Source: Sulfurimonas sp. C5 (GTDB lineage Bacteria > Campylobacterota > Campylobacteria > Campylobacterales > Sulfurimonadaceae). Taken from it: a stretch of 64,000 nt of DNA. Where the stretch lies: contig NZ_JARXNQ010000001.1 in NCBI RefSeq assembly GCF_029872055.1, positions 248,001 to 312,000 on the forward strand, written 5' to 3'. This document shows, piece after piece, positions 1-64,000 of the stretch (positions within the stretch are counted from its first letter, which is position 1; every line of letters begins with the position of its first letter). The translations under genes were made by a program, and so were the position numbers. Under the pieces are notes generated by a model. That model did no database searches. It worked only from the letters and a program-made list of their open reading frames with translations, and was not told where the DNA came from.

Positions 1-1635
1 AATGAAGGAAGTTTCACAAAAAAATTTTGGGCAAAAATGTATGAATGGTACAGCACAGTTTTACATTTTTTCTTTAGAAGAAAAGTAACCTCTTTACTCA
101 TAATGGTAACGTTAATTATTGGTGCTGAATTTTTTATGGCAAAACATTCTAAATTTCAGATGTTTCCTGATTTTGATACGACACAGGTATATGTTTACGG
201 AAAAGTAGATATTAACAATGAGCTAGAGGATACGGAAAAATATGTTTCTCAGCTTGAAAAAAAGATCCTTGAATATGCTACAAAAGAGAATGTCTCTTCA
301 GTCACATCGGTAATTGGATTTAAAATGGATTCAAAAAATAATGCTGAAGTTGGAGAAAATCTGTTTCACATTTTTGTGGATCTTAAAGAGCGTGCTCCCG
401 TAAACTTTTTTGATACTTATATAAGTCCATATCTTTCAATTGAATATGATCGAAGTGTAAAAACAAGAGACAAAGATGCAAAAGAGATAGAAAAAGAGAT
501 TAAAGAGCTGTTAAAAGATGAATTTAAAAACTATGAAGAGCTTGTGGTAAAAACTCCCGGTGCCGGTGTTATTGCACATGATATTGAGATTGGACTTCGT
601 TCAAAAGACGGCAGGGATGTAGTACCGTATCTAAAGCAACTTGAAGATCAAATTGGAAAAATAAACGGTGTCTATAATATCTCTGATGATGCTACATTAG
701 GGGAAAAAGAGTTAAAATTACGCATCAATAAATATGGACAGGAATTAGGCTTTAGCGAACAAAGCGTGGCAAATTCTCTGCGTGCTTATTACCTCAAAGG
801 AGAGTATGGAAAGCTCTTTACAAATAGCGGCTTAGTACGCATTAAAATAGAGAGTGATCTTAATGAAGATATTGAGTCATTAAAAAATTTAGAGCTTCGT
901 GTACCGTCTTCTGAACAATATGTACTACTTAAAGAGATCGCTGACTTTGTATATGTGCAGAGTTATGTTACATTGAAAAAAGAGGATGCGAAGCGTATAA
1001 AAAGTTTTTACGCTTCTATCGATAAGAAGATAATTACATCTTCTGAGGTTATGAAGCAGCTCCAGCCTACATTTGAGAAGTTAAAATCTGAAGGGATTTT
1101 AATAGATATCAAAGGGGAAGAGAAAGAGAATCAGAAAAATATGCGTGAGATGGGACAGTCGTTCTTGATCGCAATATTTTTAATTTTTATTACGCTTGTA
1201 TGGTTGTTTGATTCTATAAAGAAATCTTTAATTGTAATCAGTACAATACCGCTTGTTTTACTCGGTGTTTTTGTAGGACACTTTATAATGGGGATTAATC
1301 TGACTATGCCTGGTATGATTGGAGTTGTCGGATTAGCTGGGGTCGTTGTTAACGACGGTCTTATTATGGTTGATTTTATCAAAAAAGCAACAAACACAGA
1401 AGAGTTAATGTCACGGGCAAAAACAAGACTGCGTCCAATCCTTTTAACGTCACTTACGACGGTACTTGGTCTTTTAACGCTTATTTTCTTTGCTTCCGGA
1501 CAGGCGATGATTTTACAACCAATGGCAGTGTCTCTAGGTTTTGGTATAGCTTGGGCAACAGTATTGAACTTAATATATGTACCGTTATTGTATGCAGTGG
1601 CATATAGAATCAAAACACCTAAAAAATTTAGTTAG
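1..1635 (+). CDS. RND family efflux transporter, C-terminal half (5' cut by window edge)
   Basis: Proton-driven inner-membrane exporter of the RND superfamily. The frame is open from base 1, so the first ATG at 37 is probably internal and the gene begins to the left. The visible 544 residues match the second half of a ~1000-residue RND protein: TM7 near residues 30-45, a large periplasmic porter region (~50-380), then TM8-TM12 (~390-535). In TM10 the usual Lys-Asn of AcrB-type pumps is replaced by Asn-Asp (GVVVNDGLIMVDF), a variant I recall in many HAE-type RND proteins. The charged cytoplasmic end (RIKTPKKFS) looks like a normal terminus. The haemoglobin gene follows 8 bases later, so they may be cotranscribed. 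The substrate cannot be told from this half. Confidence 0.9.
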   Translation, partial: NEGSFTKKFWAKMYEWYSTVLHFFFRRKVTSLLIMVTLIIGAEFFMAKHSKFQMFPDFDTTQVYVYGKVDINNELEDTEKYVSQLEKKILEYATKENVSSVTSVIGFKMDSKNNAEVGENLFHIFVDLKERAPVNFFDTYISPYLSIEYDRSVKTRDKDAKEIEKEIKELLKDEFKNYEELVVKTPGAGVIAHDIEIGLRSKDGRDVVPYLKQLEDQIGKINGVYNISDDATLGEKELKLRINKYGQELGFSEQSVANSLRAYYLKGEYGKLFTNSGLVRIKIESDLNEDIESLKNLELRVPSSEQYVLLKEIADFVYVQSYVTLKKEDAKRIKSFYASIDKKIITSSEVMKQLQPTFEKLKSEGILIDIKGEEKENQKNMREMGQSFLIAIFLIFITLVWLFDSIKKSLIVISTIPLVLLGVFVGHFIMGINLTMPGMIGVVGLAGVVVNDGLIMVDFIKKATNTEELMSRAKTRLRPILLTSLTTVLGLLTLIFFASGQAMILQPMAVSLGFGIAWATVLNLIYVPLLYAVAYRIKTPKKFS

Positions 1636-1643
1636 GAGAAAGA

Positions 1644-2084
1644 ATGAATTTAGAAACATCATATGCACAATTTGGTGCAAGACCACCTGTTACAAAACCG
1701 ATTCCGGAGTTTTTGATTGAAGTAGGGGAAGAGGGAATAAGAAAGTTAATTGATGAGCATTACGAGTCTATCAAAACGAGTGAAATAGCACATCTGTTCC
1801 CAATGAACGAACAAGATCTGCAAAAGGCTAAAAAGCATGCAGCCGATTTCTTTATTCAGATCTGTGGTGGTCCGGATTATTTCAATCAGAGTAGAGGAGC
1901 TCCTCAAATGGTAGGGCGTCATGCACGTTTTCGTATCGATGCAAAAGCACGTGAAGTATGGTTAGAACTCTATAAGCCTTTACTTGAAAAACTAAAAGAA
2001 GAGGGTGTAACAGAAACATCACTACAATCGTTTTGGAACTATCTAAATGTCTTCTCTTTGTGGATGGTAAACACACAAGGATAG
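1644..2084 (+). CDS. Group II (TrHbO-like) truncated haemoglobin
   Basis: Small 2/2 haem globin of 146 residues, likely binding O2 or NO in the cytoplasm. The block CGGPDYF...RGAPQMVGRHARFRI followed by REVWLEL matches the TrHbO pattern: the proximal (F8) His is H93 and the conserved G8 Trp is W106. The N-terminal ~25 residues (ARPPVTKPIPEFL) are an extension compared with the minimal ~120-residue fold. An AGGAG-type ribosome binding site lies 5-6 bases before the ATG. The gene is tightly spaced after an RND exporter. Campylobacter Ctb is group III, so this is a different class. A role in nitrosative or oxygen stress is inference. Confidence 0.85.
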   Translation: MNLETSYAQFGARPPVTKPIPEFLIEVGEEGIRKLIDEHYESIKTSEIAHLFPMNEQDLQKAKKHAADFFIQICGGPDYFNQSRGAPQMVGRHARFRIDAKAREVWLELYKPLLEKLKEEGVTETSLQSFWNYLNVFSLWMVNTQG

Positions 2085-2110
2085 TAAGCTATTTCTAAGC
2101 AACCGATGAG

Positions 2111-2116
2111 TATAAT
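2111..2116 (+). promoter_or_regulatory. -10 box of the tRNA gene
   Basis: A perfect TATAAT lies 23 bases before the mature tRNA 5' end, after the haemoglobin stop codon. No clear -35 box is visible, which is usual for sigma70 promoters in this phylum. Assignment is by position only. Confidence 0.5.
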
Positions 2117-2139
2117 TTCGCCCTACTTAACAACTGCGT

Positions 2140-2216
2140 GGGTCGTTAGCTCAGTTGGTTAGAGCCCTCCGCTCATAACGGAGTGGTCCCGTGTTCGAGT
2201 CACGGACGACCCACCA
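2140..2216 (+). tRNA. tRNA with CAT anticodon (elongator tRNA-Met or lysidine-type tRNA-Ile2)
   Basis: A 77-nt cloverleaf can be folded by eye. The acceptor stem GGGTCGT pairs with ACGACCC and a CCA end is encoded. The D arm is AGCTCAGTTGGTTAGAGC. The anticodon stem CTCCG/CGGAG holds the loop CTCATAA, with the anticodon CAT at 2174-2176. The T arm is CCGTG/CACGG with loop TTCGAGT. The G1-C72 pair excludes the initiator tRNA, which has a C1-A72 mismatch. Elongator Met and Ile2 (CAT, modified by TilS) cannot be separated safely by eye. TTTT follows shortly after the CCA. Confidence 0.93.
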
Positions 2217-2340
2217 CTTTTAATCGCATAAAACTAGCAATATTCTTACAAAACATTTCATTAGTTAACAAATTCTATAAAATTCTTTTACACATATTTT
2301 ACACTGTAACACTATACTTCGATTAAAAAAAGTAAGTAGC

Positions 2341-3402
2341 ATGGAAAATTATATAGAAGACTTAAATATTATTAATATATGTGCATTCACACTAGGCTTA
2401 ATGTATGGTTTAGTAGCTCAATACACTCAATTTTGTTTTAGTGGTGCAATAAAAGATTATATACAAATAAAATCTACAAGAAGAGCCAGCTCTATTTTGG
2501 TTGCTATCATTACAGCAGTAATTTTATCTCAATCAATATCTATATTTTTTCAAATTGATTTTTATAAGACTATATATTTCAAGGATGAGATCAATTATCT
2601 TGCGATCGTAATAGGAGGAATTGTATTTGGGATAGGTATGATGTTGGCTGATGGATGCAGTAGCAGACAACTGATCAAACTCTCTCAAGGTAATATTTAT
2701 TCTTTAGTAACGATATTATTTATTGCTATTTTTGCTTATATAACATCAAAAGGATTGTTTTCATACTTGATAAACTTGCTTAATCACAATGAATTACTAC
2801 TAAAACTATCATCATATTTGCCTAATATGCAATTGTCTATTTTATTGGTTCTCCCAGTTCTTTTATTTTTGTTATGGAAAATGGTGCCAAATATAAAAAG
2901 CTTACTATTATGTTTTGACGGTTTAATTATTGGGGTATTAATTAGTTTAGCATGGTTTGTTACAGGCGTAATAAACGTAAATGAATTTGAAATATCAACT
3001 CTTGAAGGGTTGAGTTTTGTATATCCATCTGGAAAAGCTCTTGAATATCTTATGTTCTTTAGTGGAACTACATTGTCATTTGGTGTCAGTGTAATACTTG
3101 GTCTATTGGCAGGTGGAACTATTATGGCTCTTTTCAATAAAAAGTATAGAGTAAGTTGTGCGCCAAATGATAAAGAGAATAAATTAAAAAACTCAATTAT
3201 TGGCGGTAGTATGATGGGTATTGGGGGTATCTTGACTTTAGGGTGTACGGTTGGTCAAGGACTTACAGGGGTATCGACTCTTGCTTTAGCTTCGTTTATT
3301 GCTATTAGCTCTATTGCCTTATCAGCTTATTTTACTGCTATATATCTGCATAAAAGAAATGCTTTACCTAGTTGTTATCTTTTCGAATGGAATCAAAAAT
3401 AA
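2341..3402 (+). CDS. YeeE/YedE (TsuA-like) family transporter, probably thiosulfate or another sulfur compound
   Basis: Polytopic inner-membrane protein of 353 residues with about ten hydrophobic segments. It carries the three cysteine signatures of the YeeE/YedE (DUF395) family: QFCFSGA (C32), DGCSSR (C106) and LGCTVGQG (C302). In characterised TsuA these cysteines line the path that passes thiosulfate. The length is normal. No TusA-like TsuB gene lies next to it. A cytochrome b561 gene follows 127 bases downstream with its own -10 box. In a sulfur-oxidising Campylobacterota member, uptake of thiosulfate or a related sulfur species is a reasonable role, but the substrate is inferred from family only. 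Confidence 0.85.
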   Translation: MENYIEDLNIINICAFTLGLMYGLVAQYTQFCFSGAIKDYIQIKSTRRASSILVAIITAVILSQSISIFFQIDFYKTIYFKDEINYLAIVIGGIVFGIGMMLADGCSSRQLIKLSQGNIYSLVTILFIAIFAYITSKGLFSYLINLLNHNELLLKLSSYLPNMQLSILLVLPVLLFLLWKMVPNIKSLLLCFDGLIIGVLISLAWFVTGVINVNEFEISTLEGLSFVYPSGKALEYLMFFSGTTLSFGVSVILGLLAGGTIMALFNKKYRVSCAPNDKENKLKNSIIGGSMMGIGGILTLGCTVGQGLTGVSTLALASFIAISSIALSAYFTAIYLHKRNALPSCYLFEWNQK

Positions 3403-3495
3403 ACAAGTACCTTATTCGAGTCCTTAAGGATCCAGTACTTTCAACTTCACAAATATTTTTTTCTGATATAAACCATAATTATATAATTTGTGGTA

Positions 3496-3501
3496 TATAA
3501 T
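3496..3501 (+). promoter_or_regulatory. -10 box for the cytochrome b561 gene
   Basis: TATAAT in an AT-rich context about 28 bases before the preferred ATG. The assignment rests on motif and position. Confidence 0.45.
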
Positions 3502-3529
3502 AGTGTGATTTTAAAAAATGGGGAAAATT

Positions 3530-4111
3530 ATGCAACAAAAATATACTGTTTTATATCGTGTATGGCACTGGTTGATGGCAATTTCAGTTATAGGGCTTTT
3601 ATTGACTGTTTTATTGCGTAAAACTTTTTTGAGTTATAAAACAAATGCGTTGATTATTCAAGAGAAGTTGGCATCTATGGATATTGATATAAGTATTGAA
3701 AATGCAAAAATCATTGGTAAAGCTATACGTACACCAATGTGGGAGTGGCATTATATCTTTGGCGCGATGTTAGGTATTTCATTATTGATACACCTATATA
3801 TGATAATTACTAAGAGAATGTCTTTACCGTGTCTTGCACTAATTAAGGCTCAAAGTTTCGAAGAAAGAATGAAAAAGGGTGTTTACTTTTTGATATTTAT
3901 TGGTATTGTTATCATGAGTATTACAGGAGGGACAATTTACTTCTACAAAGATTTAGGTTTAACAAAAGAAAATGCACAACTGCTAAAAGAGTTGCATGAA
4001 TCTTTACTTTATCCTATGTTAACAGTGGTGGTACTACACTGGATAGGCGTTTTTCGTCATGAAGTAAAAACGAAAGAGAGTATCATCTCTAAAATGGTTC
4101 ACGGGGAGTAA
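3530..4111 (+). CDS. Cytochrome b561 family membrane protein
   Basis: Di-haem b-type membrane cytochrome of 193 residues with four predicted helices. Histidines at helix ends fit haem ligation: RVWHW near the N-terminus, EWHYIF, LLIHLYM, and ELHES with VLHWIGVFRHE in the last helix. Such proteins pass electrons between quinone and a partner redox protein, or anchor it. I chose ATG 3530 over ATG 3518 because a GGGGA ribosome binding site sits between them. No partner dehydrogenase gene is adjacent; the upstream neighbour is the YeeE/TsuA-like transporter. Its 3' end converges on the SulP gene across a short hairpin. Confidence 0.82.
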   Translation: MQQKYTVLYRVWHWLMAISVIGLLLTVLLRKTFLSYKTNALIIQEKLASMDIDISIENAKIIGKAIRTPMWEWHYIFGAMLGISLLIHLYMIITKRMSLPCLALIKAQSFEERMKKGVYFLIFIGIVIMSITGGTIYFYKDLGLTKENAQLLKELHESLLYPMLTVVVLHWIGVFRHEVKTKESIISKMVHGE

Positions 4112-4121
4112 TAAACTCCTC
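4103..4121. terminator. Short hairpin between convergent b561 and SulP genes
   Basis: GGGGAGT pairs with ACTCCTC (one G-U pair) around a 5-nt loop, and the hairpin contains the TAA of the b561 gene. There is no strong T-run, so it is at most a weak bidirectional terminator. Confidence 0.4.
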
Positions 4122-4140
4122 ATGAACAAAATAGTTCTTA

Positions 4141-5691
4141 TTACTCTTTTGGATATTTAAAATTTACTGTTTCAACTTGAATATTTTTATATTTTGATTG
4201 AGTAATATAGTCTTTAATCAATTCTACAACATCATACGCAACTGCTTTGGACTTGGAAAAATCTAAGATAACTTTTGAATTTTCAGGTATGGCATCTAAA
4301 ACTTTTAATACACTTGCTTTATTAAAAAATGACACTTCTTCAGCCATAACTATATGATGTACAGATACTCCATCTTTATCGGTAACAGTATCTTTTAAGT
4401 GATATGAATTGCGATAACTGTGATGAAGTGTAAAAAATATACTAGCAACTAATCCAAGAAGAACTCCTGTTAAAAGATCACTAATAAGCATTGCTACAAT
4501 TGTCACAACAAATGGTACAAATAGTTCTAACCCTTTACGGTATATAGAGATAAACATACTAGGTTTTGCTAGCTTATAGCCTACAACAAGTAAAATAGCT
4601 GCAAGAGAAGCAAGAGGAATCATGTTTAACAATGGAATAATTGTAAGTACACTCACTAAAAGAAAAAATCCATGCAATATTGCAGAAAGTTTTGTTTGAG
4701 CTCCAAAGGTAATATTTGCAGAACTTCTAACAATAACTTGTGTAATAGGTAGTCCGCCAATTAAACCTGAAACAATATTACCAAGCCCTTGAGCCTTAAG
4801 TTCTCTATTTGTCGGAGTAATCTGTTTCTGAGGATCTAGTTTATCTGTAGCTTCGACACTTAGCAATGTCTCAAGACTCGCTACAACAGCCATGACAAAA
4901 GCAATTTTTATAACATCTAAAGAGGCAAAACCTGAAAAATCAGCAAAGGTAAAAACATTTTTTAGTTCGTTGAAGCTCTGGATTTCAGGAAGAGATACCA
5001 GTTGTTCTTTTGATATAGTAATCCCGTATTTTTCCAGAACTACTGTAAATAATATACCGATTAATACAACAACAATTGGTCCTTGAATGATTTCAAATAT
5101 CTTATTTGATTTTGTCAGATATTTATCCCAAATAATTAAAATCCCTAAGGATATAACTGAAATAACAATAGCCGTAGGAGAAAAAAGACTGAGTGCATGT
5201 TCAATAGCTGTGAATGTATTCTCGCCGTTTAACTGTGAAAAAGCCTCTTCTCCCAAATAATCTGAATGGTATCCAAATATAAAAGGTATTTGTTTTAGAA
5301 TAATTAAAAAACCGATACCTGTGAGCATACCCGTTACAACTGAAGTTGGGAAAAAATAAGCAATAAATCCAGCTTTAGCGTAACCAAATATGATTTGGAA
5401 AACTCCTGCAAGAACTACAGCAGCAAGAAAAAGTTCCCATGAACCAAGTGTTGCAATAGCATCAAATACAATTACAGCTAATCCTGCTGCTGGACCACTT
5501 ACTCCAAGTCTCGAACCACTGGCAGCACCAACAAGGATACCACCAATAATACCTGCAATAATACCTGCAAAAAGAGGTGCTCCTGAGGCTAAAGCAATTC
5601 CAAGACAAAGAGGTAGGGCTACGAAAAATACAATGATACTTGCGGGCAAATCATTTTTTATTTTCTTAAAAGTTATATCCATCTTACGCAT
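4141..5691 (-). CDS. SulP family anion transporter with STAS domain, probable bicarbonate transporter
   Basis: SLC26/SulP transporter of 516 residues. The N-terminal ~415 residues form the membrane core, starting with ...LPASIIVFFVALPLCLGIALASGAP and including the substrate-site region SGLIGGLPITQVIVRSSANI. The C-terminal ~80 residues form a short STAS domain (KVILDFSKSKAVAYDVVELI). The ATG overlaps the end of the upstream beta-carbonic anhydrase gene by 8 bases, so the two are translationally coupled. That pairing is well known for SulP proteins that move bicarbonate (BicA-like), so a CO2-concentrating or pH role is more likely than sulfate uptake. An in-frame ATG three codons downstream is an alternative start. 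Confidence 0.88.
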   Translation of the reverse strand: MRKMDITFKKIKNDLPASIIVFFVALPLCLGIALASGAPLFAGIIAGIIGGILVGAASGSRLGVSGPAAGLAVIVFDAIATLGSWELFLAAVVLAGVFQIIFGYAKAGFIAYFFPTSVVTGMLTGIGFLIILKQIPFIFGYHSDYLGEEAFSQLNGENTFTAIEHALSLFSPTAIVISVISLGILIIWDKYLTKSNKIFEIIQGPIVVVLIGILFTVVLEKYGITISKEQLVSLPEIQSFNELKNVFTFADFSGFASLDVIKIAFVMAVVASLETLLSVEATDKLDPQKQITPTNRELKAQGLGNIVSGLIGGLPITQVIVRSSANITFGAQTKLSAILHGFFLLVSVLTIIPLLNMIPLASLAAILLVVGYKLAKPSMFISIYRKGLELFVPFVVTIVAMLISDLLTGVLLGLVASIFFTLHHSYRNSYHLKDTVTDKDGVSVHHIVMAEEVSFFNKASVLKVLDAIPENSKVILDFSKSKAVAYDVVELIKDYITQSKYKNIQVETVNFKYPKE

Positions 5692-6325
5692 CCTCTTCTA
5701 GAGGTAAAAAATCACAAATATCAGGATCATAAAATTCTATAGCTCCACTCTCGATATCATAAAGCCATCCATGAATAAACAATTCTCCATTATCAAGTTT
5801 TTCTTTAACATATGGATATGTTAAAAGGTTTTCTATCTGAAAAACAACATTGAGTTTTTCACTTAGACGAAAAAGTGCATCTTTTTGTGCATCTCTGCCA
5901 AGTGCCAGTACAGCATTTATTTTTGCTTTATGCCCTAAAGAGAGCCATTTCTTTGTATGAATAAACGGTTTTGTTTCTATATCACTGTAAAGTGAAGCAA
6001 TGGCACCACAATGGGTATGTCCACAAATGATAATTTCCGATACATTTAAGGCAGATACTGCATATTCGATCCCTGCTGCTGTTGAATGATAATCTTCATC
6101 CGGTTTGTAAGGTGCAACGAAATTACCGACATTACGTACAACGAACAGATCACCTGGAGGTGTGTCTGTGATGAGGTTTGGAACAACGCGTGAGTCTGCA
6201 CAACCTATAAAGAGTGCTTTTGGGTGCTGACCGTTTTTAGCTAATTCTAATAGCTCTTTTTCATGTTTTTTAAAATAACTTTTTTGGAATTTTTCATTAC
6301 CTTGTAATAATGAACTTTTTGGCAT
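5684..6325 (-). CDS. Beta-class carbonic anhydrase
   Basis: Interconverts CO2 and bicarbonate with a zinc centre. The 213-residue protein shows the full beta-class signature: C42-A-D44-S-R46 and H103-T-H-C106 (CGHTHCG), giving Cys-Asp-Arg and His-Cys zinc and active-site residues. No signal peptide is visible, so it is probably cytoplasmic. It is first in an operon with the SulP transporter, overlapping by 8 bases. That fits a CO2/HCO3- supply module for carbon fixation, probably the reductive TCA cycle in this phylum; the cycle is inference, since none of its genes are in the window. An AAGGA ribosome binding site precedes the start. Confidence 0.93.
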   Translation of the reverse strand: MPKSSLLQGNEKFQKSYFKKHEKELLELAKNGQHPKALFIGCADSRVVPNLITDTPPGDLFVVRNVGNFVAPYKPDEDYHSTAAGIEYAVSALNVSEIIICGHTHCGAIASLYSDIETKPFIHTKKWLSLGHKAKINAVLALGRDAQKDALFRLSEKLNVVFQIENLLTYPYVKEKLDNGELFIHGWLYDIESGAIEFYDPDICDFLPLEEDA

Positions 6326-6388
6326 AGATTATCCTTTTATATAAAAATATTTTTTGTTTTAAAATAGTTATTGATTGTTTTATGTGTA

Positions 6389-6394
6389 ATTATA
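6389..6394 (-). promoter_or_regulatory. -10 box for the carbonic anhydrase-SulP operon
   Basis: TATAAT on the minus strand about 64 bases before the carbonic anhydrase start. It touches the stop codon of the upstream small secreted protein gene, so it would allow separate transcription of the operon. Confidence 0.4.
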
Positions 6395-6671
6395 AAAGGA
6401 ATTTTGGGGGTTTTAATAAGGATGAAGTATCTGCGTACGAGTATTCTTTTTGTATTGTATTAGCTTGATCTAAGAAAGTATTTTTGAACAAACTTGCGGA
6501 AATAAAATATAGCTCTTTGTCTTCAAAATCAGAAGATTCATATTTTTCTGTTTCCGTCTCAGCGACAATCACTGTTGTTGATTTATCTACACTCTGTAAT
6601 TCACTTGCAGCAATTTCAACTGTAAATAATGTTAACAATAATGCTAATACAAATACAATATATACTTTCAT
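6390..6671 (-). CDS. Small exported protein of unknown function
   Basis: 93 residues. Residues 1-22 form a clear Sec signal peptide (MKVYIVFVLALLLTLFTVEI, then AAS), after which ~70 polar residues rich in Glu, Ser and Thr remain. There are no cysteines for haem or disulfides and no lipobox. I recognise no family. It lies upstream of the carbonic anhydrase operon on the same strand with 64 bases between them. It probably is a real gene because of the signal peptide and its place in an otherwise empty gap, but it could be lineage-specific. Confidence 0.55.
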   Translation of the reverse strand: MKVYIVFVLALLLTLFTVEIAASELQSVDKSTTVIVAETETEKYESSDFEDKELYFISASLFKNTFLDQANTIQKEYSYADTSSLLKPPKFLL

Positions 6672-6802
6672 GGGAAAAATTATAAACTCAGTAGGTGAAT
6701 AAATTGTAAACGATCTGACGTAATGTCAAATATTACTAAAGAGCAGATGAACAATAATGAGTATTAATTGTAACAAACTTTTTAATGTATTAAAAATAGT
6801 GA

Positions 6803-6808
6803 TATAAT
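6803..6808 (+). promoter_or_regulatory. -10 box for the HD-GYP gene
   Basis: TATAAT about 66 bases before the preferred ATG at 6875, in the ~200-base divergent gap. No -35 box is evident. Confidence 0.45.
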
Positions 6809-6874
6809 ATGATTAATCAGTGTTTATCATTTATTGAGTAGTTAGATATTAGTATCTATTTATAAAGGTGCGTG

Positions 6875-9800
6875 ATGGAAGTCAAAAATATAAAACAAAT
6901 CGAACAGGCGCTTCAAGAATGGGTAAGTGCCTTGGATGTTTTAGACGATGCTATTTTTATTCACGACCAAGAGTATCGTATTCTTCGCTGTAACAGTGCT
7001 TATCAGCGACTTGCTTCTCTTCCGTTTAAACAGATCATCGGTCAGCCTTATTTTAAAGTATTCCCAAAATCAAAAGAACCTCTGCCACATTGTTCAGTAA
7101 GCATAGATAAAAATTGCACAGAAGAGAATGAAAATGATATTTTGGTAGATGGTGTACTTTACCGTTCTCGATCTTACATAATCCGTGATAAAGAGGGTAT
7201 TTATCACTATTCGATTCAGATACTACAAGATATTACTAAAGAGCAAGCTGATGAAGAGAGATTGAAACAAAACGAAAAGTTCATTAAAGCAGTACTTGAC
7301 AATCTTCCTATAGGTATTGCCGTAAATACGATTGAACCAGAAGTAAAATTCAACTATATGAATGACAACTTTCCAAAACTCTACCGTACAACACGCGAAG
7401 CACTAAAGAATCCAGATGATTTTTGGAAGGCTGCATACGAAGATATAAATTTTCGTAAAAAGATCAAAAAACAGGTTATAGATGACTATGAAAGTGGTGA
7501 TCCGTTACGTATGCACTGGAATGAGGTCCCACTTACTCGCAAAGGGAAAGAAACAAGTTATATCTCGGCGCAAAATATTCCATTGCCAGATATGAACTCT
7601 ATTATTTCAATGGTCTGGGATGTAACGGAACGCAGGAATATGGAAGAACTCTTACTCAATGAAAAACGTTTTTCCGATAAGCTTATCGAAAGTATTCCTG
7701 ATATTTTCTTTGTGCTTAATGGAGAAGGAAAATTTGAACGTTGGAATAAAAAGATAGAAACTCTTTTTGGGCTAACGTCTGAAGAGTTAAAAGATCGTAA
7801 CGCGCTCTCTCTTATCTATGAAGATGACCGCCCCGAGATCGCAAAAAAAATAGAAGAAACTTTAGCGCTGGGGTATACTACTGTAGATACACGAGTGATG
7901 GCAAAAGAAGGACTTTGCTACTATAAGTTTACTAGTAAACGGATCACCACACCTAATGGTACGGGAATCATCGGTATAGGCCTTGACATGACTAAGCGTA
8001 AGAATATGGAACTGCAACTCAAAAGGGAGAGAGACTTTTCTGACCGATTGATCGAAACAGCTCCCGTCATCGTCTTACTGCTTGATAAAACAGGACACAT
8101 AGTCAGATACAACCGCTACATGGAACAGCTTTCTGGTTACCCGCTTGAAGAGGTGGCAGGGAAGGAGTGGTTCTCGTTAGTTCTCCCTGAAGCGACTCGT
8201 GAAAAGACTAGAGAAATCTTCCTTGAAGCTATTAATGATCTAGATAGCAAAGGAAATATAGACAGTATACTTACCCGTTGGGGTGATGAGCTTCATATTG
8301 AATGGTACAGTAAAACTATTAAAGATGCTGAAGGAAAAACAGAAGGACTACTTGCCATAGGCGTGGATGTTACCGAGCAACAGAAGGTTCAGGAACGGTT
8401 AGAATTGTTTCATACTCTTTTAGAAAATTCTACGGATGCTGTTGAAATTATTGAACCGGGTACCCTAAAACTACTTGATGTTAATGACACGCTTTGTCGT
8501 GAACTGGGCTACAGTCGTAAGGAACTGCTTGAGATGACTATCTATGATATAGATCCAACAGTTACACCCGACATGGTTAAGACGATTAAAGAGAAGATCG
8601 ATACAGAAGGGAATGTAATCTTTGAAAGTTTGAATAAACGCCGAGATGGAACTATATATCCTGTCGAAGTCTCGCTATCACTCAACAAACTTGAACATCC
8701 CTATTTATTAGCGATTGTACGCGATATTACAGAACGCAAGGAAGCAGAAGAGCATCTTAAAGAGAGTGAAGAAAAATTCCGTACTATGACTGCTTCCGCG
8801 CAAGATGCAATCTTGATGATAGACTCACAGGGAAATATCTCCTACTGGAACGAAGCAGCGGAAAGAGTCCTTGGTTATTCGGCTGATGAAGCTATGGGGA
8901 CTAATTTGCATAAGTTGATTACTCCAGAGCGTTTTATGGATGCTCATCTAAAGGGGTTTAAAGAGTTTCAGCGTACAGGTCAAGGTGCTGCGGTTGGAAA
9001 GACTGTTGAACTAGCAGCTATAAAAAAAGACGGTACGGAGTTTCCTATTGAACTCTCTTTGTCCTCAATACTTCATAAAGATGGATGGGGTGCTATAGGA
9101 ATCATGCGTGATATAAGTGAGCGTAAAGCATCTGAAGCTGCACTCAATAGGGCAAATCGAGCTCTTAAAACTCTTTCTGCCGGGAACTTGGCACTTGTAC
9201 ATGCAACAAGTGAAGAAGAGTTGCTTAAAGAGGTAACCAGAGTGATCGTTGAAAGGGGTGGGTATAGTCTTGCCGTCGTTGATTATGCAGATGATGGTCC
9301 TGAGAAAAATCTCACTCCTGTCGCTTGGCATGGTTTTAGCGGTGAAGAGTACTGGTTAAATGACCTATGTTGGAAGGATACTGGAAAAGGTGTCCTCCCC
9401 GCCGGAGCAGCTATTCGCGAGGGGGTAACACAGATTTTTAGAGATATTAAAGATCCTCTTACTTGTCCTAATTGGCGAGATGCTGCAATAGAACGTGGAT
9501 ATGTTTCACACATATCTCTGCCGCTTTTTGATGGAAAAAAGCCTTTTGGAGTATTGAGTATCTACTCATCTCAAGAAGAGTCTTTTGATGAAGAAGAGAT
9601 CCATTTGCTTGAAGAGTTGGCCAATGATCTGGCTTATGGTATTGGCAATCAGCGTACGCGTGATGTGAATAAAAAGCACGAAGCTATTTTACGAGAGAGT
9701 TTAGAGCAGACAATTCTGGCAATTTCTGCTACTGTAGAGTCACGTGATCCTTATACGGCAGGTCATCAGAAACGTGTTGCTGAACTGGCAACGGCCATTG

Positions 9801-10291
9801 CCAAGGAGATGGGGTTAGGTCAAGAAGAGATAGAGGGGATTAGGTTTGCAGCTATTATTCATGATCTTGGAAAAATTCATATCCCTGCAGAGATTCTTGC
9901 TAAACCTGGACGTTTGACAGATATTGAGTTTATGCTTATTAAAACACATCCCCAAGCGGGTTACGACATTATTAAAGATGTAAATTTTCCTTGGCCGATT
10001 GCTCAGATAATTCTTCAGCATCACGAACATGTTGACGGTTCGGGTTATCCTCAGGGACTTAAGGGAGATGAGATCCTCTTGGGAGCAAAGATTATTACCG
10101 TAGCAGATGTGATTGAAGCTATATCTTCCCATCGTCCATATCGTTCGGCTTTAGGTATTCAAGTAGCTCTTGACGAAGTAACAAAAGGACGAGGAACAAG
10201 ATATGATAGTGTAGTTGTAGATACCTGCATGAAGCTTTTCAAAGAAAAAAAGTTTACATTTAATACTGACTCTAGTATGCTCGCTATTTAA
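6875..10291 (+). CDS. Multi-PAS, GAF and HD-GYP protein (probable c-di-GMP phosphodiesterase)
   Basis: Large cytoplasmic signalling protein of 1138 residues with no transmembrane segment. I read six tandem PAS units (about residues 10-125, 135-260, 265-385, 390-510, 515-635 and 640-765), most ending in a DIT/DVTERK-type linker. A GAF domain (~775-925) and an HD-GYP domain (~945-1130) follow. The catalytic H996-D997 (IIHDLGK) and the HHExxDGSGYP block (H1049 to P1059) are intact, so c-di-GMP hydrolysis is expected. ATG 6875 follows an AAAGG site at 6 bases and is preferred over the GTG just before it. By eye it looks somewhat less AT-rich than its neighbours. It is followed by a PAS/degenerate GGDEF gene. 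Confidence 0.9.
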   Translation: MEVKNIKQIEQALQEWVSALDVLDDAIFIHDQEYRILRCNSAYQRLASLPFKQIIGQPYFKVFPKSKEPLPHCSVSIDKNCTEENENDILVDGVLYRSRSYIIRDKEGIYHYSIQILQDITKEQADEERLKQNEKFIKAVLDNLPIGIAVNTIEPEVKFNYMNDNFPKLYRTTREALKNPDDFWKAAYEDINFRKKIKKQVIDDYESGDPLRMHWNEVPLTRKGKETSYISAQNIPLPDMNSIISMVWDVTERRNMEELLLNEKRFSDKLIESIPDIFFVLNGEGKFERWNKKIETLFGLTSEELKDRNALSLIYEDDRPEIAKKIEETLALGYTTVDTRVMAKEGLCYYKFTSKRITTPNGTGIIGIGLDMTKRKNMELQLKRERDFSDRLIETAPVIVLLLDKTGHIVRYNRYMEQLSGYPLEEVAGKEWFSLVLPEATREKTREIFLEAINDLDSKGNIDSILTRWGDELHIEWYSKTIKDAEGKTEGLLAIGVDVTEQQKVQERLELFHTLLENSTDAVEIIEPGTLKLLDVNDTLCRELGYSRKELLEMTIYDIDPTVTPDMVKTIKEKIDTEGNVIFESLNKRRDGTIYPVEVSLSLNKLEHPYLLAIVRDITERKEAEEHLKESEEKFRTMTASAQDAILMIDSQGNISYWNEAAERVLGYSADEAMGTNLHKLITPERFMDAHLKGFKEFQRTGQGAAVGKTVELAAIKKDGTEFPIELSLSSILHKDGWGAIGIMRDISERKASEAALNRANRALKTLSAGNLALVHATSEEELLKEVTRVIVERGGYSLAVVDYADDGPEKNLTPVAWHGFSGEEYWLNDLCWKDTGKGVLPAGAAIREGVTQIFRDIKDPLTCPNWRDAAIERGYVSHISLPLFDGKKPFGVLSIYSSQEESFDEEEIHLLEELANDLAYGIGNQRTRDVNKKHEAILRESLEQTILAISATVESRDPYTAGHQKRVAELATAIAKEMGLGQEEIEGIRFAAIIHDLGKIHIPAEILAKPGRLTDIEFMLIKTHPQAGYDIIKDVNFPWPIAQIILQHHEHVDGSGYPQGLKGDEILLGAKIITVADVIEAISSHRPYRSALGIQVALDEVTKGRGTRYDSVVVDTCMKLFKEKKFTFNTDSSMLAI

Positions 10292-10393
10292 ACTTATATA
10301 AAAAAATTTTGTTATCAATGGAATTAAATAGCATGGAAGCAACTAGTAACAAAGTTTATAATTAGGGAAATTTGCAATCCTAACAGAATTTTG

Positions 10394-10399
10394 TATAAT
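10394..10399 (+). promoter_or_regulatory. -10 box for the PAS/degenerate-GGDEF gene
   Basis: TATAAT preceded by TTTTG, 36 bases before the TTG start. It suggests the gene has its own promoter rather than relying on read-through from the HD-GYP gene. Confidence 0.5.
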
Positions 10400-10434
10400 G
10401 TTATACGTTATAGTTCTAAAAAGAAGGATATTAG

Positions 10435-11283
10435 TTGAATAGTTCTATTGAGGAATCTCCGTTTGAACATAATTCTTTGAAAGTCATTGAGTCATTAATC
10501 GACATGCATAAAGATTTAGTATTTGTTTATCACAATAACAAACCGATTCTTTTCAATCAAGCAAGTAAAGTGTTTTTTGGAGTTGAAACTCTCAAAGAGT
10601 TTGCAAGAGAGTTTGGAACTTTAGAAAATAGATTTGTACCGCATGACTCTTACTTCCATGTATCAACAATAGACAATGAACATCCTTGGCAACAATCAAT
10701 AATGTCAATAGAAGAATCTGACAGAATAATAAGTATGTTGGATCGTAAAATTAAGCCCCATGCATTTTCAGTAACTGTTGAGATACCGTTAGATGGGTAT
10801 GAACTGATTTTTTTTAATGACATTACATCTCAGCTTATCAAGCGTATTATGACAGAGAACAAAACAAATCTTGATAGTAACACTCAAGCTTATAACCGAA
10901 CATATTTTGAACACGTATCACCGATAATTTTAACCGCTGCAACATTTAATGAAAAACTTATAGGGATTTGTTTAGTAGAGTTTGAACATGAAGAAGTTGA
11001 ATTTGCTCAGAGTATTTCAGAAAGTATAAAAAATCAAATACGTGAGGATGATATGCTCGTCCGTTGGAATGATAAAAGCTTCTTACTTCTCTTTTTAATC
11101 AGTTCTGAAGAAGATGCACATTCTGTTAGTCAGAAAATTAGAGATACTCTTAATCAATTTCAAGCGACACATAAAACTCGTGTGTGTATGGGCTTAAAAA
11201 ATAAGCATGAGAGTATAGAAGCAATTATATCTCGTTGTGAAAATTCACTCACAGATACACAAGAAAATTTCATCTCATTATAA
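10435..11283 (+). CDS. PAS-like sensor with degenerate GGDEF domain
   Basis: 282-residue cytoplasmic protein. The first ~135 residues resemble a PAS sensor (DLVFVYHNNKPILFNQASKVFFG). Residues ~145-280 have the layout of a GGDEF domain: DSNTQAYNRTYFEHV matches the usual D-LTG-YNRR-F start, and IREDDMLVRWNDKSFLLLF stands where R--D---R-GGDEF---- should be. The catalytic GGDEF is replaced by WNDKSF, so cyclase activity is very unlikely. The TTG start is supported by an AGGA site 6 bases upstream; no earlier ATG fits. Placed after an HD-GYP phosphodiesterase, it may act as a regulator or effector in c-di-GMP signalling, which is inference. Confidence 0.72.
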   Translation: MNSSIEESPFEHNSLKVIESLIDMHKDLVFVYHNNKPILFNQASKVFFGVETLKEFAREFGTLENRFVPHDSYFHVSTIDNEHPWQQSIMSIEESDRIISMLDRKIKPHAFSVTVEIPLDGYELIFFNDITSQLIKRIMTENKTNLDSNTQAYNRTYFEHVSPIILTAATFNEKLIGICLVEFEHEEVEFAQSISESIKNQIREDDMLVRWNDKSFLLLFLISSEEDAHSVSQKIRDTLNQFQATHKTRVCMGLKNKHESIEAIISRCENSLTDTQENFISL

Positions 11284-11376
11284 AAATATTCATATATAAA
11301 GTAATCCAGATTTCAGTAGAGATAGTGTTCTGATATGCTACACTTTTTAATCTGAAAATACTAAAAAGATTTTATT

Positions 11377-13191
11377 ATGAAAACTACCATTGATTTATTG
11401 CAAAAACACAAAGAATTAAAAGTTATTAATACTGAATTAGATGTCTATTTGGAAATTCCCCATGTAGCATATGCTGAGGTGAAAAAAGGGGAAGAGGGGA
11501 AAGCTCTCCTTTTTACTAATGTAATTGATAAGAAGACAGGACATAAATATGAAGAACCAGTATTAATGAATGTATTTGGTTCATTTAAAAGATGTGAGTT
11601 GCTGTTTGGTCGTAAGATTGAGAGTGTGGCTGATGAGATTACAAAACTGCTTCATATGAAACCGCCTGCTTCTTTTAAAGAAAAGCTTTCTATGGCCGGG
11701 GAGTTGTTCCAGTTGAAAAATATTTTTCCAAAACGCTTAAAATCAAAAGGGGTGTGTCAAGAGATAATCCATCTTGAACAAGATATAGATCTGACAAAAC
11801 TTCCTGTACTTACAACTTGGGAACAAGACGGCGGGCCATTTATCACGATGGGACAGGTATATACTCAGTCTCTTGACGGTGAAATGGTTAATCTAGGAAT
11901 GTACAGACTGCAAGTGTACGATAAAAACCATCTGGGAATGCACTGGCAGATTCATAAAGATTCTTCTCACTTTTTTGATCAGTATCAAAAAGCAGGAAAA
12001 AAGATGCCTGTTTCAATCGGTATAGGTGGAGATCCTCTTTATACTTGGTGTGCGACAGCACCACTTCCTTACGGTGTAAATGAACTGTTAATGTATGGAC
12101 TTATTAAGAAAAAGCCTGCAGAACTTGTAAAATCAATTACAACACCGCTTTATATTCCTAAAGATGTAGATTATGTAATTGAGGGTTGGGTAGATCCTAG
12201 CGAATTGAAAATTGAGGGTCCTTTTGGAGATCATACGGGATATTATACTTTAGAAGAGCCGTATCCTGTGTTAGAAGTTTCAGCTATTACGATGAAGCAT
12301 GACAGAACATTTTTAGCAACTGTTGTCGGAAAACCGCCATTAGAAGATAAATACATGGGGTGGGCGACAGGAAAGATCTTTTTTCCATTACTCAAAACAA
12401 CGACACCGGATCTACTGGACTATCATATGCCTGAGAATGCAGGTTTTCATAACCTTATTTTAGCAAAGATGCAGCCGCTTTATAAAGGGCATGCAAAACA
12501 GTTTATGCACGCTTTTTGGGGAGCAGGACAGATGAGTTTTGTAAAACATGCTGTTTTTGTAGATGAAAATGCTCCGTCATTAGAAAACTATGAAGCATTT
12601 GCAACTTATGTACTTAATCGTTTTACTCCGAAATCTATGTTTATCACAGAAGGGATTTTGGATGCACTGGATCATTCATCACCTGAAGCATTAGTAGGTG
12701 GAAAACTTGGTATTGATGCTACATCTGCAAATAAAGTGGAACCACCACATCTTCTTGGTGATGAAGAGTTATTACATAAAGTTCAAGAACTTATTCCGGA
12801 TGCTGTAGATCTTCATCAGTTTATGAGAAGAACCAATAATCCAATTACAGTTATCAGTGTAAATAAAGCGAAAAATGCAAAAGAGTATTTTGATGCATTA
12901 TTACCTCTTTCAACAAACATGAGAATAGTGGTATTTGTAGATGCTCAAAAAAATGATGTTAGAAATGCATATATGTTAGTATGGAGAGTTACGAACAATA
13001 TTGATGCTCTTCGTGATATTTACAAGTCAGGACTTATGATAGGTGTTGACGGTACAAATAAAAATGAGTTAGACGGCTTTACACGAAGATGGCCTGATGA
13101 TGTAGATTGTACGATGGGCGTAGTGAATCATTTGAAGAACCTTGGCGTCTGGGATTTAGACGAAGAATTATTTAAAAAGTTTCAATTGTAA
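11377..13191 (+). CDS. UbiD family decarboxylase, probable menaquinone (futalosine) pathway enzyme
   Basis: 604-residue prenylated-FMN-dependent decarboxylase. The family hallmarks are present: YRLQVYDKNHLGMHWQIHKD with the conserved Arg, VIEGWVDPSELKIEGPFGDHTGYY with the two active-site Glu of the E-R-E triad, and the C-terminal AVDLHQFMRRTNN region. The length exceeds E. coli UbiD (~490) and matches the long subgroup named for menaquinone decarboxylases in futalosine-pathway bacteria. Menaquinone is the usual quinone of Campylobacterota, which supports that role over ubiquinone synthesis. It appears to be monocistronic. The prenyltransferase that makes the cofactor (UbiX) is not in this window. 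Confidence 0.85.
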   Translation: MKTTIDLLQKHKELKVINTELDVYLEIPHVAYAEVKKGEEGKALLFTNVIDKKTGHKYEEPVLMNVFGSFKRCELLFGRKIESVADEITKLLHMKPPASFKEKLSMAGELFQLKNIFPKRLKSKGVCQEIIHLEQDIDLTKLPVLTTWEQDGGPFITMGQVYTQSLDGEMVNLGMYRLQVYDKNHLGMHWQIHKDSSHFFDQYQKAGKKMPVSIGIGGDPLYTWCATAPLPYGVNELLMYGLIKKKPAELVKSITTPLYIPKDVDYVIEGWVDPSELKIEGPFGDHTGYYTLEEPYPVLEVSAITMKHDRTFLATVVGKPPLEDKYMGWATGKIFFPLLKTTTPDLLDYHMPENAGFHNLILAKMQPLYKGHAKQFMHAFWGAGQMSFVKHAVFVDENAPSLENYEAFATYVLNRFTPKSMFITEGILDALDHSSPEALVGGKLGIDATSANKVEPPHLLGDEELLHKVQELIPDAVDLHQFMRRTNNPITVISVNKAKNAKEYFDALLPLSTNMRIVVFVDAQKNDVRNAYMLVWRVTNNIDALRDIYKSGLMIGVDGTNKNELDGFTRRWPDDVDCTMGVVNHLKNLGVWDLDEELFKKFQL

Positions 13192-13237
13192 TAAAATTGT
13201 GAGAATTGCATATAAATTGTTAAGGGTCTAAGCTTAG

Positions 13238-13243
13238 TATAAT
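13238..13243 (+). promoter_or_regulatory. -10 box for the small cytochrome c gene
   Basis: TATAAT 46 bases before the cytochrome ATG, downstream of the UbiD stop. It points to separate transcription of the cytochrome gene. Confidence 0.5.
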
Positions 13244-13289
13244 AATTTCTAATGTAATATGACTTCTATTTATATTTTAAGGCGTAGAA

Positions 13290-13625
13290 ATGGGTAAATT
13301 TGTATTTATTGCATTGTCAATTTTAATACTATCATTCTCGACAGCTGATGCAGCTATATATAAGGGGCAAAAGGAATTTGTAAAAAACTGCCTTAAGTGT
13401 CATGATTCTGGACAAACTTTTGTTGCAAGTCATAAAATGAAATACTGGAAACATATGATGGCTAAAAAAGGTCAAAAATTGGCAGAGCTTCATTTAAAAA
13501 GTGAGAAAGCGCAAAAGTCATGGAAATATTTTGAAAGTAAAAAGTATACTAGAAAAGTAAAACACCTGAAACAATTTTTAGTCGAGTATGCTAAAGATAG
13601 TGGAAACGTACCTGCTTGTAACTAA
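13290..13625 (+). CDS. Small mono-haem c-type cytochrome
   Basis: 111 residues with a Sec signal peptide (MGKFVFIALSILILSFSTADA, cleavage near residue 21-22) and one haem-binding motif CLKCH (C34, C37, H38). The rest is Lys-rich (KHMMAKKGQKLAELHLKSEKA), giving a very basic protein, and methionines near residues 45-54 could serve as the sixth ligand. It is probably a soluble periplasmic electron carrier. The short spacing after the signal peptide and the basic charge differ from typical cytochrome c553. Its own promoter and a strong terminator make it a single-gene unit. The partner is unknown. Confidence 0.82.
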   Translation: MGKFVFIALSILILSFSTADAAIYKGQKEFVKNCLKCHDSGQTFVASHKMKYWKHMMAKKGQKLAELHLKSEKAQKSWKYFESKKYTRKVKHLKQFLVEYAKDSGNVPACN

Positions 13626-13638
13626 AAACTTCATTTAT

Positions 13639-13675
13639 ATATAGACTTATTTTTTTAAGTCTATATCTTCTTTTT
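13639..13675 (+). terminator. Rho-independent terminator after the cytochrome c gene
   Basis: A perfect 11-bp stem (ATATAGACTTA with TAAGTCTATAT) closes a six-T loop at 13639-13666 and is followed by a T-rich tail to 13675. Confidence 0.85.
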
Positions 13676-13737
13676 GTAAAATCATCTATATTTCGATAAA
13701 ATATCAAACTTTTTTAAAAAATTTCAAGGAAACTCTT

Positions 13738-15138
13738 ATGGATAAAATGTGGTCAGGTCGTTTTAGCGCAAGTGCATCTAGCTTATTAGACCAATTTAAC
13801 GCTTCAATTATGTTTGATAGAAAACTCTATCTGGAAGATATTGAAGGTTCTACTGCTCATGCTACTATGCTTGCTAAACAAGGGATCTTAACTAAAGAAG
13901 AACTCGAACAAATCAAACAAGGTTTACAGCAAGTAAAAAAAGAGATCGAATCAGGCGAATTTGAATGGAAAATTTCTGATGAAGATCTTCATATGGGGAT
14001 CGAAAAACGTTTAACGGCACTTATCGGTGATGCCGGAAAAAAATTACATACTGCACGTAGTAGAAACGATCAGGTTGCAGTAGATTTCAGACGTTATGTC
14101 CTTCGTAAAAACAATGAGATTGTAGAAGCTATTAAAAAACTTATGTATGAGGTTCTAGTAGTAGCAGAACAACATACTGAGACACTAATTCCTGGTATGA
14201 CACACTTACAACATGCACAGCCTATTAACTTTGGTTTCCATTTAGGTGCATACCTTTCGATGTTTAAACGTGATATTGAAAGATTTCAAAGCTCATATGA
14301 GAGAAACAATATCTCTCCGTTAGGTTGTGCGGCATTAGCAGGGACTCCACATAAAGTAGACCGTGAATATACTGCAGAACTTCTTGGTTTTGACAGTGTG
14401 AGTGTAAACTGTTTGGATACTGTAAGTGACAGGGATTTTGCCTTAGAAATTTTATTTAATATCTCAACAATGATGATGCATATTTCACGTCTTAGTGAAG
14501 AGCTTATTATGTGGTCTTCATATGAATTCGGTTTTGTTGAGCTAAGTGATGAATATTCAACAGGTTCTTCAATTATGCCACAAAAGAAAAATCCAGATGT
14601 ACCGGAACTTTTACGTGGAAAAACAGGACGTGTATATGGTTCACTTATGGGACTGTTAACAGTTATGAAAGGGCTTCCATTAGCATATAACAAAGATACT
14701 CAAGAAGATAAAGAAGGTGTTTTTGATGCAGTTGAAACTGCTGAAATTTCTTTAGAAATCTTAAAAGAAGCTATTAAAACAATGACTGTTAAACCGCACA
14801 ATATGGAAAAAGCATGTGCAATCGGCCACTTAAGTGCAACAGATTTAGCAGACTATTTAGTAGAAAAGTGTGATATTCCATTCCGTGAAGCTCACTTCAT
14901 CACTGGACGTGCAGTGGCTAAAGGGGAAGAACTAGGTGTTGATTTAAGTAAAATGGAATTTAAATACCTTAAAGAGATTGATGAGAGAATTAACGAAGAT
15001 GTAATGGAATTTTTAGCACTTCGTCACTCTATGAATGCAAGAACATCTCAAGGTGGAACTGCAACGGTAAGAACACTAGAGCAATTAGAATTTTTTAGAG
15101 AATATTTAAATAAAGCAGAGGAGACTTTACTCATATGA
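13738..15138 (+). CDS. argH: Argininosuccinate lyase
   Basis: Last step of arginine synthesis: argininosuccinate to arginine plus fumarate. The 466-residue length is normal. The fumarase/aspartase superfamily signature [12 protein letters not shown] begins near residue 276, and the N-terminal [20 protein letters not shown] and [14 protein letters not shown] blocks are typical ArgH. The enzyme works as a cytoplasmic tetramer. It lies after the cytochrome terminator with a GATAAAAT-type promoter in the gap. The downstream OsmC-like gene overlaps by four bases (ATGA), so the two are translationally coupled. Confidence 0.96.
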
Positions 15139-15602
15139 AAATTACAGTAACACATCAAGATGCAATGAAGTTTGAGGCTAAGACTGAAAAGTCTAGCTTT
15201 ATAATTGACTGTCCAACTATTTCGCCGATAGAGTATTTTTTATCGGGGATTATTACGTGTAGTGCGACGGATATCGTTATGATTCCAAAAAATCAAGGTA
15301 AAACTGTTACTGACTTAGTGGTTGACGGTGAAGTGGTTCGTGCTGAAGACCATCCAAGAAAGTTTGTTAAACTTCATTTGACATACAACTTCAATTCAGA
15401 TGCAGATGACGATACACAAGCAGCTCGTTGGGTAATGGCTTCGGTAGAGACATATTGTTCAACAATCAATACTATTCGTGACACGACTGAGATCTCTTAC
15501 AGCATTACACATAACGGCAAACTTATCCGTGAAAATGAAAAAATGATTAGCGGCGGCGGTAGTAAAATCGATATGGGTGAAATTGACGCCTGCGGCAACT
15601 AG
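15135..15602 (+). CDS. OsmC/Ohr family protein
   Basis: 155-residue protein of the OsmC fold, usually thiol peroxidases for organic hydroperoxides. Two cysteines sit at the family positions: C42 in [10 protein letters not shown] and C108 in [10 protein letters not shown]. The C-terminal tail is Gly-rich ([11 protein letters not shown]). The start overlaps the argH stop by four bases, an odd partner for a peroxidase, so the coupling may only reflect genome packing. Its stop codon lies inside a palindrome shared with the convergent MltC gene. A generic OsmC-like call is safer than Ohr or OsmC proper. Confidence 0.82.
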
Positions 15603-15615
15603 GAACTTTTCCTAG
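15599..15615. terminator. Bidirectional hairpin holding the stop codons of the OsmC-like and MltC genes
   Basis: CTAGGAA pairs perfectly with TTCCTAG around a 3-nt loop. The TAG of the plus-strand gene lies in the left arm and that of the minus-strand gene in the right arm. Confidence 0.6.
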
Positions 15616-16799
15616 CTTTGCTGATAAATTTTTTCGTAAACTTTTTTTCTTTCCGTAACTCTTTGTAAATACACTTTCGGCTCATTATATTTTAAATCTC
15701 TCAATAATCGTCTATAAACTTCATCAGGTGTAAGTTCGTTGATGATCCTAGCAGCGGCATTAACATCATTGGTACCTACAAAAGCACGAGCAACATTACC
15801 CGCACCAGTATTATATGCAGCAACTGTACAGTAAAGTTTACTTTGCGGATTTTTAATGGCTCTTAAATATTTATAATATAAAATGTGAAGATAAGCACTC
15901 CCAATTTCAATATTATTTTCTGAATTGTAAAGATAACTGCTCGATAGAAGTCTCTTTTTATTGTAGAGATATTGATAGGCATCAATTCCTGCAGTTTTTG
16001 GGACTATCTGCATAAGGCCATACGCCGGAATATGTGATCGCGCCATTGGATTATAGGAACTTTCAGAATGGATAATGGCAAAAATTAGATGCAAAGATAT
16101 ATCTTGTTTTTGGGAATTTTTTAACACCTCTTGATAATAATCCTGTGAGCGTTTATAAGTAGTATTTTTAGGAAGTTGTACATCTACAAAATAGATTTTT
16201 TTCCCTTTTTGTTTTGAAGAGTCTTTGGAAAGAATATTTGTTGTATTATTTAGCACATACTTGGATACATCCTCTTTTGTAGGGCTTGTTGTAAAGACAA
16301 TATTTTTTAAAATAGGTTTTGCGTCAGGCTGTGCATCTACTACCTCTTTAGGTTTTTGAATTTGATTGATACGCTGTTGCAAAGGATCTGATTCATAAGC
16401 ACTTTTCGTGTCTTGTGTAACAGCTTTTGCAAGGGCAATATGAATGTTTTCCTGCGCCTCTTGCTCAGAGTCGGCAATTGTCTCAATTGTGATCTTCTCT
16501 TGTTCAAAATTAACGTCGGTTCTTGTTTTTTTATCTGTTGTATAGGTAATCCATTCTTTTTTATTGGAAAGTTTAGGTTTTTCCCAAAAAATACCTAACT
16601 CTTTTTGATAATCTGTAAATGCTTTTTCTTGTGCTTTTTTATAAGTTTCAAAACTGTTTTTTTCAATTTGAAAACTCTTTTTTTGTACTTGTTTGTATTG
16701 TTGAAAAGCTTCAAGTTCAGATTTGTAATTATTAGGATTTTCGGCGGAAAGAAGAGTCGCCGCCGCAAAAGAAAAAAGAAGTGTTTTAAAAAAAGGCAT
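15612..16799 (-). CDS. MltC-type lytic transglycosylase
   Basis: Periplasmic murein lytic transglycosylase of 395 residues. The order is: signal peptide (residues 1-19, ending ATLLSAENP), an MltC-type N-terminal domain rich in Lys and Gln (~20-130), then the SLT domain (~225-385). The catalytic Glu is E246 in IIHSESSYNP, followed by AYGLMQIVPKTAG and VAAYNTGAGNVARAF. There is no lipobox cysteine near the signal peptide end, unlike E. coli MltC, so it may be soluble or membrane-tethered by other means. The start overlaps the HIT gene stop by one base (TGATG). Confidence 0.88.
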   Translation of the reverse strand: MPFFKTLLFSFAAATLLSAENPNNYKSELEAFQQYKQVQKKSFQIEKNSFETYKKAQEKAFTDYQKELGIFWEKPKLSNKKEWITYTTDKKTRTDVNFEQEKITIETIADSEQEAQENIHIALAKAVTQDTKSAYESDPLQQRINQIQKPKEVVDAQPDAKPILKNIVFTTSPTKEDVSKYVLNNTTNILSKDSSKQKGKKIYFVDVQLPKNTTYKRSQDYYQEVLKNSQKQDISLHLIFAIIHSESSYNPMARSHIPAYGLMQIVPKTAGIDAYQYLYNKKRLLSSSYLYNSENNIEIGSAYLHILYYKYLRAIKNPQSKLYCTVAAYNTGAGNVARAFVGTNDVNAAARIINELTPDEVYRRLLRDLKYNEPKVYLQRVTERKKVYEKIYQQS

Positions 16800-17155
16800 C
16801 AGATCATATTCTTTGGATCAGAATCGCTGAAATGTCCCCATTTGAGTTTTGCACCGCCTAAAACGTGGAAATGGAGATGTTTTACCTCTTGTCCACCATT
16901 TTCACCGATATTTGAAATAATTCTATAACCTGTATGATCAATACCTGTTTCTTTTGCAATATCTTGCATGAAACTAGTTAGTCCTGCCATCATTTCAGGT
17001 GATACTTCATGAAAACTGTCAACGTGTAATTTTGGGATAGCTAAAATATGCACAGGTGCTTTTGGATTGATGTCATGAAATGCTAAAAAATCATCGTTTT
17101 CAGCAATAATATTTGATGGGATCTCTTTATTTACAATTTTACAAAATATACACAT
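16799..17155 (-). CDS. HIT family nucleotide hydrolase/transferase
   Basis: 118-residue histidine triad protein (HINT-like). It carries CIFCKIVNKEIPS at the start and the catalytic triad block HLHFHVLGG near the C-terminus. Family members hydrolyse nucleoside phosphoramidates. It is divergent from pheS across a 112-base gap and coupled to the MltC gene through TGATG. The same family gene sits beside pheS in H. pylori as I recall it, so the neighbourhood is probably ancestral. Confidence 0.92.
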   Translation of the reverse strand: MCIFCKIVNKEIPSNIIAENDDFLAFHDINPKAPVHILAIPKLHVDSFHEVSPEMMAGLTSFMQDIAKETGIDHTGYRIISNIGENGGQEVKHLHFHVLGGAKLKWGHFSDSDPKNMI

Positions 17156-17224
17156 TTAAAATTCCTTGTTTTTTGGTTATTGTAGCACATAATTTACGAA
17201 ATGAAGCTATTTATAAACAATATT

Positions 17225-17233
17225 TGCTATAAT
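17225..17233 (+). promoter_or_regulatory. Extended -10 promoter of the pheS operon
   Basis: TGCTATAAT, a full extended -10 element, lies 34 bases upstream of the TTG start of pheS. Confidence 0.65.
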
Positions 17234-17267
17234 CCCTTTTAAATTTTATAACTTTGGGTGAATAGAT

Positions 17268-18260
17268 TTGAAAGAGTGGTACGATAAGATAAACGAAGCA
17301 CAGAATGTGGACTCTATAGAAGAGATTCGCATCGCTGTTTTTGGGAAAAAGGGTGTCTTAGCAGCTGAATTTGCAAAAATGAAAACAGCTTCTAATGAAG
17401 AAAAATCTCAAATAGCAAAAGATTTAAATACGCATAAAGCAGCATTGACAAATGCACTAAATGTGAAAAAAATTGAGCTTCAAACAAAAGAATTAAAAGA
17501 AAAAATGGAAGCAGAATCTATTGATGTTTCTATGTTTAGTCAAAAAAGCTCGGCAGGAGCATTGCATCCTGTAATGCAGACTATGGACAGAATTGTTGAA
17601 TATTTTGTTTCTATGAATTTTGCAGTAAAAACGGGAAATATGGTAGAGGATGACTTTCACAACTTTGAAGCATTAAACCTGCCAAAATACCACCCAGCTC
17701 GTGATATGCAAGATACTTTCTATTTTAAAGATGAGATGTTACTAAGAACACATACGTCTCCTGTACAAATTAGAACAATGATGGCTGCAAAACCTCCGAT
17801 TCGTATGATTGCACCGGGTGCTGTTTTTAGACGTGACTATGACTTAACACATACACCGATGTTCCATCAAATTGAGGGACTTTTAGTAGATGAAACGGGA
17901 AAAGTATCATTTGCAAACTTGAAGTATATTTTAGAAGACTTTTTAAAATATATGTTCGGTGATGTAGATGTTCGTTTCCGTCCATCATTTTTCCCGTTCA
18001 CGGAACCTTCGGCAGAAGTGGATATTTCATGTGTTTTCTGTAAAGGAGACGGATGTCGTGTATGTTCACATACTGGATGGTTAGAAGTTCTTGGATGTGG
18101 AATCGTTGATCCAAATGTTTTTGAAGCGGTAAAATATGAAGATGTTAGCGGGTATGCGTTTGGACTGGGCGTTGAGCGTTTTGCAATGCTTATTCACCAA
18201 ATAGGTGACTTACGTTCACTTTTTGAAGGAGACATAAAACTACTGGAGCAATTTCAATGA
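17268..18260 (+). CDS. pheS: Phenylalanyl-tRNA synthetase alpha subunit
   Basis: Catalytic subunit of the alpha2-beta2 class II synthetase that charges tRNA-Phe. 330 residues: an N-terminal coiled-coil arm (~1-85), then the class II core with [17 protein letters not shown]-like motif 2 ([21 protein letters not shown]) and the C-terminal [18 protein letters not shown]. The Cys-rich stretch [17 protein letters not shown] is typical. The start is TTG with a GGGTGA site 7 bases upstream. It overlaps pheT by four bases and leads the housekeeping block that runs to serA. Confidence 0.96.
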
Positions 18261-20596
18261 TAGTAACAAGATCTTGGTTAAATGAATGGATAGATTTAGA
18301 TGGCATTTCAACAGAAGAACTTGCTAAAACATTTAATTCTATCGGTCTTGAAGTAGATAGAATTGAAGAATTTAATGTTCCTAAAAAAGTTGTTTTCGGT
18401 AAAGTTTTAGAGTGTGAAAAACATCCTGATGCTGATAAGCTGAATGTTTGTAAAGTTGATCTTGGAACGGCTATACGTCAGATTGTATGTGGTGCAAAAA
18501 ATGTTCGTGCCGGACTTACAGTAGTTGTTGCAACAATCGGTGCAGAGCTTCCAGGGGGGATGGTTATTAAACCTGTTCAACTTCGTGGTGTTGATTCTGA
18601 AGGTATGATCTGTTCACCTGGTGAAATTGGATTACATAGTTTTTGTGATGGAATCATGGAAGTTGATACAAGTGTTGGTGAAATAACACTAGGGGCAGAA
18701 GTGTGTGAAAATCCATACTTTAATGATGCACTTATAGAAATTGAGCTAACAGCAAATAGAGGTGATTGTCTGAGTATTCGCGGTGTTGCACGTGATCTGA
18801 GTGCTGCATTTGACAGACCTTTAAAAGATTACAGTGTGTCTGATAACGATGATATGCGCGGGATTGGAAGAATTTTATCTTTAGTACACGATAAAGAATT
18901 GGATATCAATTTACGCTATAAAGCACTAGAACTTGATACTTTGTCACTTCCATTTTTAGTAAAAATGAGACTTGCGCAAATCGAAGAGAGCAGAGAAAGT
19001 GACGTCGAGTCAATTATGTTATATGCGACACACTCAACAGGTGTAATCATGAGAGCATATAGCCATAGTTTTTTTGCAAATGATGATGAACAAAAGATGG
19101 CAAGAGTACATCTTAGTGAAGATGAAGAAGGTTTTGCATCTATCACTTCTGATGAAGCTCAAATTGCTTCAACGGTGGGTGTTATTCAAAAAGAGGAATC
19201 AAAAGTTACGGATAATAACGGTGTTATTCTGATTGAAGCAAGTTATATCCCGCCTGATATCATCTCTAAAAAAATGGATGAAAACAAAGTTGAATCAGGT
19301 CCACTCTTTTACAGAACTTCACGCGGAAGTGAACCTGAATTAGAAGCAGGACTTTCATTCTGTATCGATTTAATTGAAAAGTATTCAAATTCGTCAACTT
19401 TCAGTGGTACGATTGAATTAAGTAACTCTGTTAAAGAAAAAATTATTACTGTTTCAAAACAAGAAATTGATGAAATTATTGGTGCAAAAATTGATAAAGC
19501 AGTTATAACAAAAATACTTAAAAATTTAGGTTTTAATACAACAAAATCTACAGTAGATAATTATGTGATTTCTGTACCTCAATATCGCCATGATATCGTG
19601 AATAAACAAGATATCGTTGAAGAGATTGTAAGAATGGTCGGGATTGATAACATTCCAGCAAAACCGTTTGTTTTAACAGAAGATAATCGTTTAGAAGATA
19701 ACTATTTTGAGTATAAAAAACGTATGCATTATAGAATGCGTGGAGCTCAAAGCGGTTTCTTTGAATCTGTACATTTTGTTTTTGATGAGAAAAAAGTACT
19801 GAACTCTTACGGTTTTGAAACGACAAAAGCAGAGTTGGAACTTTTAAATCCTATTGTACAAACACTTGATACTTTAAGACCGACACTATTAACAGGGCTT
19901 TTAAAGGCAGCTTCACAGAACAAGAAAAACGGTTATAGTTCTGTAAAACTTTTTGAAGTTGGTTCAGTATTCTCTCCGACAAGAGAAGAAAGCCTGAAAA
20001 TGGCATTTATCTTTAGTGGAGATAAAGAAGCTGAAACACTACTCAATGCCGGAAGACCTGCAAAAGTAGATTTTGGAACTTTTGTACAAAAAATAGCTGA
20101 TGTAATCGGTGATGTAGAACTCCGTCAATATGAAACTACACATTCTCTTTCACACCCTTATCAATGTGCTGAAGTATATGTAGCGGGTAAAAGAGCAGGG
20201 GAATTGTTTAAAGTACATCCTGAAGTTCAAGAAGCATATGATTTAGAAGATACTTTCATGTGTGAATTAGACTTTGATGCATTGACATATGAGTTGAAAG
20301 TAGCGCGTAAAACTTCTAAATTTCAAGCATCTTTTAGAGACCTTAGTTTATTAGTCTCTAAAGATATAACATTTGAAGCTATTAAAACAGTTATTAATAC
20401 TAATGCTACAAAAGAACTTGTAAGATTCTATCCTGTAGACAAATACAGTGACGAGTCTTTAGGAGACAACATCAGTTTAAGTTTACGTTTTGTATTGCAA
20501 TCTGATGAAAAAACGCTTGAAGAAGAAGATATAACTAACGCAATGGAGTCTATCCTTAATGCGTTAAAAGATGAATTAGGAATCGGTCTGAGATGA
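18257..20596 (+). CDS. pheT: Phenylalanyl-tRNA synthetase beta subunit
   Basis: Beta subunit, 779 residues, with tRNA-binding and editing parts. The domain order is an N-terminal tRNA-binding OB fold (~40-150, [21 protein letters not shown]), the B3/B4 editing domain (~200-380), B5 (~400-475, [20 protein letters not shown]), a catalytic-like domain, and the C-terminal anticodon-binding ferredoxin-like domain (~690-779, [18 protein letters not shown]). It shares four-base overlaps with both pheS and aroA, so translation of the three genes is coupled. Confidence 0.95.
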
Positions 20597-21873
20597 GTTT
20601 AGTAGAAGTTTTTCCGGCAAAATCATTTTCGTTTGCGACGTCTGAAATAGCACCTGACAAATCTATTTCACATAGAAGTGTTATGTTTGCAATGTTAGCA
20701 GAAGGTGTAAGTACAATTGATAACTTTTTAAGAGCAGAAGATACTCTGAACTCTTTGGAAATTGTAAAAAACCTCGGTGCGTCGGTAGAAGATGATGGAA
20801 AAACTATTAAGATCTCTTCAAATGGGATACAAGAAAGTTTTGAAGTATTAGACTGCGGAAACTCAGGGACTGGAATGCGTCTTTTTTGCGGACTTTTAAG
20901 CTCTGCTAACGGTCATTTTGTTTTAACGGGAGATAAATATCTTCGTCGTCGTCCTATGAAAAGAGTTGCGGATCCTCTGAAAAGTATCGGTGCAAAAATT
21001 GATGGACGTGAGAATGGAAATTTAGCTCCACTATCAATTCGTGGTGCATCGCTCAAAGCTTTTAATTATGAAAGTAAGATCGCTTCAGCACAAGTAAAAT
21101 CTTGTATGATTTTAGCGGCATTAAGAGCTGACGGTAAGTGTACATATACAGAGCCTGAACTTTCACGTGATCATACTGAAAGAATGCTCAGAGGGATGGG
21201 AGCAGGTATTGAAGTAGACGGATTAAAAACTACGATTAAGCCAATGGAAAAGCTTTTATCGCCATTGACAATCAGGGTACCTGCTGATCCATCTAGTGCA
21301 TTCTTTTTTGCGGTAGCTGCTGCGATCACTGAAGGAAGTGATGTAATACTAGAAGGTGTGACACTTAATCCTACACGTATAGAAGCATTTAAAGCACTAG
21401 AAAGAATGGGGGCTGATATTACTTATACTCTTACAGAAGATAAGTATGAGCCTATAGGGAATATTCATGTGAAATATGCTCCTTTACAAGCAATTACAGT
21501 AGAAGACAATATCTCATGGCTTATAGATGAGCTTCCGGCACTCAGCATTGCTATGGCATGTGCAGAGGGTGATAGCCTTGTAAAAAATGCAGAAGAACTT
21601 CGTGTTAAAGAATCAGATCGTATCTCTACTGTTGTAGAAGGTTTAAAAGCTGCTGGTATAACAGTAGAAGAGTACGAAGACGGTTATAAAATAACAGGCG
21701 GAAAGCTACAAAAAGCAAAAGTTGATAGTGACGGTGATCACAGAATTGCAATGAGTTTTATTATTGCAGGTCTGAAATGCGGTATGGAAGTGAGTGATTT
21801 AGACTGTATTAACACTTCTTTTCCAAACTTTTTTGAGATCTTACAAAAAATTACAAAAGTGGAATTTAAATAA
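20593..21873 (+). CDS. aroA: 3-phosphoshikimate 1-carboxyvinyltransferase (EPSP synthase)
   Basis: Sixth step of the shikimate pathway, joining PEP to shikimate-3-phosphate. 426 residues. Active-site blocks are present: [15 protein letters not shown] at the N-terminus, [28 protein letters not shown], and near the C-terminus [15 protein letters not shown] and [10 protein letters not shown]. The NSGTGMR block has a Gly at the position that keeps class I enzymes open to PEP. It overlaps pheT by four bases (ATGA). Aromatic amino acid synthesis and Phe charging are thus in one transcript. Confidence 0.95.
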
Positions 21874-21878
21874 ATTTT

Positions 21879-21911
21879 CTTCTCACTATAAAGTGAAGCT
21901 TTAGTGAGAGG
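21879..21911 (+). promoter_or_regulatory. Hairpin 1 in the aroA-ispH gap
   Basis: TCTCACTA and AAG on the left pair with CTT and TAGTGAGA on the right, with a two-base TA bulge and a 5-nt loop. No T-run follows, so it is not a classical terminator. Confidence 0.45.
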
Positions 21912-21916
21912 AATTT

Positions 21917-21939
21917 ATCAAAGAATTTACTTCTTTGAT
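21917..21939 (+). promoter_or_regulatory. Hairpin 2 just before the ispH ribosome binding site
   Basis: ATCAAAGAA pairs perfectly with TTCTTTGAT around a TTTAC loop. It ends one base before GAAGGAG, so it could affect ribosome loading, mRNA processing or stability. Confidence 0.5.
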
Positions 21940-21953
21940 GAAGGAGACAGATA

Positions 21954-22793
21954 ATGATGAATATTGAATTAGCAGAAAATTACGGTTTTTGTTTTGGCGT
22001 AAAACGTGCAATTAAAATTGCTGAAGAGAACCAAAATGCAGCAACTTATGGTCCGCTAATTCACAATTCAAGAGAGATTGCCCGTTTAGAGAAAGATTTT
22101 AAAGTTGGGCTTACTGACAATCATAAAATTTTTCAAGCAGGTGATAAAGCGATTGTCCGTACTCACGGTATTCAAAAACAGGAACTACAAGAACTTAAAG
22201 AACGGGGTGTAGATGTTGTAGACGCTACATGTCCGTACGTAACGAAACCTCAAGAGATTGCTCAAGAGATGAGTGAGCTTGGATATAGTGTAGTGATTTT
22301 TGGCGATGAGGAACATCCTGAAATTAAAGGTGTTAAATCATATGCGACAAATGGTGCTATCGTTGTGATGTCACCTAAAGACCTTGAAGGTGTAAAACTT
22401 CACGAAAAAATAGCTCTTATTGCACAAACAACAAGAAAAGTTGAAAACTATATGGAAGTTGCCAATTATTTGATCCCTCGTTATAAAGAGGTACGGGTAT
22501 TTAATACTATATGTAATGCAACCTTTGAAAATCAAGACGCAGTAAGAAAACTTTCAAAGAAAGCCGATGTAATGTTGATTATCGGTGGAAAAAATTCATC
22601 AAATACGAAGCAATTATTTAATATTTCAAAAGAAAATTGTAAAGATTCTTATCATATAGAAGATGAAAAAGATCTTGACTTTTCATGGTTTGACAATAAA
22701 AAACTGTGTGGAATTTCTGCAGGTGCTTCAACTCCAGACTGGATTATCCAAAATGTAATTGAGGCAATAAAGTCCAAAATCACACAAAATTAG
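21954..22793 (+). CDS. ispH: 4-hydroxy-3-methylbut-2-enyl diphosphate reductase
   Basis: Last enzyme of the MEP isoprenoid pathway, making IPP and DMAPP with a [4Fe-4S] cluster. 279 residues. The three conserved cluster cysteines are C13 (GFCFGV), C93 (DATCPYV) and C187 (TICNATFENQ). Conserved His (IHNSREI, RTHGIQ) and the C-terminal SAGASTPDWIIQNV are present. AAGGAG lies 7 bases before the first ATG. Two hairpins precede the gene, and rpsA follows after a 92-base gap with its own -10 box. Confidence 0.95.
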   Translation: MMNIELAENYGFCFGVKRAIKIAEENQNAATYGPLIHNSREIARLEKDFKVGLTDNHKIFQAGDKAIVRTHGIQKQELQELKERGVDVVDATCPYVTKPQEIAQEMSELGYSVVIFGDEEHPEIKGVKSYATNGAIVVMSPKDLEGVKLHEKIALIAQTTRKVENYMEVANYLIPRYKEVRVFNTICNATFENQDAVRKLSKKADVMLIIGGKNSSNTKQLFNISKENCKDSYHIEDEKDLDFSWFDNKKLCGISAGASTPDWIIQNVIEAIKSKITQN

Positions 22794-22848
22794 CACCTAA
22801 TCTCCAAAATTCTTTCAATTCTTTATAAAAAGATAATCATATTTTAGA

Positions 22849-22854
22849 TATAAT
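22849..22854 (+). promoter_or_regulatory. -10 box of rpsA
   Basis: GATATAATG, 31 bases before the rpsA ATG. It would give this abundant protein separate transcription inside the block. Confidence 0.6.
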
Positions 22855-22885
22855 GCAATAATTTTTATTTAACAGAGGATAGGTA

Positions 22886-24547
22886 ATGGCGTTCGATAAC
22901 GAATCATTCGAAGAAGAAGAGAGTTTTGCAGAGCTTTTTGCTGCAAGTGAAAGAGAACAAGAAACAAATCGCATCGTAGAAGGTGAGATCGTAGAGATTC
23001 AAGCTGATGATAATAGAGCATTAGTTGGTGTTGGTGACAAGTTGGAAGGTATTATTAGCCTTGATGAGATCCGTGATGAAGCTGGTGAGCTTAAATTCGG
23101 TGTAGGCGATAAAATCAAAGTTATGATTACAGGATACTACAATGAGCGTCCTAAAATCTCATATAAAAAAGTACTTGAACAAGAAAAAACTATTGAGTTC
23201 ATTGATGCTCATAAAGAGAACTTTGAAGATTTAGTGATTGACGGTGTAATTACAAAGAAAAACCGTGGTGGTTATGTTGTAGAAGCTGATGATGTAACTT
23301 TCTTCATGCCACGTTCACTAGCTGCATTTAAAGACAGTGAAGATGTGGTTGGTAAAAAGATTAAAGCACAAGTTGTAAAAATCGATCCGGCAGACAATTC
23401 AATTGTACTTTCTCGCCGTAAACTTTTTAACGAAGAGCGTAAAAAGAAAAAAGAGATTATTGATAAAATTATGGCTGATGACGTAGTTGTTGAAGGTGTA
23501 ATCAAAAAAATTACAAGCTACGGTATGTTTGTAGATGTTGGCGGTGTTGACGGTTTAGTACACTACAACGAGATCTCTTATAAAGGTCCTGTAAATCCAG
23601 CAAAACTTTACAAAGAGGGTGATACTGTAACTGTTAAAGCTATCGCTTACGATAAAGATAAACGTCATCTTTCATTATCTGTAAAAGCAGTTCAAGCTGA
23701 TCCATGGGCTGAAGTTGAGTCTGAATTAGATGAAGGTGATACAATCACTGTAACTGTTTCAAATATTGAAAACTACGGTGCATTCGTTGACCTTGGAAAC
23801 GATATTGAAGGTTTCTTACATATTTCAGAAATTACATGGGATAAAAATGTAAAAAATCCAGCTGATTATTTAACTCTTGGTCAAGAGATTGACGTTGAAG
23901 TTATCGAAATTGATCCAAAAACTCATAAACTTCGTGTATCTTTAAAAAGATTACTTCCAAAACCATTTGATGAGTTTATGAAAAAACACTCTGAAGGTGA
24001 AGTTGTAAGTGGAACTGTAACATCTTTAACTGATTTCGGTGCATTCGTTCGTATTGACGGTGTTGAAGGATTATTACATAACCAAGATATCTCTTGGGAT
24101 AAAAATACTAAAGCAAAAGATGTATTAAAATCTGGAGATGAAGTTGAAGTTAAAATTGCTAAAATTAATGAAGCTGACCAAAAAATCTCTTTAAATAGAA
24201 AAACTTTATTAGAATCACCAATTGACAAGTTCGCTGCAAACAATAAAGTAAACACTGTAGTAAGTGGAACTATCCGTGATATCAAAGATTTCGGTGTATT
24301 CGTATCTTTAGAAGACGGTGTAGATGCACTTATCCGTGACGAAGATTTAGCTCCTTTAAATAAAGAAGAGTTAGAAGTTGGTCAAACTATTGAAGCTGCA
24401 ATCGCTAATATTGATACTCGTCGTGACCGTATCCGTTTATCTGTTAAAAAATTAGACTATATCAAAAATCAAGCGATGTTAGAAGAGATTAATGACACTG
24501 AGTCTCACTCTTTAGGTGACTTGATTAAAGATCAAATCAAAAAATAA
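22886..24547 (+). CDS. rpsA: 30S ribosomal protein S1
   Basis: mRNA-binding ribosomal protein, 553 residues with six S1/OB repeats at about residues 30-95, 113-180, 200-268, 285-355, 370-440 and 457-525. Repeats 3-6 show the strongest RNA-binding pattern (SYGMFVDVGGVDGLVH, NYGAFVDLGNDIEGFLH, DFGAFVRIDGVEGLLH, DFGVFVSLEDGVDALI). The N-terminus is very acidic (ESFEEEESFAELF), as in other S1 proteins, where it docks on S2. The ribosome binding site is GAGGATAGGT. Codon choice is strongly biased toward frequent codons, as expected for high expression. Confidence 0.96.
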   Translation: MAFDNESFEEEESFAELFAASEREQETNRIVEGEIVEIQADDNRALVGVGDKLEGIISLDEIRDEAGELKFGVGDKIKVMITGYYNERPKISYKKVLEQEKTIEFIDAHKENFEDLVIDGVITKKNRGGYVVEADDVTFFMPRSLAAFKDSEDVVGKKIKAQVVKIDPADNSIVLSRRKLFNEERKKKKEIIDKIMADDVVVEGVIKKITSYGMFVDVGGVDGLVHYNEISYKGPVNPAKLYKEGDTVTVKAIAYDKDKRHLSLSVKAVQADPWAEVESELDEGDTITVTVSNIENYGAFVDLGNDIEGFLHISEITWDKNVKNPADYLTLGQEIDVEVIEIDPKTHKLRVSLKRLLPKPFDEFMKKHSEGEVVSGTVTSLTDFGAFVRIDGVEGLLHNQDISWDKNTKAKDVLKSGDEVEVKIAKINEADQKISLNRKTLLESPIDKFAANNKVNTVVSGTIRDIKDFGVFVSLEDGVDALIRDEDLAPLNKEELEVGQTIEAAIANIDTRRDRIRLSVKKLDYIKNQAMLEEINDTESHSLGDLIKDQIKK

Positions 24548-24553
24548 TAATTT

Positions 24554-25033
24554 ATGCAAACTCTTTTAAAATGGCTTACTCCTGCGATAGCGTTGGGAGT
24601 TGCCATTTTTATACTATTTTTTCTTGTCTCTATTAATTCACAAGAACCTATAGTAAACACTAAGCCTTTAGAATTAAAAACCGGACTTTTTCCATCAAAA
24701 GAGGAAAAAGTGTGGTTAAACCATTTTTCTGAATCTGAAAGAAAAGGATATATATATCCTGTTAATGAAGTTTATGTAAAACTTGATTTAGATGAAAAAA
24801 TAACTAAAACTATAACCTATAAGTTATCTGCTAAAGTAAAAGATCCTTACCAGTTATTTTGTTTACAAGAAGAACTTAAAGGGCGTCAATTAAAATATTT
24901 TCTAAAAAAAGACAGAGCAGGGATAGATTTACTTATTTATTCACAACATGTTGATAAATTAAATAACTTGGTTAAAGTTTTAAAAAATTATAAAATTCAA
25001 GCTCAAATAGAGCTATACAAAGAGGAATATTAA
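24554..25033 (+). CDS. Conserved single-pass membrane protein between rpsA and serA
   Basis: 159 residues. One hydrophobic segment (about residues 10-29, WLTPAIALGVAIFILFFLVS) is followed by a ~130-residue domain that should face the periplasm. The C-terminal part has a beta-alpha pattern (KTITYKLSAKVKDPYQLFCLQEEL...LNNLVKVLKNYKIQAQIELYKEEY) that faintly resembles SPOR-like or ferredoxin-like folds, but I cannot name a family. It sits 6 bases after rpsA and one base before serA, so it is in the same transcript. I recall an uncharacterised gene at the same place in C. jejuni and H. pylori, which argues for a conserved role. Confidence 0.72.
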   Translation: MQTLLKWLTPAIALGVAIFILFFLVSINSQEPIVNTKPLELKTGLFPSKEEKVWLNHFSESERKGYIYPVNEVYVKLDLDEKITKTITYKLSAKVKDPYQLFCLQEELKGRQLKYFLKKDRAGIDLLIYSQHVDKLNNLVKVLKNYKIQAQIELYKEEY

Positions 25034-25034
25034 A

Positions 25035-26621
25035 ATGCAAAAACATACTATTGTAGTTTGTGACCATATACATACAGCTGGTCTGGAAATGCTTCAAAAT
25101 GATGAAAATGTAAACTTTATTATGGCAGCAGATGAGCCAAAAGATAAACTTGTTACAGAGATTATCCCTCAAGCTGATGTTGCTATTACTAGAAGTTCAA
25201 CAGATGTTGACGCTTTCTTCTTGGAACATGCAAAAAAACTTAAAGCACTTGTACGTGCAGGTGTTGGTGTAGATAATGTTGATATTCCTGGTTGTTCTAA
25301 ACAAGGTATTATTGTAATGAACGTACCTACTGCTAATACAATTGCTGCAGTTGAACTTACAATGGCTCATATGCTTTCTTGTATGAGAATGTTCCCATAC
25401 TCTCATGACCACCTTAAAAACCAACGTATCTGGAAGCGTGAAAAATGGTACGGATATGAATTAAAAGGGAAAAAACTTGGTGTAATCGGTTTTGGTAACA
25501 TCGGTAGTCGTGTTGCTAAACGTGCAAAAGCATTCGAGATGGATATTGTGGCATATGATCCGTACATCCATCCGTCAAAAGTTACAGATCTTGATATGAC
25601 ATATACAAAGAACTTTGATGATATCTTAGCATGTGATGTAATTACAATTCACACACCGAAAAATAAAGAAACTATCGGTATTATCGATGAAGAAGAGATC
25701 GCAAAAATGAAAGACGGCGTAGTTTTAGTAAACTGTGCACGTGGTGATCTTTATAACGAAGATGCTTTATATAATGGTCTAAAATCTGGAAAAATCCGTT
25801 TTGCAGGTATTGATGTATTTGGTAAAGAACCGGCAACAGATAATAAACTACTTGATTTAGATAACATTGTAGTTTCACCTCACCTTGGTGCAAATACATA
25901 TGAATCTCAATACAACATCGGTACTCAAGCTGCTGAAAACGCAATTGCAGCTGCTAAAGGTATGGCTTATCCACATGCACTGAACTTACCTATTGACGAG
26001 TCAAAAATTCCATCGTTTGTAAAACCTTTCTTAGAAATGGGGCAAAAAATCGGTTTCTTGGCATCTCAAATCAGCAAGGCGCAAATTATTTCTATCAAAG
26101 TGACAGGACAGGGTGAAATTGGAAACTATGTAGATTCTCTTTCAACTTTCGTAACTGTTGGTGCTATGAGCCAAAGCTCTGACAAAATCAATTATGTAAA
26201 TGCTGACTTTATTGCAAAAGAAAAAGGTATTAAAATAGAATCTGACAACTTAGGTGATTCTAGCGTATATAAAAACCTTATCACTGCAAAACTTACAACT
26301 TCTGAAGGTACTACGACTATTAGTGCTACTATCTTTGACGACGGTGTTCAAAGAATGGTTGCTTTAGACGGTTTTGAGATTGAAGTACCTTTAAAAGGGA
26401 ATATGATCATGTTTAAAAACTCTGATGTTCCTGGTGTAATTGGAAGTGTTGGTACTACTTTAGCAAACAACAATGTAAACATTGCTGACTTTTCTTTAGC
26501 GCGTAATGCCAATAAAGAAGCTTTAGCTGTTATATTAGTTGATGAAGCAGTAAGTGACAAAACATTAAAAGAGTTATCTGCACTAGATGCTTGTTTAAAT
26601 GTAAGCCACGCTAGTATATAA
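25035..26621 (+). CDS. serA: D-3-phosphoglycerate dehydrogenase
   Basis: First step of serine synthesis, oxidising 3-phosphoglycerate with NAD+. 528 residues, the long form: catalytic/NAD-binding core (~1-310) with GVIGFGNIGSRVAKRAKAF, the VLVNCARGDLYNEDAL block and the catalytic His in SPHLGANTYESQ. An intervening ASB domain (~320-450) and a C-terminal ACT domain (~455-528, MIMFKNSDVPGVIGSVGTTLA) follow, the latter usually the serine-sensing site. A perfect hairpin terminator follows the stop. Confidence 0.95.
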   Translation: MQKHTIVVCDHIHTAGLEMLQNDENVNFIMAADEPKDKLVTEIIPQADVAITRSSTDVDAFFLEHAKKLKALVRAGVGVDNVDIPGCSKQGIIVMNVPTANTIAAVELTMAHMLSCMRMFPYSHDHLKNQRIWKREKWYGYELKGKKLGVIGFGNIGSRVAKRAKAFEMDIVAYDPYIHPSKVTDLDMTYTKNFDDILACDVITIHTPKNKETIGIIDEEEIAKMKDGVVLVNCARGDLYNEDALYNGLKSGKIRFAGIDVFGKEPATDNKLLDLDNIVVSPHLGANTYESQYNIGTQAAENAIAAAKGMAYPHALNLPIDESKIPSFVKPFLEMGQKIGFLASQISKAQIISIKVTGQGEIGNYVDSLSTFVTVGAMSQSSDKINYVNADFIAKEKGIKIESDNLGDSSVYKNLITAKLTTSEGTTTISATIFDDGVQRMVALDGFEIEVPLKGNMIMFKNSDVPGVIGSVGTTLANNNVNIADFSLARNANKEALAVILVDEAVSDKTLKELSALDACLNVSHASI

Positions 26622-26644
26622 ATACTTTAACTTTTCTCTTTTAT

Positions 26645-26675
26645 ATGAGGCTCTTTGAGCCTCATCTTCTATTTA
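26645..26675 (+). terminator. Rho-independent terminator of the pheS-serA block
   Basis: A perfect 9-bp stem ATGAGGCTC/GAGCCTCAT with a TTT loop (26645-26665) is followed by CTTCTATTT. It closes the plus-strand housekeeping block. Confidence 0.8.
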
Positions 26676-26726
26676 CATTTAAAATCCATAATTATTGAAA
26701 TTGATTGTTGAAAGTACGAAGATTTT

Positions 26727-26749
26727 GGCATGAACAAAATGTTCATACC
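26727..26749 (-). terminator. Hairpin at the 3' end of the split RND operon
   Basis: GGCATGAACA pairs with TGTTCATACC (one G-T) around AAA, five bases beyond the minus-strand RND stop. It lacks a T-run, so it may be a weak terminator or an mRNA 3' stabiliser. Confidence 0.5.
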
Positions 26750-26753
26750 TTAA

Positions 26754-28448
26754 TTAGATAGCTTTTGTATTGTCCATAAGTACAGGAACGAAGATTATTG
26801 AAACGATAACCGCTACCACTGTTCCTGAAATCAGTGCGACACCAAGACCGCCAAATACAGGATCACTTGCAAGCAGTGAAGAACCTAAGATAATGGCAAT
26901 AGCAGTTAATAAAATAGGTTTGAGCCTTGTTGCACTTGCAATCGCAATAGCACGTTTCTTCTCGATACCGTTATTTTTGATAAGCTCTTTTGTAAAGTCA
27001 ACGAGAAGTAAAGAGTTTCTTGAACTAATACCGATAAGGGCAATGAAACCTATCAAACTTGTGGCTGTTAAGAAAAACACATCCTCAGTAAAGATATTAG
27101 CTACCCAATGCCCTAAAATAACACCTATAATAGATAGGAAGCTACCACCTAAGATAATACCGCTGATAGCGTATGATTTATAATAAATTACCATCAGTAA
27201 AAAGATAAGGATAAGTGCAGCAATAAAAGCAGCTCCTAGGTCTCTAAAAGTATCAAGAGTTACTTTCATTTCTCCATCCCAGCGAAGCAGGTATTCTTTA
27301 CCTGTTTTTTTATCTACTAATGTTAAATCAAACATATATGTAGAGATACCAGGCTCTTTTTTAACTTCATAACCTTCTTGTGAGAAGTACTCGATCATTT
27401 TATCTCTGGCATCTAAAAGAGGATAGACTTGACTTTGATTGTCCGTCTCAGCTGTAACATTGATCATTGTCTTTAGATCTTTATGATAAATAGTTCTCTC
27501 AGACTTCATCTCTTTAATATTTACAACCTCTGTTAAAGGGATCATCATCCCTTTTGTATTCATAAGGTATAAAGAGCTTAACTTTGTTCTTAAAGAGTTT
27601 AAAGAGTTTTGATTTATATCTTTTGTTTCATCACTGAGTGAAACAAAAATACCTACTTGGTCATTAAGTTCAATAGTGTTTTTTACAGCAACAACCATCC
27701 CTTTAAAAGCGAGATAGAGTATTTGATTTACTTGCTCAACTGTTAAGCCGCTTCTTGCAATTTTTTCAGATATCGGTACAAGCTGAAATTTATCATAAGG
27801 TGTTTCAGTCATCACATCAACATCTACAATTTTATCTGTCTGTTTTAGTACTTTTGATACTTCATTTGCAATGCCGGCAACTTTTGTATTCGAATCTCCA
27901 TATACCTCTACAACAATAGAAGCCATTGTTGGAGGACCTGCAGGCATCTCAATCATCTGGATAACCGTACCTTCTATTTTTGATTCACATTGGTTTTTGA
28001 TGACAGGTCTAAGACGTTGTACCATAATAAAAGATTTTTCATCACGATGGTGCTTATCGGTAAGGTTTACTACCATTTCGGCATATCTCTCCCCTTGTTT
28101 CATACCGCTTCCTTTTACAAGTCCGGCATAATCAAGAGGAGCACCTTCACCTATAAAACTTTCAATATCAGTGACTTCTTTTTCAGGTTTTAAGACATCT
28201 TCAACACATTGAACAACCTCTTTAGTTTGAGAGATTGAACTTCCATCAGGTGTCTTGACATATACACTAAATGTATTAGAGCTTTTACCAGGTAACATTC
28301 TAGCAAGTACCACTTCTGTAGGAAGCATTAAAATTGTTCCAAAAAGAGATAGAAAAATAAGAGCTGTCACTAAAATTTTTTTAGAACGATGTTGTAAAAT
28401 ATCATAAATAAAATTTTCAAACTTTTTTCCCTGATGTTGATGTGACAT
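26754..28448 (-). CDS. Split RND efflux pump, C-terminal half
   Basis: 564 residues corresponding to TM7-TM12 of an RND exporter with the second periplasmic loop. TM7 is at ~25-45 (ILVTALIFLSLFGTIL), the porter region at ~50-400, and TM8-TM12 at ~405-560. The TM10 motif is GISSRNSLLLVDF, with Arg where AcrB has the proton-relay Lys940. The ATG overlaps the stop of the N-terminal half as TAATG, so the two polypeptides are made by coupled translation and must assemble to form one functional unit. The N-terminal end MSHQHQGKKFENF is a soluble extension. No frameshift remnant is visible, which supports a stable split. Confidence 0.88.
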   Translation of the reverse strand: MSHQHQGKKFENFIYDILQHRSKKILVTALIFLSLFGTILMLPTEVVLARMLPGKSSNTFSVYVKTPDGSSISQTKEVVQCVEDVLKPEKEVTDIESFIGEGAPLDYAGLVKGSGMKQGERYAEMVVNLTDKHHRDEKSFIMVQRLRPVIKNQCESKIEGTVIQMIEMPAGPPTMASIVVEVYGDSNTKVAGIANEVSKVLKQTDKIVDVDVMTETPYDKFQLVPISEKIARSGLTVEQVNQILYLAFKGMVVAVKNTIELNDQVGIFVSLSDETKDINQNSLNSLRTKLSSLYLMNTKGMMIPLTEVVNIKEMKSERTIYHKDLKTMINVTAETDNQSQVYPLLDARDKMIEYFSQEGYEVKKEPGISTYMFDLTLVDKKTGKEYLLRWDGEMKVTLDTFRDLGAAFIAALILIFLLMVIYYKSYAISGIILGGSFLSIIGVILGHWVANIFTEDVFFLTATSLIGFIALIGISSRNSLLLVDFTKELIKNNGIEKKRAIAIASATRLKPILLTAIAIILGSSLLASDPVFGGLGVALISGTVVAVIVSIIFVPVLMDNTKAI

Positions 28449-30061
28449 TAGAGGCTCCCTTTATTGTTTTCTTTTGGATGGTGTGCACCGTCATCTTTAA
28501 TTTTTAAAAGTTTTTTACTTAAATAAGGTGTAAAGATATAGGCTACTATTAACGAAGCTATAAGTGCTACAGGAACATTGAGAGGAATCGGTTTCATAAA
28601 AGCACCCATCATGCCTCCTACAAATGCCATAGGCACCATCGTTAAGATAATTGCAAGTGTCGCAACGTTAGTCGGTGCTCCAATCTCATCAGTTGCTTTT
28701 ACTACTAAGGTATCAATATCTTTATGGTCACTGTTATGTGCATGCAGATGTCTATGGATGTTTTCAATTACGATGATGGCCGCATCTACAAGTAAACCTA
28801 ATGAGAGTAAAAATGCAAACAGAGTCATTCTATTGATCGTCTGTCCACTTAGATATGCAACAAAAAGAGTTGCTGCAAGAATTGCAGGTACCGTAAACAT
28901 TACGATCATACTCTCTTTATATCCAAGGAAGAATACAAGCATTACGGTAATAATTACAATTGTAATAATAAGATGTTCTACAAGCTCATTAACCGCTTCG
29001 TTTGCACGTTGTCCGTAATCTCTTGTAATGGTATATCCAATCCCTTGAGTTTTTAATTTTTCGTCATATTTAGTAAGAAGTGCCTTAACGTCATCTGCAA
29101 CAAATACGGCATTTGAACCTGCCAGTTTTGAGATAGTCAATGTTATTTGGGAGTATGAGCGTTTTTCCTCTATATCATTCAGCGTAATTTTAGCCGAGAG
29201 CTTATCATTGTTATTGATTCCATCTTTTACAGATGCAACATCTTTGAGATAGATTGGAGAACCCATATATTGTGCAACTATTATGTTCTGTACATCTTCG
29301 ATATTCTCAATAACATTTTGTACACCGAATACGACAAGTTTTTTATCTTTTGTATTAGTATTTACGTTTGGAGCTTTGATAGAGATTGCTTTTATAGCTT
29401 GAACAATTTGTCCTAATGAAAGGTGATACCCTTTAAGCTTATTGAGATCAACATCTACATTGAATTGTTGTTTATGTTCACCTTTTAGGTCTGTTTTTGA
29501 AACATTGTCTATTTGTGCAATTTTGATTTTAAGATCTTGAATAGTTTTTAAAAAATCTGAATATACAAGAGTCTCATTCGTTTGATAAAAAGCAATATTT
29601 ACAATAGGGATATCAATGTCTATATCAAAAGGCTTAACTAGTGGCTGCATCACCTCTTTTGGCATCAGATCCATATTTTGCATAACTTTATCGTAAAGTT
29701 TTAGGTTTGATGCTTCCCTGTTTTGTCCTATATAATACATTACATTGATGACAGCAGCATTTTCCATACTCATTGAGTATATGTGCTCAACACCGCTAAT
29801 CTCACGAATTTTTTGCTCTAATGGTTGAACGACGATTTTTTCAACCTCTTTTGGAGAAAGTCCCGGTGCTGCAACAACAATACTACCGCCACTCAGAGCT
29901 ATTTGAGGGTCCTCTTCACGAGGCATAACTTCTAAAGAGATATACCCGATTGCCAATAAAAATACAGCTAAAATAGCTGTAAGAGGGTTATATAAAAATG
30001 ATTTTGCAAGTTTTCCTGCGTAATCGCTAACTTTTATATTGCTAACATCATGTTCTTGCAT
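28448..30061 (-). CDS. Split RND efflux pump, N-terminal half
   Basis: 537 residues corresponding to TM1-TM6 of an RND exporter with the first periplasmic loop. TM1 is at ~25-45 (NPLTAILAVFLLAIGYISLEVMP) and TM2-TM6 at ~345-520. It has the PREEDPQIALSGG and GLSPKEVEKIVVQPLEQ blocks. In TM4 the sequence is LLVDAAIIVIEN, so only one of the two AcrB aspartates remains; HME-type metal pumps also have a single Asp here. The protein ends with a His/Lys-rich tail (KDDGAHHPKENNKGSL) after TM6. Gene order is TolC, MFP, this half, then the C-half; it starts 2 bases after the MFP stop. Confidence 0.88.
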   Translation of the reverse strand: MQEHDVSNIKVSDYAGKLAKSFLYNPLTAILAVFLLAIGYISLEVMPREEDPQIALSGGSIVVAAPGLSPKEVEKIVVQPLEQKIREISGVEHIYSMSMENAAVINVMYYIGQNREASNLKLYDKVMQNMDLMPKEVMQPLVKPFDIDIDIPIVNIAFYQTNETLVYSDFLKTIQDLKIKIAQIDNVSKTDLKGEHKQQFNVDVDLNKLKGYHLSLGQIVQAIKAISIKAPNVNTNTKDKKLVVFGVQNVIENIEDVQNIIVAQYMGSPIYLKDVASVKDGINNNDKLSAKITLNDIEEKRSYSQITLTISKLAGSNAVFVADDVKALLTKYDEKLKTQGIGYTITRDYGQRANEAVNELVEHLIITIVIITVMLVFFLGYKESMIVMFTVPAILAATLFVAYLSGQTINRMTLFAFLLSLGLLVDAAIIVIENIHRHLHAHNSDHKDIDTLVVKATDEIGAPTNVATLAIILTMVPMAFVGGMMGAFMKPIPLNVPVALIASLIVAYIFTPYLSKKLLKIKDDGAHHPKENNKGSL

Positions 30062-30063
30062 AA

Positions 30064-30816
30064 CTATTTTACCTCAATACCGATTGTAGCATACATACCG
30101 GGATAGATATTTTTGTTTTTGCTTAGTAAAGAAATTTTTACTTTGAAAGTATGTGTCATAGGGTTTGAACTTGGAATGATTGCTGAGATTTTTCCTATCA
30201 TTTGAAGACCTAAAGATGGTATTTCTACACTTACTTTTTTCCCAACGTATACACTTTTCATATCTTGTTCTGCAATTTCTATTTCTACTTTTAAGTTACT
30301 TAGATCTGAAAGTACAATAGCCGGCATACCAGGGATAGCCATTTCACCGACTTTGATGCTTTTAGAAATAACAACACCGTCATTAGGTGCTTTAATTCTT
30401 AAGTATTGGTATTGGTTTTCAACCTCTTGAAGTCTTGCTTGAGCGATATTAATCATATCTTGTAAATTTTTTGCAGCCAGTTCAAGCTCTTCAACTTTAT
30501 ATTTTGCAACCATATCTTGTGCATAAAGTTTTTTATGACGTTCTAGATTGATAATTACATTTTCGTATTGATTTTTATACATTTGCAGTGCAGCTTCTGC
30601 TTGACGTTTTGCCGAATCGATTTCACGAGAATCAATTGTATAAAGGAGTTGGTTTTTCTTTACTCTATCACCTTCACTTACAGTTACATTTGTAACAAAG
30701 CCCATAAAACGGCTTGTAATCATCTTTTGATTGTCTGAAATCACACTTCCGGACAGTGTTAACATTTCAGCAAATAAAGATGCCGTAAGTGTGATAAGTA
30801 GTATGGTTTTTTTCAT
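30064..30816 (-). CDS. Periplasmic adaptor (membrane fusion protein) of the split RND pump
   Basis: 250 residues, short for the HlyD/AcrA-type family (~350-400). A signal peptide (1-16, ending SLFAE) precedes the lipoyl half-motif (VTNVTVSEGDRVKKNQLLYTIDS), a coiled-coil hairpin (~75-135), the second lipoyl half (LRIKAPNDGVVISKSIKVGEMA) and a beta-barrel domain. The membrane-proximal domain is small. Its ATG overlaps the TolC-like stop (TAATG). It links the pump to the outer-membrane channel encoded just upstream. Confidence 0.9.
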   Translation of the reverse strand: MKKTILLITLTASLFAEMLTLSGSVISDNQKMITSRFMGFVTNVTVSEGDRVKKNQLLYTIDSREIDSAKRQAEAALQMYKNQYENVIINLERHKKLYAQDMVAKYKVEELELAAKNLQDMINIAQARLQEVENQYQYLRIKAPNDGVVISKSIKVGEMAIPGMPAIVLSDLSNLKVEIEIAEQDMKSVYVGKKVSVEIPSLGLQMIGKISAIIPSSNPMTHTFKVKISLLSKNKNIYPGMYATIGIEVK

Positions 30817-32162
30817 TAGTTTTCTCCGTTTGCTAGTTTTTCAAGTTCAAAAATCTTTTCATTTCTTTTGTTTTTAGCAACCAAAAGTTCTAAAATCTTT
30901 TCAATTTGAGATGATTGTTTGATGATTACATCGTTCATAGAAATAAGTTTTTCTTTATATCTTGCTTCATAGTTTTTATAAATGGCATCTGCTAGATCTA
31001 ATTCTTTTTTTAAAGATTTGATCTCTTGGTTGACACTTTTAATTTCTGTGCGTATTTTAGCAAGTTTTAGTGCGATTCCTTGTTTAGCAAGTTCAACTTG
31101 TGAGTGCATTTTTAACTCTTCAACTTTTGCTTTTTCTATGTTCGCACTGTCAATACCACCGTTAAAGATATTCCACGTGAGTCTTGCACCTACAGTATAA
31201 GCTTTGTGATCATTTGCATTACCTAAAAAAGTATTGTCGGCAGTTGCTACTTCTGCAAAAGCACCAACTGTGGGATAGTATGATGCTTCATTAGCATCTA
31301 ACATATTCTTTTTGAGCTCCAGTGCAGTTGTTGCTTGTTTAATATCTAAGTTTCTGTCTAAAACCATATCTTTACTAATATACGGTTCTGTAATCTCTTT
31401 TGCAGGAAGTTCAATTTTGTCAACTTTTTCATTAAGCAAAAAACTGATGTAATGGTAAAGCAGTTCTTCATTTGCTTTCATCTGTACAAGAAGTCTTTCT
31501 ACATTTCCTTTTTTTGCTTTTACTTCAAGAAGATCGACTTTTTTGGCATACCCTACGTCAATCATAGTTTTCGTCGTTTTTTCTAAAGAATTGATATTTG
31601 ATAAAATAGTTTCCATATTATGAATTGACGATTCAAGAAGAGCCATATCGTAATAACTCTTTTTTAATTGGAATACTTTTTCGTTGAGTACTTTGTCTTT
31701 ATCAAGAGTTTTAATATTTTTTACTTCTTGCATCACTTTTGTATAACTTGAAATTGCAAAGCCTGTAAATAAAGGTACTTCATAACGAAGTTTTGATTGA
31801 AAAAAGTTTTGATCTTTTGGATAGTTTAGATCGTGTGGTTTTACCGTCAAGATATTTGGATTAGTTAAACTAAAATCACGAAAACCAAAATCACCGAATG
31901 TTGCTTCGCGAGATGTAAGTTTAAATCCAAACACATTTCCCGCATCGTTTGAACGGGCAACGTCTTGTGTGAAATCTAACTTACCCCAGTGCAAGCCGGT
32001 AGTTTTGTCAATATCTTCTTGAGCACTTTTTACCTCTAATGTAGCAGTTTTTATCTCTAAATTGTTGTTTTTTAATATTTCTAATGCCTGAGACAAACTC
32101 AAAGGATCATTAGATGCAGATAAAAACCATGGTAAAAGGAGTGCACTCACAACTTTTTTCAT
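30816..32162 (-). CDS. TolC family outer-membrane efflux channel
   Basis: 448 residues with a signal peptide (MKKVVSALLLPWFLSAS) and two OEP repeats of long helices (for example residues ~165-250 and ~335-440), typical of TolC-like trimeric channels. It is the first gene of the efflux operon, with a 200-base gap to the divergent DUF4395 gene. It overlaps the adaptor gene through TAATG. The substrate of the system is not visible from sequence. Confidence 0.9.
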   Translation of the reverse strand: MKKVVSALLLPWFLSASNDPLSLSQALEILKNNNLEIKTATLEVKSAQEDIDKTTGLHWGKLDFTQDVARSNDAGNVFGFKLTSREATFGDFGFRDFSLTNPNILTVKPHDLNYPKDQNFFQSKLRYEVPLFTGFAISSYTKVMQEVKNIKTLDKDKVLNEKVFQLKKSYYDMALLESSIHNMETILSNINSLEKTTKTMIDVGYAKKVDLLEVKAKKGNVERLLVQMKANEELLYHYISFLLNEKVDKIELPAKEITEPYISKDMVLDRNLDIKQATTALELKKNMLDANEASYYPTVGAFAEVATADNTFLGNANDHKAYTVGARLTWNIFNGGIDSANIEKAKVEELKMHSQVELAKQGIALKLAKIRTEIKSVNQEIKSLKKELDLADAIYKNYEARYKEKLISMNDVIIKQSSQIEKILELLVAKNKRNEKIFELEKLANGEN

Positions 32163-32203
32163 ATTTGATGTCCTTGTTTATAATAGTTATAATTTGAGAA
32201 TAA

Positions 32204-32209
32204 ATTATA
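32204..32209 (-). promoter_or_regulatory. -10 box of the TolC-MFP-RND operon
   Basis: TATAAT on the minus strand, about 42 bases before the TolC-like ATG, in a 200-base AT-rich gap. Several similar AT-rich sites lie nearby, so the exact box is uncertain. Confidence 0.4.
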
Positions 32210-32362
32210 ACATAAATTTTTATATATTATAGTATAAACTTATTAAAAAAACTCTAATTTAAAAATTAAATTTAGAACTTCAAGTATAAGAAAAAAATAT
32301 AGTTAAAGTTTAAGGAAATGTGATTAAAATTTGATAATTCTTTTACTTGAAGGGAAATAACA

Positions 32363-32809
32363 ATGTCTGTTTGTCCATTGAATTTTGAAAAAGTTGATGC
32401 TAATGTAACAAGATTTTCTGCATTATTTGTTGCTGCTTTAGTTGGACTTTATCTTTATACTCATAATGTTTTTATACTCTATTTTTTAATTTTCGATTTT
32501 GTTATGAAACTTTTTTTAAACCGTGGTATTTCACCTATCAGTATGTTGGCAGAATTTTTTAAAGGCTTATTCAATATAAAAGACAAACTTGTAGACGGTG
32601 GTGCAAAGCGTTTAGCAGGTTTATTTGGTTTCTTATTTGTATTGTTATTACTTGTAACACACTATTTTGATTTATGGAGTGTCTCTTTAGGGATAGCAAT
32701 CATTTTTCTTTCATGCTCTTTACTAGATGTATTTTTTGGTTTTTGTATAGCATGTAACATATACTTCATTATTAAAAAAATCTATCCAAATTTTATGAAT
32801 AACCTATAG
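32363..32809 (+). CDS. DUF4395 family membrane protein
   Basis: 148 residues with about four hydrophobic helices (near 20-35, 38-50, 85-105 and 110-140). The start SVCPLNFEKVDANVTRF is the DUF4395 signature. Function is unknown; some family members lie next to thioredoxin-like genes. The ribosome binding site is GAAGGGA. It is divergent from the split RND operon and stands before a group of small genes. Confidence 0.75.
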   Translation: MSVCPLNFEKVDANVTRFSALFVAALVGLYLYTHNVFILYFLIFDFVMKLFLNRGISPISMLAEFFKGLFNIKDKLVDGGAKRLAGLFGFLFVLLLLVTHYFDLWSVSLGIAIIFLSCSLLDVFFGFCIACNIYFIIKKIYPNFMNNL

Positions 32810-32866
32810 TTGTTTATTTATCTAGTTGTACAATAGTGTTAAGCAATTAATACTAAAGGATAAACA

Positions 32867-33076
32867 ATGGATGCTGTAATCAAAGACCTTATTTCCAGAA
32901 AAGATGAAATTCAAGCAGAAGTAGAAACAATTTTTAAAGCAAATATGAAATTTACAGACTGGAATGTTCCTGAGGCTGACGATAAAGAGGCTGCAAAGGT
33001 AATTCTTGATATGATTCAAGAAAAATTAGATAAAATAAAAGCTGACGTTGAAGCTGGAAAATACGACAACTATTAA
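32867..33076 (+). CDS. Small acidic protein of unknown function
   Basis: 69 residues, mostly helical and acidic, Lys/Glu-rich, with no signal or membrane segment. The central WNVPEADDKEAAKVILDMIQEKLDKIK suggests a helical hairpin. An AAAGGA ribosome binding site precedes the ATG. The next small gene begins 10 bases after its stop, so they are probably cotranscribed. I recognise no family. Confidence 0.62.
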   Translation: MDAVIKDLISRKDEIQAEVETIFKANMKFTDWNVPEADDKEAAKVILDMIQEKLDKIKADVEAGKYDNY

Positions 33077-33086
33077 GGACAAATAG

Positions 33087-33293
33087 ATGAATGAAAAAAT
33101 TAGAGAAAATTTAGAAGCAATTAGAGATAAGGTTTCTAAAACAGATCTTCTTGATGAAAGTCAAAAAACTGACAGTGTTAAAAGAATTGAAGAGTGGGTT
33201 TTAGAAGACAAGGCTTTTGGAACTTTAAAAGACGAGTTAATTGAAACAAGCGTATTTTTTGAAAAACTTTTTGCAGAATTAGGTATCGAGTAA
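33087..33293 (+). CDS. Small helical protein of unknown function
   Basis: 68 residues, charged and predicted helical (EKIRENLEAIRDKVSKTDLL), without membrane segments. The start follows AAGGA. It is similar in size and charge to the preceding 69-residue gene but I see no clear sequence repeat between them. It is located upstream of coaX-hisG. Confidence 0.62.
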   Translation: MNEKIRENLEAIRDKVSKTDLLDESQKTDSVKRIEEWVLEDKAFGTLKDELIETSVFFEKLFAELGIE

Positions 33294-33308
33294 GGATATA
33301 TTATAGAT

Positions 33309-33629
33309 ATGCAAATGGTTGTTGATTCCCTTCGTACAAAGGGAAAGATTTTTAAAAAAATGCAAGAAGTAAATCCTAAGGAATTAGGAATCAGAAATAA
33401 GATTAAAATTTATGTTGCTACAGATATAAATGGTTATTTTTGGGCTATTTTTGCAGTGAGCCAAAAAAGCAGATTGCTTATGAAAGATGTACATAAATTT
33501 GAAGAGATTTATTCAAAACTTACACTTTTCTGCGAACATAATTTTAAACAAAAGATTCTCTTCATAGATGCTCCTTTATGTTCTAAAGCACAAAAAGCTT
33601 TTAAAGAAGTAGGCTGGAAAATCCAGTAA
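33309..33629 (+). CDS. Conserved hypothetical protein upstream of coaX
   Basis: 106 residues with an alternating beta/alpha pattern (KIKIYVATDINGYFWAIFAVSQKSRLLMKDV...KILFIDAPLCSKAQKAFKEVGW). No known motif is recognised. The second ATG (33315) is a possible alternative start. Its TAA overlaps the coaX ATG (TAATG), so it is coupled to that gene. A partner role in the pantothenate kinase gene cluster is possible but unproven. Confidence 0.65.
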   Translation: MQMVVDSLRTKGKIFKKMQEVNPKELGIRNKIKIYVATDINGYFWAIFAVSQKSRLLMKDVHKFEEIYSKLTLFCEHNFKQKILFIDAPLCSKAQKAFKEVGWKIQ

Positions 33630-34246
33630 TGCTTCTTTGTGATATCGGAAATACCTCTTACCATTTTAATAACTCTACACAGGATTTTAAACACTCTGTA
33701 AAAGACTTTAATCCTGCATCTATTACCGAGAAAGTTTTTTTTATCTCCGTAAATGTCCAAAGCAAACAAAAACTGCAAATACTTGATAACTGGATCGATT
33801 TAGAACAGTTTATCGACCGCTCAAAATATTATGAAACAATGGGTATTGACCGCATCGTTGCTCTTGCTTCTGTAACTAATGCAGTTGTAATTGATGCAGG
33901 CAGTGCGATTACTGTTGATGTGGTAAAAAAAGGTAGTTTTGAAGGTGGTTTTATCTATCCGGGTATGAGAGCGATGCAGGAATGTTACAAAAATATCTCT
34001 TCTGCACTCGATTACTCATTTAACTTTGAGCTAGATTTGGGTAAAATGGCGAAAAATTCTCAAGACGCGATCAGTTACGGGTATCTCAAACCATTTGTTG
34101 ATGAGATAAAAAGTAAAAATTTACCGATTATTTTAACTGGTGGAGACGCGTCAGAGTTTAAAAAACTATTTCCCGATGCCATACTCGATCAAGAGTTGAT
34201 TTTTAACGGGATGAAAAAGATTATAACAAAGGCTGGTTTATGCTAA
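33629..34246 (+). CDS. coaX: Type III pantothenate kinase
   Basis: First step of coenzyme A synthesis. 205 residues, with the ASKHA fold signatures: MLLCDIGNTSYHF (phosphate 1, conserved Asp and Asn), GIDRIVALAS, VVIDAGSAITVDVV (phosphate 2) and GGFIYPGM. CoaX needs a monovalent cation and is insensitive to CoA feedback in characterised members. It is shorter than the usual ~250 residues but has all core motifs, as in other Campylobacterota. It is coupled to the gene before it and overlaps hisG by seven bases. Confidence 0.92.
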   Translation: MLLCDIGNTSYHFNNSTQDFKHSVKDFNPASITEKVFFISVNVQSKQKLQILDNWIDLEQFIDRSKYYETMGIDRIVALASVTNAVVIDAGSAITVDVVKKGSFEGGFIYPGMRAMQECYKNISSALDYSFNFELDLGKMAKNSQDAISYGYLKPFVDEIKSKNLPIILTGGDASEFKKLFPDAILDQELIFNGMKKIITKAGLC

Positions 34247-34866
34247 CAGTTGCACTTCCAAAAGGTCGTATAGCAAAAGAAACACTAGAGATTTTTGAAA
34301 CTATTTTTGGAGACAGTTTCAAATTTGACGATAGAAAACTTATTTTAGATACTCCAAAATTTCGCTTTTTACTTGTAAGAAATCAAGATGTTGCAACATA
34401 TGTTTATCATCAAGCGGCAGATATCGGTGTAGTTGGACTAGACACTTTAGAAGAGCAGGGGCTTGACGTTGTTCGTCTGCTTGATCTAAGACGCGGTGTT
34501 TGTAAAGTGGCTATAGGGATGAAAAAGGGTGAGAAGTTAGACCTGACAAAGCCTGAGTTAAAAGTAGCATCTAAAATGGTAAACATCACGAAAAAATACT
34601 TTGAAGAACGTGCTGTAAGTGTTGAAATAATCAAACTTTACGGTTCGATTGAACTTGCACCGCTTATCGGTTTAGCTGATATGATTGTAGATATTGTTGA
34701 AACAGGCACTACAATGAAGCAAAACGGTTTAGAAGTTGTTCAAGATATTATGACAAGTTCGACTTATCTAATCGCAAATAAAAACTCTTATGTTGCAAAA
34801 AAAGATGAAGTTTTAGATATCTATGAGAAGATCAATAAAGTAATTAAAGCTGAGCAAAACGCTTAA
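34240..34866 (+). CDS. hisG: ATP phosphoribosyltransferase, short form
   Basis: First step of histidine synthesis (ATP + PRPP). 208 residues, the short form, lacking the C-terminal regulatory ACT-like domain of ~300-residue HisG. Blocks seen: TVALPKGRIAKETLEIF, DIGVVGLDTLEE, and the PRPP loop DMIVDIVETGTTMKQNGL. Short HisG works with HisZ as regulatory partner; hisZ is not in the window. The gene overlaps both coaX and the methyltransferase gene. Confidence 0.94.
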   Translation: MLTVALPKGRIAKETLEIFETIFGDSFKFDDRKLILDTPKFRFLLVRNQDVATYVYHQAADIGVVGLDTLEEQGLDVVRLLDLRRGVCKVAIGMKKGEKLDLTKPELKVASKMVNITKKYFEERAVSVEIIKLYGSIELAPLIGLADMIVDIVETGTTMKQNGLEVVQDIMTSSTYLIANKNSYVAKKDEVLDIYEKINKVIKAEQNA

Positions 34867-35549
34867 TGACAAATTTAGACCTATATGCAAAGGCTGAACA
34901 CCTTTTAGGGATTGAAGAAGCAACAGAAGCACTTTATGATCTGTACCGTTCGGAATTAGAAGATTATAAGGTAAAAACACTTTTAGATGTAGGCTGTGGA
35001 CGCGGCGGTTTTATGCGTCGTATGATTAGTGATGGTGTACAATGTAAAGGTGTTGATTTAAGTCAGTTCATGATAGATGAATGTAAAGAACAAGGCTTAG
35101 ATGCAGAGTGTATTGACGTGAGTGAAGTTGAAGGCACGTATGACGCAGTCGTAAGTATTTTTGACGTACTTAACTTTATGGATAAAGAAGCACTGACAAA
35201 GTTTTTAGATGCAATAGCGCTTAAACTCAATGATGACGGAATATTTATCGCCGATATCAATACTATCTACGGCTTTAAAGATGTTGCAGAAGGTTCAATG
35301 AGTAATGATAGTGACGATGAGTTCTTAAGTGTTGATGCCATTTTTGAAAACAATGAACTCCATACAAAATTTACACTGTTTGAAAAAAATGAAGATGGAA
35401 GATATACAAAGTATCAAGATACGATTGTTCAGTACTTTCATAAAATAAAATTCTTTCAAAACCTCACATCATTGAAATTAGTTGACAAACAAACTTTCTC
35501 ACTTTACGATACAGAAGATAAGACACTTTTAATCTTTAAAAAGCGATAA
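34866..35549 (+). CDS. SAM-dependent methyltransferase, class I
   Basis: 227 residues with the Rossmann-type fold. Motif I is TLLDVGCGRGGFMRRM (about residues 38-53), followed by the acidic loop GVDLSQFMIDEC and YDAVVSIFDVLNFM as motif III. The substrate is unknown. It is linked to hisG by TAATG. It may be a small-molecule methyltransferase; neighbourhood gives no clear clue. Confidence 0.85.
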   Translation: MTNLDLYAKAEHLLGIEEATEALYDLYRSELEDYKVKTLLDVGCGRGGFMRRMISDGVQCKGVDLSQFMIDECKEQGLDAECIDVSEVEGTYDAVVSIFDVLNFMDKEALTKFLDAIALKLNDDGIFIADINTIYGFKDVAEGSMSNDSDDEFLSVDAIFENNELHTKFTLFEKNEDGRYTKYQDTIVQYFHKIKFFQNLTSLKLVDKQTFSLYDTEDKTLLIFKKR

Positions 35550-35597
35550 TGAATATATATGATTACAGTATATATCAGTTAAATAAAAAGGATTAAA

Positions 35598-35858
35598 ATG
35601 AGTAAACATAAACCAAAGATCGAAAAAGTTTTTGAACATCCAATTGCCGGCAATATTGATGTAACGAAATTAGTTCATGCATTAGAGCATTATGGGGTAG
35701 AGATAGACATGTCAAAAAAACATCGTTTATTATTGCACTATGAAGGCAAAGAGCATTCAATATCTCTTTCACATAACAATGAGTTACATAAAGATTCTAT
35801 AGTACAGTTACGCCACTTTTTAGAAGAAGTTGGATTAACTCCAGACAATTTAGACTAA
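35598..35858 (+). CDS. Orphan HicA-like small protein
   Basis: 86 residues. The pattern of residues ~25-80 (LVHALEHYGVEIDMSKKHRLLLHYEGKEHSISLSHNNELHKDSIVQLRHFLEEVGL) matches the double-stranded-RNA-binding-like fold of the HicA family, and the length and N-terminus (KIEKVFEHPIAGNIDVTKL) resemble the solitary HicA-type proteins common in proteobacteria. There is no hicB gene next to it. The GSH-type catalytic context is weak here (SKKHRL), so mRNA interferase activity is doubtful. A ribosome binding site AAAAGGA lies upstream. Confidence 0.6.
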   Translation: MSKHKPKIEKVFEHPIAGNIDVTKLVHALEHYGVEIDMSKKHRLLLHYEGKEHSISLSHNNELHKDSIVQLRHFLEEVGLTPDNLD

Positions 35859-35879
35859 AAGAGGAATTCCTCTTTTAGT
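35854..35879. terminator. 26-bp perfect palindrome, bidirectional terminator between HicA-like and peroxidase genes
   Basis: ACTAAAAGAGGAA is followed directly by its reverse complement, ending at 35879. The palindrome holds the TAA of the plus-strand gene and the TAA of the minus-strand gene symmetrically; the A-rich/T-rich arms can serve as U-tracts for both strands. Confidence 0.75.
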
Positions 35880-36891
35880 TAATATCCGGTAGTGGAGTTT
35901 TATCAGTAGAAGCTGGTAAAATTGGCATTGTTATAGCCGGTTTTCTTCCGTCTAAAGCTTTTAAGAAAGTCTCAATTTCACTTACTTGTTTGTCTGAAAG
36001 ATCTAAACCTAATTGAACTCTACCCATCTCTTTAATTGCTGCAGGTAATGTTTTCATCATACCATTATGAAAATATGGTCCAGTTTGTGTAATATTTCTA
36101 AGTGTCGGTACTCTTACCATACCATTTGCATCACCTTTAAAGTCACCTACATTATTGTATTTGTAAGTGTTTACAGCGTTAAATACATTTAATTCTCCAC
36201 CAAGTCCTACACCAGTGTGACATGTTGTACAACCAACTTGGATAAAAGTTTTTAATCCTTCTTGTTCTGCGTTTGTAAGTGCTTTGGCATCACCGTTTAA
36301 AAAGTCGTCATATCTAGATGGAGTTACCAGAGTTCTTTCAAATACAGCAATAGTATCTGCTACTTTTGCCAGATCAATTTTTACATCATCTCCGTAGATT
36401 TTTTTAAATGCACTTACATATTCTGGCATAGAACTTACAACTGCTGCAACATGTTCTTTTGTTGCTGCCATTTCAGGGGCTGCTTGCATAGGACCTTGCG
36501 CTTGGTCTTCTAAGTGTGGGCTTCTTCCATCCCAGAATTGAATAGAGTTAAATACAGAGTTATATACAGTTGGAGAATTTAAATGGTGTGGATTTACTGT
36601 CCATTTATGACCAATAGCAGCTTCTAAACCGTCATCACCACCTTCACTTAAATTGTGACAAGAATTACAAGAGATAAAACCACTTTTAGATAGTCTTGGA
36701 TCAAAATAAAGTTGTTTACCAAGTTCAACTTTTGCATCCGTAATAGGGTTGTTTGGATTGTCAATCAGTTTCATAAGTGCTTTTTTATCACTTGGAATTG
36801 GTGCTAAACCAGCATCTTTTGCTTCTTGTGCTACAGTATTTGCCATTAAAGAACTTGCAACTGCTACAGATAATAATAGTAACTTTTTCAT
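35875..36891 (-). CDS. Di-haem cytochrome c peroxidase (CcpA/MauG family)
   Basis: Periplasmic enzyme reducing H2O2 with electrons from a small cytochrome. 338 residues from the ATG at 36891, chosen because GGAGT lies 6-7 bases upstream and MKKLLLLSVAVASSLMA is a clean signal peptide; the frame extends further upstream without support. Two haem motifs: C75-N-S-C78-H79 and C221-T-T-C224-H225. The FWDGRSPHLEDQAQGPM block and PTLRNITQTGPYFHNG are typical. The family also includes MauG-type enzymes, but the layout fits classical CCP. It is monocistronic. Confidence 0.92.
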   Translation of the reverse strand: MKKLLLLSVAVASSLMANTVAQEAKDAGLAPIPSDKKALMKLIDNPNNPITDAKVELGKQLYFDPRLSKSGFISCNSCHNLSEGGDDGLEAAIGHKWTVNPHHLNSPTVYNSVFNSIQFWDGRSPHLEDQAQGPMQAAPEMAATKEHVAAVVSSMPEYVSAFKKIYGDDVKIDLAKVADTIAVFERTLVTPSRYDDFLNGDAKALTNAEQEGLKTFIQVGCTTCHTGVGLGGELNVFNAVNTYKYNNVGDFKGDANGMVRVPTLRNITQTGPYFHNGMMKTLPAAIKEMGRVQLGLDLSDKQVSEIETFLKALDGRKPAITMPILPASTDKTPLPDIN

Positions 36892-36987
36892 TATATACTC
36901 CAATTTAAAATGTATTAAAGGAAAAAAATTATCCTTTAAGGATGCCAAAATTATAACCTCTAATGCTTAAGTATATATTAGCAAAGT

Positions 36988-37905
36988 TTAATTATTTATA
37001 AAGTTTAATGCAGATTTTATTGCATTGATATAACTAAGGTTTTGTGCCTTGTTTTGGTAGGCTATATCAAAAGCAGTACCGTGATCTACGGATGTTCTAA
37101 TAATTGGAAGATTGAGTGATATATTGACACTTTCATCAAAGTAAAGTGCTTTTAGAGGTGCTAAGCCTTGATCATGATACATTGCTACATAGTAGTTAAA
37201 GTTTTTTCTAAATGAGGGCGTAAATGCAATGTCTGGAACGATACATCCATGAAACAATTCTTTATCTAAAGTTGTATTTACATGAGCAATAGCTTTTTCA
37301 ATCTCACGTTCTTCACTCCCGAGTACACCGTTATCTCCTGCATGAGGATTTAGCCCTAGAACTGCTACTTGTTTATCTCCCAAACTTTTTTGCAGATCAA
37401 AAAGAAACCGCGATATTTTTTCGTAAGTAATATGAGAAGGTACCTCTTTTAACGGCATATGCTCCGTAAAGAGTGCTACAAACATCTCAGGGCATCCAAG
37501 CATCATTATAGCTTCTTGGTTGAAGTGTTTGCGGAGCAGGTCGGTATGACCTACAAAATCAAGTCCTGCAAGTTTCCAAGCTTCTTTATGGATAGGCATG
37601 GTCACGACTGCATCGGCTTGTTTGTTTTCACAAAGTTTGATAGCTTCCATAAAAGAGTTATAGGAGTATAGACCACTCTCTTTACTTACTTGTCCTGCTT
37701 CAATAGTAAACTCTCCATCGATTTCGTGAAGTTGCAGATCCTCTGGGAGTTCATGGTTAAGAAGTTTCGCACCTTGATGCAGCATTGTGTAGCTGATACA
37801 GTAAACAGGGGAACAAAATTGTGAGATTGCCTTGTGAGATTTTAAGGCAATTTCCAGACCTACGCCGTTAAGATCCCCAATGGAGATCGCAATTTTTGGT
37901 TTCAT
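36988..37905 (-). CDS. pdxA: 4-hydroxythreonine-4-phosphate dehydrogenase
   Basis: NAD-dependent step of the DXP-dependent vitamin B6 pathway. 305 residues. The N-terminal KIAISIGDLNGVGLEIALK replaces the usual GDPAGIGPE but keeps the G-D/N-G-E core. Metal-binding histidines occur in VTMPIHKEAWKLAG, VGHTDLLRK and VAMYHDQGLAPLK. It overlaps pdxJ by four bases, so the product of PdxA is passed to the partner PdxJ reaction with matched expression. This pairing is common in Campylobacterota. Confidence 0.94.
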   Translation of the reverse strand: MKPKIAISIGDLNGVGLEIALKSHKAISQFCSPVYCISYTMLHQGAKLLNHELPEDLQLHEIDGEFTIEAGQVSKESGLYSYNSFMEAIKLCENKQADAVVTMPIHKEAWKLAGLDFVGHTDLLRKHFNQEAIMMLGCPEMFVALFTEHMPLKEVPSHITYEKISRFLFDLQKSLGDKQVAVLGLNPHAGDNGVLGSEEREIEKAIAHVNTTLDKELFHGCIVPDIAFTPSFRKNFNYYVAMYHDQGLAPLKALYFDESVNISLNLPIIRTSVDHGTAFDIAYQNKAQNLSYINAIKSALNFINN

Positions 37906-38684
37906 CTGCTTGTGAGTCTTTTCATCTCTTGTACAGCTTTATCAAGACCAGTAAAAACACTGCGTGCAATAATACTTTGACCGATGTTAAGCTCAATAAT
38001 TTCCGGAATATTTACCATATTATCTACGTTATGATAGTTTAGTCCGTGTCCTGCAGCTACCTCTAAACCAAGCTCATTTGCAAGTTTTGCAGCTTCTTTA
38101 ATTTTTTCGATCTCTTGTTGCAGTCCTTTTTCAAGTTCAGAACGTGAAAGCTCTAACTCTTTGACTGAGTGGTTAGAGTATGGAAGTGCAGAGTTTAGCA
38201 TTGCAAAAAGATTTGCAAAGTGACCGGTATGTAACTCTACCATTTGTGCACCTAACTCTTTAGATTTTTTCATAGCTTCTATGCTTGGGTCTACAAAAAG
38301 TGAAACAGGAATCTCTGCTGCATTTAGTTTATCGATTGCATACTTTACATATGTTTCATTACTGAAAAGATCTAAACCGCCTTCAGTAGTTACCTCTTGA
38401 CGTTTTTCGGGTACGAGTGTCGCACGGTGCGGTTTGTTCTCACATACAATATCGATAATCTCTTTATTGATAGAACACTCTAGATTCACAGGTACTTTTG
38501 AGAGCATCATGATATTTTTAACATCTATATCTTGAATATGGCGTCTGTCTTCTCTAAGATGAATTGTAATTTGATCCGCTCCGTTTTGACAAGCAACGTA
38601 AAGTGCTTGTAAAATATCTGGATCGTTTACCTCTCTAGCTTCACGAAGTACGGCAACATGGTCAATATTTACACCTAATTTCAT
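37902..38684 (-). CDS. pdxJ: Pyridoxine 5'-phosphate synthase
   Basis: Condenses the PdxA product with 1-deoxyxylulose-5-phosphate to pyridoxine phosphate. 260 residues, TIM barrel. Signature blocks: KLGVNIDHVAVLREAR, QITIHLREDRRHIQDID, VELHTGHFAN and LGLEVAAGHGLNYHN. It is downstream of the acyltransferase gene (3-base gap) and overlaps pdxA. Confidence 0.95.
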   Translation of the reverse strand: MKLGVNIDHVAVLREAREVNDPDILQALYVACQNGADQITIHLREDRRHIQDIDVKNIMMLSKVPVNLECSINKEIIDIVCENKPHRATLVPEKRQEVTTEGGLDLFSNETYVKYAIDKLNAAEIPVSLFVDPSIEAMKKSKELGAQMVELHTGHFANLFAMLNSALPYSNHSVKELELSRSELEKGLQQEIEKIKEAAKLANELGLEVAAGHGLNYHNVDNMVNIPEIIELNIGQSIIARSVFTGLDKAVQEMKRLTSR

Positions 38685-38687
38685 CTA

Positions 38688-39392
38688 TTATAAACCTTTT
38701 TCTAATGATGTTTTATAGTGAGATAGATATTTCTCTTCTAAGTTTTGATAATCCACTACATCACCGATATGTACTTTAACTATGTATGTATCTTCAAATG
38801 GAGAAGCTTGAAAAACTTTTTCAAGCTGATCGTTAATATATACGGGAACTACTTTTAAGTTGTTAGCTTTTGCAATTTTTTCAGCACCGCTTTGAAACTC
38901 TTTAATACCTTCTGATTTATATCTTTCACCTTCAGGGAAGATATAAAGGTTCATATTGTCTACTTTGTTAAAAGTATTTTTGATAGTTTTAAAAAAACTT
39001 ATTAACCCTTTTTTAGTTTCAAGATCAACACTGATACAGCCGCTATATTCGAAAAACTTTCCGTAAAAGCTGTCGAAAAGTTCCTGTTTTGCGATCCATG
39101 TGCCGTTTTTGTTATATCTTGAAAAAATGTTTTCCATTACGATGATGTCAAGCAGTGAACGGTGGTTGATAGCATAAAGGATCTTATCCTCTTTTGGAAG
39201 TTCACCGTCAATCTCTACTTTGATATTTAAAAATTCTAAAACTTTATTTGAATATGCTTGGCGTGATTTTGAGAGTTCTTCGTAAGCATACTTTTGTGAG
39301 ATAAAAGGATGAAAAAAAGTTTTCTTAAATATACCGATATACTTGTACCCAAGCTTTATCATAAATAAGTATTTGCCAAGATCTTTAAACAT
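38688..39392 (-). CDS. PlsC-like 1-acyl-sn-glycerol-3-phosphate acyltransferase
   Basis: Phospholipid-synthesis type acyltransferase. 234 residues from ATG 39392, chosen because GAGGG lies 5-6 bases upstream; a TTG four codons earlier is weaker. The catalytic HX4D motif is NHRSLLD, and the substrate-binding block is IFPEGER. A hydrophobic segment lies near residues 85-110. It is cotranscribed with pdxJ-pdxA. Because several PlsC-like enzymes exist in a genome, the exact substrate is not assigned. Confidence 0.86.
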   Translation of the reverse strand: MFKDLGKYLFMIKLGYKYIGIFKKTFFHPFISQKYAYEELSKSRQAYSNKVLEFLNIKVEIDGELPKEDKILYAINHRSLLDIIVMENIFSRYNKNGTWIAKQELFDSFYGKFFEYSGCISVDLETKKGLISFFKTIKNTFNKVDNMNLYIFPEGERYKSEGIKEFQSGAEKIAKANNLKVVPVYINDQLEKVFQASPFEDTYIVKVHIGDVVDYQNLEEKYLSHYKTSLEKGL

Positions 39393-39435
39393 AGCTACCC
39401 TCAAAAATATAAAAGGAGATTATAGCCAAAAAAGA

Positions 39436-40368
39436 TTAATTTTTAGTGCTTAGTAAACTCATTTCTCTTTCCATGAGCCTGATTTCGTCTTGGGCTGAAA
39501 TTTTGATTTCATTGTCGGTAATGAGTTCTTCTTGCTCTATTTTATTTGGATAATCGAAATGACTGAGAATATGTTTTATGGTATTGATTCTTGCTTTTTT
39601 CTTATTGTCTGAACGTATTACTGTCCACGGAGCATGAGAGGTGTGTGATGCCATCAGCATGGAAAATTTCGCTACTGTATATTTGTTCCAAAGTTTTTGT
39701 GATTTGAGATCAACGGGAGAGAGTTTGTATTGTTTGAGAGGATCTCTTTTTCTTTTTAGAAATCTTTTTCTCTGTTCACCTTTTGAAACAGAAAAATAAA
39801 ATTTAAAAATACGGATATCTGAATTGACTAACATTTTTTCAAATTCCGGTACTTCACGTAAGAACTCCTCGTGTTCTTCAAGAGTACAAAAGCCCATAAC
39901 TGGTTCTACACCTGCCCGGTTATACCAGCTTCTATCGAACAAAACAATTTCACCTGCAGATGGAAGATGTTCTGCATAGCGCTGAAAATACCATTGAGTT
40001 TTTTCAGTATCACTCGGTTTGTCCAGGGCAACAACTCTGGCACCACGAGGATTTAGATGCTCAGTAATACGCTTTATTGTACCCCCTTTGCCGGCAGCAT
40101 CACGCCCTTCAAAGATCATAAGCACTTTTTGCCCTGTATCTTTGACATGGTTCTGCATCTTTAAAAGTTCAATCTGAAGCCTTTTTAGTTCACTCTCGTA
40201 CTCTAAAACTTCTTCTTTTACCCAAACAGATACTCTTTTTTTCTTTTTTGATTTTCTTCTGTCTTGTTTAGTCTTGGAAGTAACTGATTTACGGCGATCT
40301 TCATGGACAATTTCTTCAAGTGCCGAACCTTCTGCCAATTCGTCTGCAACCATATTCTTTTTGCCCAT
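39436..40368 (-). CDS. Polyphosphate kinase 2 family protein
   Basis: Transfers phosphate between polyphosphate and nucleotides. 310 residues. The Walker A block is MIFEGRDAAGKGGTIKR and the Walker B/lid block is IVLFDRSWYNRAGVE, followed by the lid lysines/arginines (RKRFLKRKRDPLKQYKLSPVD). The N-terminal ~50 residues are a Lys/Arg-rich, disordered extension (DRRKSVTSKTKQDRRKSKKKK), probably for binding polyphosphate or DNA. Single-domain PPK2 proteins of this sort favour NDP phosphorylation; the nucleotide choice cannot be read here. Confidence 0.93.
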   Translation of the reverse strand: MGKKNMVADELAEGSALEEIVHEDRRKSVTSKTKQDRRKSKKKKRVSVWVKEEVLEYESELKRLQIELLKMQNHVKDTGQKVLMIFEGRDAAGKGGTIKRITEHLNPRGARVVALDKPSDTEKTQWYFQRYAEHLPSAGEIVLFDRSWYNRAGVEPVMGFCTLEEHEEFLREVPEFEKMLVNSDIRIFKFYFSVSKGEQRKRFLKRKRDPLKQYKLSPVDLKSQKLWNKYTVAKFSMLMASHTSHAPWTVIRSDNKKKARINTIKHILSHFDYPNKIEQEELITDNEIKISAQDEIRLMEREMSLLSTKN

Positions 40369-40378
40369 AAAATGCTCC

Positions 40379-42310
40379 TTATAAACTTTTTTGTATCAGT
40401 TCGTCTATTTGATCAATATCTGAAGTATTTGCAAAACAGCTTTTTTCTCCACAGATCATAAAATCTTTGTCATCACTTGATTTAAGAATCGTAAACGGAT
40501 AACTTATAGCTCCAAGTTTACTACGATTTTCTTTGAGATTAGTTAAAGTCGATTTAACAATCCTATCACCTTTGATGTAACGTAGTGCTTGAATCATCAT
40601 ATATGGATAATAAATCGGACGGCGTCCAAGATCATAAGAATTGTATTCCATCGTTTTAAACGCAAAGTGTGTATATTTTTCATCCTCTAAAAGCATTCCA
40701 AGCGTGAGAAGTACGTCCACAATAATACTAACACTGCTTGTGTATGTATTGTCAGTCACTTCAGCTTTAGTTTTAAACTCTCCTACACTGAAGTTCCATA
40801 AGCCTTTCTCATAAAAGTTTTCAAGCGCTTTATTTGCCATTCTTTGTGCTTGGATGAGATAATATTCATCCTGAGTTATTTTGTATGCACTAAGCAGTGC
40901 TTTTGCTAAAAAGGCATAATCTTCTAAGAATGCTTCAACTTTAGGTGTTTTTTCAGGCAGAGATGTATGGTATAGCGTGCCATTAACAAACATTTTTGCT
41001 AAAAGTGCATCAAGTGCCTCTATCGCTTTTGTTTCATAAGAGCCATCAACACTGCTTAGTTGGAAAAGGGAATAGATCATCATGGCAGACCAAGATGTTT
41101 GTACTTTTCTGTCAATAAACGGATATGCTCTTTTGCCACGGATCGATTGTAAAAGTTTTTTTACATCAGCAAACCATGTCGGGACTTCGTTGTCAAAGCG
41201 GATAATGTTTTTTCCTTCAAAGTTTCCTTGTAAAGTTACATTCATCTTTTCACACATTGCACCTGGTTCATCATAACCGTGTTGCGTAAGAAGATCATAG
41301 ACTTCCTCATATGTGTAAGTAAAGTAAGTTCCCTCTTCACCTTCGCTGTCAGCATCACTTGCACTGTAAAAGAGGTTCTCTTCACTCATATGGTTAAACC
41401 AGAAGTCTGCTATCTCTTTAGCGGTATGTAAATACTTTTCATCTTTGTAAGCCAGATAAGCTTCAAGGTAGTTAGAACAAAGCAGAGCATTATCGTATAA
41501 CATTTTCTCAAAATGGGGAACTAACCATTTTTCATCTACAGAGTAGCGGCAAAAACCACCGTCAACGAGATCATACATACCACCTTTTTTCATCTCGTCC
41601 AGTGTGTGTGTAATCATCGCTTGAATGGCTTTGTCATCATATAAGTTGTCTATCACTTGCAGCGCTTTGAGTGTGGAAGCGTGCGGGAACTTCGGTTCCA
41701 CTGAAAATCCTCCGTATTTTGGCTGGAAGTTGCTTTTTGCCTGATTGATAAACGTAAGGTAAAACTCCGCTTTTAAAACAGTAGCCTCTTTTGGATGTTC
41801 AACATGCTTGATAAAATTTTCCACTTCATCGGCATTTTCGTAAAGTTTTGGATCATTTTCTTCAATTTTTTGAGCAATCAGTGATGTAAGGTCTTTAAAG
41901 CCCATACCTTCAACATCTCCTGTATGTGCTTCCGGAGGAATATAAGTGCCTGCAAAAAACGGTTTGTTCTGTGGTGTACAAAAGATTGAAGTTGGCCATC
42001 CGCCTGCACGGCGGTTTAAGAGTTGATATACTTCCTGATAGTGTTTGTCAATATCGGGACGCTCTTCACGATCAACTTTAATGGAGATGAAGTTCTCATT
42101 TAAAATTTGTGCACATTCTTCATTTTCGAAGACCTTCTCCTCCATCACATGGCACCAATGACATGATGAGTAACCGATGCTTATAAAAATTGCTTTATTC
42201 TCTTTTTGTGCTTTTTCAAATGCCTCGTCACACCAAGGCCACCAATCTACAGGATTGTTTTTATGTTGTTGAAGATAGGGTGAATCCTCTTTTTCTAATC
42301 TGTTTGCCAT
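40379..42310 (-). CDS. DUF255 (YyaL-type) thioredoxin-domain protein
   Basis: 643 residues. The N-terminal ~165 residues form the DUF255 thioredoxin-like domain with [17 protein letters not shown] and the CHWC site ([10 protein letters not shown]). The remaining part is an (alpha/alpha)6-type barrel with [30 protein letters not shown] and [13 protein letters not shown]. The family function is poorly known, with suggestions of a role in sugar/N-glycan-like or redox processes; I do not assign one. PPK2 follows 10 bases downstream on the same strand. Confidence 0.9.
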
Positions 42311-42423
42311 AAAATCTCTCGTTATTATATTTTAGTGTAGAGTAAGATAAAGAGGCTAATTTTGCGCTTAAAGAAAAGAAAATGTTACAATTACAAAAAA
42401 AATATTTAAATTTGGTTTTTTTT

Positions 42424-42921
42424 ATGAAAAAAATTTATATAGCCGGTCCTGATGTTTTTGAACAAAATTCGATTGAAATCGGTAAAAAACTAGTAGCTTT
42501 ATGTAAAATATATGGATTTGAAGGCTTATATCCTTTAGATAATGTAGTAGATTTTTCCCAGCCAAAGCAAAAAATTGCACAAGATATATATGAAGCCAAT
42601 GTAGGAATGATACAAAAAGCAGATATCGTCATTGCCAATCTTAACAGTTTTCGAGGAAAAGAGCCTGACAGCGGTACCGTATGGGAATGCGGTTATGCCT
42701 GTGCTTTAGGAAAAGAAGTTTATGGATATATGCAGAGTACCAAGCCTTATATAGAAAGTTTTTCTAATGATGAAAAGTTTATAGAAGAGGAACATTTTTT
42801 GGATACACAAAAGAGAATAATAGAGGATTTTGATTATCCGATCAATTTAATGATAGCCTGTTCTATAAAGAAAATTTATGCAGGAAAATTTGAAGATGTT
42901 TTAAAGGCACTAACAACATAA
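42424..42921 (+). CDS. Nucleoside 2-deoxyribosyltransferase family protein
   Basis: 165 residues from ATG 42424, where the family N-terminus MKKIYIAGPDVF begins; an ATG 14 codons upstream adds a non-family stretch. Conserved blocks: IYIAGPDVF, DIYEANVGMIQKADIVIANLNSFRGKEPDSGTVWECGYA, with the catalytic Glu expected in GTVWECGY. Such enzymes exchange or hydrolyse 2-deoxyribonucleoside bases, sometimes in damaged-nucleotide clearance. Its stop overlaps the kinase start (TAATG), an unexpected partnership. Confidence 0.88.
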   Translation: MKKIYIAGPDVFEQNSIEIGKKLVALCKIYGFEGLYPLDNVVDFSQPKQKIAQDIYEANVGMIQKADIVIANLNSFRGKEPDSGTVWECGYACALGKEVYGYMQSTKPYIESFSNDEKFIEEEHFLDTQKRIIEDFDYPINLMIACSIKKIYAGKFEDVLKALTT

Positions 42922-45512
42922 TGAGAATTTTAATTATTTCCCTCCTGTATATAGTGAGTTTATCTGCTGCTACTGTAGAAGAAAAAAAACTTGCAAAGAT
43001 CTCTTTGCAACTGAATGGAAAATATCAGTTTGAATTTGCAGGTTTTATTGCTGCATATGAGAAAGGATTTTATAAAGATGTAGGTTTGGATGTACAGCTT
43101 AAAGAGTATCAAGACTCTACACAAATAGAAGAGGATGTTCTCAGCGGTATTTCTACTTACGGTATATATAACTCTTCAACTTTGATCGACTATCTAAAAG
43201 GCAAACCTATTAAACTGGTTGCTTCTTTCTTTAAACGTTCTGCTTTAGTCATGATTGTACATCCTGAAATAAAGTCCCCCAAAGACCTAGTAAACAAGAA
43301 GATTCTCTCTTCTACGAAAGAAGATTTTATATTAAACTTCAAACCGTTTTTAGATTTTTACAACATTAACATAGATGATATTCAACTGTTAAACTATAAA
43401 TATACTATTGATGATTTTATAGATGGTAAAGTAGACGGAATGACTGTATTTATGTCTGATGAACTATACAAGCTCAATAAAAGAGGGATTAAATATCATG
43501 TGTTTGATCCAAGTAATGAGAACCTTTATATACTACAGATGGAACTCTTTAGTTCAGCAGATGAGATCAAAAATCATCCATCAAGAGCAATCAACTTTAG
43601 AAATGCATCTATCAAAGGGTGGCAGTATGCATTGGCACATAAAGAAGAGATTATAGAACTAATACATAAAAAATATGCTCCTGAACTTTCTAAAGAGGAC
43701 CTTCTTGACGAAGCTTACGGAATTGAAAGGCTTATACTCCCGTATACATATGATATAGGCTCTATAGATAAAAACTTTTTAAACAAGCAGATGTCTTTTT
43801 TTAAAAAGCAGTACAACCTTGATCAACAAAAAGGACTTTCAAATTTTATTTTTAATTATGACTACGTAAATAAAAGCCTGTGTTTGAGTGAAGCGGAAAA
43901 ACAGTATATTCAACAAAACCCAGTTATTAATGTTTGTACGTATTCTGATCAATATCCTATAGATGGGGTAAAAAAAGAAAAAATGACAGGAATAATGTCA
44001 GATGTTTTTAACGATATAGCTCAAACAACATCGCTCAGTTTTGAAGCTGTTCCTTCAAGTTCAAAAGAGGATTTGCAACAAAAAGTAAAAGATGGTGAAT
44101 GTCAAATTCTTTCTGCATTTGGAACAAATTCTGACGAGTACCCGACACTTCAAGCTACGAAACCTTTTATCAATGTGCATTACACTTTAATTAGTAAATT
44201 AGATAAATCGTTCGTACTCTCTCCTGAAGAGCTGAAAGACAAAACAATAGTTGTACAGATGCCTTCATTTAAGGAGTATTTGCATTCATTGTATCCCTAT
44301 ATTAATTTTGTTGTAGAAAACGATAAAAACAAGATGGTGAAAATGGTGCTTTCATCCAAGGCATATGCTATAGCTTCACTGGATTTACAGGCTGATTATC
44401 TTATAGATAAATATGGATACGGTAAGCTTAAAATCAATGGATTTTTAGCAAAAGAATATCCTGCTCCTGCAAGTATAGGTGTACAAAAATCAGAGCCCGT
44501 TTTATATACAATTATTGAAAAAGCTTTAACTAGAATTTCTAAAGATAGAATGGACAACATACTAAATACATGGAGAACAACCCGTTATCAAAAAACAATG
44601 GATTATTCACTTGTAATTAAAATTGCAGGAGTGATGGGAGTTATTTTATTGGTGATGCTTTATTACCAAAGAAAACTAAGATCGTTTAATAAAGAACTTG
44701 AAAAACAGGTTGCAGAACAAACAAAACGGCTGCGTGACTACAATAAAACCCTTCAAGACAGTGTAGAGCAAAAAGTAGAAGAACTTATAGCAAAAGATGA
44801 GCTTTTAACACATCAGTCTAAACAAGCCGTTATGGGTGAAATGGTAAGTATGATCGCACATCAATGGAGACAGCCGTTAAATACGATTACATTACAGATT
44901 TCACAGATACAACTGCAGTATCTTTTAGAAAATAAATTAGATAAAGAAGAGATTTTAAAAACGTTTGAGGCTATTAATGCAACAATCATCTATTTATCTG
45001 ACACAGTAGATGATTTTAAAACATATTTCTGTAAAGACAAAGAATTTGTAGAGATAGAGTTAGAAGAGTTGATCGAAAAAGCTATTACATTAATTAAAGC
45101 TAGGTTGAAAGATATAGAAGTAAATGTAGAGATCTACGAATCTATTAAGGCACAAGTCTATGTCAATGAACTTGTACAGGTACTTCTAAATATTTTAAAC
45201 AATGCGATTGACGCGTATGAAGCATCAAACATGCATCATAAAAAGATCAATATCTCTTTAAGACAAGAAAAGCACAGAATCGTAATTGCTATTGAAGATA
45301 ATGCAGGTGGTATACCAAAAGAGCATTTAGAAAAACTGTTTGAACCGTATTTCAGTACAAAAGGGAAAAACGGTACAGGTTTGGGGTTATATATGTCTCA
45401 AATGATTATAGAGAAACATTTTGGAGGTTCAATTAAAGTTGAGACAGAGGAGGGGAGAACGATTTTTAAAATCTATCTACCTACAGTTTCCCCTGTTTCA
45501 CAAGAGCAATAA
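42921..45512 (+). CDS. Sensor histidine kinase with NMT1/THI5-like and SBP_bac_3 sensor domains
   Basis: 863 residues. A signal peptide (1-17) is followed by an NMT1/THI5/SsuA-like periplasmic binding domain (~25-320, KISLQLNGKYQFEFAGFIAAYEKGFYKDVG), then a family 3 solute-binding domain (~330-555, PVINVCTYSDQYPIDGVKKEKMTGIMSDV), one transmembrane helix (~570-592), a coiled coil, and the kinase. The phosphoacceptor is H647 in MIAHQWRQPLN; the ATPase has the N-box NILNNAIDAYE, G1 DNAGGIP and G2 GTGLGLYMS. All kinase motifs are intact. No response regulator is next to it, so it is an orphan. Confidence 0.92.
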   Translation: MRILIISLLYIVSLSAATVEEKKLAKISLQLNGKYQFEFAGFIAAYEKGFYKDVGLDVQLKEYQDSTQIEEDVLSGISTYGIYNSSTLIDYLKGKPIKLVASFFKRSALVMIVHPEIKSPKDLVNKKILSSTKEDFILNFKPFLDFYNINIDDIQLLNYKYTIDDFIDGKVDGMTVFMSDELYKLNKRGIKYHVFDPSNENLYILQMELFSSADEIKNHPSRAINFRNASIKGWQYALAHKEEIIELIHKKYAPELSKEDLLDEAYGIERLILPYTYDIGSIDKNFLNKQMSFFKKQYNLDQQKGLSNFIFNYDYVNKSLCLSEAEKQYIQQNPVINVCTYSDQYPIDGVKKEKMTGIMSDVFNDIAQTTSLSFEAVPSSSKEDLQQKVKDGECQILSAFGTNSDEYPTLQATKPFINVHYTLISKLDKSFVLSPEELKDKTIVVQMPSFKEYLHSLYPYINFVVENDKNKMVKMVLSSKAYAIASLDLQADYLIDKYGYGKLKINGFLAKEYPAPASIGVQKSEPVLYTIIEKALTRISKDRMDNILNTWRTTRYQKTMDYSLVIKIAGVMGVILLVMLYYQRKLRSFNKELEKQVAEQTKRLRDYNKTLQDSVEQKVEELIAKDELLTHQSKQAVMGEMVSMIAHQWRQPLNTITLQISQIQLQYLLENKLDKEEILKTFEAINATIIYLSDTVDDFKTYFCKDKEFVEIELEELIEKAITLIKARLKDIEVNVEIYESIKAQVYVNELVQVLLNILNNAIDAYEASNMHHKKINISLRQEKHRIVIAIEDNAGGIPKEHLEKLFEPYFSTKGKNGTGLGLYMSQMIIEKHFGGSIKVETEEGRTIFKIYLPTVSPVSQEQ

Positions 45513-45708
45513 CAAGAGGGATATTGATCCCGTCATTATTAAAACCTTCATCGTGACAAGCTTCACACTTGTCACCCATTGGACATTCACTATTTTCTAT
45601 AGCTTCTTGTAATGTTTTTAGATTATGCTTTTTAATACACTCTGCAATCTCTTTAGCAGTAAGTGAATTACATATACATACTTCTGTATTTGAATCTAAC
45701 ATAGACAT
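45481..45708 (-). CDS. BFD-like [2Fe-2S] small protein
   Basis: 75 residues. Four cysteines follow the BFD/bacterioferritin-associated ferredoxin pattern: EVCICNSLTAKEI at the start and SECPMGDKCEACHDEG later, with extra Cys and a helical C-terminus. Such domains transfer electrons or bind [2Fe-2S]. The gene overlaps the 3' end of the kinase gene by 32 bases on the opposite strand. It is 7 bases before the DsbD gene's stop side and transcribed in the same direction as dsbD. Confidence 0.72.
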   Translation of the reverse strand: MSMLDSNTEVCICNSLTAKEIAECIKKHNLKTLQEAIENSECPMGDKCEACHDEGFNNDGINIPLVIALVKQGKL

Positions 45709-45715
45709 TCCTAAA

Positions 45716-47464
45716 TTAAAGAGATTGAAGGTGTTCTAAGAACTTCTTAGGCTTTGTAAAACCTACGATTGTTTTTGAATGTATAGGTTGAAGCTCTTTA
45801 TCAAAAAAGATAATTACAGGAGGACCGAACACTTTATACTTTTTACTAAGTGCTTTTGCATTTTCATCGTTAGCAGTTACATCTGCACGTACAAGTACAT
45901 ATTTTTTAAGCTCTGTAATCACTGCAGGATCAGCAAATGTGACTTCATCAAACTCTTTACAAGCTACACACCATTCAGCAGAAAAATCAAGCATTATTTT
46001 TTTACCTTTGTTTTTTTCTAAAACAGTATCTAGTTGTTCTAAAGAAGTTACAACTTCAAATTGAAGTTCTTCTTGCTTGGTTGTTTGTACACTTGTCGTT
46101 GAAGCTGCTAAAAATCCAAGAGGCTGAGTCATACTTGTCTTGCCTGCTAAGAAACTTAAAAACAGTGTAAGAGAATAGATAAAAAGTATAACACCGATAG
46201 TACGTTTAAAGATATGAGTTTGGTTTTCAAATGCACCCAGATAAAGTGCAAAACCGATACCTACTAAAGCATAAAGAAGGATTGTAATCTCATTTGAAAT
46301 CACTTTATCCAGCATCCAAATAGCAACACCGAGCATGATAACACCGAAGATTGCATTTACCATAGTCATCCATGCACCAGGTTTAGGCATAAATTTACCA
46401 GCACTTACTCCTACTAATATAAGCGGTAATCCCATACCGATACTCATACTAAACAGTGCAGTAGCACCTAAAAATGCATCACCGGTTTGTCCAATGTAAA
46501 CAAGTGCACCTGCAAGTGGAGCTGCAACACAAGGGCCTACAATTAATGCAGATAAAAATCCCATAATGGCTACACCGATATAACCACCTTGAGATGAGTT
46601 TTGACTTACTTTAGAAACAATGACTTCAGGTACCTTTAATTCATAAAATCCAAACATTGACATAGCAAGTGCTACAAAAACACCAGCGAATGAATAAACT
46701 ACCCATGGTGTTTGAAGAGCAGCTTGAAGGTTTGAACCAAAAAGTCCTGCTAACACACCGGCAATTGTATATGCAATAGCCATAGCAAGTACATAAACTA
46801 CAGAAAGAGCGAACGCTTTTCTAGTTGTTAAACCATGTCCTTGAGAGATAATAATACCTGAGATAATAGGGATCATAGGAAACACACACGGTGTTAAAGA
46901 AAGGAGAATACCGAAAATGAAAAATGTTGCAATAATAACGAAGAAACCACTGTGTTTGATAGTATCTGAGATGATGTCTGTTTCAGATTTTGTATCTTCT
47001 TCTGCAACAGGCAATTGCTTTTCTTCAGTATTTGAGACAAGTTTTGAAGTATCGACTTTTAAGTCAAACTCTTTTGTATAAGGCTCGTAACATAAACCTT
47101 GTTCTGAACATCCTTGGTAAGATATTTTTAGTTTTAGGTCCTTAACACCTTTGTTTGCAGATGTATCTTGAAGTGTTAAGATGTATTTTGGAGATTCTAT
47201 ATAAACCATGTCACCGTGGTGTTCAACCGGTGCAGGCTTGTTTATATTTTTGATAGAGACATCTTTTGTATTGAGAAGTTCCATTTTTAGTTGCTTTTCA
47301 TATACGTAGATCTCTTCTCCAAGAGTTATTCCCGCTTCTATTTCCATCTTGTCATTGACTTTTGCATATGGTTGAAATGCTTGATCCGGCATTAAAAAAC
47401 CTGCTGCCAAGCTTGATGTAATTGATAAAATGAATATGAGGATAGCTTTTAAAAGAAATTTCAT
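45716..47464 (-). CDS. dsbD: Thiol:disulfide interchange protein DsbD
   Basis: Transfers electrons from cytoplasmic thioredoxin to the periplasm for DsbC, cytochrome c maturation and similar. 582 residues: signal peptide (~1-20), DsbD-alpha domain with two cysteines (YQGCSEQGLCYEP), an eight-helix membrane core (~165-445) with the SLTPCVFPMIP and VGPCVAAPL cysteines, then a thioredoxin-like domain with C499-V-A-C502 (AEWCVACKEF). The whole relay is intact. Its own TATACT-type promoter lies just upstream. It probably supports the many c-type cytochromes in the window. Confidence 0.93.
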   Translation of the reverse strand: MKFLLKAILIFILSITSSLAAGFLMPDQAFQPYAKVNDKMEIEAGITLGEEIYVYEKQLKMELLNTKDVSIKNINKPAPVEHHGDMVYIESPKYILTLQDTSANKGVKDLKLKISYQGCSEQGLCYEPYTKEFDLKVDTSKLVSNTEEKQLPVAEEDTKSETDIISDTIKHSGFFVIIATFFIFGILLSLTPCVFPMIPIISGIIISQGHGLTTRKAFALSVVYVLAMAIAYTIAGVLAGLFGSNLQAALQTPWVVYSFAGVFVALAMSMFGFYELKVPEVIVSKVSQNSSQGGYIGVAIMGFLSALIVGPCVAAPLAGALVYIGQTGDAFLGATALFSMSIGMGLPLILVGVSAGKFMPKPGAWMTMVNAIFGVIMLGVAIWMLDKVISNEITILLYALVGIGFALYLGAFENQTHIFKRTIGVILFIYSLTLFLSFLAGKTSMTQPLGFLAASTTSVQTTKQEELQFEVVTSLEQLDTVLEKNKGKKIMLDFSAEWCVACKEFDEVTFADPAVITELKKYVLVRADVTANDENAKALSKKYKVFGPPVIIFFDKELQPIHSKTIVGFTKPKKFLEHLQSL

Positions 47465-47544
47465 TATTGTCCTATTTTAATAAATTAATTGATTTTAAGT
47501 ATAACATAGAATTACATACGAAAAACGTAAAGTTCTACTTTATA

Positions 47545-48588
47545 TTATTTTTTTATCCATTGTGCTACTTTTTCGGAAGAACCGTGTTTAAGATACTCAC
47601 GTAAAAGTTTGGCATTCTGTAAAAAATCATCTCGATTATAGTTGTTAAAACACTCAAGCAAGTTTTTAGCTGTCACTTCATCTTGTAAGAACTCTGGATG
47701 AAGTGTAATGTTCTTGTACTTCTCCAACAAAATATTACCCAGCCCTACATGATCAAGCTTTACAAGTCTGCTGCCGATGAAATAATCGAGTGCTTTAGCT
47801 TTATATACCAAAATAAAAGGCGTTCCGATTAGAGAAGCCTCAAGTGTTGCCGTCCCGCTGCAAACAAAAGCAAAATCTACAGCATTGAGTGTTTTATGTG
47901 TATCGTGTGAAATAGTCACACCGCTGAGATCTCCGTAAAGGTCTTTAATCTCCTCTTGTGAGAAATGTTCTGGGATGACTATAGTAGCGTCAAGATTGAG
48001 AGTTTGAATTAACTCTTTGTAAACAGGCATAAGACGTCTGATCTCACTTTTACGGCTTCCAGGTAGATAGGCGATAGATTTGATCTCTGCATTTAACTGC
48101 TCTTTAAAAACAGTGATCTGATCCATTAGAGGATGTCCTACATATTTTATATTTGCCTCTTGCGGGTAGTATGAAGGCTCAAAAGGTAAAATAGATGCCA
48201 GTTTGTCAATAGTTTTTGTAAGTACAGGTATACGCTTTTTTTTCCATGCCCATGCTTGTGGCAGGATATAGTAAATGATCTCTTTGTCTGGATATTTTTT
48301 CTTGATTTTTTTTGCTAGAGGCAAGTTGAATCCGGAAGAGTCAATAAGCAGTACTTTATCAGCTTCTGCAGAGAGTTCTACCATCTTGTCTGCCAGCTTG
48401 AAAAAGTAGCGGATCTTTTTAATTGCATCTACAAGTCCCATAATCGCAAGTGATTGCAGATCTACGATAGGATTACCTAGTTTTTTATCAAATATTCCTA
48501 GTAATTCAACATCATCACCTAACTCTTTTGTTAGTGATGTTAAATGTACATTTGCCGAATGCTCCAGTGCCGATACGAGTAGTTTCAT
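47545..48588 (-). CDS. lpxB: Lipid-A-disaccharide synthase
   Basis: Glycosyltransferase (GT19) of lipid A synthesis. 347 residues from ATG 48588, which overlaps the cytochrome gene stop as ATGA; an upstream in-frame start adds only MGRRRI. Signatures: MKLLVSALEHSANVHLTSL, YILPQAWAWKKKRI, VGHPLMDQI and CSGTATLEASLIGTPFILVYKAKALDYFI. The usual N-terminal SAGEASGD is SALEHSAN, a divergent form. Gram-negative LPS is thus expected. Confidence 0.93.
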   Translation of the reverse strand: MKLLVSALEHSANVHLTSLTKELGDDVELLGIFDKKLGNPIVDLQSLAIMGLVDAIKKIRYFFKLADKMVELSAEADKVLLIDSSGFNLPLAKKIKKKYPDKEIIYYILPQAWAWKKKRIPVLTKTIDKLASILPFEPSYYPQEANIKYVGHPLMDQITVFKEQLNAEIKSIAYLPGSRKSEIRRLMPVYKELIQTLNLDATIVIPEHFSQEEIKDLYGDLSGVTISHDTHKTLNAVDFAFVCSGTATLEASLIGTPFILVYKAKALDYFIGSRLVKLDHVGLGNILLEKYKNITLHPEFLQDEVTAKNLLECFNNYNRDDFLQNAKLLREYLKHGSSEKVAQWIKK

Positions 48589-48947
48589 GATCCGCCGTCT
48601 CCCCAAGTTTGATAGCTGTCATCGTAGCGTTCAGCATTTTTATCATCATGATAGTTTTCTAAGTATGTAGTTAAGTTGTCTATATCTTCATCGCTTAACG
48701 TACTTGTAAACATGATCATGATCTCTTGCTGTTGTGTATCTGCTTTACCGCTTCGAAAACGTTTTAGTTTATATGTAAGAAATCCTTTTGCCCGGTTGGC
48801 TAGGTAAGGGGAGCGTTGCATTCCTTCGGCTCTATTGCCGTGACAATTATTACACCCTTTTTGCATATAAAGTATTTTTCCTTTTTCGTAAGGAGTTTTT
48901 GCAAAAAGTGACATAGAAAGTAAAAAAATTGTTAGGATAACACGCAA
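48585..48947 (-). CDS. Mono-haem c-type cytochrome
   Basis: 120 residues with a signal peptide (MRVILTIFLLSMSLFA, cleavage near 16) and one haem motif C32-N-N-C35-H36. Later methionines (EIMIMFTSTLSDEDIDNLTTYLENYH) probably give the axial Met, so it is a class I-like cytochrome c. It overlaps lpxB by four bases, and the pair shares one transcript although their functions differ. Its C-terminal tail is acidic. Confidence 0.88.
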   Translation of the reverse strand: MRVILTIFLLSMSLFAKTPYEKGKILYMQKGCNNCHGNRAEGMQRSPYLANRAKGFLTYKLKRFRSGKADTQQQEIMIMFTSTLSDEDIDNLTTYLENYHDDKNAERYDDSYQTWGDGGS

Positions 48948-48966
48948 CTCTTAAGCCTTTTTTCTT

Positions 48967-48984
48967 TATAATGTCATAATTATA
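48967..48984. promoter_or_regulatory. Overlapping divergent -10 boxes for the dihydroorotase-like and cytochrome genes
   Basis: TATAAT on the plus strand at 48967-48972 and TATAAT on the minus strand at 48979-48984 sit in the 54-base gap between divergent genes. Their closeness suggests they compete for polymerase. Confidence 0.5.
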
Positions 48985-49001
48985 TCAGAGGTGGTGTAAA
49001 C

Positions 49002-50165
49002 ATGGTAATAACAAATGCGATAGTATGCGACGTAAACGGCTCTAAAGAGGTGGACGTTAAAGTAGTTGACGGAAAAATTGTAGAGATAGGTACATCATTG
49101 AAAGATGATGAAGTTATTGATGCAAAAGGTGCTTATCTTATTCCGTCTTTAGTAGATAAAAACGTAAGTTTGTTAGATGCTACACTCAATGCAAAAAATA
49201 TTCATGCTATCGCAAATGAGGCAAAGCAAGGTGGTGTTGGAAGGGTTATAATCAATCCAAACACTAAGCCTGCCATAGATAACGAAGTTGTTCTTGAATT
49301 TGCACAAAATAGTATTAAAGATATTGACGATGTTCAAATTGATCTAATGCTAAACACTCTTCAAGAGGACCTTAGTCTTTCTAACATTGCAATTTTACTT
49401 AAAAAAGGGGCTACATCTCCATATATGAGTACGATAGCTAAAAACAATACTGCGATCAAAATTGCCGAATATGTAAAGATGTACGACACGACACTTTTTT
49501 GTAAAGCGGAAGACAACTCTTTAATTCAGTCAGGTGTGATGTTTGACGGTGACGTGAGTTCACATCTTGGACTTACTGGTATTCCTGAACTGAGTGAAGT
49601 ATTACACGTTTCAAGGATGATCGAGATCGCAAGGTATTTTGATATTAAAATTCTTTTTAAATCTATCGCATCACCGAGAAGTATAGACCTGATTTCAAAA
49701 GCTAAACAAGAGGGTGTAAAAGTTTCTTGTGAGGTTTCTATCCACCACTTGGTACGTTGTGACGAATCGTGCAGAGACTTTAATACGATCGCAAAAATCA
49801 ATCCGCCGCTTGCTTCACAAGAGGATATGCAAAGACTCCAAGAGTTATTAAAAGCAGGAGAGATAGATACACTTACAACACTTCATCAGCCAAACTCGCC
49901 TGTAAACAAAGAGGTGGCATTTGATGATGCGGCATACGGATGTTCTGCACTTGCAGATGCACTTCCACTTTACTATACAAAACTGGTAAAAAGCGAAATT
50001 ATAGATATGCAAACGTTATTGAAACTAACGACTGATAATGGGACAATTGAAGTTGGGAATGATGCCGAACTTGTTTTATTTGATCCGACACAAAGTTATA
50101 AAGTGAACAATTTTGATTCACTTTATAATTCTGAAGAACTTTTTGGAACTGTTACTCCAGTATAA
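49002..50165 (+). CDS. Dihydroorotase-like protein lacking metal ligands
   Basis: 387 residues of the amidohydrolase superfamily, close in layout to type I dihydroorotase. The canonical D-x-H-x-H metal motif is replaced by LVDKNVSLLDA (N54 and S56 at the His positions), and the catalytic TDHAPH block is TLHQPNSP, without Asp. The IHHLV block remains. It is thus probably not a hydrolase and may be a non-catalytic partner like the PyrC' of Pseudomonas aspartate transcarbamoylase, which is an inference. A GAGGTGG ribosome binding site precedes it. The convergent EAL gene overlaps it by 14 bases. Confidence 0.8.
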   Translation: MVITNAIVCDVNGSKEVDVKVVDGKIVEIGTSLKDDEVIDAKGAYLIPSLVDKNVSLLDATLNAKNIHAIANEAKQGGVGRVIINPNTKPAIDNEVVLEFAQNSIKDIDDVQIDLMLNTLQEDLSLSNIAILLKKGATSPYMSTIAKNNTAIKIAEYVKMYDTTLFCKAEDNSLIQSGVMFDGDVSSHLGLTGIPELSEVLHVSRMIEIARYFDIKILFKSIASPRSIDLISKAKQEGVKVSCEVSIHHLVRCDESCRDFNTIAKINPPLASQEDMQRLQELLKAGEIDTLTTLHQPNSPVNKEVAFDDAAYGCSALADALPLYYTKLVKSEIIDMQTLLKLTTDNGTIEVGNDAELVLFDPTQSYKVNNFDSLYNSEELFGTVTPV

Positions 50166-52521
50166 TATCTGGAGTAGGTTCAGCAAAAAGATAACCTTGA
50201 AATTCATCTATTCCTAAATCTTTACAAACTTTATATACCTCTTGGGAATGAACAAACTCTGCAACCGTTATAATATTTGATTCTTTGGCAAATGTAATAA
50301 TCGATTTTACAACTTTTTGTGCTCTCTCGTCCGTATCGATATTTTTAATCAATGAACCGTCTATCTTAATCAAATCAGGATTAATTTTGAGAAGATATGA
50401 AAAGTTTGAATAACCTGTTCCAAAGTCATCGATCGCAATTCTTGCACCTAGTTTTTTAATCTCTTGAAAAAACTCTTCTATCTCAGGAAGGTTATATATC
50501 TCTTCTGACTCTAAAATTTCAAAGATTACATGGTTCGCATTACTGCAAGTATGTAACTGTTCTTTGATGAAATTCTTTGTATGCTCGTTTAAAATATCAC
50601 TGGCACTTATATTGATTGAAAATATACACTCTGTTCCTCTGAATTTTTCAAATGTTTGTCTGAGGACCTCTTTTGTAATGCTTGGGTAGTACTTTGTTTT
50701 CTGTGCAATGTCGATGAAATAATATGGTGATAAGATCGTTCCGTTGTCATTGAGTCTTACAAGTGCTTCGTATTTGCAAAGCTTTCTGTTTGGATTGACA
50801 ATACGTTGAAAATAAACAAGAATATCATTATTCTCAAGAGCTGTCTTGATTTTGTTAATAGTATTTAGATTTTGAGTATGTGTATTTTTTTCTTCATCAT
50901 CTTGAGTATAAATTACATATTCTTTATTTTGATTTTTAGCTTTTGTTAGAGCCATTTCCGCTTTTGCAAGTTTGTCGCTCATATCGAAACATATCCCGGC
51001 ATACATCTCGACCGAAATGCTTATGTCGTTTTCCGTTTGTATAGTGTTGTTTTCAATTAACTGCATAATGTATTGAATAAACTTGGTAAAAGAGTCTTTA
51101 CTTAGATGTTTATGGTTTTTAATGATGAACTTATCACTTCCTATTCTGTAAAGACTGTATTCTTTCTCATTGAGCTGGAATTGAGCTGTTTGTGTCACTT
51201 GTTGTAAAACAAGGTTTCCAATTTCAAAACCGAAAACATCATTAATCTGCTTAAAGTTTTTAATGTCAAGAAGTGCTAAAAAGCTTTTTGGATCATTATT
51301 TAAATCTTCAAAGAGTTTGTTTCTGTTTGGCAGTTGTGTCAGTGTGTCATAGTAAAGCTGTGTAAAGAGTTGTTCATCTTTTTCTCTGTTCTCTTCTTGT
51401 AAGCTGTTATATCCTTTTTCAAGTTCCAAGCCCATGGAAATAATGTTATTTTGAAGTTGTGCCAAAGAGTGTTCGTTTTTTTCGTCCAATGAGATTCTAT
51501 GTAAAAGTTTGAACTTTTTGCTTTTTATTTTATTTGTCAAATTCTCTAGGAAGTTAATCTTCTTTAAAACACTCAGTGTTCTTCTTCTTGTAAGGTAAAA
51601 GATAATAATTGCCGTTGCCAAAATGAGAATAAAATTTTTCAGAAACTCTATCTCATATTTTTTGAAGAACTGTTCGAGTGTGCTGAGAGTCCCTACATAA
51701 CCCATTACTCTTTGATTAAAATCAACAATCGGATAGATATTGAGGTAATATGTTTTTCCGTGCAGTTGCACTTTTTGAATTTTTTTTGTAAAGTCCATCC
51801 CTTTGATATCGTCAGGGCTGATTTCAATAGTATGATCCGCTAAGATGTAATCACCGATAATCTCTTTATCTTTAATGAAGTCGTCATAGTATTTTGTCAT
51901 AAGAGAGTTTGTTGCTTTTCTGTTATAAACTAAAAATGCTTCATGTTCTGAATTCTCTTTTAAAACACTTGGGATCCACTCTATTTTTTTTCCTAAAGAG
52001 AGTCCTCCGAGAATTTTTCCGTTTTCATCAAAAATAGGGCTTGTAGCACGTAAACCTGCATATGTTTTACACATAAGCAAGTGGGTACTCGGTTGAAACG
52101 ATGTTGTTACCCATTGAATGTCTGTTCTAACGTTTGAGAGGTTTTTACCTAGAGAGTTGAAGTTTGAGAAGTTTACAAACGAGATTGCAGGCGGTTTAAA
52201 AAAGTGGATCTCATATGTCAGCTTTTCATTACGCACTTTATTCCAAATTGGTCCTATGTGTTCTTTAATAATTTCTGGGTTGTCTTCTTCATATCCTTTT
52301 AGGACAAATTCATTTGTAGATAAAAGGTCAGAGAGGATTCTGACATTTTCCAGTTGAGCTTTCATCAGATTGTTCAAAACACTTTGGTCTTTTTGATAAA
52401 CGGCTTGTTTCTCTTTCTCCAAACCAAACCAAAATGACGACACTTCATTAACTATAAAAAATGCGATTGCAGTAAGTGCAATAAAATAAATTGATTTATT
52501 AATTTTTCCCATATATCCCAT
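50152..52521 (-). CDS. Membrane-bound GGDEF/EAL protein, probable c-di-GMP phosphodiesterase
   Basis: 789 residues. TM1 (~10-27), a periplasmic Cache-like sensor (~30-290), TM2 (~293-310), a linker, degenerate GGDEF (~390-530) and EAL (~545-789). The GGDEF site is YRIGSDKFII, so cyclase activity is unlikely. The EAL active-site residues are there: YEALVRL, NISASDI, FEILESE, DDFGTGYSN, IKIDGSLI, and AEFVHS with QGYLF. Hydrolysis of c-di-GMP is therefore expected, with a periplasmic signal as input. A second ATG three codons in is an alternative start. The gene converges on the dihydroorotase-like gene. Confidence 0.9.
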   Translation of the reverse strand: MGYMGKINKSIYFIALTAIAFFIVNEVSSFWFGLEKEKQAVYQKDQSVLNNLMKAQLENVRILSDLLSTNEFVLKGYEEDNPEIIKEHIGPIWNKVRNEKLTYEIHFFKPPAISFVNFSNFNSLGKNLSNVRTDIQWVTTSFQPSTHLLMCKTYAGLRATSPIFDENGKILGGLSLGKKIEWIPSVLKENSEHEAFLVYNRKATNSLMTKYYDDFIKDKEIIGDYILADHTIEISPDDIKGMDFTKKIQKVQLHGKTYYLNIYPIVDFNQRVMGYVGTLSTLEQFFKKYEIEFLKNFILILATAIIIFYLTRRRTLSVLKKINFLENLTNKIKSKKFKLLHRISLDEKNEHSLAQLQNNIISMGLELEKGYNSLQEENREKDEQLFTQLYYDTLTQLPNRNKLFEDLNNDPKSFLALLDIKNFKQINDVFGFEIGNLVLQQVTQTAQFQLNEKEYSLYRIGSDKFIIKNHKHLSKDSFTKFIQYIMQLIENNTIQTENDISISVEMYAGICFDMSDKLAKAEMALTKAKNQNKEYVIYTQDDEEKNTHTQNLNTINKIKTALENNDILVYFQRIVNPNRKLCKYEALVRLNDNGTILSPYYFIDIAQKTKYYPSITKEVLRQTFEKFRGTECIFSINISASDILNEHTKNFIKEQLHTCSNANHVIFEILESEEIYNLPEIEEFFQEIKKLGARIAIDDFGTGYSNFSYLLKINPDLIKIDGSLIKNIDTDERAQKVVKSIITFAKESNIITVAEFVHSQEVYKVCKDLGIDEFQGYLFAEPTPDIILE
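50154..50175. terminator. Hairpin at the overlapping 3' ends of the dihydroorotase-like and EAL genes
   Basis: ACTCCAG pairs with CTGGAGT around TATAATAT. The TAA of the plus-strand gene is in the loop and that of the minus-strand gene touches the left arm. No long T-run is seen. Confidence 0.5.
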
Positions 52522-52598
52522 GAAAAATATTTTATCTTTTATATATAAATAGCATACTTAAAAAAAGTATTAAACCTGATCTTTTAGCCTAAAACTTA

Positions 52599-53426
52599 TT
52601 AATCTAGAAGTTGTTTAATTAATTCAAGCTCTTTTGCACTTAAAGAGAGTTCTGAAACTTTCAGGTCATCTATCATATGTTGTTCTGACGTCGTGCCATC
52701 AAGGGGAACAATGTTTTCTGATATTAAAAAAGCATATAAAATTTGCGCTGCTTCAACACCGTGTTTCATTGCTGCGCGTATAACAGGTTCACTTTCTAAA
52801 AGATGCGGATTTGCACTGAGACTCCAAAAACTTTGGTATTGGATATTGTTTGCATTACAAAAATTACGTAGCTCTACATCATAGTCGGTATCCTTGTAAA
52901 AACGGTTTTGCAATACGGCAGGTTTTATTTCAGAAGCTTCATATAAACGTTTCAAAGTCGTAAGATCGTAACAGTTACTAATTCCCAGCTGTTTTACTTC
53001 CCCTTGATGAACAAGTTTCTCCATAGAATTCCACACCTTCAATAGATTTTGAAAAGGAAAAAGAGGGGAATGGAGGATATACGAGTCTATATAGTTTGTT
53101 TGAAGATTGATTTTTGATTGCTCAAACGATTGGAAAACTTGAGTCTCTAGCGGAGCGTTTTTATCATAGGGGATATTATGGGGATCCTGACCTTCAACGG
53201 GAGTAAATTTTGTTTGAACAAATATTTTGTCACGTTCCAGACCTTCTGATGCAACACGTTTTAGTGCTGCACCGACGCTTGCTTCGTTATAGTGACGGGG
53301 TTGACAGGCTGTGTCAATCCCTCTAAAACCCAATTTCAATGCTTTTTCTACAAGTTCAGCAGTTTTCTCTTTTTTCCATGCTGTTCCATAGAGAAGTTTC
53401 GGTGTTTCTGCTTTAATGTTTGTCAT
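52599..53426 (-). CDS. Aldo/keto reductase family protein
   Basis: 275 residues from ATG 53426, preferred over a TTG 11 codons earlier; the start overlaps the preceding small gene by 14 bases. TIM-barrel NADPH oxidoreductase signatures: GFRGIDTACQPRHYNEASVGAAL (catalytic Asp and Tyr), KIFVQTKFTP (Lys), YILHSPLFPF (His), LGISNCYDLTTL, and the cofactor loop VPLDGTTSEQHM. The last is somewhat divergent from IPGAKN-type loops. Substrate unknown. Confidence 0.85.
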   Translation of the reverse strand: MTNIKAETPKLLYGTAWKKEKTAELVEKALKLGFRGIDTACQPRHYNEASVGAALKRVASEGLERDKIFVQTKFTPVEGQDPHNIPYDKNAPLETQVFQSFEQSKINLQTNYIDSYILHSPLFPFQNLLKVWNSMEKLVHQGEVKQLGISNCYDLTTLKRLYEASEIKPAVLQNRFYKDTDYDVELRNFCNANNIQYQSFWSLSANPHLLESEPVIRAAMKHGVEAAQILYAFLISENIVPLDGTTSEQHMIDDLKVSELSLSAKELELIKQLLD

Positions 53427-53649
53427 GTGAACCGCAGTCACATCCTCCAAGCATACCAATTACAAAGTGATCATTCACTTCTGTAATGTCAAATTCATGT
53501 TTTCCGCAAAAACTGTTTTGCATAAATGCCAACTGCTTAACGGCAGCATCTTGAGCAGTCTCTTTATCTTCAAAAGATGTGATTTGTCCCATCCCTTCAC
53601 GTTTTGCACAACTACAAAGTTTTTCTACTATTACATGATGTAATTCCAT
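53413..53649 (-). CDS. Small cysteine-rich protein of unknown function
   Basis: 78 residues with cysteines at 12 and 14 (KLCSCAKREG), ~48 (SFCGKH) and two near the end (GGCDCGSHDKH), plus several His. The pattern suggests metal or Fe-S binding, but no known family is recognised; the final CDCGSH only superficially resembles CDGSH. It overlaps the aldo/keto reductase start by 14 bases, so they are coupled. Confidence 0.6.
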   Translation of the reverse strand: MELHHVIVEKLCSCAKREGMGQITSFEDKETAQDAAVKQLAFMQNSFCGKHEFDITEVNDHFVIGMLGGCDCGSHDKH

Positions 53650-53743
53650 TTTGCATCCTTTTTCAGAGTTCTAAAAGAATATACATTCTATGTTCCGTTA
53701 TAAGAAAAATATGTCTTGTAGTATAGAATATGCAAAAAGAGTT

Positions 53744-54922
<1,179 letters not shown>

Positions 54923-55001
54923 CTAAAGTAGCAAAAAAAATTTTATTTAATTGCAATAATACTGTTCTCAAAAACATAAATTCGCATATAAGGAGTCAAT
55001 C

Positions 55002-55427
55002 ATGTATTTAACAGCTTTTGATCCATATAGAGATTTCAGAGCTTTAGAGAAAAGAATGATGCAACCATTCAGTATGAAAGACAAAGAGGGTGGCATCAGT
55101 GCATTTACACCTAGTGTAAACACGCGTGAAGGTGAGTTTGCTTACCACGTTGACGTTGACCTGCCGGGTGTCAAAAAAGAGGACATCAAGGTAGATGTTA
55201 AAGACGGAAATATTACCATCTCTGGTGAGCGTAACTTTAAAGAGGAAGTGAAAGAGGAAGACTACTACAAAGTTGAAACAAGCTTTGGAAAGTTTTCAAG
55301 AAGTTTTTCCCTTCCTGATGATGCCGACACTGAAAACATTACGGCAAGTACAGATAACGGTGTTTTAGAAGTTGTAATCCCGAAAGTGGATACATCAACT
55401 AAAACAAAAACTATAGAGGTTAAGTAA
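55002..55427 (+). CDS. Small heat-shock protein, Hsp20 family
   Basis: 141-residue alpha-crystallin-type holdase chaperone. The crystallin domain spans ~35-128 with AYHVDVDLPGVKKEDIKVDVKDG and SFSLPDDADTENITASTDNGVLEVVIPK. The short N-terminal arm contains DPYRDFRALEKRM. No C-terminal IXI motif is obvious (TKTKTIEVK gives I-E-V). A strong AAGGAGT ribosome binding site is seen. No CIRCE element is seen upstream, so control by HrcA is not supported. Confidence 0.92.
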   Translation: MYLTAFDPYRDFRALEKRMMQPFSMKDKEGGISAFTPSVNTREGEFAYHVDVDLPGVKKEDIKVDVKDGNITISGERNFKEEVKEEDYYKVETSFGKFSRSFSLPDDADTENITASTDNGVLEVVIPKVDTSTKTKTIEVK

Positions 55428-55456
55428 CAACCTTTTCCCCTTTTCTAAGTTCTCCT

Positions 55457-55491
55457 TTACATTCCCATTCTTCTCCTAATGGGAATGGTAA
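55457..55491 (+). terminator. Hairpin after hsp20
   Basis: CATTCCCATT pairs perfectly with AATGGGAATG around an 8-nt pyrimidine loop, and the stem extends by TTA/TAA past a bulged G. No long T-run follows, so it may be a terminator or mRNA 3' stabiliser. Confidence 0.55.
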
Positions 55492-55585
55492 CTTCTGTTT
55501 AAAGCTTCTTCAAATTATACATTTAGATAATTTCAAGCTACTCAATATATAATGCATAAGAAAAGCAAATTAACGGAGTCCTCTT

Positions 55586-55981
55586 ATGAAAAACATAGTT
55601 CTTAAAAAAGCTTTAACATACTTCGCAATTGTTTTCACAATGGGTTTTGTTTTGGGGACGATCAGAGTCTTATGGTTGGAGCCGAAACTGGGTACTAGAA
55701 TGGCAGAACTAAGTGAGATGCCTATTATGCTTGTTACTATGATAATAGCGGCAAATTTTATTATGAAACGGGGAGAACAGTTAACTAAACGCATTCACGA
55801 ATTGGCTGTCGGTGCAATTGCCTTAGTTCTTCTTTTAGCTATAGAGTTTAGCGTGGTATTGTGGCTGCAAAATATCTCTATCGGGCAGTATTTAGATAGC
55901 AGAGACAGCATGGCATTTACGGCATACACAATTTCACTGCTGCTTTTTATGTTTATGCCGTATTTGGTAAGTAAAAAGTAG
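55586..55981 (+). CDS. Four-helix membrane protein of unknown function
   Basis: 131 residues with four hydrophobic segments (about 10-30, 45-62, 70-92 and 108-127). The loop GTIRVLWLEPKLGTRMAELSEMPIML contains conserved-looking charged residues. A ribosome binding site (ACGGAG) precedes the ATG. I recall similar hypothetical membrane proteins in proteobacteria but cannot name a function. It ends 8 bases before the convergent DUF3050 gene's stop. Confidence 0.68.
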   Translation: MKNIVLKKALTYFAIVFTMGFVLGTIRVLWLEPKLGTRMAELSEMPIMLVTMIIAANFIMKRGEQLTKRIHELAVGAIALVLLLAIEFSVVLWLQNISIGQYLDSRDSMAFTAYTISLLLFMFMPYLVSKK

Positions 55982-55989
55982 TCTATTTA

Positions 55990-56805
55990 CTAAGACAAAA
56001 TACTTTTGCGAGAGTATGAATTAAACGCTCTGTTTTGCTCAATAACCTCTAAAACACCGTCCCAGAATTTTATTCTTGCTTCGATCGCATTGATCGCAGC
56101 TTGTTTTGCTTCTTCGATCTTGATCGGATCATTTTCACAGAGTATCTCCAACATTTTTAGCGACATTGGTCCGTGGTGATCAGTGTCTAGTTCTATATGA
56201 CGCTCAAGGTAGTAGTGAAACACTTCGGTGTCTTCTTTTTTGATAGCCATTTTTTCCAGCAGTGCACGAAACATTTGAGGGATGATGTGTTCACGACCAA
56301 GAGCAAATGCTGCCGCTATGAGATGAGGTTTATTGCTATTTATAAAGCCAAATGTCGTTTTCATAAATTCTGTTGAAGCAAAAGGTGCAATCTCTGTTTG
56401 TAGTGCTGATTCCACAGAAGAGGCTTTAACAGTCTCTAAAAACTGAAATACGTTTTGAGAACTTCCGACTCTTACTTCTTCCATCGCTTGAGCATAAAGG
56501 CTGAAATGGCTTGTATATGTCGGAGTGCCGTCAGCAAGAGGCAAGCCTTGATCAGATTCCTCTTCTAAAACAATGTCGTTTATAAATCTTTGTACGTCTG
56601 TGTTGCCAAGAGGCATCCACGGTGTTTGCGCAGGGGCAAAACAGTTTTGCAGGTATTTTACCAAAGACATGAAGTCCCAGACAGAGTAAACATGGTGCTG
56701 CATAAACAGAGTTAAATCATCTAGGTTTTTAACTGCCGCATACACTGGATGTTGTGCTAATTTCTTTCTATATTCTGCTATCTCTTCAAGTGGGAACTTT
56801 GACAT
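55990..56805 (-). CDS. DUF3050 family, haem-oxygenase-like fold protein
   Basis: 271 residues. Blocks MQHHVYSVWDFMSLVKYLQ, EEESDQGLP, ALGREHIIPQMF and ERHIELDTDHHGPMSLKML match the DUF3050 pattern: His, Glu and Asp residues of the kind that bind a di-metal site in the haem-oxygenase-like diiron superfamily. A diiron oxidase/oxygenase role is inferred; the substrate is unknown. It is divergent from the retropepsin-like gene, and the rim-type cluster is separately transcribed. Confidence 0.8.
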   Translation of the reverse strand: MSKFPLEEIAEYRKKLAQHPVYAAVKNLDDLTLFMQHHVYSVWDFMSLVKYLQNCFAPAQTPWMPLGNTDVQRFINDIVLEEESDQGLPLADGTPTYTSHFSLYAQAMEEVRVGSSQNVFQFLETVKASSVESALQTEIAPFASTEFMKTTFGFINSNKPHLIAAAFALGREHIIPQMFRALLEKMAIKKEDTEVFHYYLERHIELDTDHHGPMSLKMLEILCENDPIKIEEAKQAAINAIEARIKFWDGVLEVIEQNRAFNSYSRKSILS

Positions 56806-56880
56806 CTTTATACTCGCAAATAATTTTTTGGTAATTCTATCGAAACAATGTGAATTTAGGGATTTATTTTATATTTTTGG

Positions 56881-56889
56881 TGCTATAAT
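56881..56889 (+). promoter_or_regulatory. Extended -10 promoter of the retropepsin-RimK-M14 cluster
   Basis: TGCTATAAT, the same element as before pheS, lies 18 bases from the first ATG and 30 from the second. The leader would be very short with the first start. Confidence 0.6.
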
Positions 56890-56906
56890 GTTTATAAATT
56901 AGCGAT

Positions 56907-57329
56907 ATGGATGTGTTTATGGATAAAAAAATAATCGGTAGACGGGAGAAGATATCTATCATCGACCTAGAACTATTTGATCTAGATGCAAAAGTAGATA
57001 CTGGTGCAGATTCAAATGCATTGCATTGTGATGACATAGTTGTAGAAGATGGTGTTGTTCATTTTACTCTTTTAGATGATGTACATGAGGCATATAACAA
57101 TAAACGTTTTTCACTGCCTATATACAAAATTAAAAAAGTAAAAAGTTCTAATGGAGAGTTACAGATACGCCCCTCAATTAAAGTAGAAGTAGAGTTTTTC
57201 GGGAAAAAGTATCATGGTGTTATCTCTTTGACAGATCGTAAAGATATGAAATTTCCTATGCTTATAGGAAGAAAATTTTTAAAAGATAAATTTTTAGTAG
57301 ATGTTGCGTTAGAGTATGTAGCAAAATAA
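56907..57329 (+). CDS. Retropepsin-like RimK-associated zinc protease family protein
   Basis: 140 residues. The core AKVDTGADSNALHCDDI carries the DTGA motif of retropepsin-like aspartic proteases, and the PMLIGRKFLKDKFLVDV block fits the DUF785/ATP-dependent zinc protease family commonly encoded next to rimK. In Pseudomonas the homologous RimB is reported to cut glutamate tails added by RimK. ATG 56919 is an alternative start. It lies 10 bases upstream of the RimK-like gene in one transcript. Function here is inferred from context. Confidence 0.8.
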   Translation: MDVFMDKKIIGRREKISIIDLELFDLDAKVDTGADSNALHCDDIVVEDGVVHFTLLDDVHEAYNNKRFSLPIYKIKKVKSSNGELQIRPSIKVEVEFFGKKYHGVISLTDRKDMKFPMLIGRKFLKDKFLVDVALEYVAK

Positions 57330-57339
57330 AAGGGTTGAT

Positions 57340-58269
57340 ATGAGAGTTTATATATTATCGAGAAATGAAGAATTATATTCTACAAAAAGATTAGTTGAAG
57401 CTGCCAAGCAAAAAAATTGGGATGTAAGAGTTATAGATTATTTGAAATGTTCTATCGAGATTATGAAAGGGGAGTTGAAGATCAATTATGAAGGTAAACG
57501 TCTTCCTGCTCCTGATGCTATTATTCCACGTATCGGTGCGAGCCGTACATTTTACGGAACTGCAATGGTGAGACACTTTGAGATGATGGATGTGTTTTCA
57601 ACTTCGGGCTCTTTAGCGATTAAAAGAAGTAGAGATAAACTAAGAAGTCTGCAAATTCTTTCAAAAAATGGCGTGGATATGCCAAAAACTGTTTTTGCTT
57701 CGAATAAATCAAGTGCAAAAGACGTGATAGCACTTAGCGGCGGTGCCCCTTTGGTTCTTAAAATTTTGGAAGGGACACAAGGTGTCGGTGTTGTTTTAGT
57801 TGACAGTGAAAAAGCGGCAAAATCGGTTTTAGATGCATTTTACGGAATGGATGTAAACCTTCTTGTTCAAGAATATATTGAAGAAGCAGGCGGTGCTGAT
57901 ATTCGTGCATTTGTAGTAAACGGTGAAGTTGTAGGTGCTATGCGTCGCCAAGGTGCTGAGGGTGATTTTAGATCGAATCTGCATCAAGGTGGTAAGGCTG
58001 TAGCACACAAACTGAATCGTAAAGAGAAAGCGACGGCACTGGCAGCTGCTAAACATATGGGACTTGGTATTTGCGGTGTAGATATGATTCCGTCAAAACG
58101 TGGACCGCTTGTTATGGAAGTAAACTCTTCTCCGGGTCTGGAAGGGATTGAAAAATCTACGGGACTTGATATTGCGGGAAAAATTATGGATTATATTGAA
58201 TCAAACGTAACACCGGCAGCAAGTACAACGAAGAAAAAAAGACTTAAAAAAGATAACATCGGAGCATAA
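57340..58269 (+). CDS. RimK-like ATP-grasp ligase
   Basis: 309 residues. RimK family N-terminal domain (MRVYILSRNEELYSTKRLVEAA, DAIIPRIGASRTFYG) and ATP-grasp domain with LVLKILEGTQGVGVVLVDS, LLVQEYIEEAGGADIRAFVVNGEVVGAMRR and MEVNSSPGLEGIEKSTG. RimK adds glutamates to ribosomal protein S6 in E. coli; related ligases make glutamate or cofactor tails. A Lys-rich C-terminus (TTKKKRLKKD) is present. It is followed one base later by the M14-like gene, so the three genes form an operon. Confidence 0.88.
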   Translation: MRVYILSRNEELYSTKRLVEAAKQKNWDVRVIDYLKCSIEIMKGELKINYEGKRLPAPDAIIPRIGASRTFYGTAMVRHFEMMDVFSTSGSLAIKRSRDKLRSLQILSKNGVDMPKTVFASNKSSAKDVIALSGGAPLVLKILEGTQGVGVVLVDSEKAAKSVLDAFYGMDVNLLVQEYIEEAGGADIRAFVVNGEVVGAMRRQGAEGDFRSNLHQGGKAVAHKLNRKEKATALAAAKHMGLGICGVDMIPSKRGPLVMEVNSSPGLEGIEKSTGLDIAGKIMDYIESNVTPAASTTKKKRLKKDNIGA

Positions 58270-58270
58270 T

Positions 58271-59323
58271 GTGGCAAATGAAGCCTTAGTAATTGGTGGT
58301 GTAGAGGTTAAAAAAGGGACATTTAATACTATAAATATCCCTTTGCCTAAACTCTATAATACTCCTACAAATCTCCATTTAAATGTTATTAGAGGTAGGA
58401 AAGACGGTCCTATTGTATTTATAAGTGCCGCATTACACGGAGATGAGTTAAACGGTATTGAAATTATACGCAGACTGAAAAAGCTCAATCTCTTAAAAAA
58501 GATTCGAGGTACTTTGATTTTAGTTCCTGCGGTTAATGTATACGGGATGATGAACCTCTCTCGTTATCTGCCTGACAGAAGGGACTTAAACAGAAGTTTT
58601 CCCGGGAGTTCAAAAGGCTCTTTGGCAGGAAGAATTGCAAAAATATTTTTTGATGAGGTAGTACTTAAGTGTTCTTTAGGGATAGACCTGCATACAGGTT
58701 CTATTCATAAGACAAATTTACCTCAAATCAGAACGAATCTTGATAATGAATATACGGCAAAACTTGCTAAAGCTTTTGAAGCACCTGTCGTATTACACTC
58801 GGCATTATTGGACGGTTCTATGCGTGCCGAAGCACAACAAAATGGAGTGCCTATTTTACTATATGAAGCAGGGGAAGCACTCCGTTTTGATGAGAGTTCA
58901 ATTCGTATTGGTGTAAAAGGGATTATCAACGTTCTTCGTGCTAACGGAAATTTACCTAAAGTGACAAAAAAAGAAACGAAGAAAAAAACTCCTATTGTTA
59001 CAAGAACAAGCAAATGGATCCGTTCAAGTCATAGCGGTATTCTTAGAACTGTAAAAAAACTAGGTGATATTGTTGAAAATGATGATGTTTTAGCTTATAT
59101 CGACGATCCTTTAGAAGATGTTTCTCATGAGATTAAAGCTCCGTTTAATGGGGTAGTTATAGGAAAGTCACAAATTCCTCTTGCTCAAGAGGGGGATGCT
59201 ATTTTTCATATTGCAAATATAACAAACCTGAACATTGCAGAGGATAAAATAGAGTATTTTAGTGAAGATGCAATCCAGCAAAGTGAATTTGACGAACTTC
59301 ATAATGAAGAGATAATCGAGTAA
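58271..59323 (+). CDS. Succinylglutamate desuccinylase/aspartoacylase family (M14-like) protein
   Basis: 350 residues starting with GTG one base after the RimK-like stop. Zinc-carboxypeptidase-like core: ALHGDELNGIEIIRRL (His and Glu ligands), IDLHTGSIHKTNLPQIR and ILLYEAGEALRFD. A C-terminal biotinyl/lipoyl-like hairpin (~270-330, SGILRTVKKLGDIVENDDVLAYI) is typical of the family. Deacylase or amide hydrolase activity is expected. Its place with RimK-like and retropepsin-like genes suggests removal or trimming of an amino-acid adduct. Confidence 0.85.
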   Translation: MANEALVIGGVEVKKGTFNTINIPLPKLYNTPTNLHLNVIRGRKDGPIVFISAALHGDELNGIEIIRRLKKLNLLKKIRGTLILVPAVNVYGMMNLSRYLPDRRDLNRSFPGSSKGSLAGRIAKIFFDEVVLKCSLGIDLHTGSIHKTNLPQIRTNLDNEYTAKLAKAFEAPVVLHSALLDGSMRAEAQQNGVPILLYEAGEALRFDESSIRIGVKGIINVLRANGNLPKVTKKETKKKTPIVTRTSKWIRSSHSGILRTVKKLGDIVENDDVLAYIDDPLEDVSHEIKAPFNGVVIGKSQIPLAQEGDAIFHIANITNLNIAEDKIEYFSEDAIQQSEFDELHNEEIIE

Positions 59324-59325
59324 CA

Positions 59326-60660
59326 ATGAGAACACTGTTTTTTCTTCTAACTTTAAGTATTTTTCTTTTTGCCGAAGAAGCAGAGAAAAATATTTGGGAC
59401 ACTGACAATGTGTGGATTAAGTCTTATATAAATGCAAAAAATTATAAGGTTATCATCAATAACATTGTAAAGTTGGAAAGTAGAATAAAAAGGGTACAAA
59501 ACAACCCAACTCTGTCAGAGGAACTGCATCAAAGACTGGAACTGCAAAAATCAAAACTCAATTTGTATGAGCAAAATAAGGGGTTTGACACATTGTTATA
59601 CCCTTATAAGATTGTTAAGCCGGAAGTAAATCTTTATGAGTATTTAACACATAAAGGAAGTAATGAACTTGAGTATAAAATTGAAAGATATATCATCTTA
59701 AAAAATGATTTTTATTTAGCACTTTCAATGCTACAAAATGATTATAAAAAGAATAAAAATCTATACGTATCAAAAAAAGATATTGCTTATTTTGAAGAGT
59801 TCAAAGAGAATATTGATAAAACATATTCAAATCTGCTTGATGCAAAAACAGACTTGTATGAGAGTTATAAAGAGTATGAGACACATAATTTACTCAAACA
59901 TATAACTACGATTTTGGTACTGTTGTTATCGTATCTGCTTTATAAAGGTGTGTATTGGTATACAAGCATGAAGAACAGATTTTTTACAGGGATCTATGTT
60001 CTGTTCATTTTCGGTTTTTTGGTCGTTCGTTATATCGATGATCTGCTTTATTTTATAACTTTTCTAAGTGTTGCCGCAGCTGCATTGACATTGGCAATGC
60101 GTGAGGTTATTTTAAACCTGGCGGCATCAATTTACATACTATTTAGCAATGTAATCAGAATCGGTGACCGTGTTATGGTACAGTTTGAGACAAAGCATAC
60201 AATTGGAGACATTGTAGATATCTCTTTGATGAAGATAAAGCTTCATGAGATTGAGGATTATACAAACCTCAAAGAGGTTAAAAACGTAGGGCGTACAATC
60301 TATTTGCCAAACAGCTATATTTTCACAAAAGTTTTTTACAACTATTCAAGAAAAAAAGATGGTTTTATCAATAACCTTGTAGAGTTTGAGTTCTCCGTTG
60401 ACAGTGACTTTGACGAAATAGAAAAAGTAACACATGAGGTTATGAAAGAGTTAGGGCTATCACATAGTATTTCTTTCGCCCTGAATAATACAAAAACAGC
60501 TGTGATAGCTACAATATCTTATCAAACAAATTATCAGATGGCTTCAAAACATAGAGGGGAAGTTTCCATTAAACTGCTTCGTACGTATAAAAACAATGAA
60601 AACATTGTTCTAAAAGCATCAAAAGCACCGGCAAAAAAAGAGGAAGATGCTAGTGAATAG
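59326..60660 (+). CDS. MscS family mechanosensitive ion channel with N-terminal extension
   Basis: 444 residues. Signal peptide-like segment (1-15), a long helical periplasmic region (~20-185), then membrane helices (~190-280) ending in the pore helix (AAAALTLAMREVILNLAASIYIL) and the beta domain NVIRIGDRVMVQ. The N-terminal extension makes it like larger MscK/YbiO-type members. It follows the M14-like gene by 2 bases, so it is in the same operon. A role in osmotic relief or in a linked envelope process is possible. Confidence 0.88.
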   Translation: MRTLFFLLTLSIFLFAEEAEKNIWDTDNVWIKSYINAKNYKVIINNIVKLESRIKRVQNNPTLSEELHQRLELQKSKLNLYEQNKGFDTLLYPYKIVKPEVNLYEYLTHKGSNELEYKIERYIILKNDFYLALSMLQNDYKKNKNLYVSKKDIAYFEEFKENIDKTYSNLLDAKTDLYESYKEYETHNLLKHITTILVLLLSYLLYKGVYWYTSMKNRFFTGIYVLFIFGFLVVRYIDDLLYFITFLSVAAAALTLAMREVILNLAASIYILFSNVIRIGDRVMVQFETKHTIGDIVDISLMKIKLHEIEDYTNLKEVKNVGRTIYLPNSYIFTKVFYNYSRKKDGFINNLVEFEFSVDSDFDEIEKVTHEVMKELGLSHSISFALNNTKTAVIATISYQTNYQMASKHRGEVSIKLLRTYKNNENIVLKASKAPAKKEEDASE

Positions 60661-60675
60661 CATCCTCTTTTTCTT
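60646..60675. terminator. Bidirectional terminator between the convergent MscS genes
   Basis: GATGCTA pairs with TAGCATC around GTGAA (60646-60664) and is followed by CTCTTTTTCTTT; the other side has an A-rich stretch giving U's on the minus strand. It holds the TAG stop codons of both genes. Confidence 0.75.
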
Positions 60676-61159
60676 TAGATTTTTTTGCTAGTTTAACTAT
60701 AGGTTTTTGTAAGAACATGTTATTAGGATAAAGAACGAGATTTTTCTCATCATCTTCGATTTCGATCTGAAAAGGGGTAATCTCTTTGATTTCACCTATC
60801 ACCGAATCATCCCCGTCAAGCACTTTTACTCTGTCTCCCACACGAGCGGGAAACGTAAAGAAAATAATAATGCTCGATGTAAGATTACTCAAAATTGACC
60901 ACTGAGCAAAAAGTGCAATCCCTATCACTGCAAACATAGAAGATAAAAATACCATTAAACCGTTAAACTCAACACCCCAGATAGTCGCAAGAACTATAAA
61001 AAGTGAAACATAAATAATGATATTAAAAAACTTTAATATATAAAACAATCGTCTATTACTTACATTTTTAACACTTGCTATCTTCTCAATTGAAAAAGAA
61101 AGCGTTTTTAGCGTCATAAAAGTGATAATAAGTGCGACAATTGTATAAAATATATTCAT
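60650..61159 (-). CDS. Small MscS family mechanosensitive channel
   Basis: 169 residues from ATG 61159; a GTG 17 codons earlier is weaker and would overlap the upstream gene. Membrane helices near 1-20, 45-65 and the pore helix (AVIGIALFAQWSILSNLTSSIIIFF), then the beta domain PARVGDRVKVLDGDDSVIGEIKEI. It is much shorter than E. coli MscS (286), as it lacks most of the cytoplasmic vestibule. It follows the NTF2-like gene by 13 bases and overlaps the end of the large MscS gene by 11 bases. Confidence 0.82.
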   Translation of the reverse strand: MNIFYTIVALIITFMTLKTLSFSIEKIASVKNVSNRRLFYILKFFNIIIYVSLFIVLATIWGVEFNGLMVFLSSMFAVIGIALFAQWSILSNLTSSIIIFFTFPARVGDRVKVLDGDDSVIGEIKEITPFQIEIEDDEKNLVLYPNNMFLQKPIVKLAKKSKEKEDAIH

Positions 61160-61172
61160 AGATATGCTTACC

Positions 61173-61571
61173 TTAGCTTTGTAACTGTTTATAAAGTGAA
61201 TTAAGATCACCTAAAACATTGATAGAAGCTATTTTAGAGTTTCTAAACTGAAAAAAAGCTGCACCTGTATAGTTAAATTTATTTTTTGTTGCTTCACAAC
61301 CGAGAATAGTGCCGACGTGTTTCCCTGTATAAGTTACATATACGGCTGCTAAATTGTTTTCAACAACAGTAATTTCAACTGCATGATAAAGATCACCGAA
61401 TGCAGTCGTAAGCATTTTTGCATACTCTTGAAATTCGTCAAGACCTTTTACTGCAATATCTAGCGAACCTCTGAAACTGATGTTTTCATCTAAAATTTCA
61501 GATGCTTTGTCAAATTCTCTTTTGTTCCACATGTCGTAGTATTTTTTTATAAGTTCTTTATTACTTACCAT
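61173..61571 (-). CDS. SnoaL/NTF2-like protein
   Basis: 132 residues of the NTF2-like fold. Patterns: KELIKKYYDMWNKREFDKASEILDENISFRG at the start and VTYTGKHVGTILGCEATKNKFNYTGAAFFQFRNSKIASINVLGDLNSLYKQL at the end. GGAG lies 7-8 bases before the ATG. Such proteins can be enzymes or ligand binders; no function is assigned. It is coupled by position to the small MscS gene. Confidence 0.8.
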   Translation of the reverse strand: MVSNKELIKKYYDMWNKREFDKASEILDENISFRGSLDIAVKGLDEFQEYAKMLTTAFGDLYHAVEITVVENNLAAVYVTYTGKHVGTILGCEATKNKFNYTGAAFFQFRNSKIASINVLGDLNSLYKQLQS

Positions 61572-61724
61572 TTAAATGCTCCTAAATTAAAAAAAAAGGT
61601 ACATAAGCTTGTCCTTAAAAAAGTCAAAGTTAGGGCTCAATGTAGAGTGAAATTATACATCATAAAATTTATTTCTAAGCAGATTTTTTGTAAAATGCCC
61701 AAAAATTTCTAACAAGGTGTTTTC

Positions 61725-62291
61725 ATGGCAACAATTGGTATGGGAGATATCAAGAAAAACGTACGTCTTATCATAGGTGAAGTTCCGTACAAAGTAGTTG
61801 AATTCCAACACGTTAAGCCTGGTAAAGGTGCGGCATTCGTTCGTATGAAAGTAAAAAGTTTCATAAATGGAAAAGTGGTTGAAAAAACTGTTCACGCAGG
61901 TGACAAGTTTGAAGTACCTGAAATTACTTACAAAACTATGCAATATCTTTACGATGACGGTGAAATGTTTCAGTTTATGGATAACGAAACATACGATCAA
62001 ATCGGTCTTACTCATGAGCAATGTGACGATGTGTCTATGTGGTTCAAAGACGGAATCAGCGTAGATATCGTTTTCTACAAAGGTGAAGCTATTACGGTAA
62101 CTCCTCCTGAAACTATGGAGCTAGTTATTGCTGAAACACCACCAAACTTCAAAGGTGATACTTCAAGTGGAAGTAAAAAACCTGCTACACTTGAGACTGG
62201 TGCAGTTATTCAAGTACCTTATCACGTATTAGAAGGTGATACTGTAAAAGTAAACACTGTAGAGTGTGAATACTTAGAAAAAGTAAAATAG
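61725..62291 (+). CDS. efp: Elongation factor P
   Basis: Rescues ribosomes stalled on polyproline. 188 residues with KOW-like, OB1 and OB2 domains. The modified tip is PGKGAAFV with K34, which suggests EpmA/EpmB-type lysylation or another Lys modification rather than the Arg-rhamnosyl type. The C-terminal signature GDTVKVNTVECEYLEKV is present. A terminator that overlaps its stop follows. Confidence 0.96.
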   Translation: MATIGMGDIKKNVRLIIGEVPYKVVEFQHVKPGKGAAFVRMKVKSFINGKVVEKTVHAGDKFEVPEITYKTMQYLYDDGEMFQFMDNETYDQIGLTHEQCDDVSMWFKDGISVDIVFYKGEAITVTPPETMELVIAETPPNFKGDTSSGSKKPATLETGAVIQVPYHVLEGDTVKVNTVECEYLEKVK

Positions 62292-62308
62292 GTTTTTCCT
62301 ATTTTACA
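62284..62308 (+). terminator. Terminator overlapping the efp stop codon
   Basis: GTAAAATAGG pairs perfectly with CCTATTTTAC around TTTTT. The TAG of efp lies in the left arm. A CTCTTTAAAT stretch follows. Confidence 0.75.
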
Positions 62309-62356
62309 CCTCTTTAAATAAATCAACTTTCTTACTTCTAATTAAGTCAATTTCAC

Positions 62357-62362
62357 TATAAT
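62357..62362 (+). promoter_or_regulatory. -10 box of dnaE
   Basis: CACTATAAT about 39 bases before the TTG start of dnaE. Confidence 0.5.
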
Positions 62363-62400
62363 CTCTTTATATATTTTTGCTAAAAATAAAGGTTGTGATT

Positions 62401-64000
62401 TTGTCAAAATATCCTTTTACTCACTTACATTTACATACTGAATATTCACTGCTTGACGGGGCAAATAAACTGACAAATTTAGTCTCTCGCGTTAAAGAAC
62501 TCGGTATGACATCTGTTGCTATGACTGACCACGGTAATATGTTCGGGGCAATCGATTTTTACAAACAGATGAAAGATGCCGGTATTAAACCGATTATCGG
62601 AATGGAAGGATATATCCATAACGGTGAGACGATGGATGATAAATCTACAAAACAAAGATTTCATATCTGTCTGTTTGCAAAAAACAGAAAAGGGTATGAG
62701 AATCTTATGTATCTTTCTTCTCAAGCATTCATTGAAGGTTTTTACTATTTCCCTCGTATAAACAAACAAGTACTTCGTGAACATTCAGAAGGTATTATTT
62801 GTACATCTGCATGTCTGCAAGGTGAAGTAAACTGGCACCTAAACCTTAGTGAAAGAAATCTAAAGTTCGGTGCAAAAGGGTATGATGAAGCAAAAAGAAT
62901 TGCCCTTGAATATAAAGAGATTTTCGGAGATGATTTTTATCTTGAAATTATGCGTCACGGTATTGGTGATCAGCTAAACATTGATGAGCAGATCTTACAA
63001 ATTGGTAAAGAGACGGGAATTAAAGTTGTAGCTACAAATGATACCCACTATACATTTCCTGATGATGCACAGTACCATGAAGCGTTTATGTGTATCGGGA
63101 TGAATAAACTTTACGATGATCCAAACCGTATGCGTCACTCTGTTCACGAATTTTACATCAAATCACCAGAACAGATGGCAAGACTGTTTGCAGATATCCC
63201 GGAAGCCTTGGTACATACGCAGGAGATCGTAGATAAATGTGAAGAGTTTGAGCCGATCGTAAAAACTCCGACGCCTCCAAACTTCAAGTTTACAAAAGAG
63301 TATGCAAAAGAGGAAGGCTTAAACATTGACTTTCCAGATGATGCACCATTATCGGCAGATGCTAGTGACGATGAGAAGAAAAAGTGGCTTAGTGCTGCGG
63401 ATAAAAACGATGCAGAATACTTTGCATACAAATGTAGGGAAGGGCTTGAAAAGCGTTTAGAGATAGTTCCAAGCGAACGTCATCAAGAGTATAAAGATCG
63501 TTTGGAATTTGAGATAGATGTTATCAACTCTATGAAGTTCCCAGGGTATATGATGATCGTTTGGGACTTCGTAAAAGAAGCGAAAAAAATGGGAGTAGCC
63601 GTTGGTCCTGGACGTGGTTCCGCTGCCGGTTCGTTAGTTGCGTATGCCTTAGAGATCACAGACATCGATCCGATGAAATACGATTTGCTCTTTGAGCGTT
63701 TCTTGAACCCGGAACGTGTATCTATGCCCGATATTGATATGGACTTTATGCAGGCTCGCCGTGGGGAAGTTATTGATTATGTAACTCGTAAATACGGGCG
63801 TAATCAGGTGGCTCAGATCATTACTTTTGGTTCGCTCTTAGCTAAAGGAGTTATCCGTGATGTTGCCCGTGTACTTGATATGCCCCTTTCTCAAGCAGAT
63901 AAAATGGCAAAACTTATCCCTGATGAACTTGGGATTACCCTTAACGGAAAACAAAAGGGTGGAGAGTTTAAAGATGGAGCTTTCCAAAAAGAACCGAAGC
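62401..64000 (+). CDS. dnaE: DNA polymerase III alpha subunit, N-terminal part (3' cut by window edge)
   Basis: Replicative polymerase subunit; 533 residues are visible and the frame stays open at the edge. The PHP domain begins at once (THLHLHTEYSLLDGANKL, ...AMTDHGNMFGAIDFY). The polymerase core starts in WDFVKEAKKMGVAVGPGRGSAAGSLVAYAL and PDIDMDF with the two catalytic Asp. The start TTG 62401 follows AAAGG by 8 bases; GTG 62395 in frame is too close to that site. PHP His residues are kept (HLHLH), so metal binding may persist. Confidence 0.94.
   Translation, partial: MSKYPFTHLHLHTEYSLLDGANKLTNLVSRVKELGMTSVAMTDHGNMFGAIDFYKQMKDAGIKPIIGMEGYIHNGETMDDKSTKQRFHICLFAKNRKGYENLMYLSSQAFIEGFYYFPRINKQVLREHSEGIICTSACLQGEVNWHLNLSERNLKFGAKGYDEAKRIALEYKEIFGDDFYLEIMRHGIGDQLNIDEQILQIGKETGIKVVATNDTHYTFPDDAQYHEAFMCIGMNKLYDDPNRMRHSVHEFYIKSPEQMARLFADIPEALVHTQEIVDKCEEFEPIVKTPTPPNFKFTKEYAKEEGLNIDFPDDAPLSADASDDEKKKWLSAADKNDAEYFAYKCREGLEKRLEIVPSERHQEYKDRLEFEIDVINSMKFPGYMMIVWDFVKEAKKMGVAVGPGRGSAAGSLVAYALEITDIDPMKYDLLFERFLNPERVSMPDIDMDFMQARRGEVIDYVTRKYGRNQVAQIITFGSLLAKGVIRDVARVLDMPLSQADKMAKLIPDELGITLNGKQKGGEFKDGAFQKEPK

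Follow-up and report, generated by a model that had tools for sequence, protein, structure and literature searches.

A gene for a nucleoside 2-deoxyribosyltransferase (NDT) and a gene for an 863-aa sensor kinase lie one after the other at 42424-45512 (+) of the window, the 64,000-nucleotide stretch of Sulfurimonas sp. C5 DNA that was analysed, and very probably form one functional unit that would be co-transcribed. Conserved linkage, the joint absence of NDT and of the kinase's NMT1 domain in some relatives, clade-specific residues and NDT-kinase pairs in another genus make a coupling of enzyme and sensor very probable. The best reading, which we favour tentatively, is that a tandem-flytrap kinase resembling BvgS is co-expressed with an NDT of purine type. 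The features of the unit are as follows.

42424..42921, + strand: NDT, 165 aa (PF05014, 125.1 bits; Y5, N59, D82, E88 and N141 present; same start Met in relatives).
42921..45512, + strand: predicted sensor histidine kinase, an orphan, 863 aa (open reading frame with domain matches; nearest receiver domain 46.2 kb off).
42921..42977, + strand: signal-like hydrophobic N-terminus of the kinase, residues 1-19 (Kyte-Doolittle 2.01 over 1-19).
43029..43649, + strand: NMT1/THI5-like domain, residues 37-243, membrane-distal (PF09084, 121.8 bits; clade-specific fixed residues).
43926..44576, + strand: SBP_bac_3 domain, residues 336-552, nearest to BvgS VFT2, with invariant C339 and C394 (PF00497, 37.8 bits; BvgS profile match).
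44607..44666, + strand: transmembrane (TM) helix, about residues 563-582 (hydropathy 2.33).
44832..45026, + strand: HisKA/DHp region, residues 638-702, with the predicted phospho-acceptor H647 at 44859-44861 (PF00512 below cut-off; H647 kept).
45168..45485, + strand: HATPase_c catalytic domain, residues 750-855 (PF02518, 81.6 bits; nucleotide-binding boxes kept).

The sequence-only reading had described an NDT coupled to a kinase with NMT1 and SBP_bac_3 domains ahead of its TM and HisKA/HATPase parts, and the Pfam matches bear this out, as does the 1-base overlap of the kinase frame with the NDT stop codon. The NDTs of relatives begin at the same Met as the start at 42424, so that initiation at 42382, given by a longer reading frame, is less likely.

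The linkage on which that reading had staked its proposal is conserved. Within the genus, NDT lies directly 5' of a full-type kinase on the same strand in 26 of the 28 carriers found, and in a second genus it does so in all three resolvable carriers (a contig end truncates a fourth); altogether, 29/31 resolvable carriers in two genera have the arrangement. The second genus also keeps the YGIYNS stretch (3/3) and FKR-A-L (3/3). Exceptions are two full kinases without NDT (G061 and G103) and 10 genus genomes that have NDT but not this kinase. Wider synteny is common to many carriers, with a DUF255 gene upstream and BFD-like and DsbD genes downstream, and might mean that slow rearrangement holds together two genes that have nothing to do with each other. 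We regard this as very improbable, however: the pair is intact next to no fewer than three different upstream genes, and also in the second genus; the two frames overlap or nearly do so (gaps of -61 to +9 bases in the 24 carriers measured, 22 of them within -10 to +8); and among 135 genomes NDT was present in 26/28 kinase carriers as compared with 10/107 others (Fisher p 1.7e-17, a value that overstates independence because the genomes are related). Furthermore, NMT1 is missing from two kinases that belong to separate subclades; both loci lack NDT too, while the rest of the kinase is kept. In a mirror-tree comparison, NDT distances correlated with those of NMT1 (r 0.73), SBP_bac_3 (0.74) and the kinase part (0.73), and NMT1 was not singled out. 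Because related bacteria keep both genes adjacent, the signal of the sensor is probably a chemical relative of what NDT acts on.

These comparisons drew on a tree of 27 kinases longer than 500 aa with 6 outgroups (quick search, SH-aLRT only); on alignments A1, of 24/29 kinase frames (partial or near-duplicate ones omitted), A2, of 24/36 NDTs, A3, of 21/22 NMT1 stretches, and A4, of 23/24; and, outside the genus, on 20 of the 37 NDT genomes found. A scan of genome contigs gave one distant locus at 25% identity.

The NDT belongs to PF05014 (E 2e-36, cut-off 28.8), and the NCBIfam models assigned it no family. It has no hydrophobic segment and is therefore probably cytosolic. Its catalytic set, E88, Y5, D82 and N141, is invariant in the 24 aligned of 36 loci; the corresponding residues of CtNDT are, in the available part of PMC10913048, the nucleophile E88, Y7 and, near the 5'-OH, D82 and N118. 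The position of CtNDT D62 is occupied by Asn (N59) in the window NDT and invariantly in its relatives. A D62N variant of CtNDT shows more hydrolysis; TbPDT and LmPDT likewise have Asn at this position and are active, and the window NDT is predicted to be active. These two kinetoplastid NDTs, purine-specific according to the excerpts available of PMC10208901 and PMC11352528, also head the structure-profile ranking (TbPDT, 2A0K, 1.6e-24; LmPDT, 6QAI, 4.5e-21). The window NDT shares their catalytic Tyr, Glu, Asp and Asn but is distant from both and, unlike them, is linked to a sensor kinase; its nearest relatives, on which the assignment depends, suggest a type I (purine-type) enzyme. The idea of a base- or pyrimidine-sensing circuit is supported as regards the coupling, by virtue of the 29/31 linkage, while a pyrimidine signal is unsupported because the closest solved relatives of the NDT are specific for purines. 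The NDT also matches nucleotide-metabolism families in PHROGs, and a viral contig scan with the NDT alignment returned two distant NDT loci (39 and 32%).

In the kinase, the HisKA match (21.3 bits) is under the Pfam cut-off of 26.9; H647 is kept in 27/27 clade members, and histidine kinase activity is predicted. Among the matches listed (25 of 64), NCBIfam gave only kinase models, all below cut-off. The protein has hydrophobic segments at residues 1-21 and about 559-583, and the part between them would be periplasmic because they flank it; an AlphaFold model of this part, built from the window protein alone, failed, with a mean pLDDT of 34.4.

Amino-acid receptors of the SBP_bac_3 family have a carboxylate-binding Arg ahead of the FS-PY segment. 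In this column Arg is found in 2/27 clade members, the window protein not among them, and in 4/6 outgroup kinases. The nearest profile to the domain is BvgS VFT2, which may act as a relay, and from its residues the SBP_bac_3 domain here is probably a relay too, not an amino-acid receptor. BvgS-type kinases carry a cytoplasmic PAS domain as well as receiver and Hpt phosphorelay domains; in the window kinase neither of the latter was found, no further domain follows HATPase_c, and no PAS domain was detected at E up to 0.1, all of which sets it apart from BvgS. The likeness to BvgS and EvgS (4Q0C, 9ILW), by family match only, consists in tandem periplasmic flytraps of which the proximal one is VFT2-like. 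In addition, an invariant Trp ahead of the TM helix, W551, aligns with a Trp at the end of BvgS VFT2; the latter is probably W535, if the numbering is matched correctly, a residue termed conserved in the accessible text of PMC4352136. The distal domain, in contrast, is NMT1 here and SBP_bac_3 in BvgS and EvgS, and instead of an adjacent regulator the window kinase has an adjoining NDT.

Membership of the distal domain in NMT1 is clear (PF09084, cut-off 20.5), and its pocket appears to be specialised in this clade. In 21 clade members, ten residues (H32, Y35, I43, Y83, N84, R106, A108, L205, Q206 and E208) are invariant or almost invariant; each is present in at most one of 15 NMT1 sensors outside the clade. 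These sensors came from 16 chosen loci, one of them (L128) yielding no match. The window protein itself carries N32-G33 in the presumed ligand site, where 23/24 have H-W; the motif is intact in, for example, G031 and G070. NMT1/THI5-like annotation can mislead, because some NMT1-like genes are tied to xanthine and urate, as the available portion of PMC7373994 has it. Thiamin-precursor sensing, in which a ThiY-type ligand (HMP or formylaminopyrimidine) would be kept and NDT would be a bystander or a pyrimidine-nucleoside enzyme, draws on the Pfam family and on the structure-profile ranking, in which 4NMY, ThiY (3IX1) and THI5 (4H6D) stand above SsuA and TauA, the best being 4NMY and HMP/thiamin-type binders. 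It also draws on a Trp aligned with THI5 W12, which we take to be of functional importance and which is kept in 23/24, although the window protein lacks it. Nevertheless, the PLP lysine K62 of THI5 is replaced by Y83 and the donor H66 by Ser, which does not fit a THI5 pyrimidine synthase; the Tyr-Asp aligned with ThiY is Leu-Gln in the clade (in the 15 other sensors, Tyr 15/15 and Asp 7/15). No thiamin gene was recognised beside the pair, most neighbours being without annotation, and the closest matches of the NDT are specific for purines. We consider thiamin-precursor sensing improbable. A further difference from ThiY and THI5 is the fusion of the domain to a kinase.

Elsewhere in the order there are NMT1-SBP_bac_3 kinases with the same succession of domains; they are 29-37% identical (search or BLAST) and differ in the residues at the clade-typical NMT1 positions; NDT was seen beside none of them in the nine loci read. 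The L083 and L017 kinases adjoin an OmpR-type response regulator (Response_reg and Trans_reg_C) and that of L011 a receiver-kinase frame, and the flanks read of six others held no regulator. Kinase-core relatives with another, membrane-embedded N-terminus (45-58% identical, seven loci) likewise had no regulator in the flanks read, by eye. In another genus, NDT is followed in 4/6 loci by an unrelated, dCache_3-like kinase, and a MazG-like pyrophosphatase (PF12643) overlaps or abuts NDT in 6/6. Judging by the dCache_3-like pairing, NDT may go with kinase output rather than with one ligand. An anti-phage role gained no support, as PADLOC matched neither NDT nor kinase nor MazG-like protein.

The dCache_3-like pairing, in which the sensor appears exchangeable, and the housecleaning context given by the MazG-like protein favour a different reading, namely that the kinase senses a cue other than a nucleobase (a sulfonate, a thiamin precursor, another nutrient or redox) and that NDT is only one among several targets, co-transcribed by chance and adjusting for example the dNTP pool upon growth change. 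The NMT1 family includes sulfonate, taurine and thiamin-precursor binders, and the salvage partners looked for are mostly missing: CNT nucleoside transporters were found in 0/135 genus genomes, dNK kinases over cut-off in 0/135 (weak matches in 13), and xanthine/uracil permeases over cut-off in 13/135, the window genome not among them, which makes external nucleoside salvage doubtful. This reading is possible, if on the doubtful side; against it stand the joint absence of NMT1 and NDT from two kinases that are otherwise kept and the clade's NMT1 residues, unlike those of other sensors of the order.

The explanation that we prefer, of which we are not quite persuaded as a whole, is a unit of NDT and tandem-flytrap kinase with a nucleobase-like ligand, that ligand class being plausible. 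A cytosolic purine-type NDT would exchange, and perhaps hydrolyse, the base on 2'-deoxynucleosides. The ligand of the distal NMT1 domain would most likely be a nucleobase, or a small heterocycle of that kind, which cells excrete or set free on lysis; its binding would alter the activity of the kinase by way of the one TM helix, with SBP_bac_3 as relay. Phosphate would then pass to a response regulator whose gene lies elsewhere and which would tune a response that includes the operon; both this remote regulator and its genes are postulated.

The kinase is an orphan. The absence of a nearby response regulator, already remarked upon from sequence, was confirmed: of the genome's 35 receiver-domain matches, the closest are 46.2 kb away on the upstream side and 56.1 kb away on the downstream side, and the locus has no adjacent cognate regulator to complete a two-component system. 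The regulator beside the L083 kinase was considered as partner and rejected: a homologue (1e-40) is present in 70/135 genomes, including several pair carriers (such as G022, G086, G097 and G140), but is missing from G031, G070, G068, G060, G011, G071 and G073 and from the window genome.

A more far-reaching version is unlikely, namely a periplasmic nucleobase circuit in which the NMT1 domains of this subfamily represent a new receptor class, on a histidine kinase, for purine bases (or damaged bases), NDT makes, removes or recycles the base, and NDT became paired with a kinase on two or more occasions, the sensors being unrelated (one family with NMT1-SBP_bac_3, another with a dCache_3-like sensor). 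Were it true, coupling of a deoxynucleoside enzyme to a sensor would be a recurrent theme of the order. The conserved enzyme partner offers a short ligand list for one NMT1 subfamily, together with residues that set it apart, and the pair could explain the role of NDT in bacteria without dNK-type kinases and CNT transporters.

No paper in the literature searched names what the NMT1 domain of a signalling protein binds, and the titles and abstract starts listed, which covered few subscription papers, included neither NMT1-SBP_bac_3 kinases nor an NDT-kinase operon. According to the accessible part of a review of c-di-GMP sensing (PMC8846402), SBP_bac_3 is the one family of the periplasmic-binding-protein clan on which such networks have been studied. 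Where NDT and kinase terms co-occur in the excerpts available, they stand in separate table rows.

No riboswitch was seen near the pair, since the one Rfam match is far below the gathering score. Promoter-like sites show no excess (15 observed, 16.0 in shuffles), and terminator-like sites number 4 as against 1.4 in shuffles (sd 1.1). Just 3' of the kinase stop, at 45518-45531, lies a terminator-like site with a poor T tail.

The gene pair comprises the following features (window positions; kinase residues numbered from its start).

42424-42921, + strand: nucleoside 2-deoxyribosyltransferase (NDT), 165 aa (PF05014, 125.1 bits)
42921-45512, + strand: sensor kinase, 863 aa
Kinase N-terminus: hydrophobic
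Kinase residues 37-243: NMT1 domain
Kinase residues 336-552: SBP_bac_3 domain
Near kinase residues 563-582: single TM helix
Kinase DHp region: intact H-box, H647
Kinase HATPase_c domain: present, besides the DHp region

The NDT stop codon and the kinase start codon overlap by one base. No hydrophobic segment was found in the NDT. The HisKA match of the kinase is below the Pfam cut-off, and H647 is kept in 27/27 members of the ‘paired clade’, that is, NMT1-SBP_bac_3 kinases related to that of the window and mostly with an NDT upstream. The kinase is an orphan: the 46 kb to either side of the pair contain no receiver domain. Frames, domains and this absence bear out the sequence-only reading, which had described an NDT and a kinase with two periplasmic binding domains and no response regulator gene close by. 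The pair is flanked in the window by DUF255 thioredoxin-like and DsbD genes (40379-42310 and 45716-47464), and a small BFD-like [2Fe-2S] protein, below the Pfam cut-off, is encoded at 45484-45708 (− strand), the 3' end of its gene overlapping that of the kinase gene. The cluster of this small protein occurs at 22 of 41 loci.

Assessment of the genus detected the NDT in 36 of 135 genomes and a full-type kinase orthologue (at least 48% identity, with the match extending into NMT1) in 27 of the 135. An N-terminal kinase piece at a contig end in genome G120 raises the kinase carriers to 28, a count that further kinase fragments may have escaped. Of the 28, 26 have the NDT immediately upstream of the kinase and in the same orientation; the kinase occurs without an NDT in genomes G061 and G103, and 10 genus genomes have an NDT without a paired-clade kinase. 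Occurrence of the NDT in 26/28 kinase carriers, as compared with 10/107 other genomes, gives a Fisher p of 1.7e-17 when the kinship of the genomes is ignored. A second genus in this family has an NDT upstream of all three resolvable kinases (G167, G530 and G531; a fourth, in G529, is cut by its contig and stands outside this count). The distance between the two frames ranged from −61 to +9 bases in the 24 carriers measured, the −61 value hinging on the start codon that the script picked, and was −10 to +8 in 22 of them. Many carriers share a wider neighbourhood, with a DUF255 gene upstream and BFD-like and DsbD genes downstream; the pair also occurs behind other upstream genes (gene clusters c31 and c61, and singletons), and it is therefore the pair itself that is kept, not the region alone. 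We conclude that the NDT-kinase coupling, proposed from the sequence, is real and conserved, with linkage in 29 of 31 resolvable carriers in two genera. The NDT frame of G084 (L109:9498-10451) is 317 aa long with a long N-terminal extension, possibly a fusion.

A tree built by quick search from the SBP_bac_3 and kinase regions of 27 clade members and 6 outgroups nested within the paired clade both the NMT1-less kinases of G082 and G155 and the NDT-less full kinases of G061 and G103. G082 and G155 fall in different subclades, as do G061 and G103, while G103 and G155 share one. The G082 and G155 kinases gave no Pfam match to NMT1; the NDT is absent in both, and tblastn found no remnant of it. 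Because these kinases retain a hydrophobic N-terminus, the joint absence of NMT1 and NDT is not easily explained by one simple deletion. It amounts to two events, which is few, and in G103 NMT1 stays though the NDT is gone.

Across the order, an NDT occurs in 46 of 398 genomes, and 37 of the 46 belong to other genera; 20 of these 37 were inspected, and the script located the NDT in 18. At all six loci of genus g74, the NDT is overlapped or directly adjoined upstream by a MazG-like gene, which scores over the PF12643 cut-off each time, and a kinase follows the NDT at four (G476, G488, G466 and G482; L142, L143, L145 and L146). The sensor parts of these kinases, whose start codons are uncertain, matched dCache_3 over cut-off once, weakly twice and not at all once. 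Against 54 other kinase cores, the best paired-clade core ranked 10th to 12th for these four kinases, with 40-43% identity as compared with 43-47% to the best other core. By these core BLAST ranks, which are weak evidence, the g74 association looks independent of the paired clade.

The NMT1 profile matched 4NMY (2.3e-14), ThiY (3IX1, 8.8e-08) and THI5 (4H6D, 1.2e-06) ahead of SsuA and TauA, which places the domain, at the level of sequence, closer to thiamin-pyrimidine binders than to sulfonate binders. It is not the THI5 enzyme, since K62 and H66, residues named for THI5 (PMC10848271), are replaced by Y83 and Ser in the window-clade alignment. Fixed residues H32, Y35, I43, Y83-N84, R106, A108, L205-Q206 and E208 set the clade apart: each occurs in 20 or 21 of its 21 members but in no more than one of 15 NMT1 domains from other sensors. 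The Tyr-Asp of ThiY aligns with clade positions 205-206, at which the other sensors have Tyr in 15/15 and Asp in 7/15. The second genus keeps GIYNS and FKR-A-L in 3/3. These residues, and their retention in a second genus, argue for one dedicated ligand of the clade, unlike that of other NMT1 sensors, with the pocket positions being putative, as placed by alignment. The window kinase itself has N-G at residues 32-33 (AAT GGA, as compared with CAT TGG in G031), where all other relatives with letters there (23/24) have H-W; this change at the presumed ligand site could reflect either a mistake in the assembly or a genuine loss of ligand binding. The same genome has another sensor at G000:C1:600591-602066 (L125, L129); its open frame, 811 aa long, matches NMT1 twice, once weakly, and carries the motif W-x-H-Q-F-Q-F-A-G-Y-Y.

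The closest match of the SBP_bac_3 domain is VFT2, the membrane-proximal flytrap of BvgS (4Q0C, 9e-32). Cysteines C339 and C394, present in 27/27 clade members and 5/6 outgroups, could possibly form a disulfide. In the column that we take to be the amino-acid-binding Arg, Arg occurs in 2/27 clade members versus 4/6 outgroups. Mean pairwise identity among 24 kinases was 0.62 for NMT1, 0.48 for SBP_bac_3 and 0.59 for the kinase part, and 0.67 among 22 NDTs. The kinase represents a novel form of BvgS-like tandem-flytrap kinase; no publication describing an NDT-linked one was found among the literature matches listed.

A profile of 24 NDTs matched the kinetoplastid enzymes of Trypanosoma brucei (TbPDT, 2A0K, 1.6e-24) and Leishmania mexicana (LmPDT, 6QAI, 4.5e-21), both reported to be purine-specific (PMC10208901, PMC11352528), and CtNDT far more weakly (best entry 4.8e-05). 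In CtNDT, E88 is described as the nucleophile, D82 and N118 as near the 5'-OH, and Y7 is also named (PMC10913048); the window counterparts of Y7, E88, D82 and N118 are Y5, E88, D82 and N141, and CtNDT D62 corresponds to N59, all five being invariant among the 24 aligned NDTs. LmPDT likewise has Asn at the D62 position. The D62N substitution is reported to increase futile hydrolysis by CtNDT (PMC10913048), and immobilised LmPDT to hydrolyse purine deoxynucleosides (PMC11352528). Our best guess is that the NDT acts on purine deoxynucleosides chiefly as a transferase and, as a side activity, by hydrolysis.

The pyrimidine signal that the sequence had suggested is not supported, the nearest NDTs being purine-specific. 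Xanthine riboswitches control some NMT1-like genes, in a study whose authors, by their own account, were misled by the NMT1/THI5-like annotation (PMC7373994). Together with the nearest NDTs, these genes provide a circumstantial link to purines, and a nucleobase-like ligand, more likely purine-related, is possible. In such a circuit the two genes would be co-transcribed, the NDT would be catalytically active, the sensor would bind its ligand, the SBP_bac_3 domain would act as a relay akin to BvgS VFT2, and phosphotransfer from the kinase would reach target genes. The salvage version of this mechanism is weakened, because a survey of three families in the 135 genus genomes found no CNT transporter, no dNK above the cut-off (13 genomes gave weak matches) and xanthine/uracil permeases above theirs in just 13, the window genome not among them.

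We inspected nine kinases that share this domain order and are about 29-37% identical, together with 1.5-kb flanks. An OmpR-type response regulator directly adjoins two NMT1-SBP_bac_3 kinases that are without an NDT (L083:807-4029 and L017:1495-4658), and the frame adjoining a third (L011) consists of two receiver domains and a kinase; no regulator was found in the flanks of the other six. Coordinates place a regulator beside three further kinases (G097, G152 and G083). At 1e-40, a homologue of the L083 regulator is lacking from the window genome and seven other carriers and present in others. Some relatives are thus ordinary kinase-regulator pairs, while the paired clade has no near regulator and an NDT for a neighbour.
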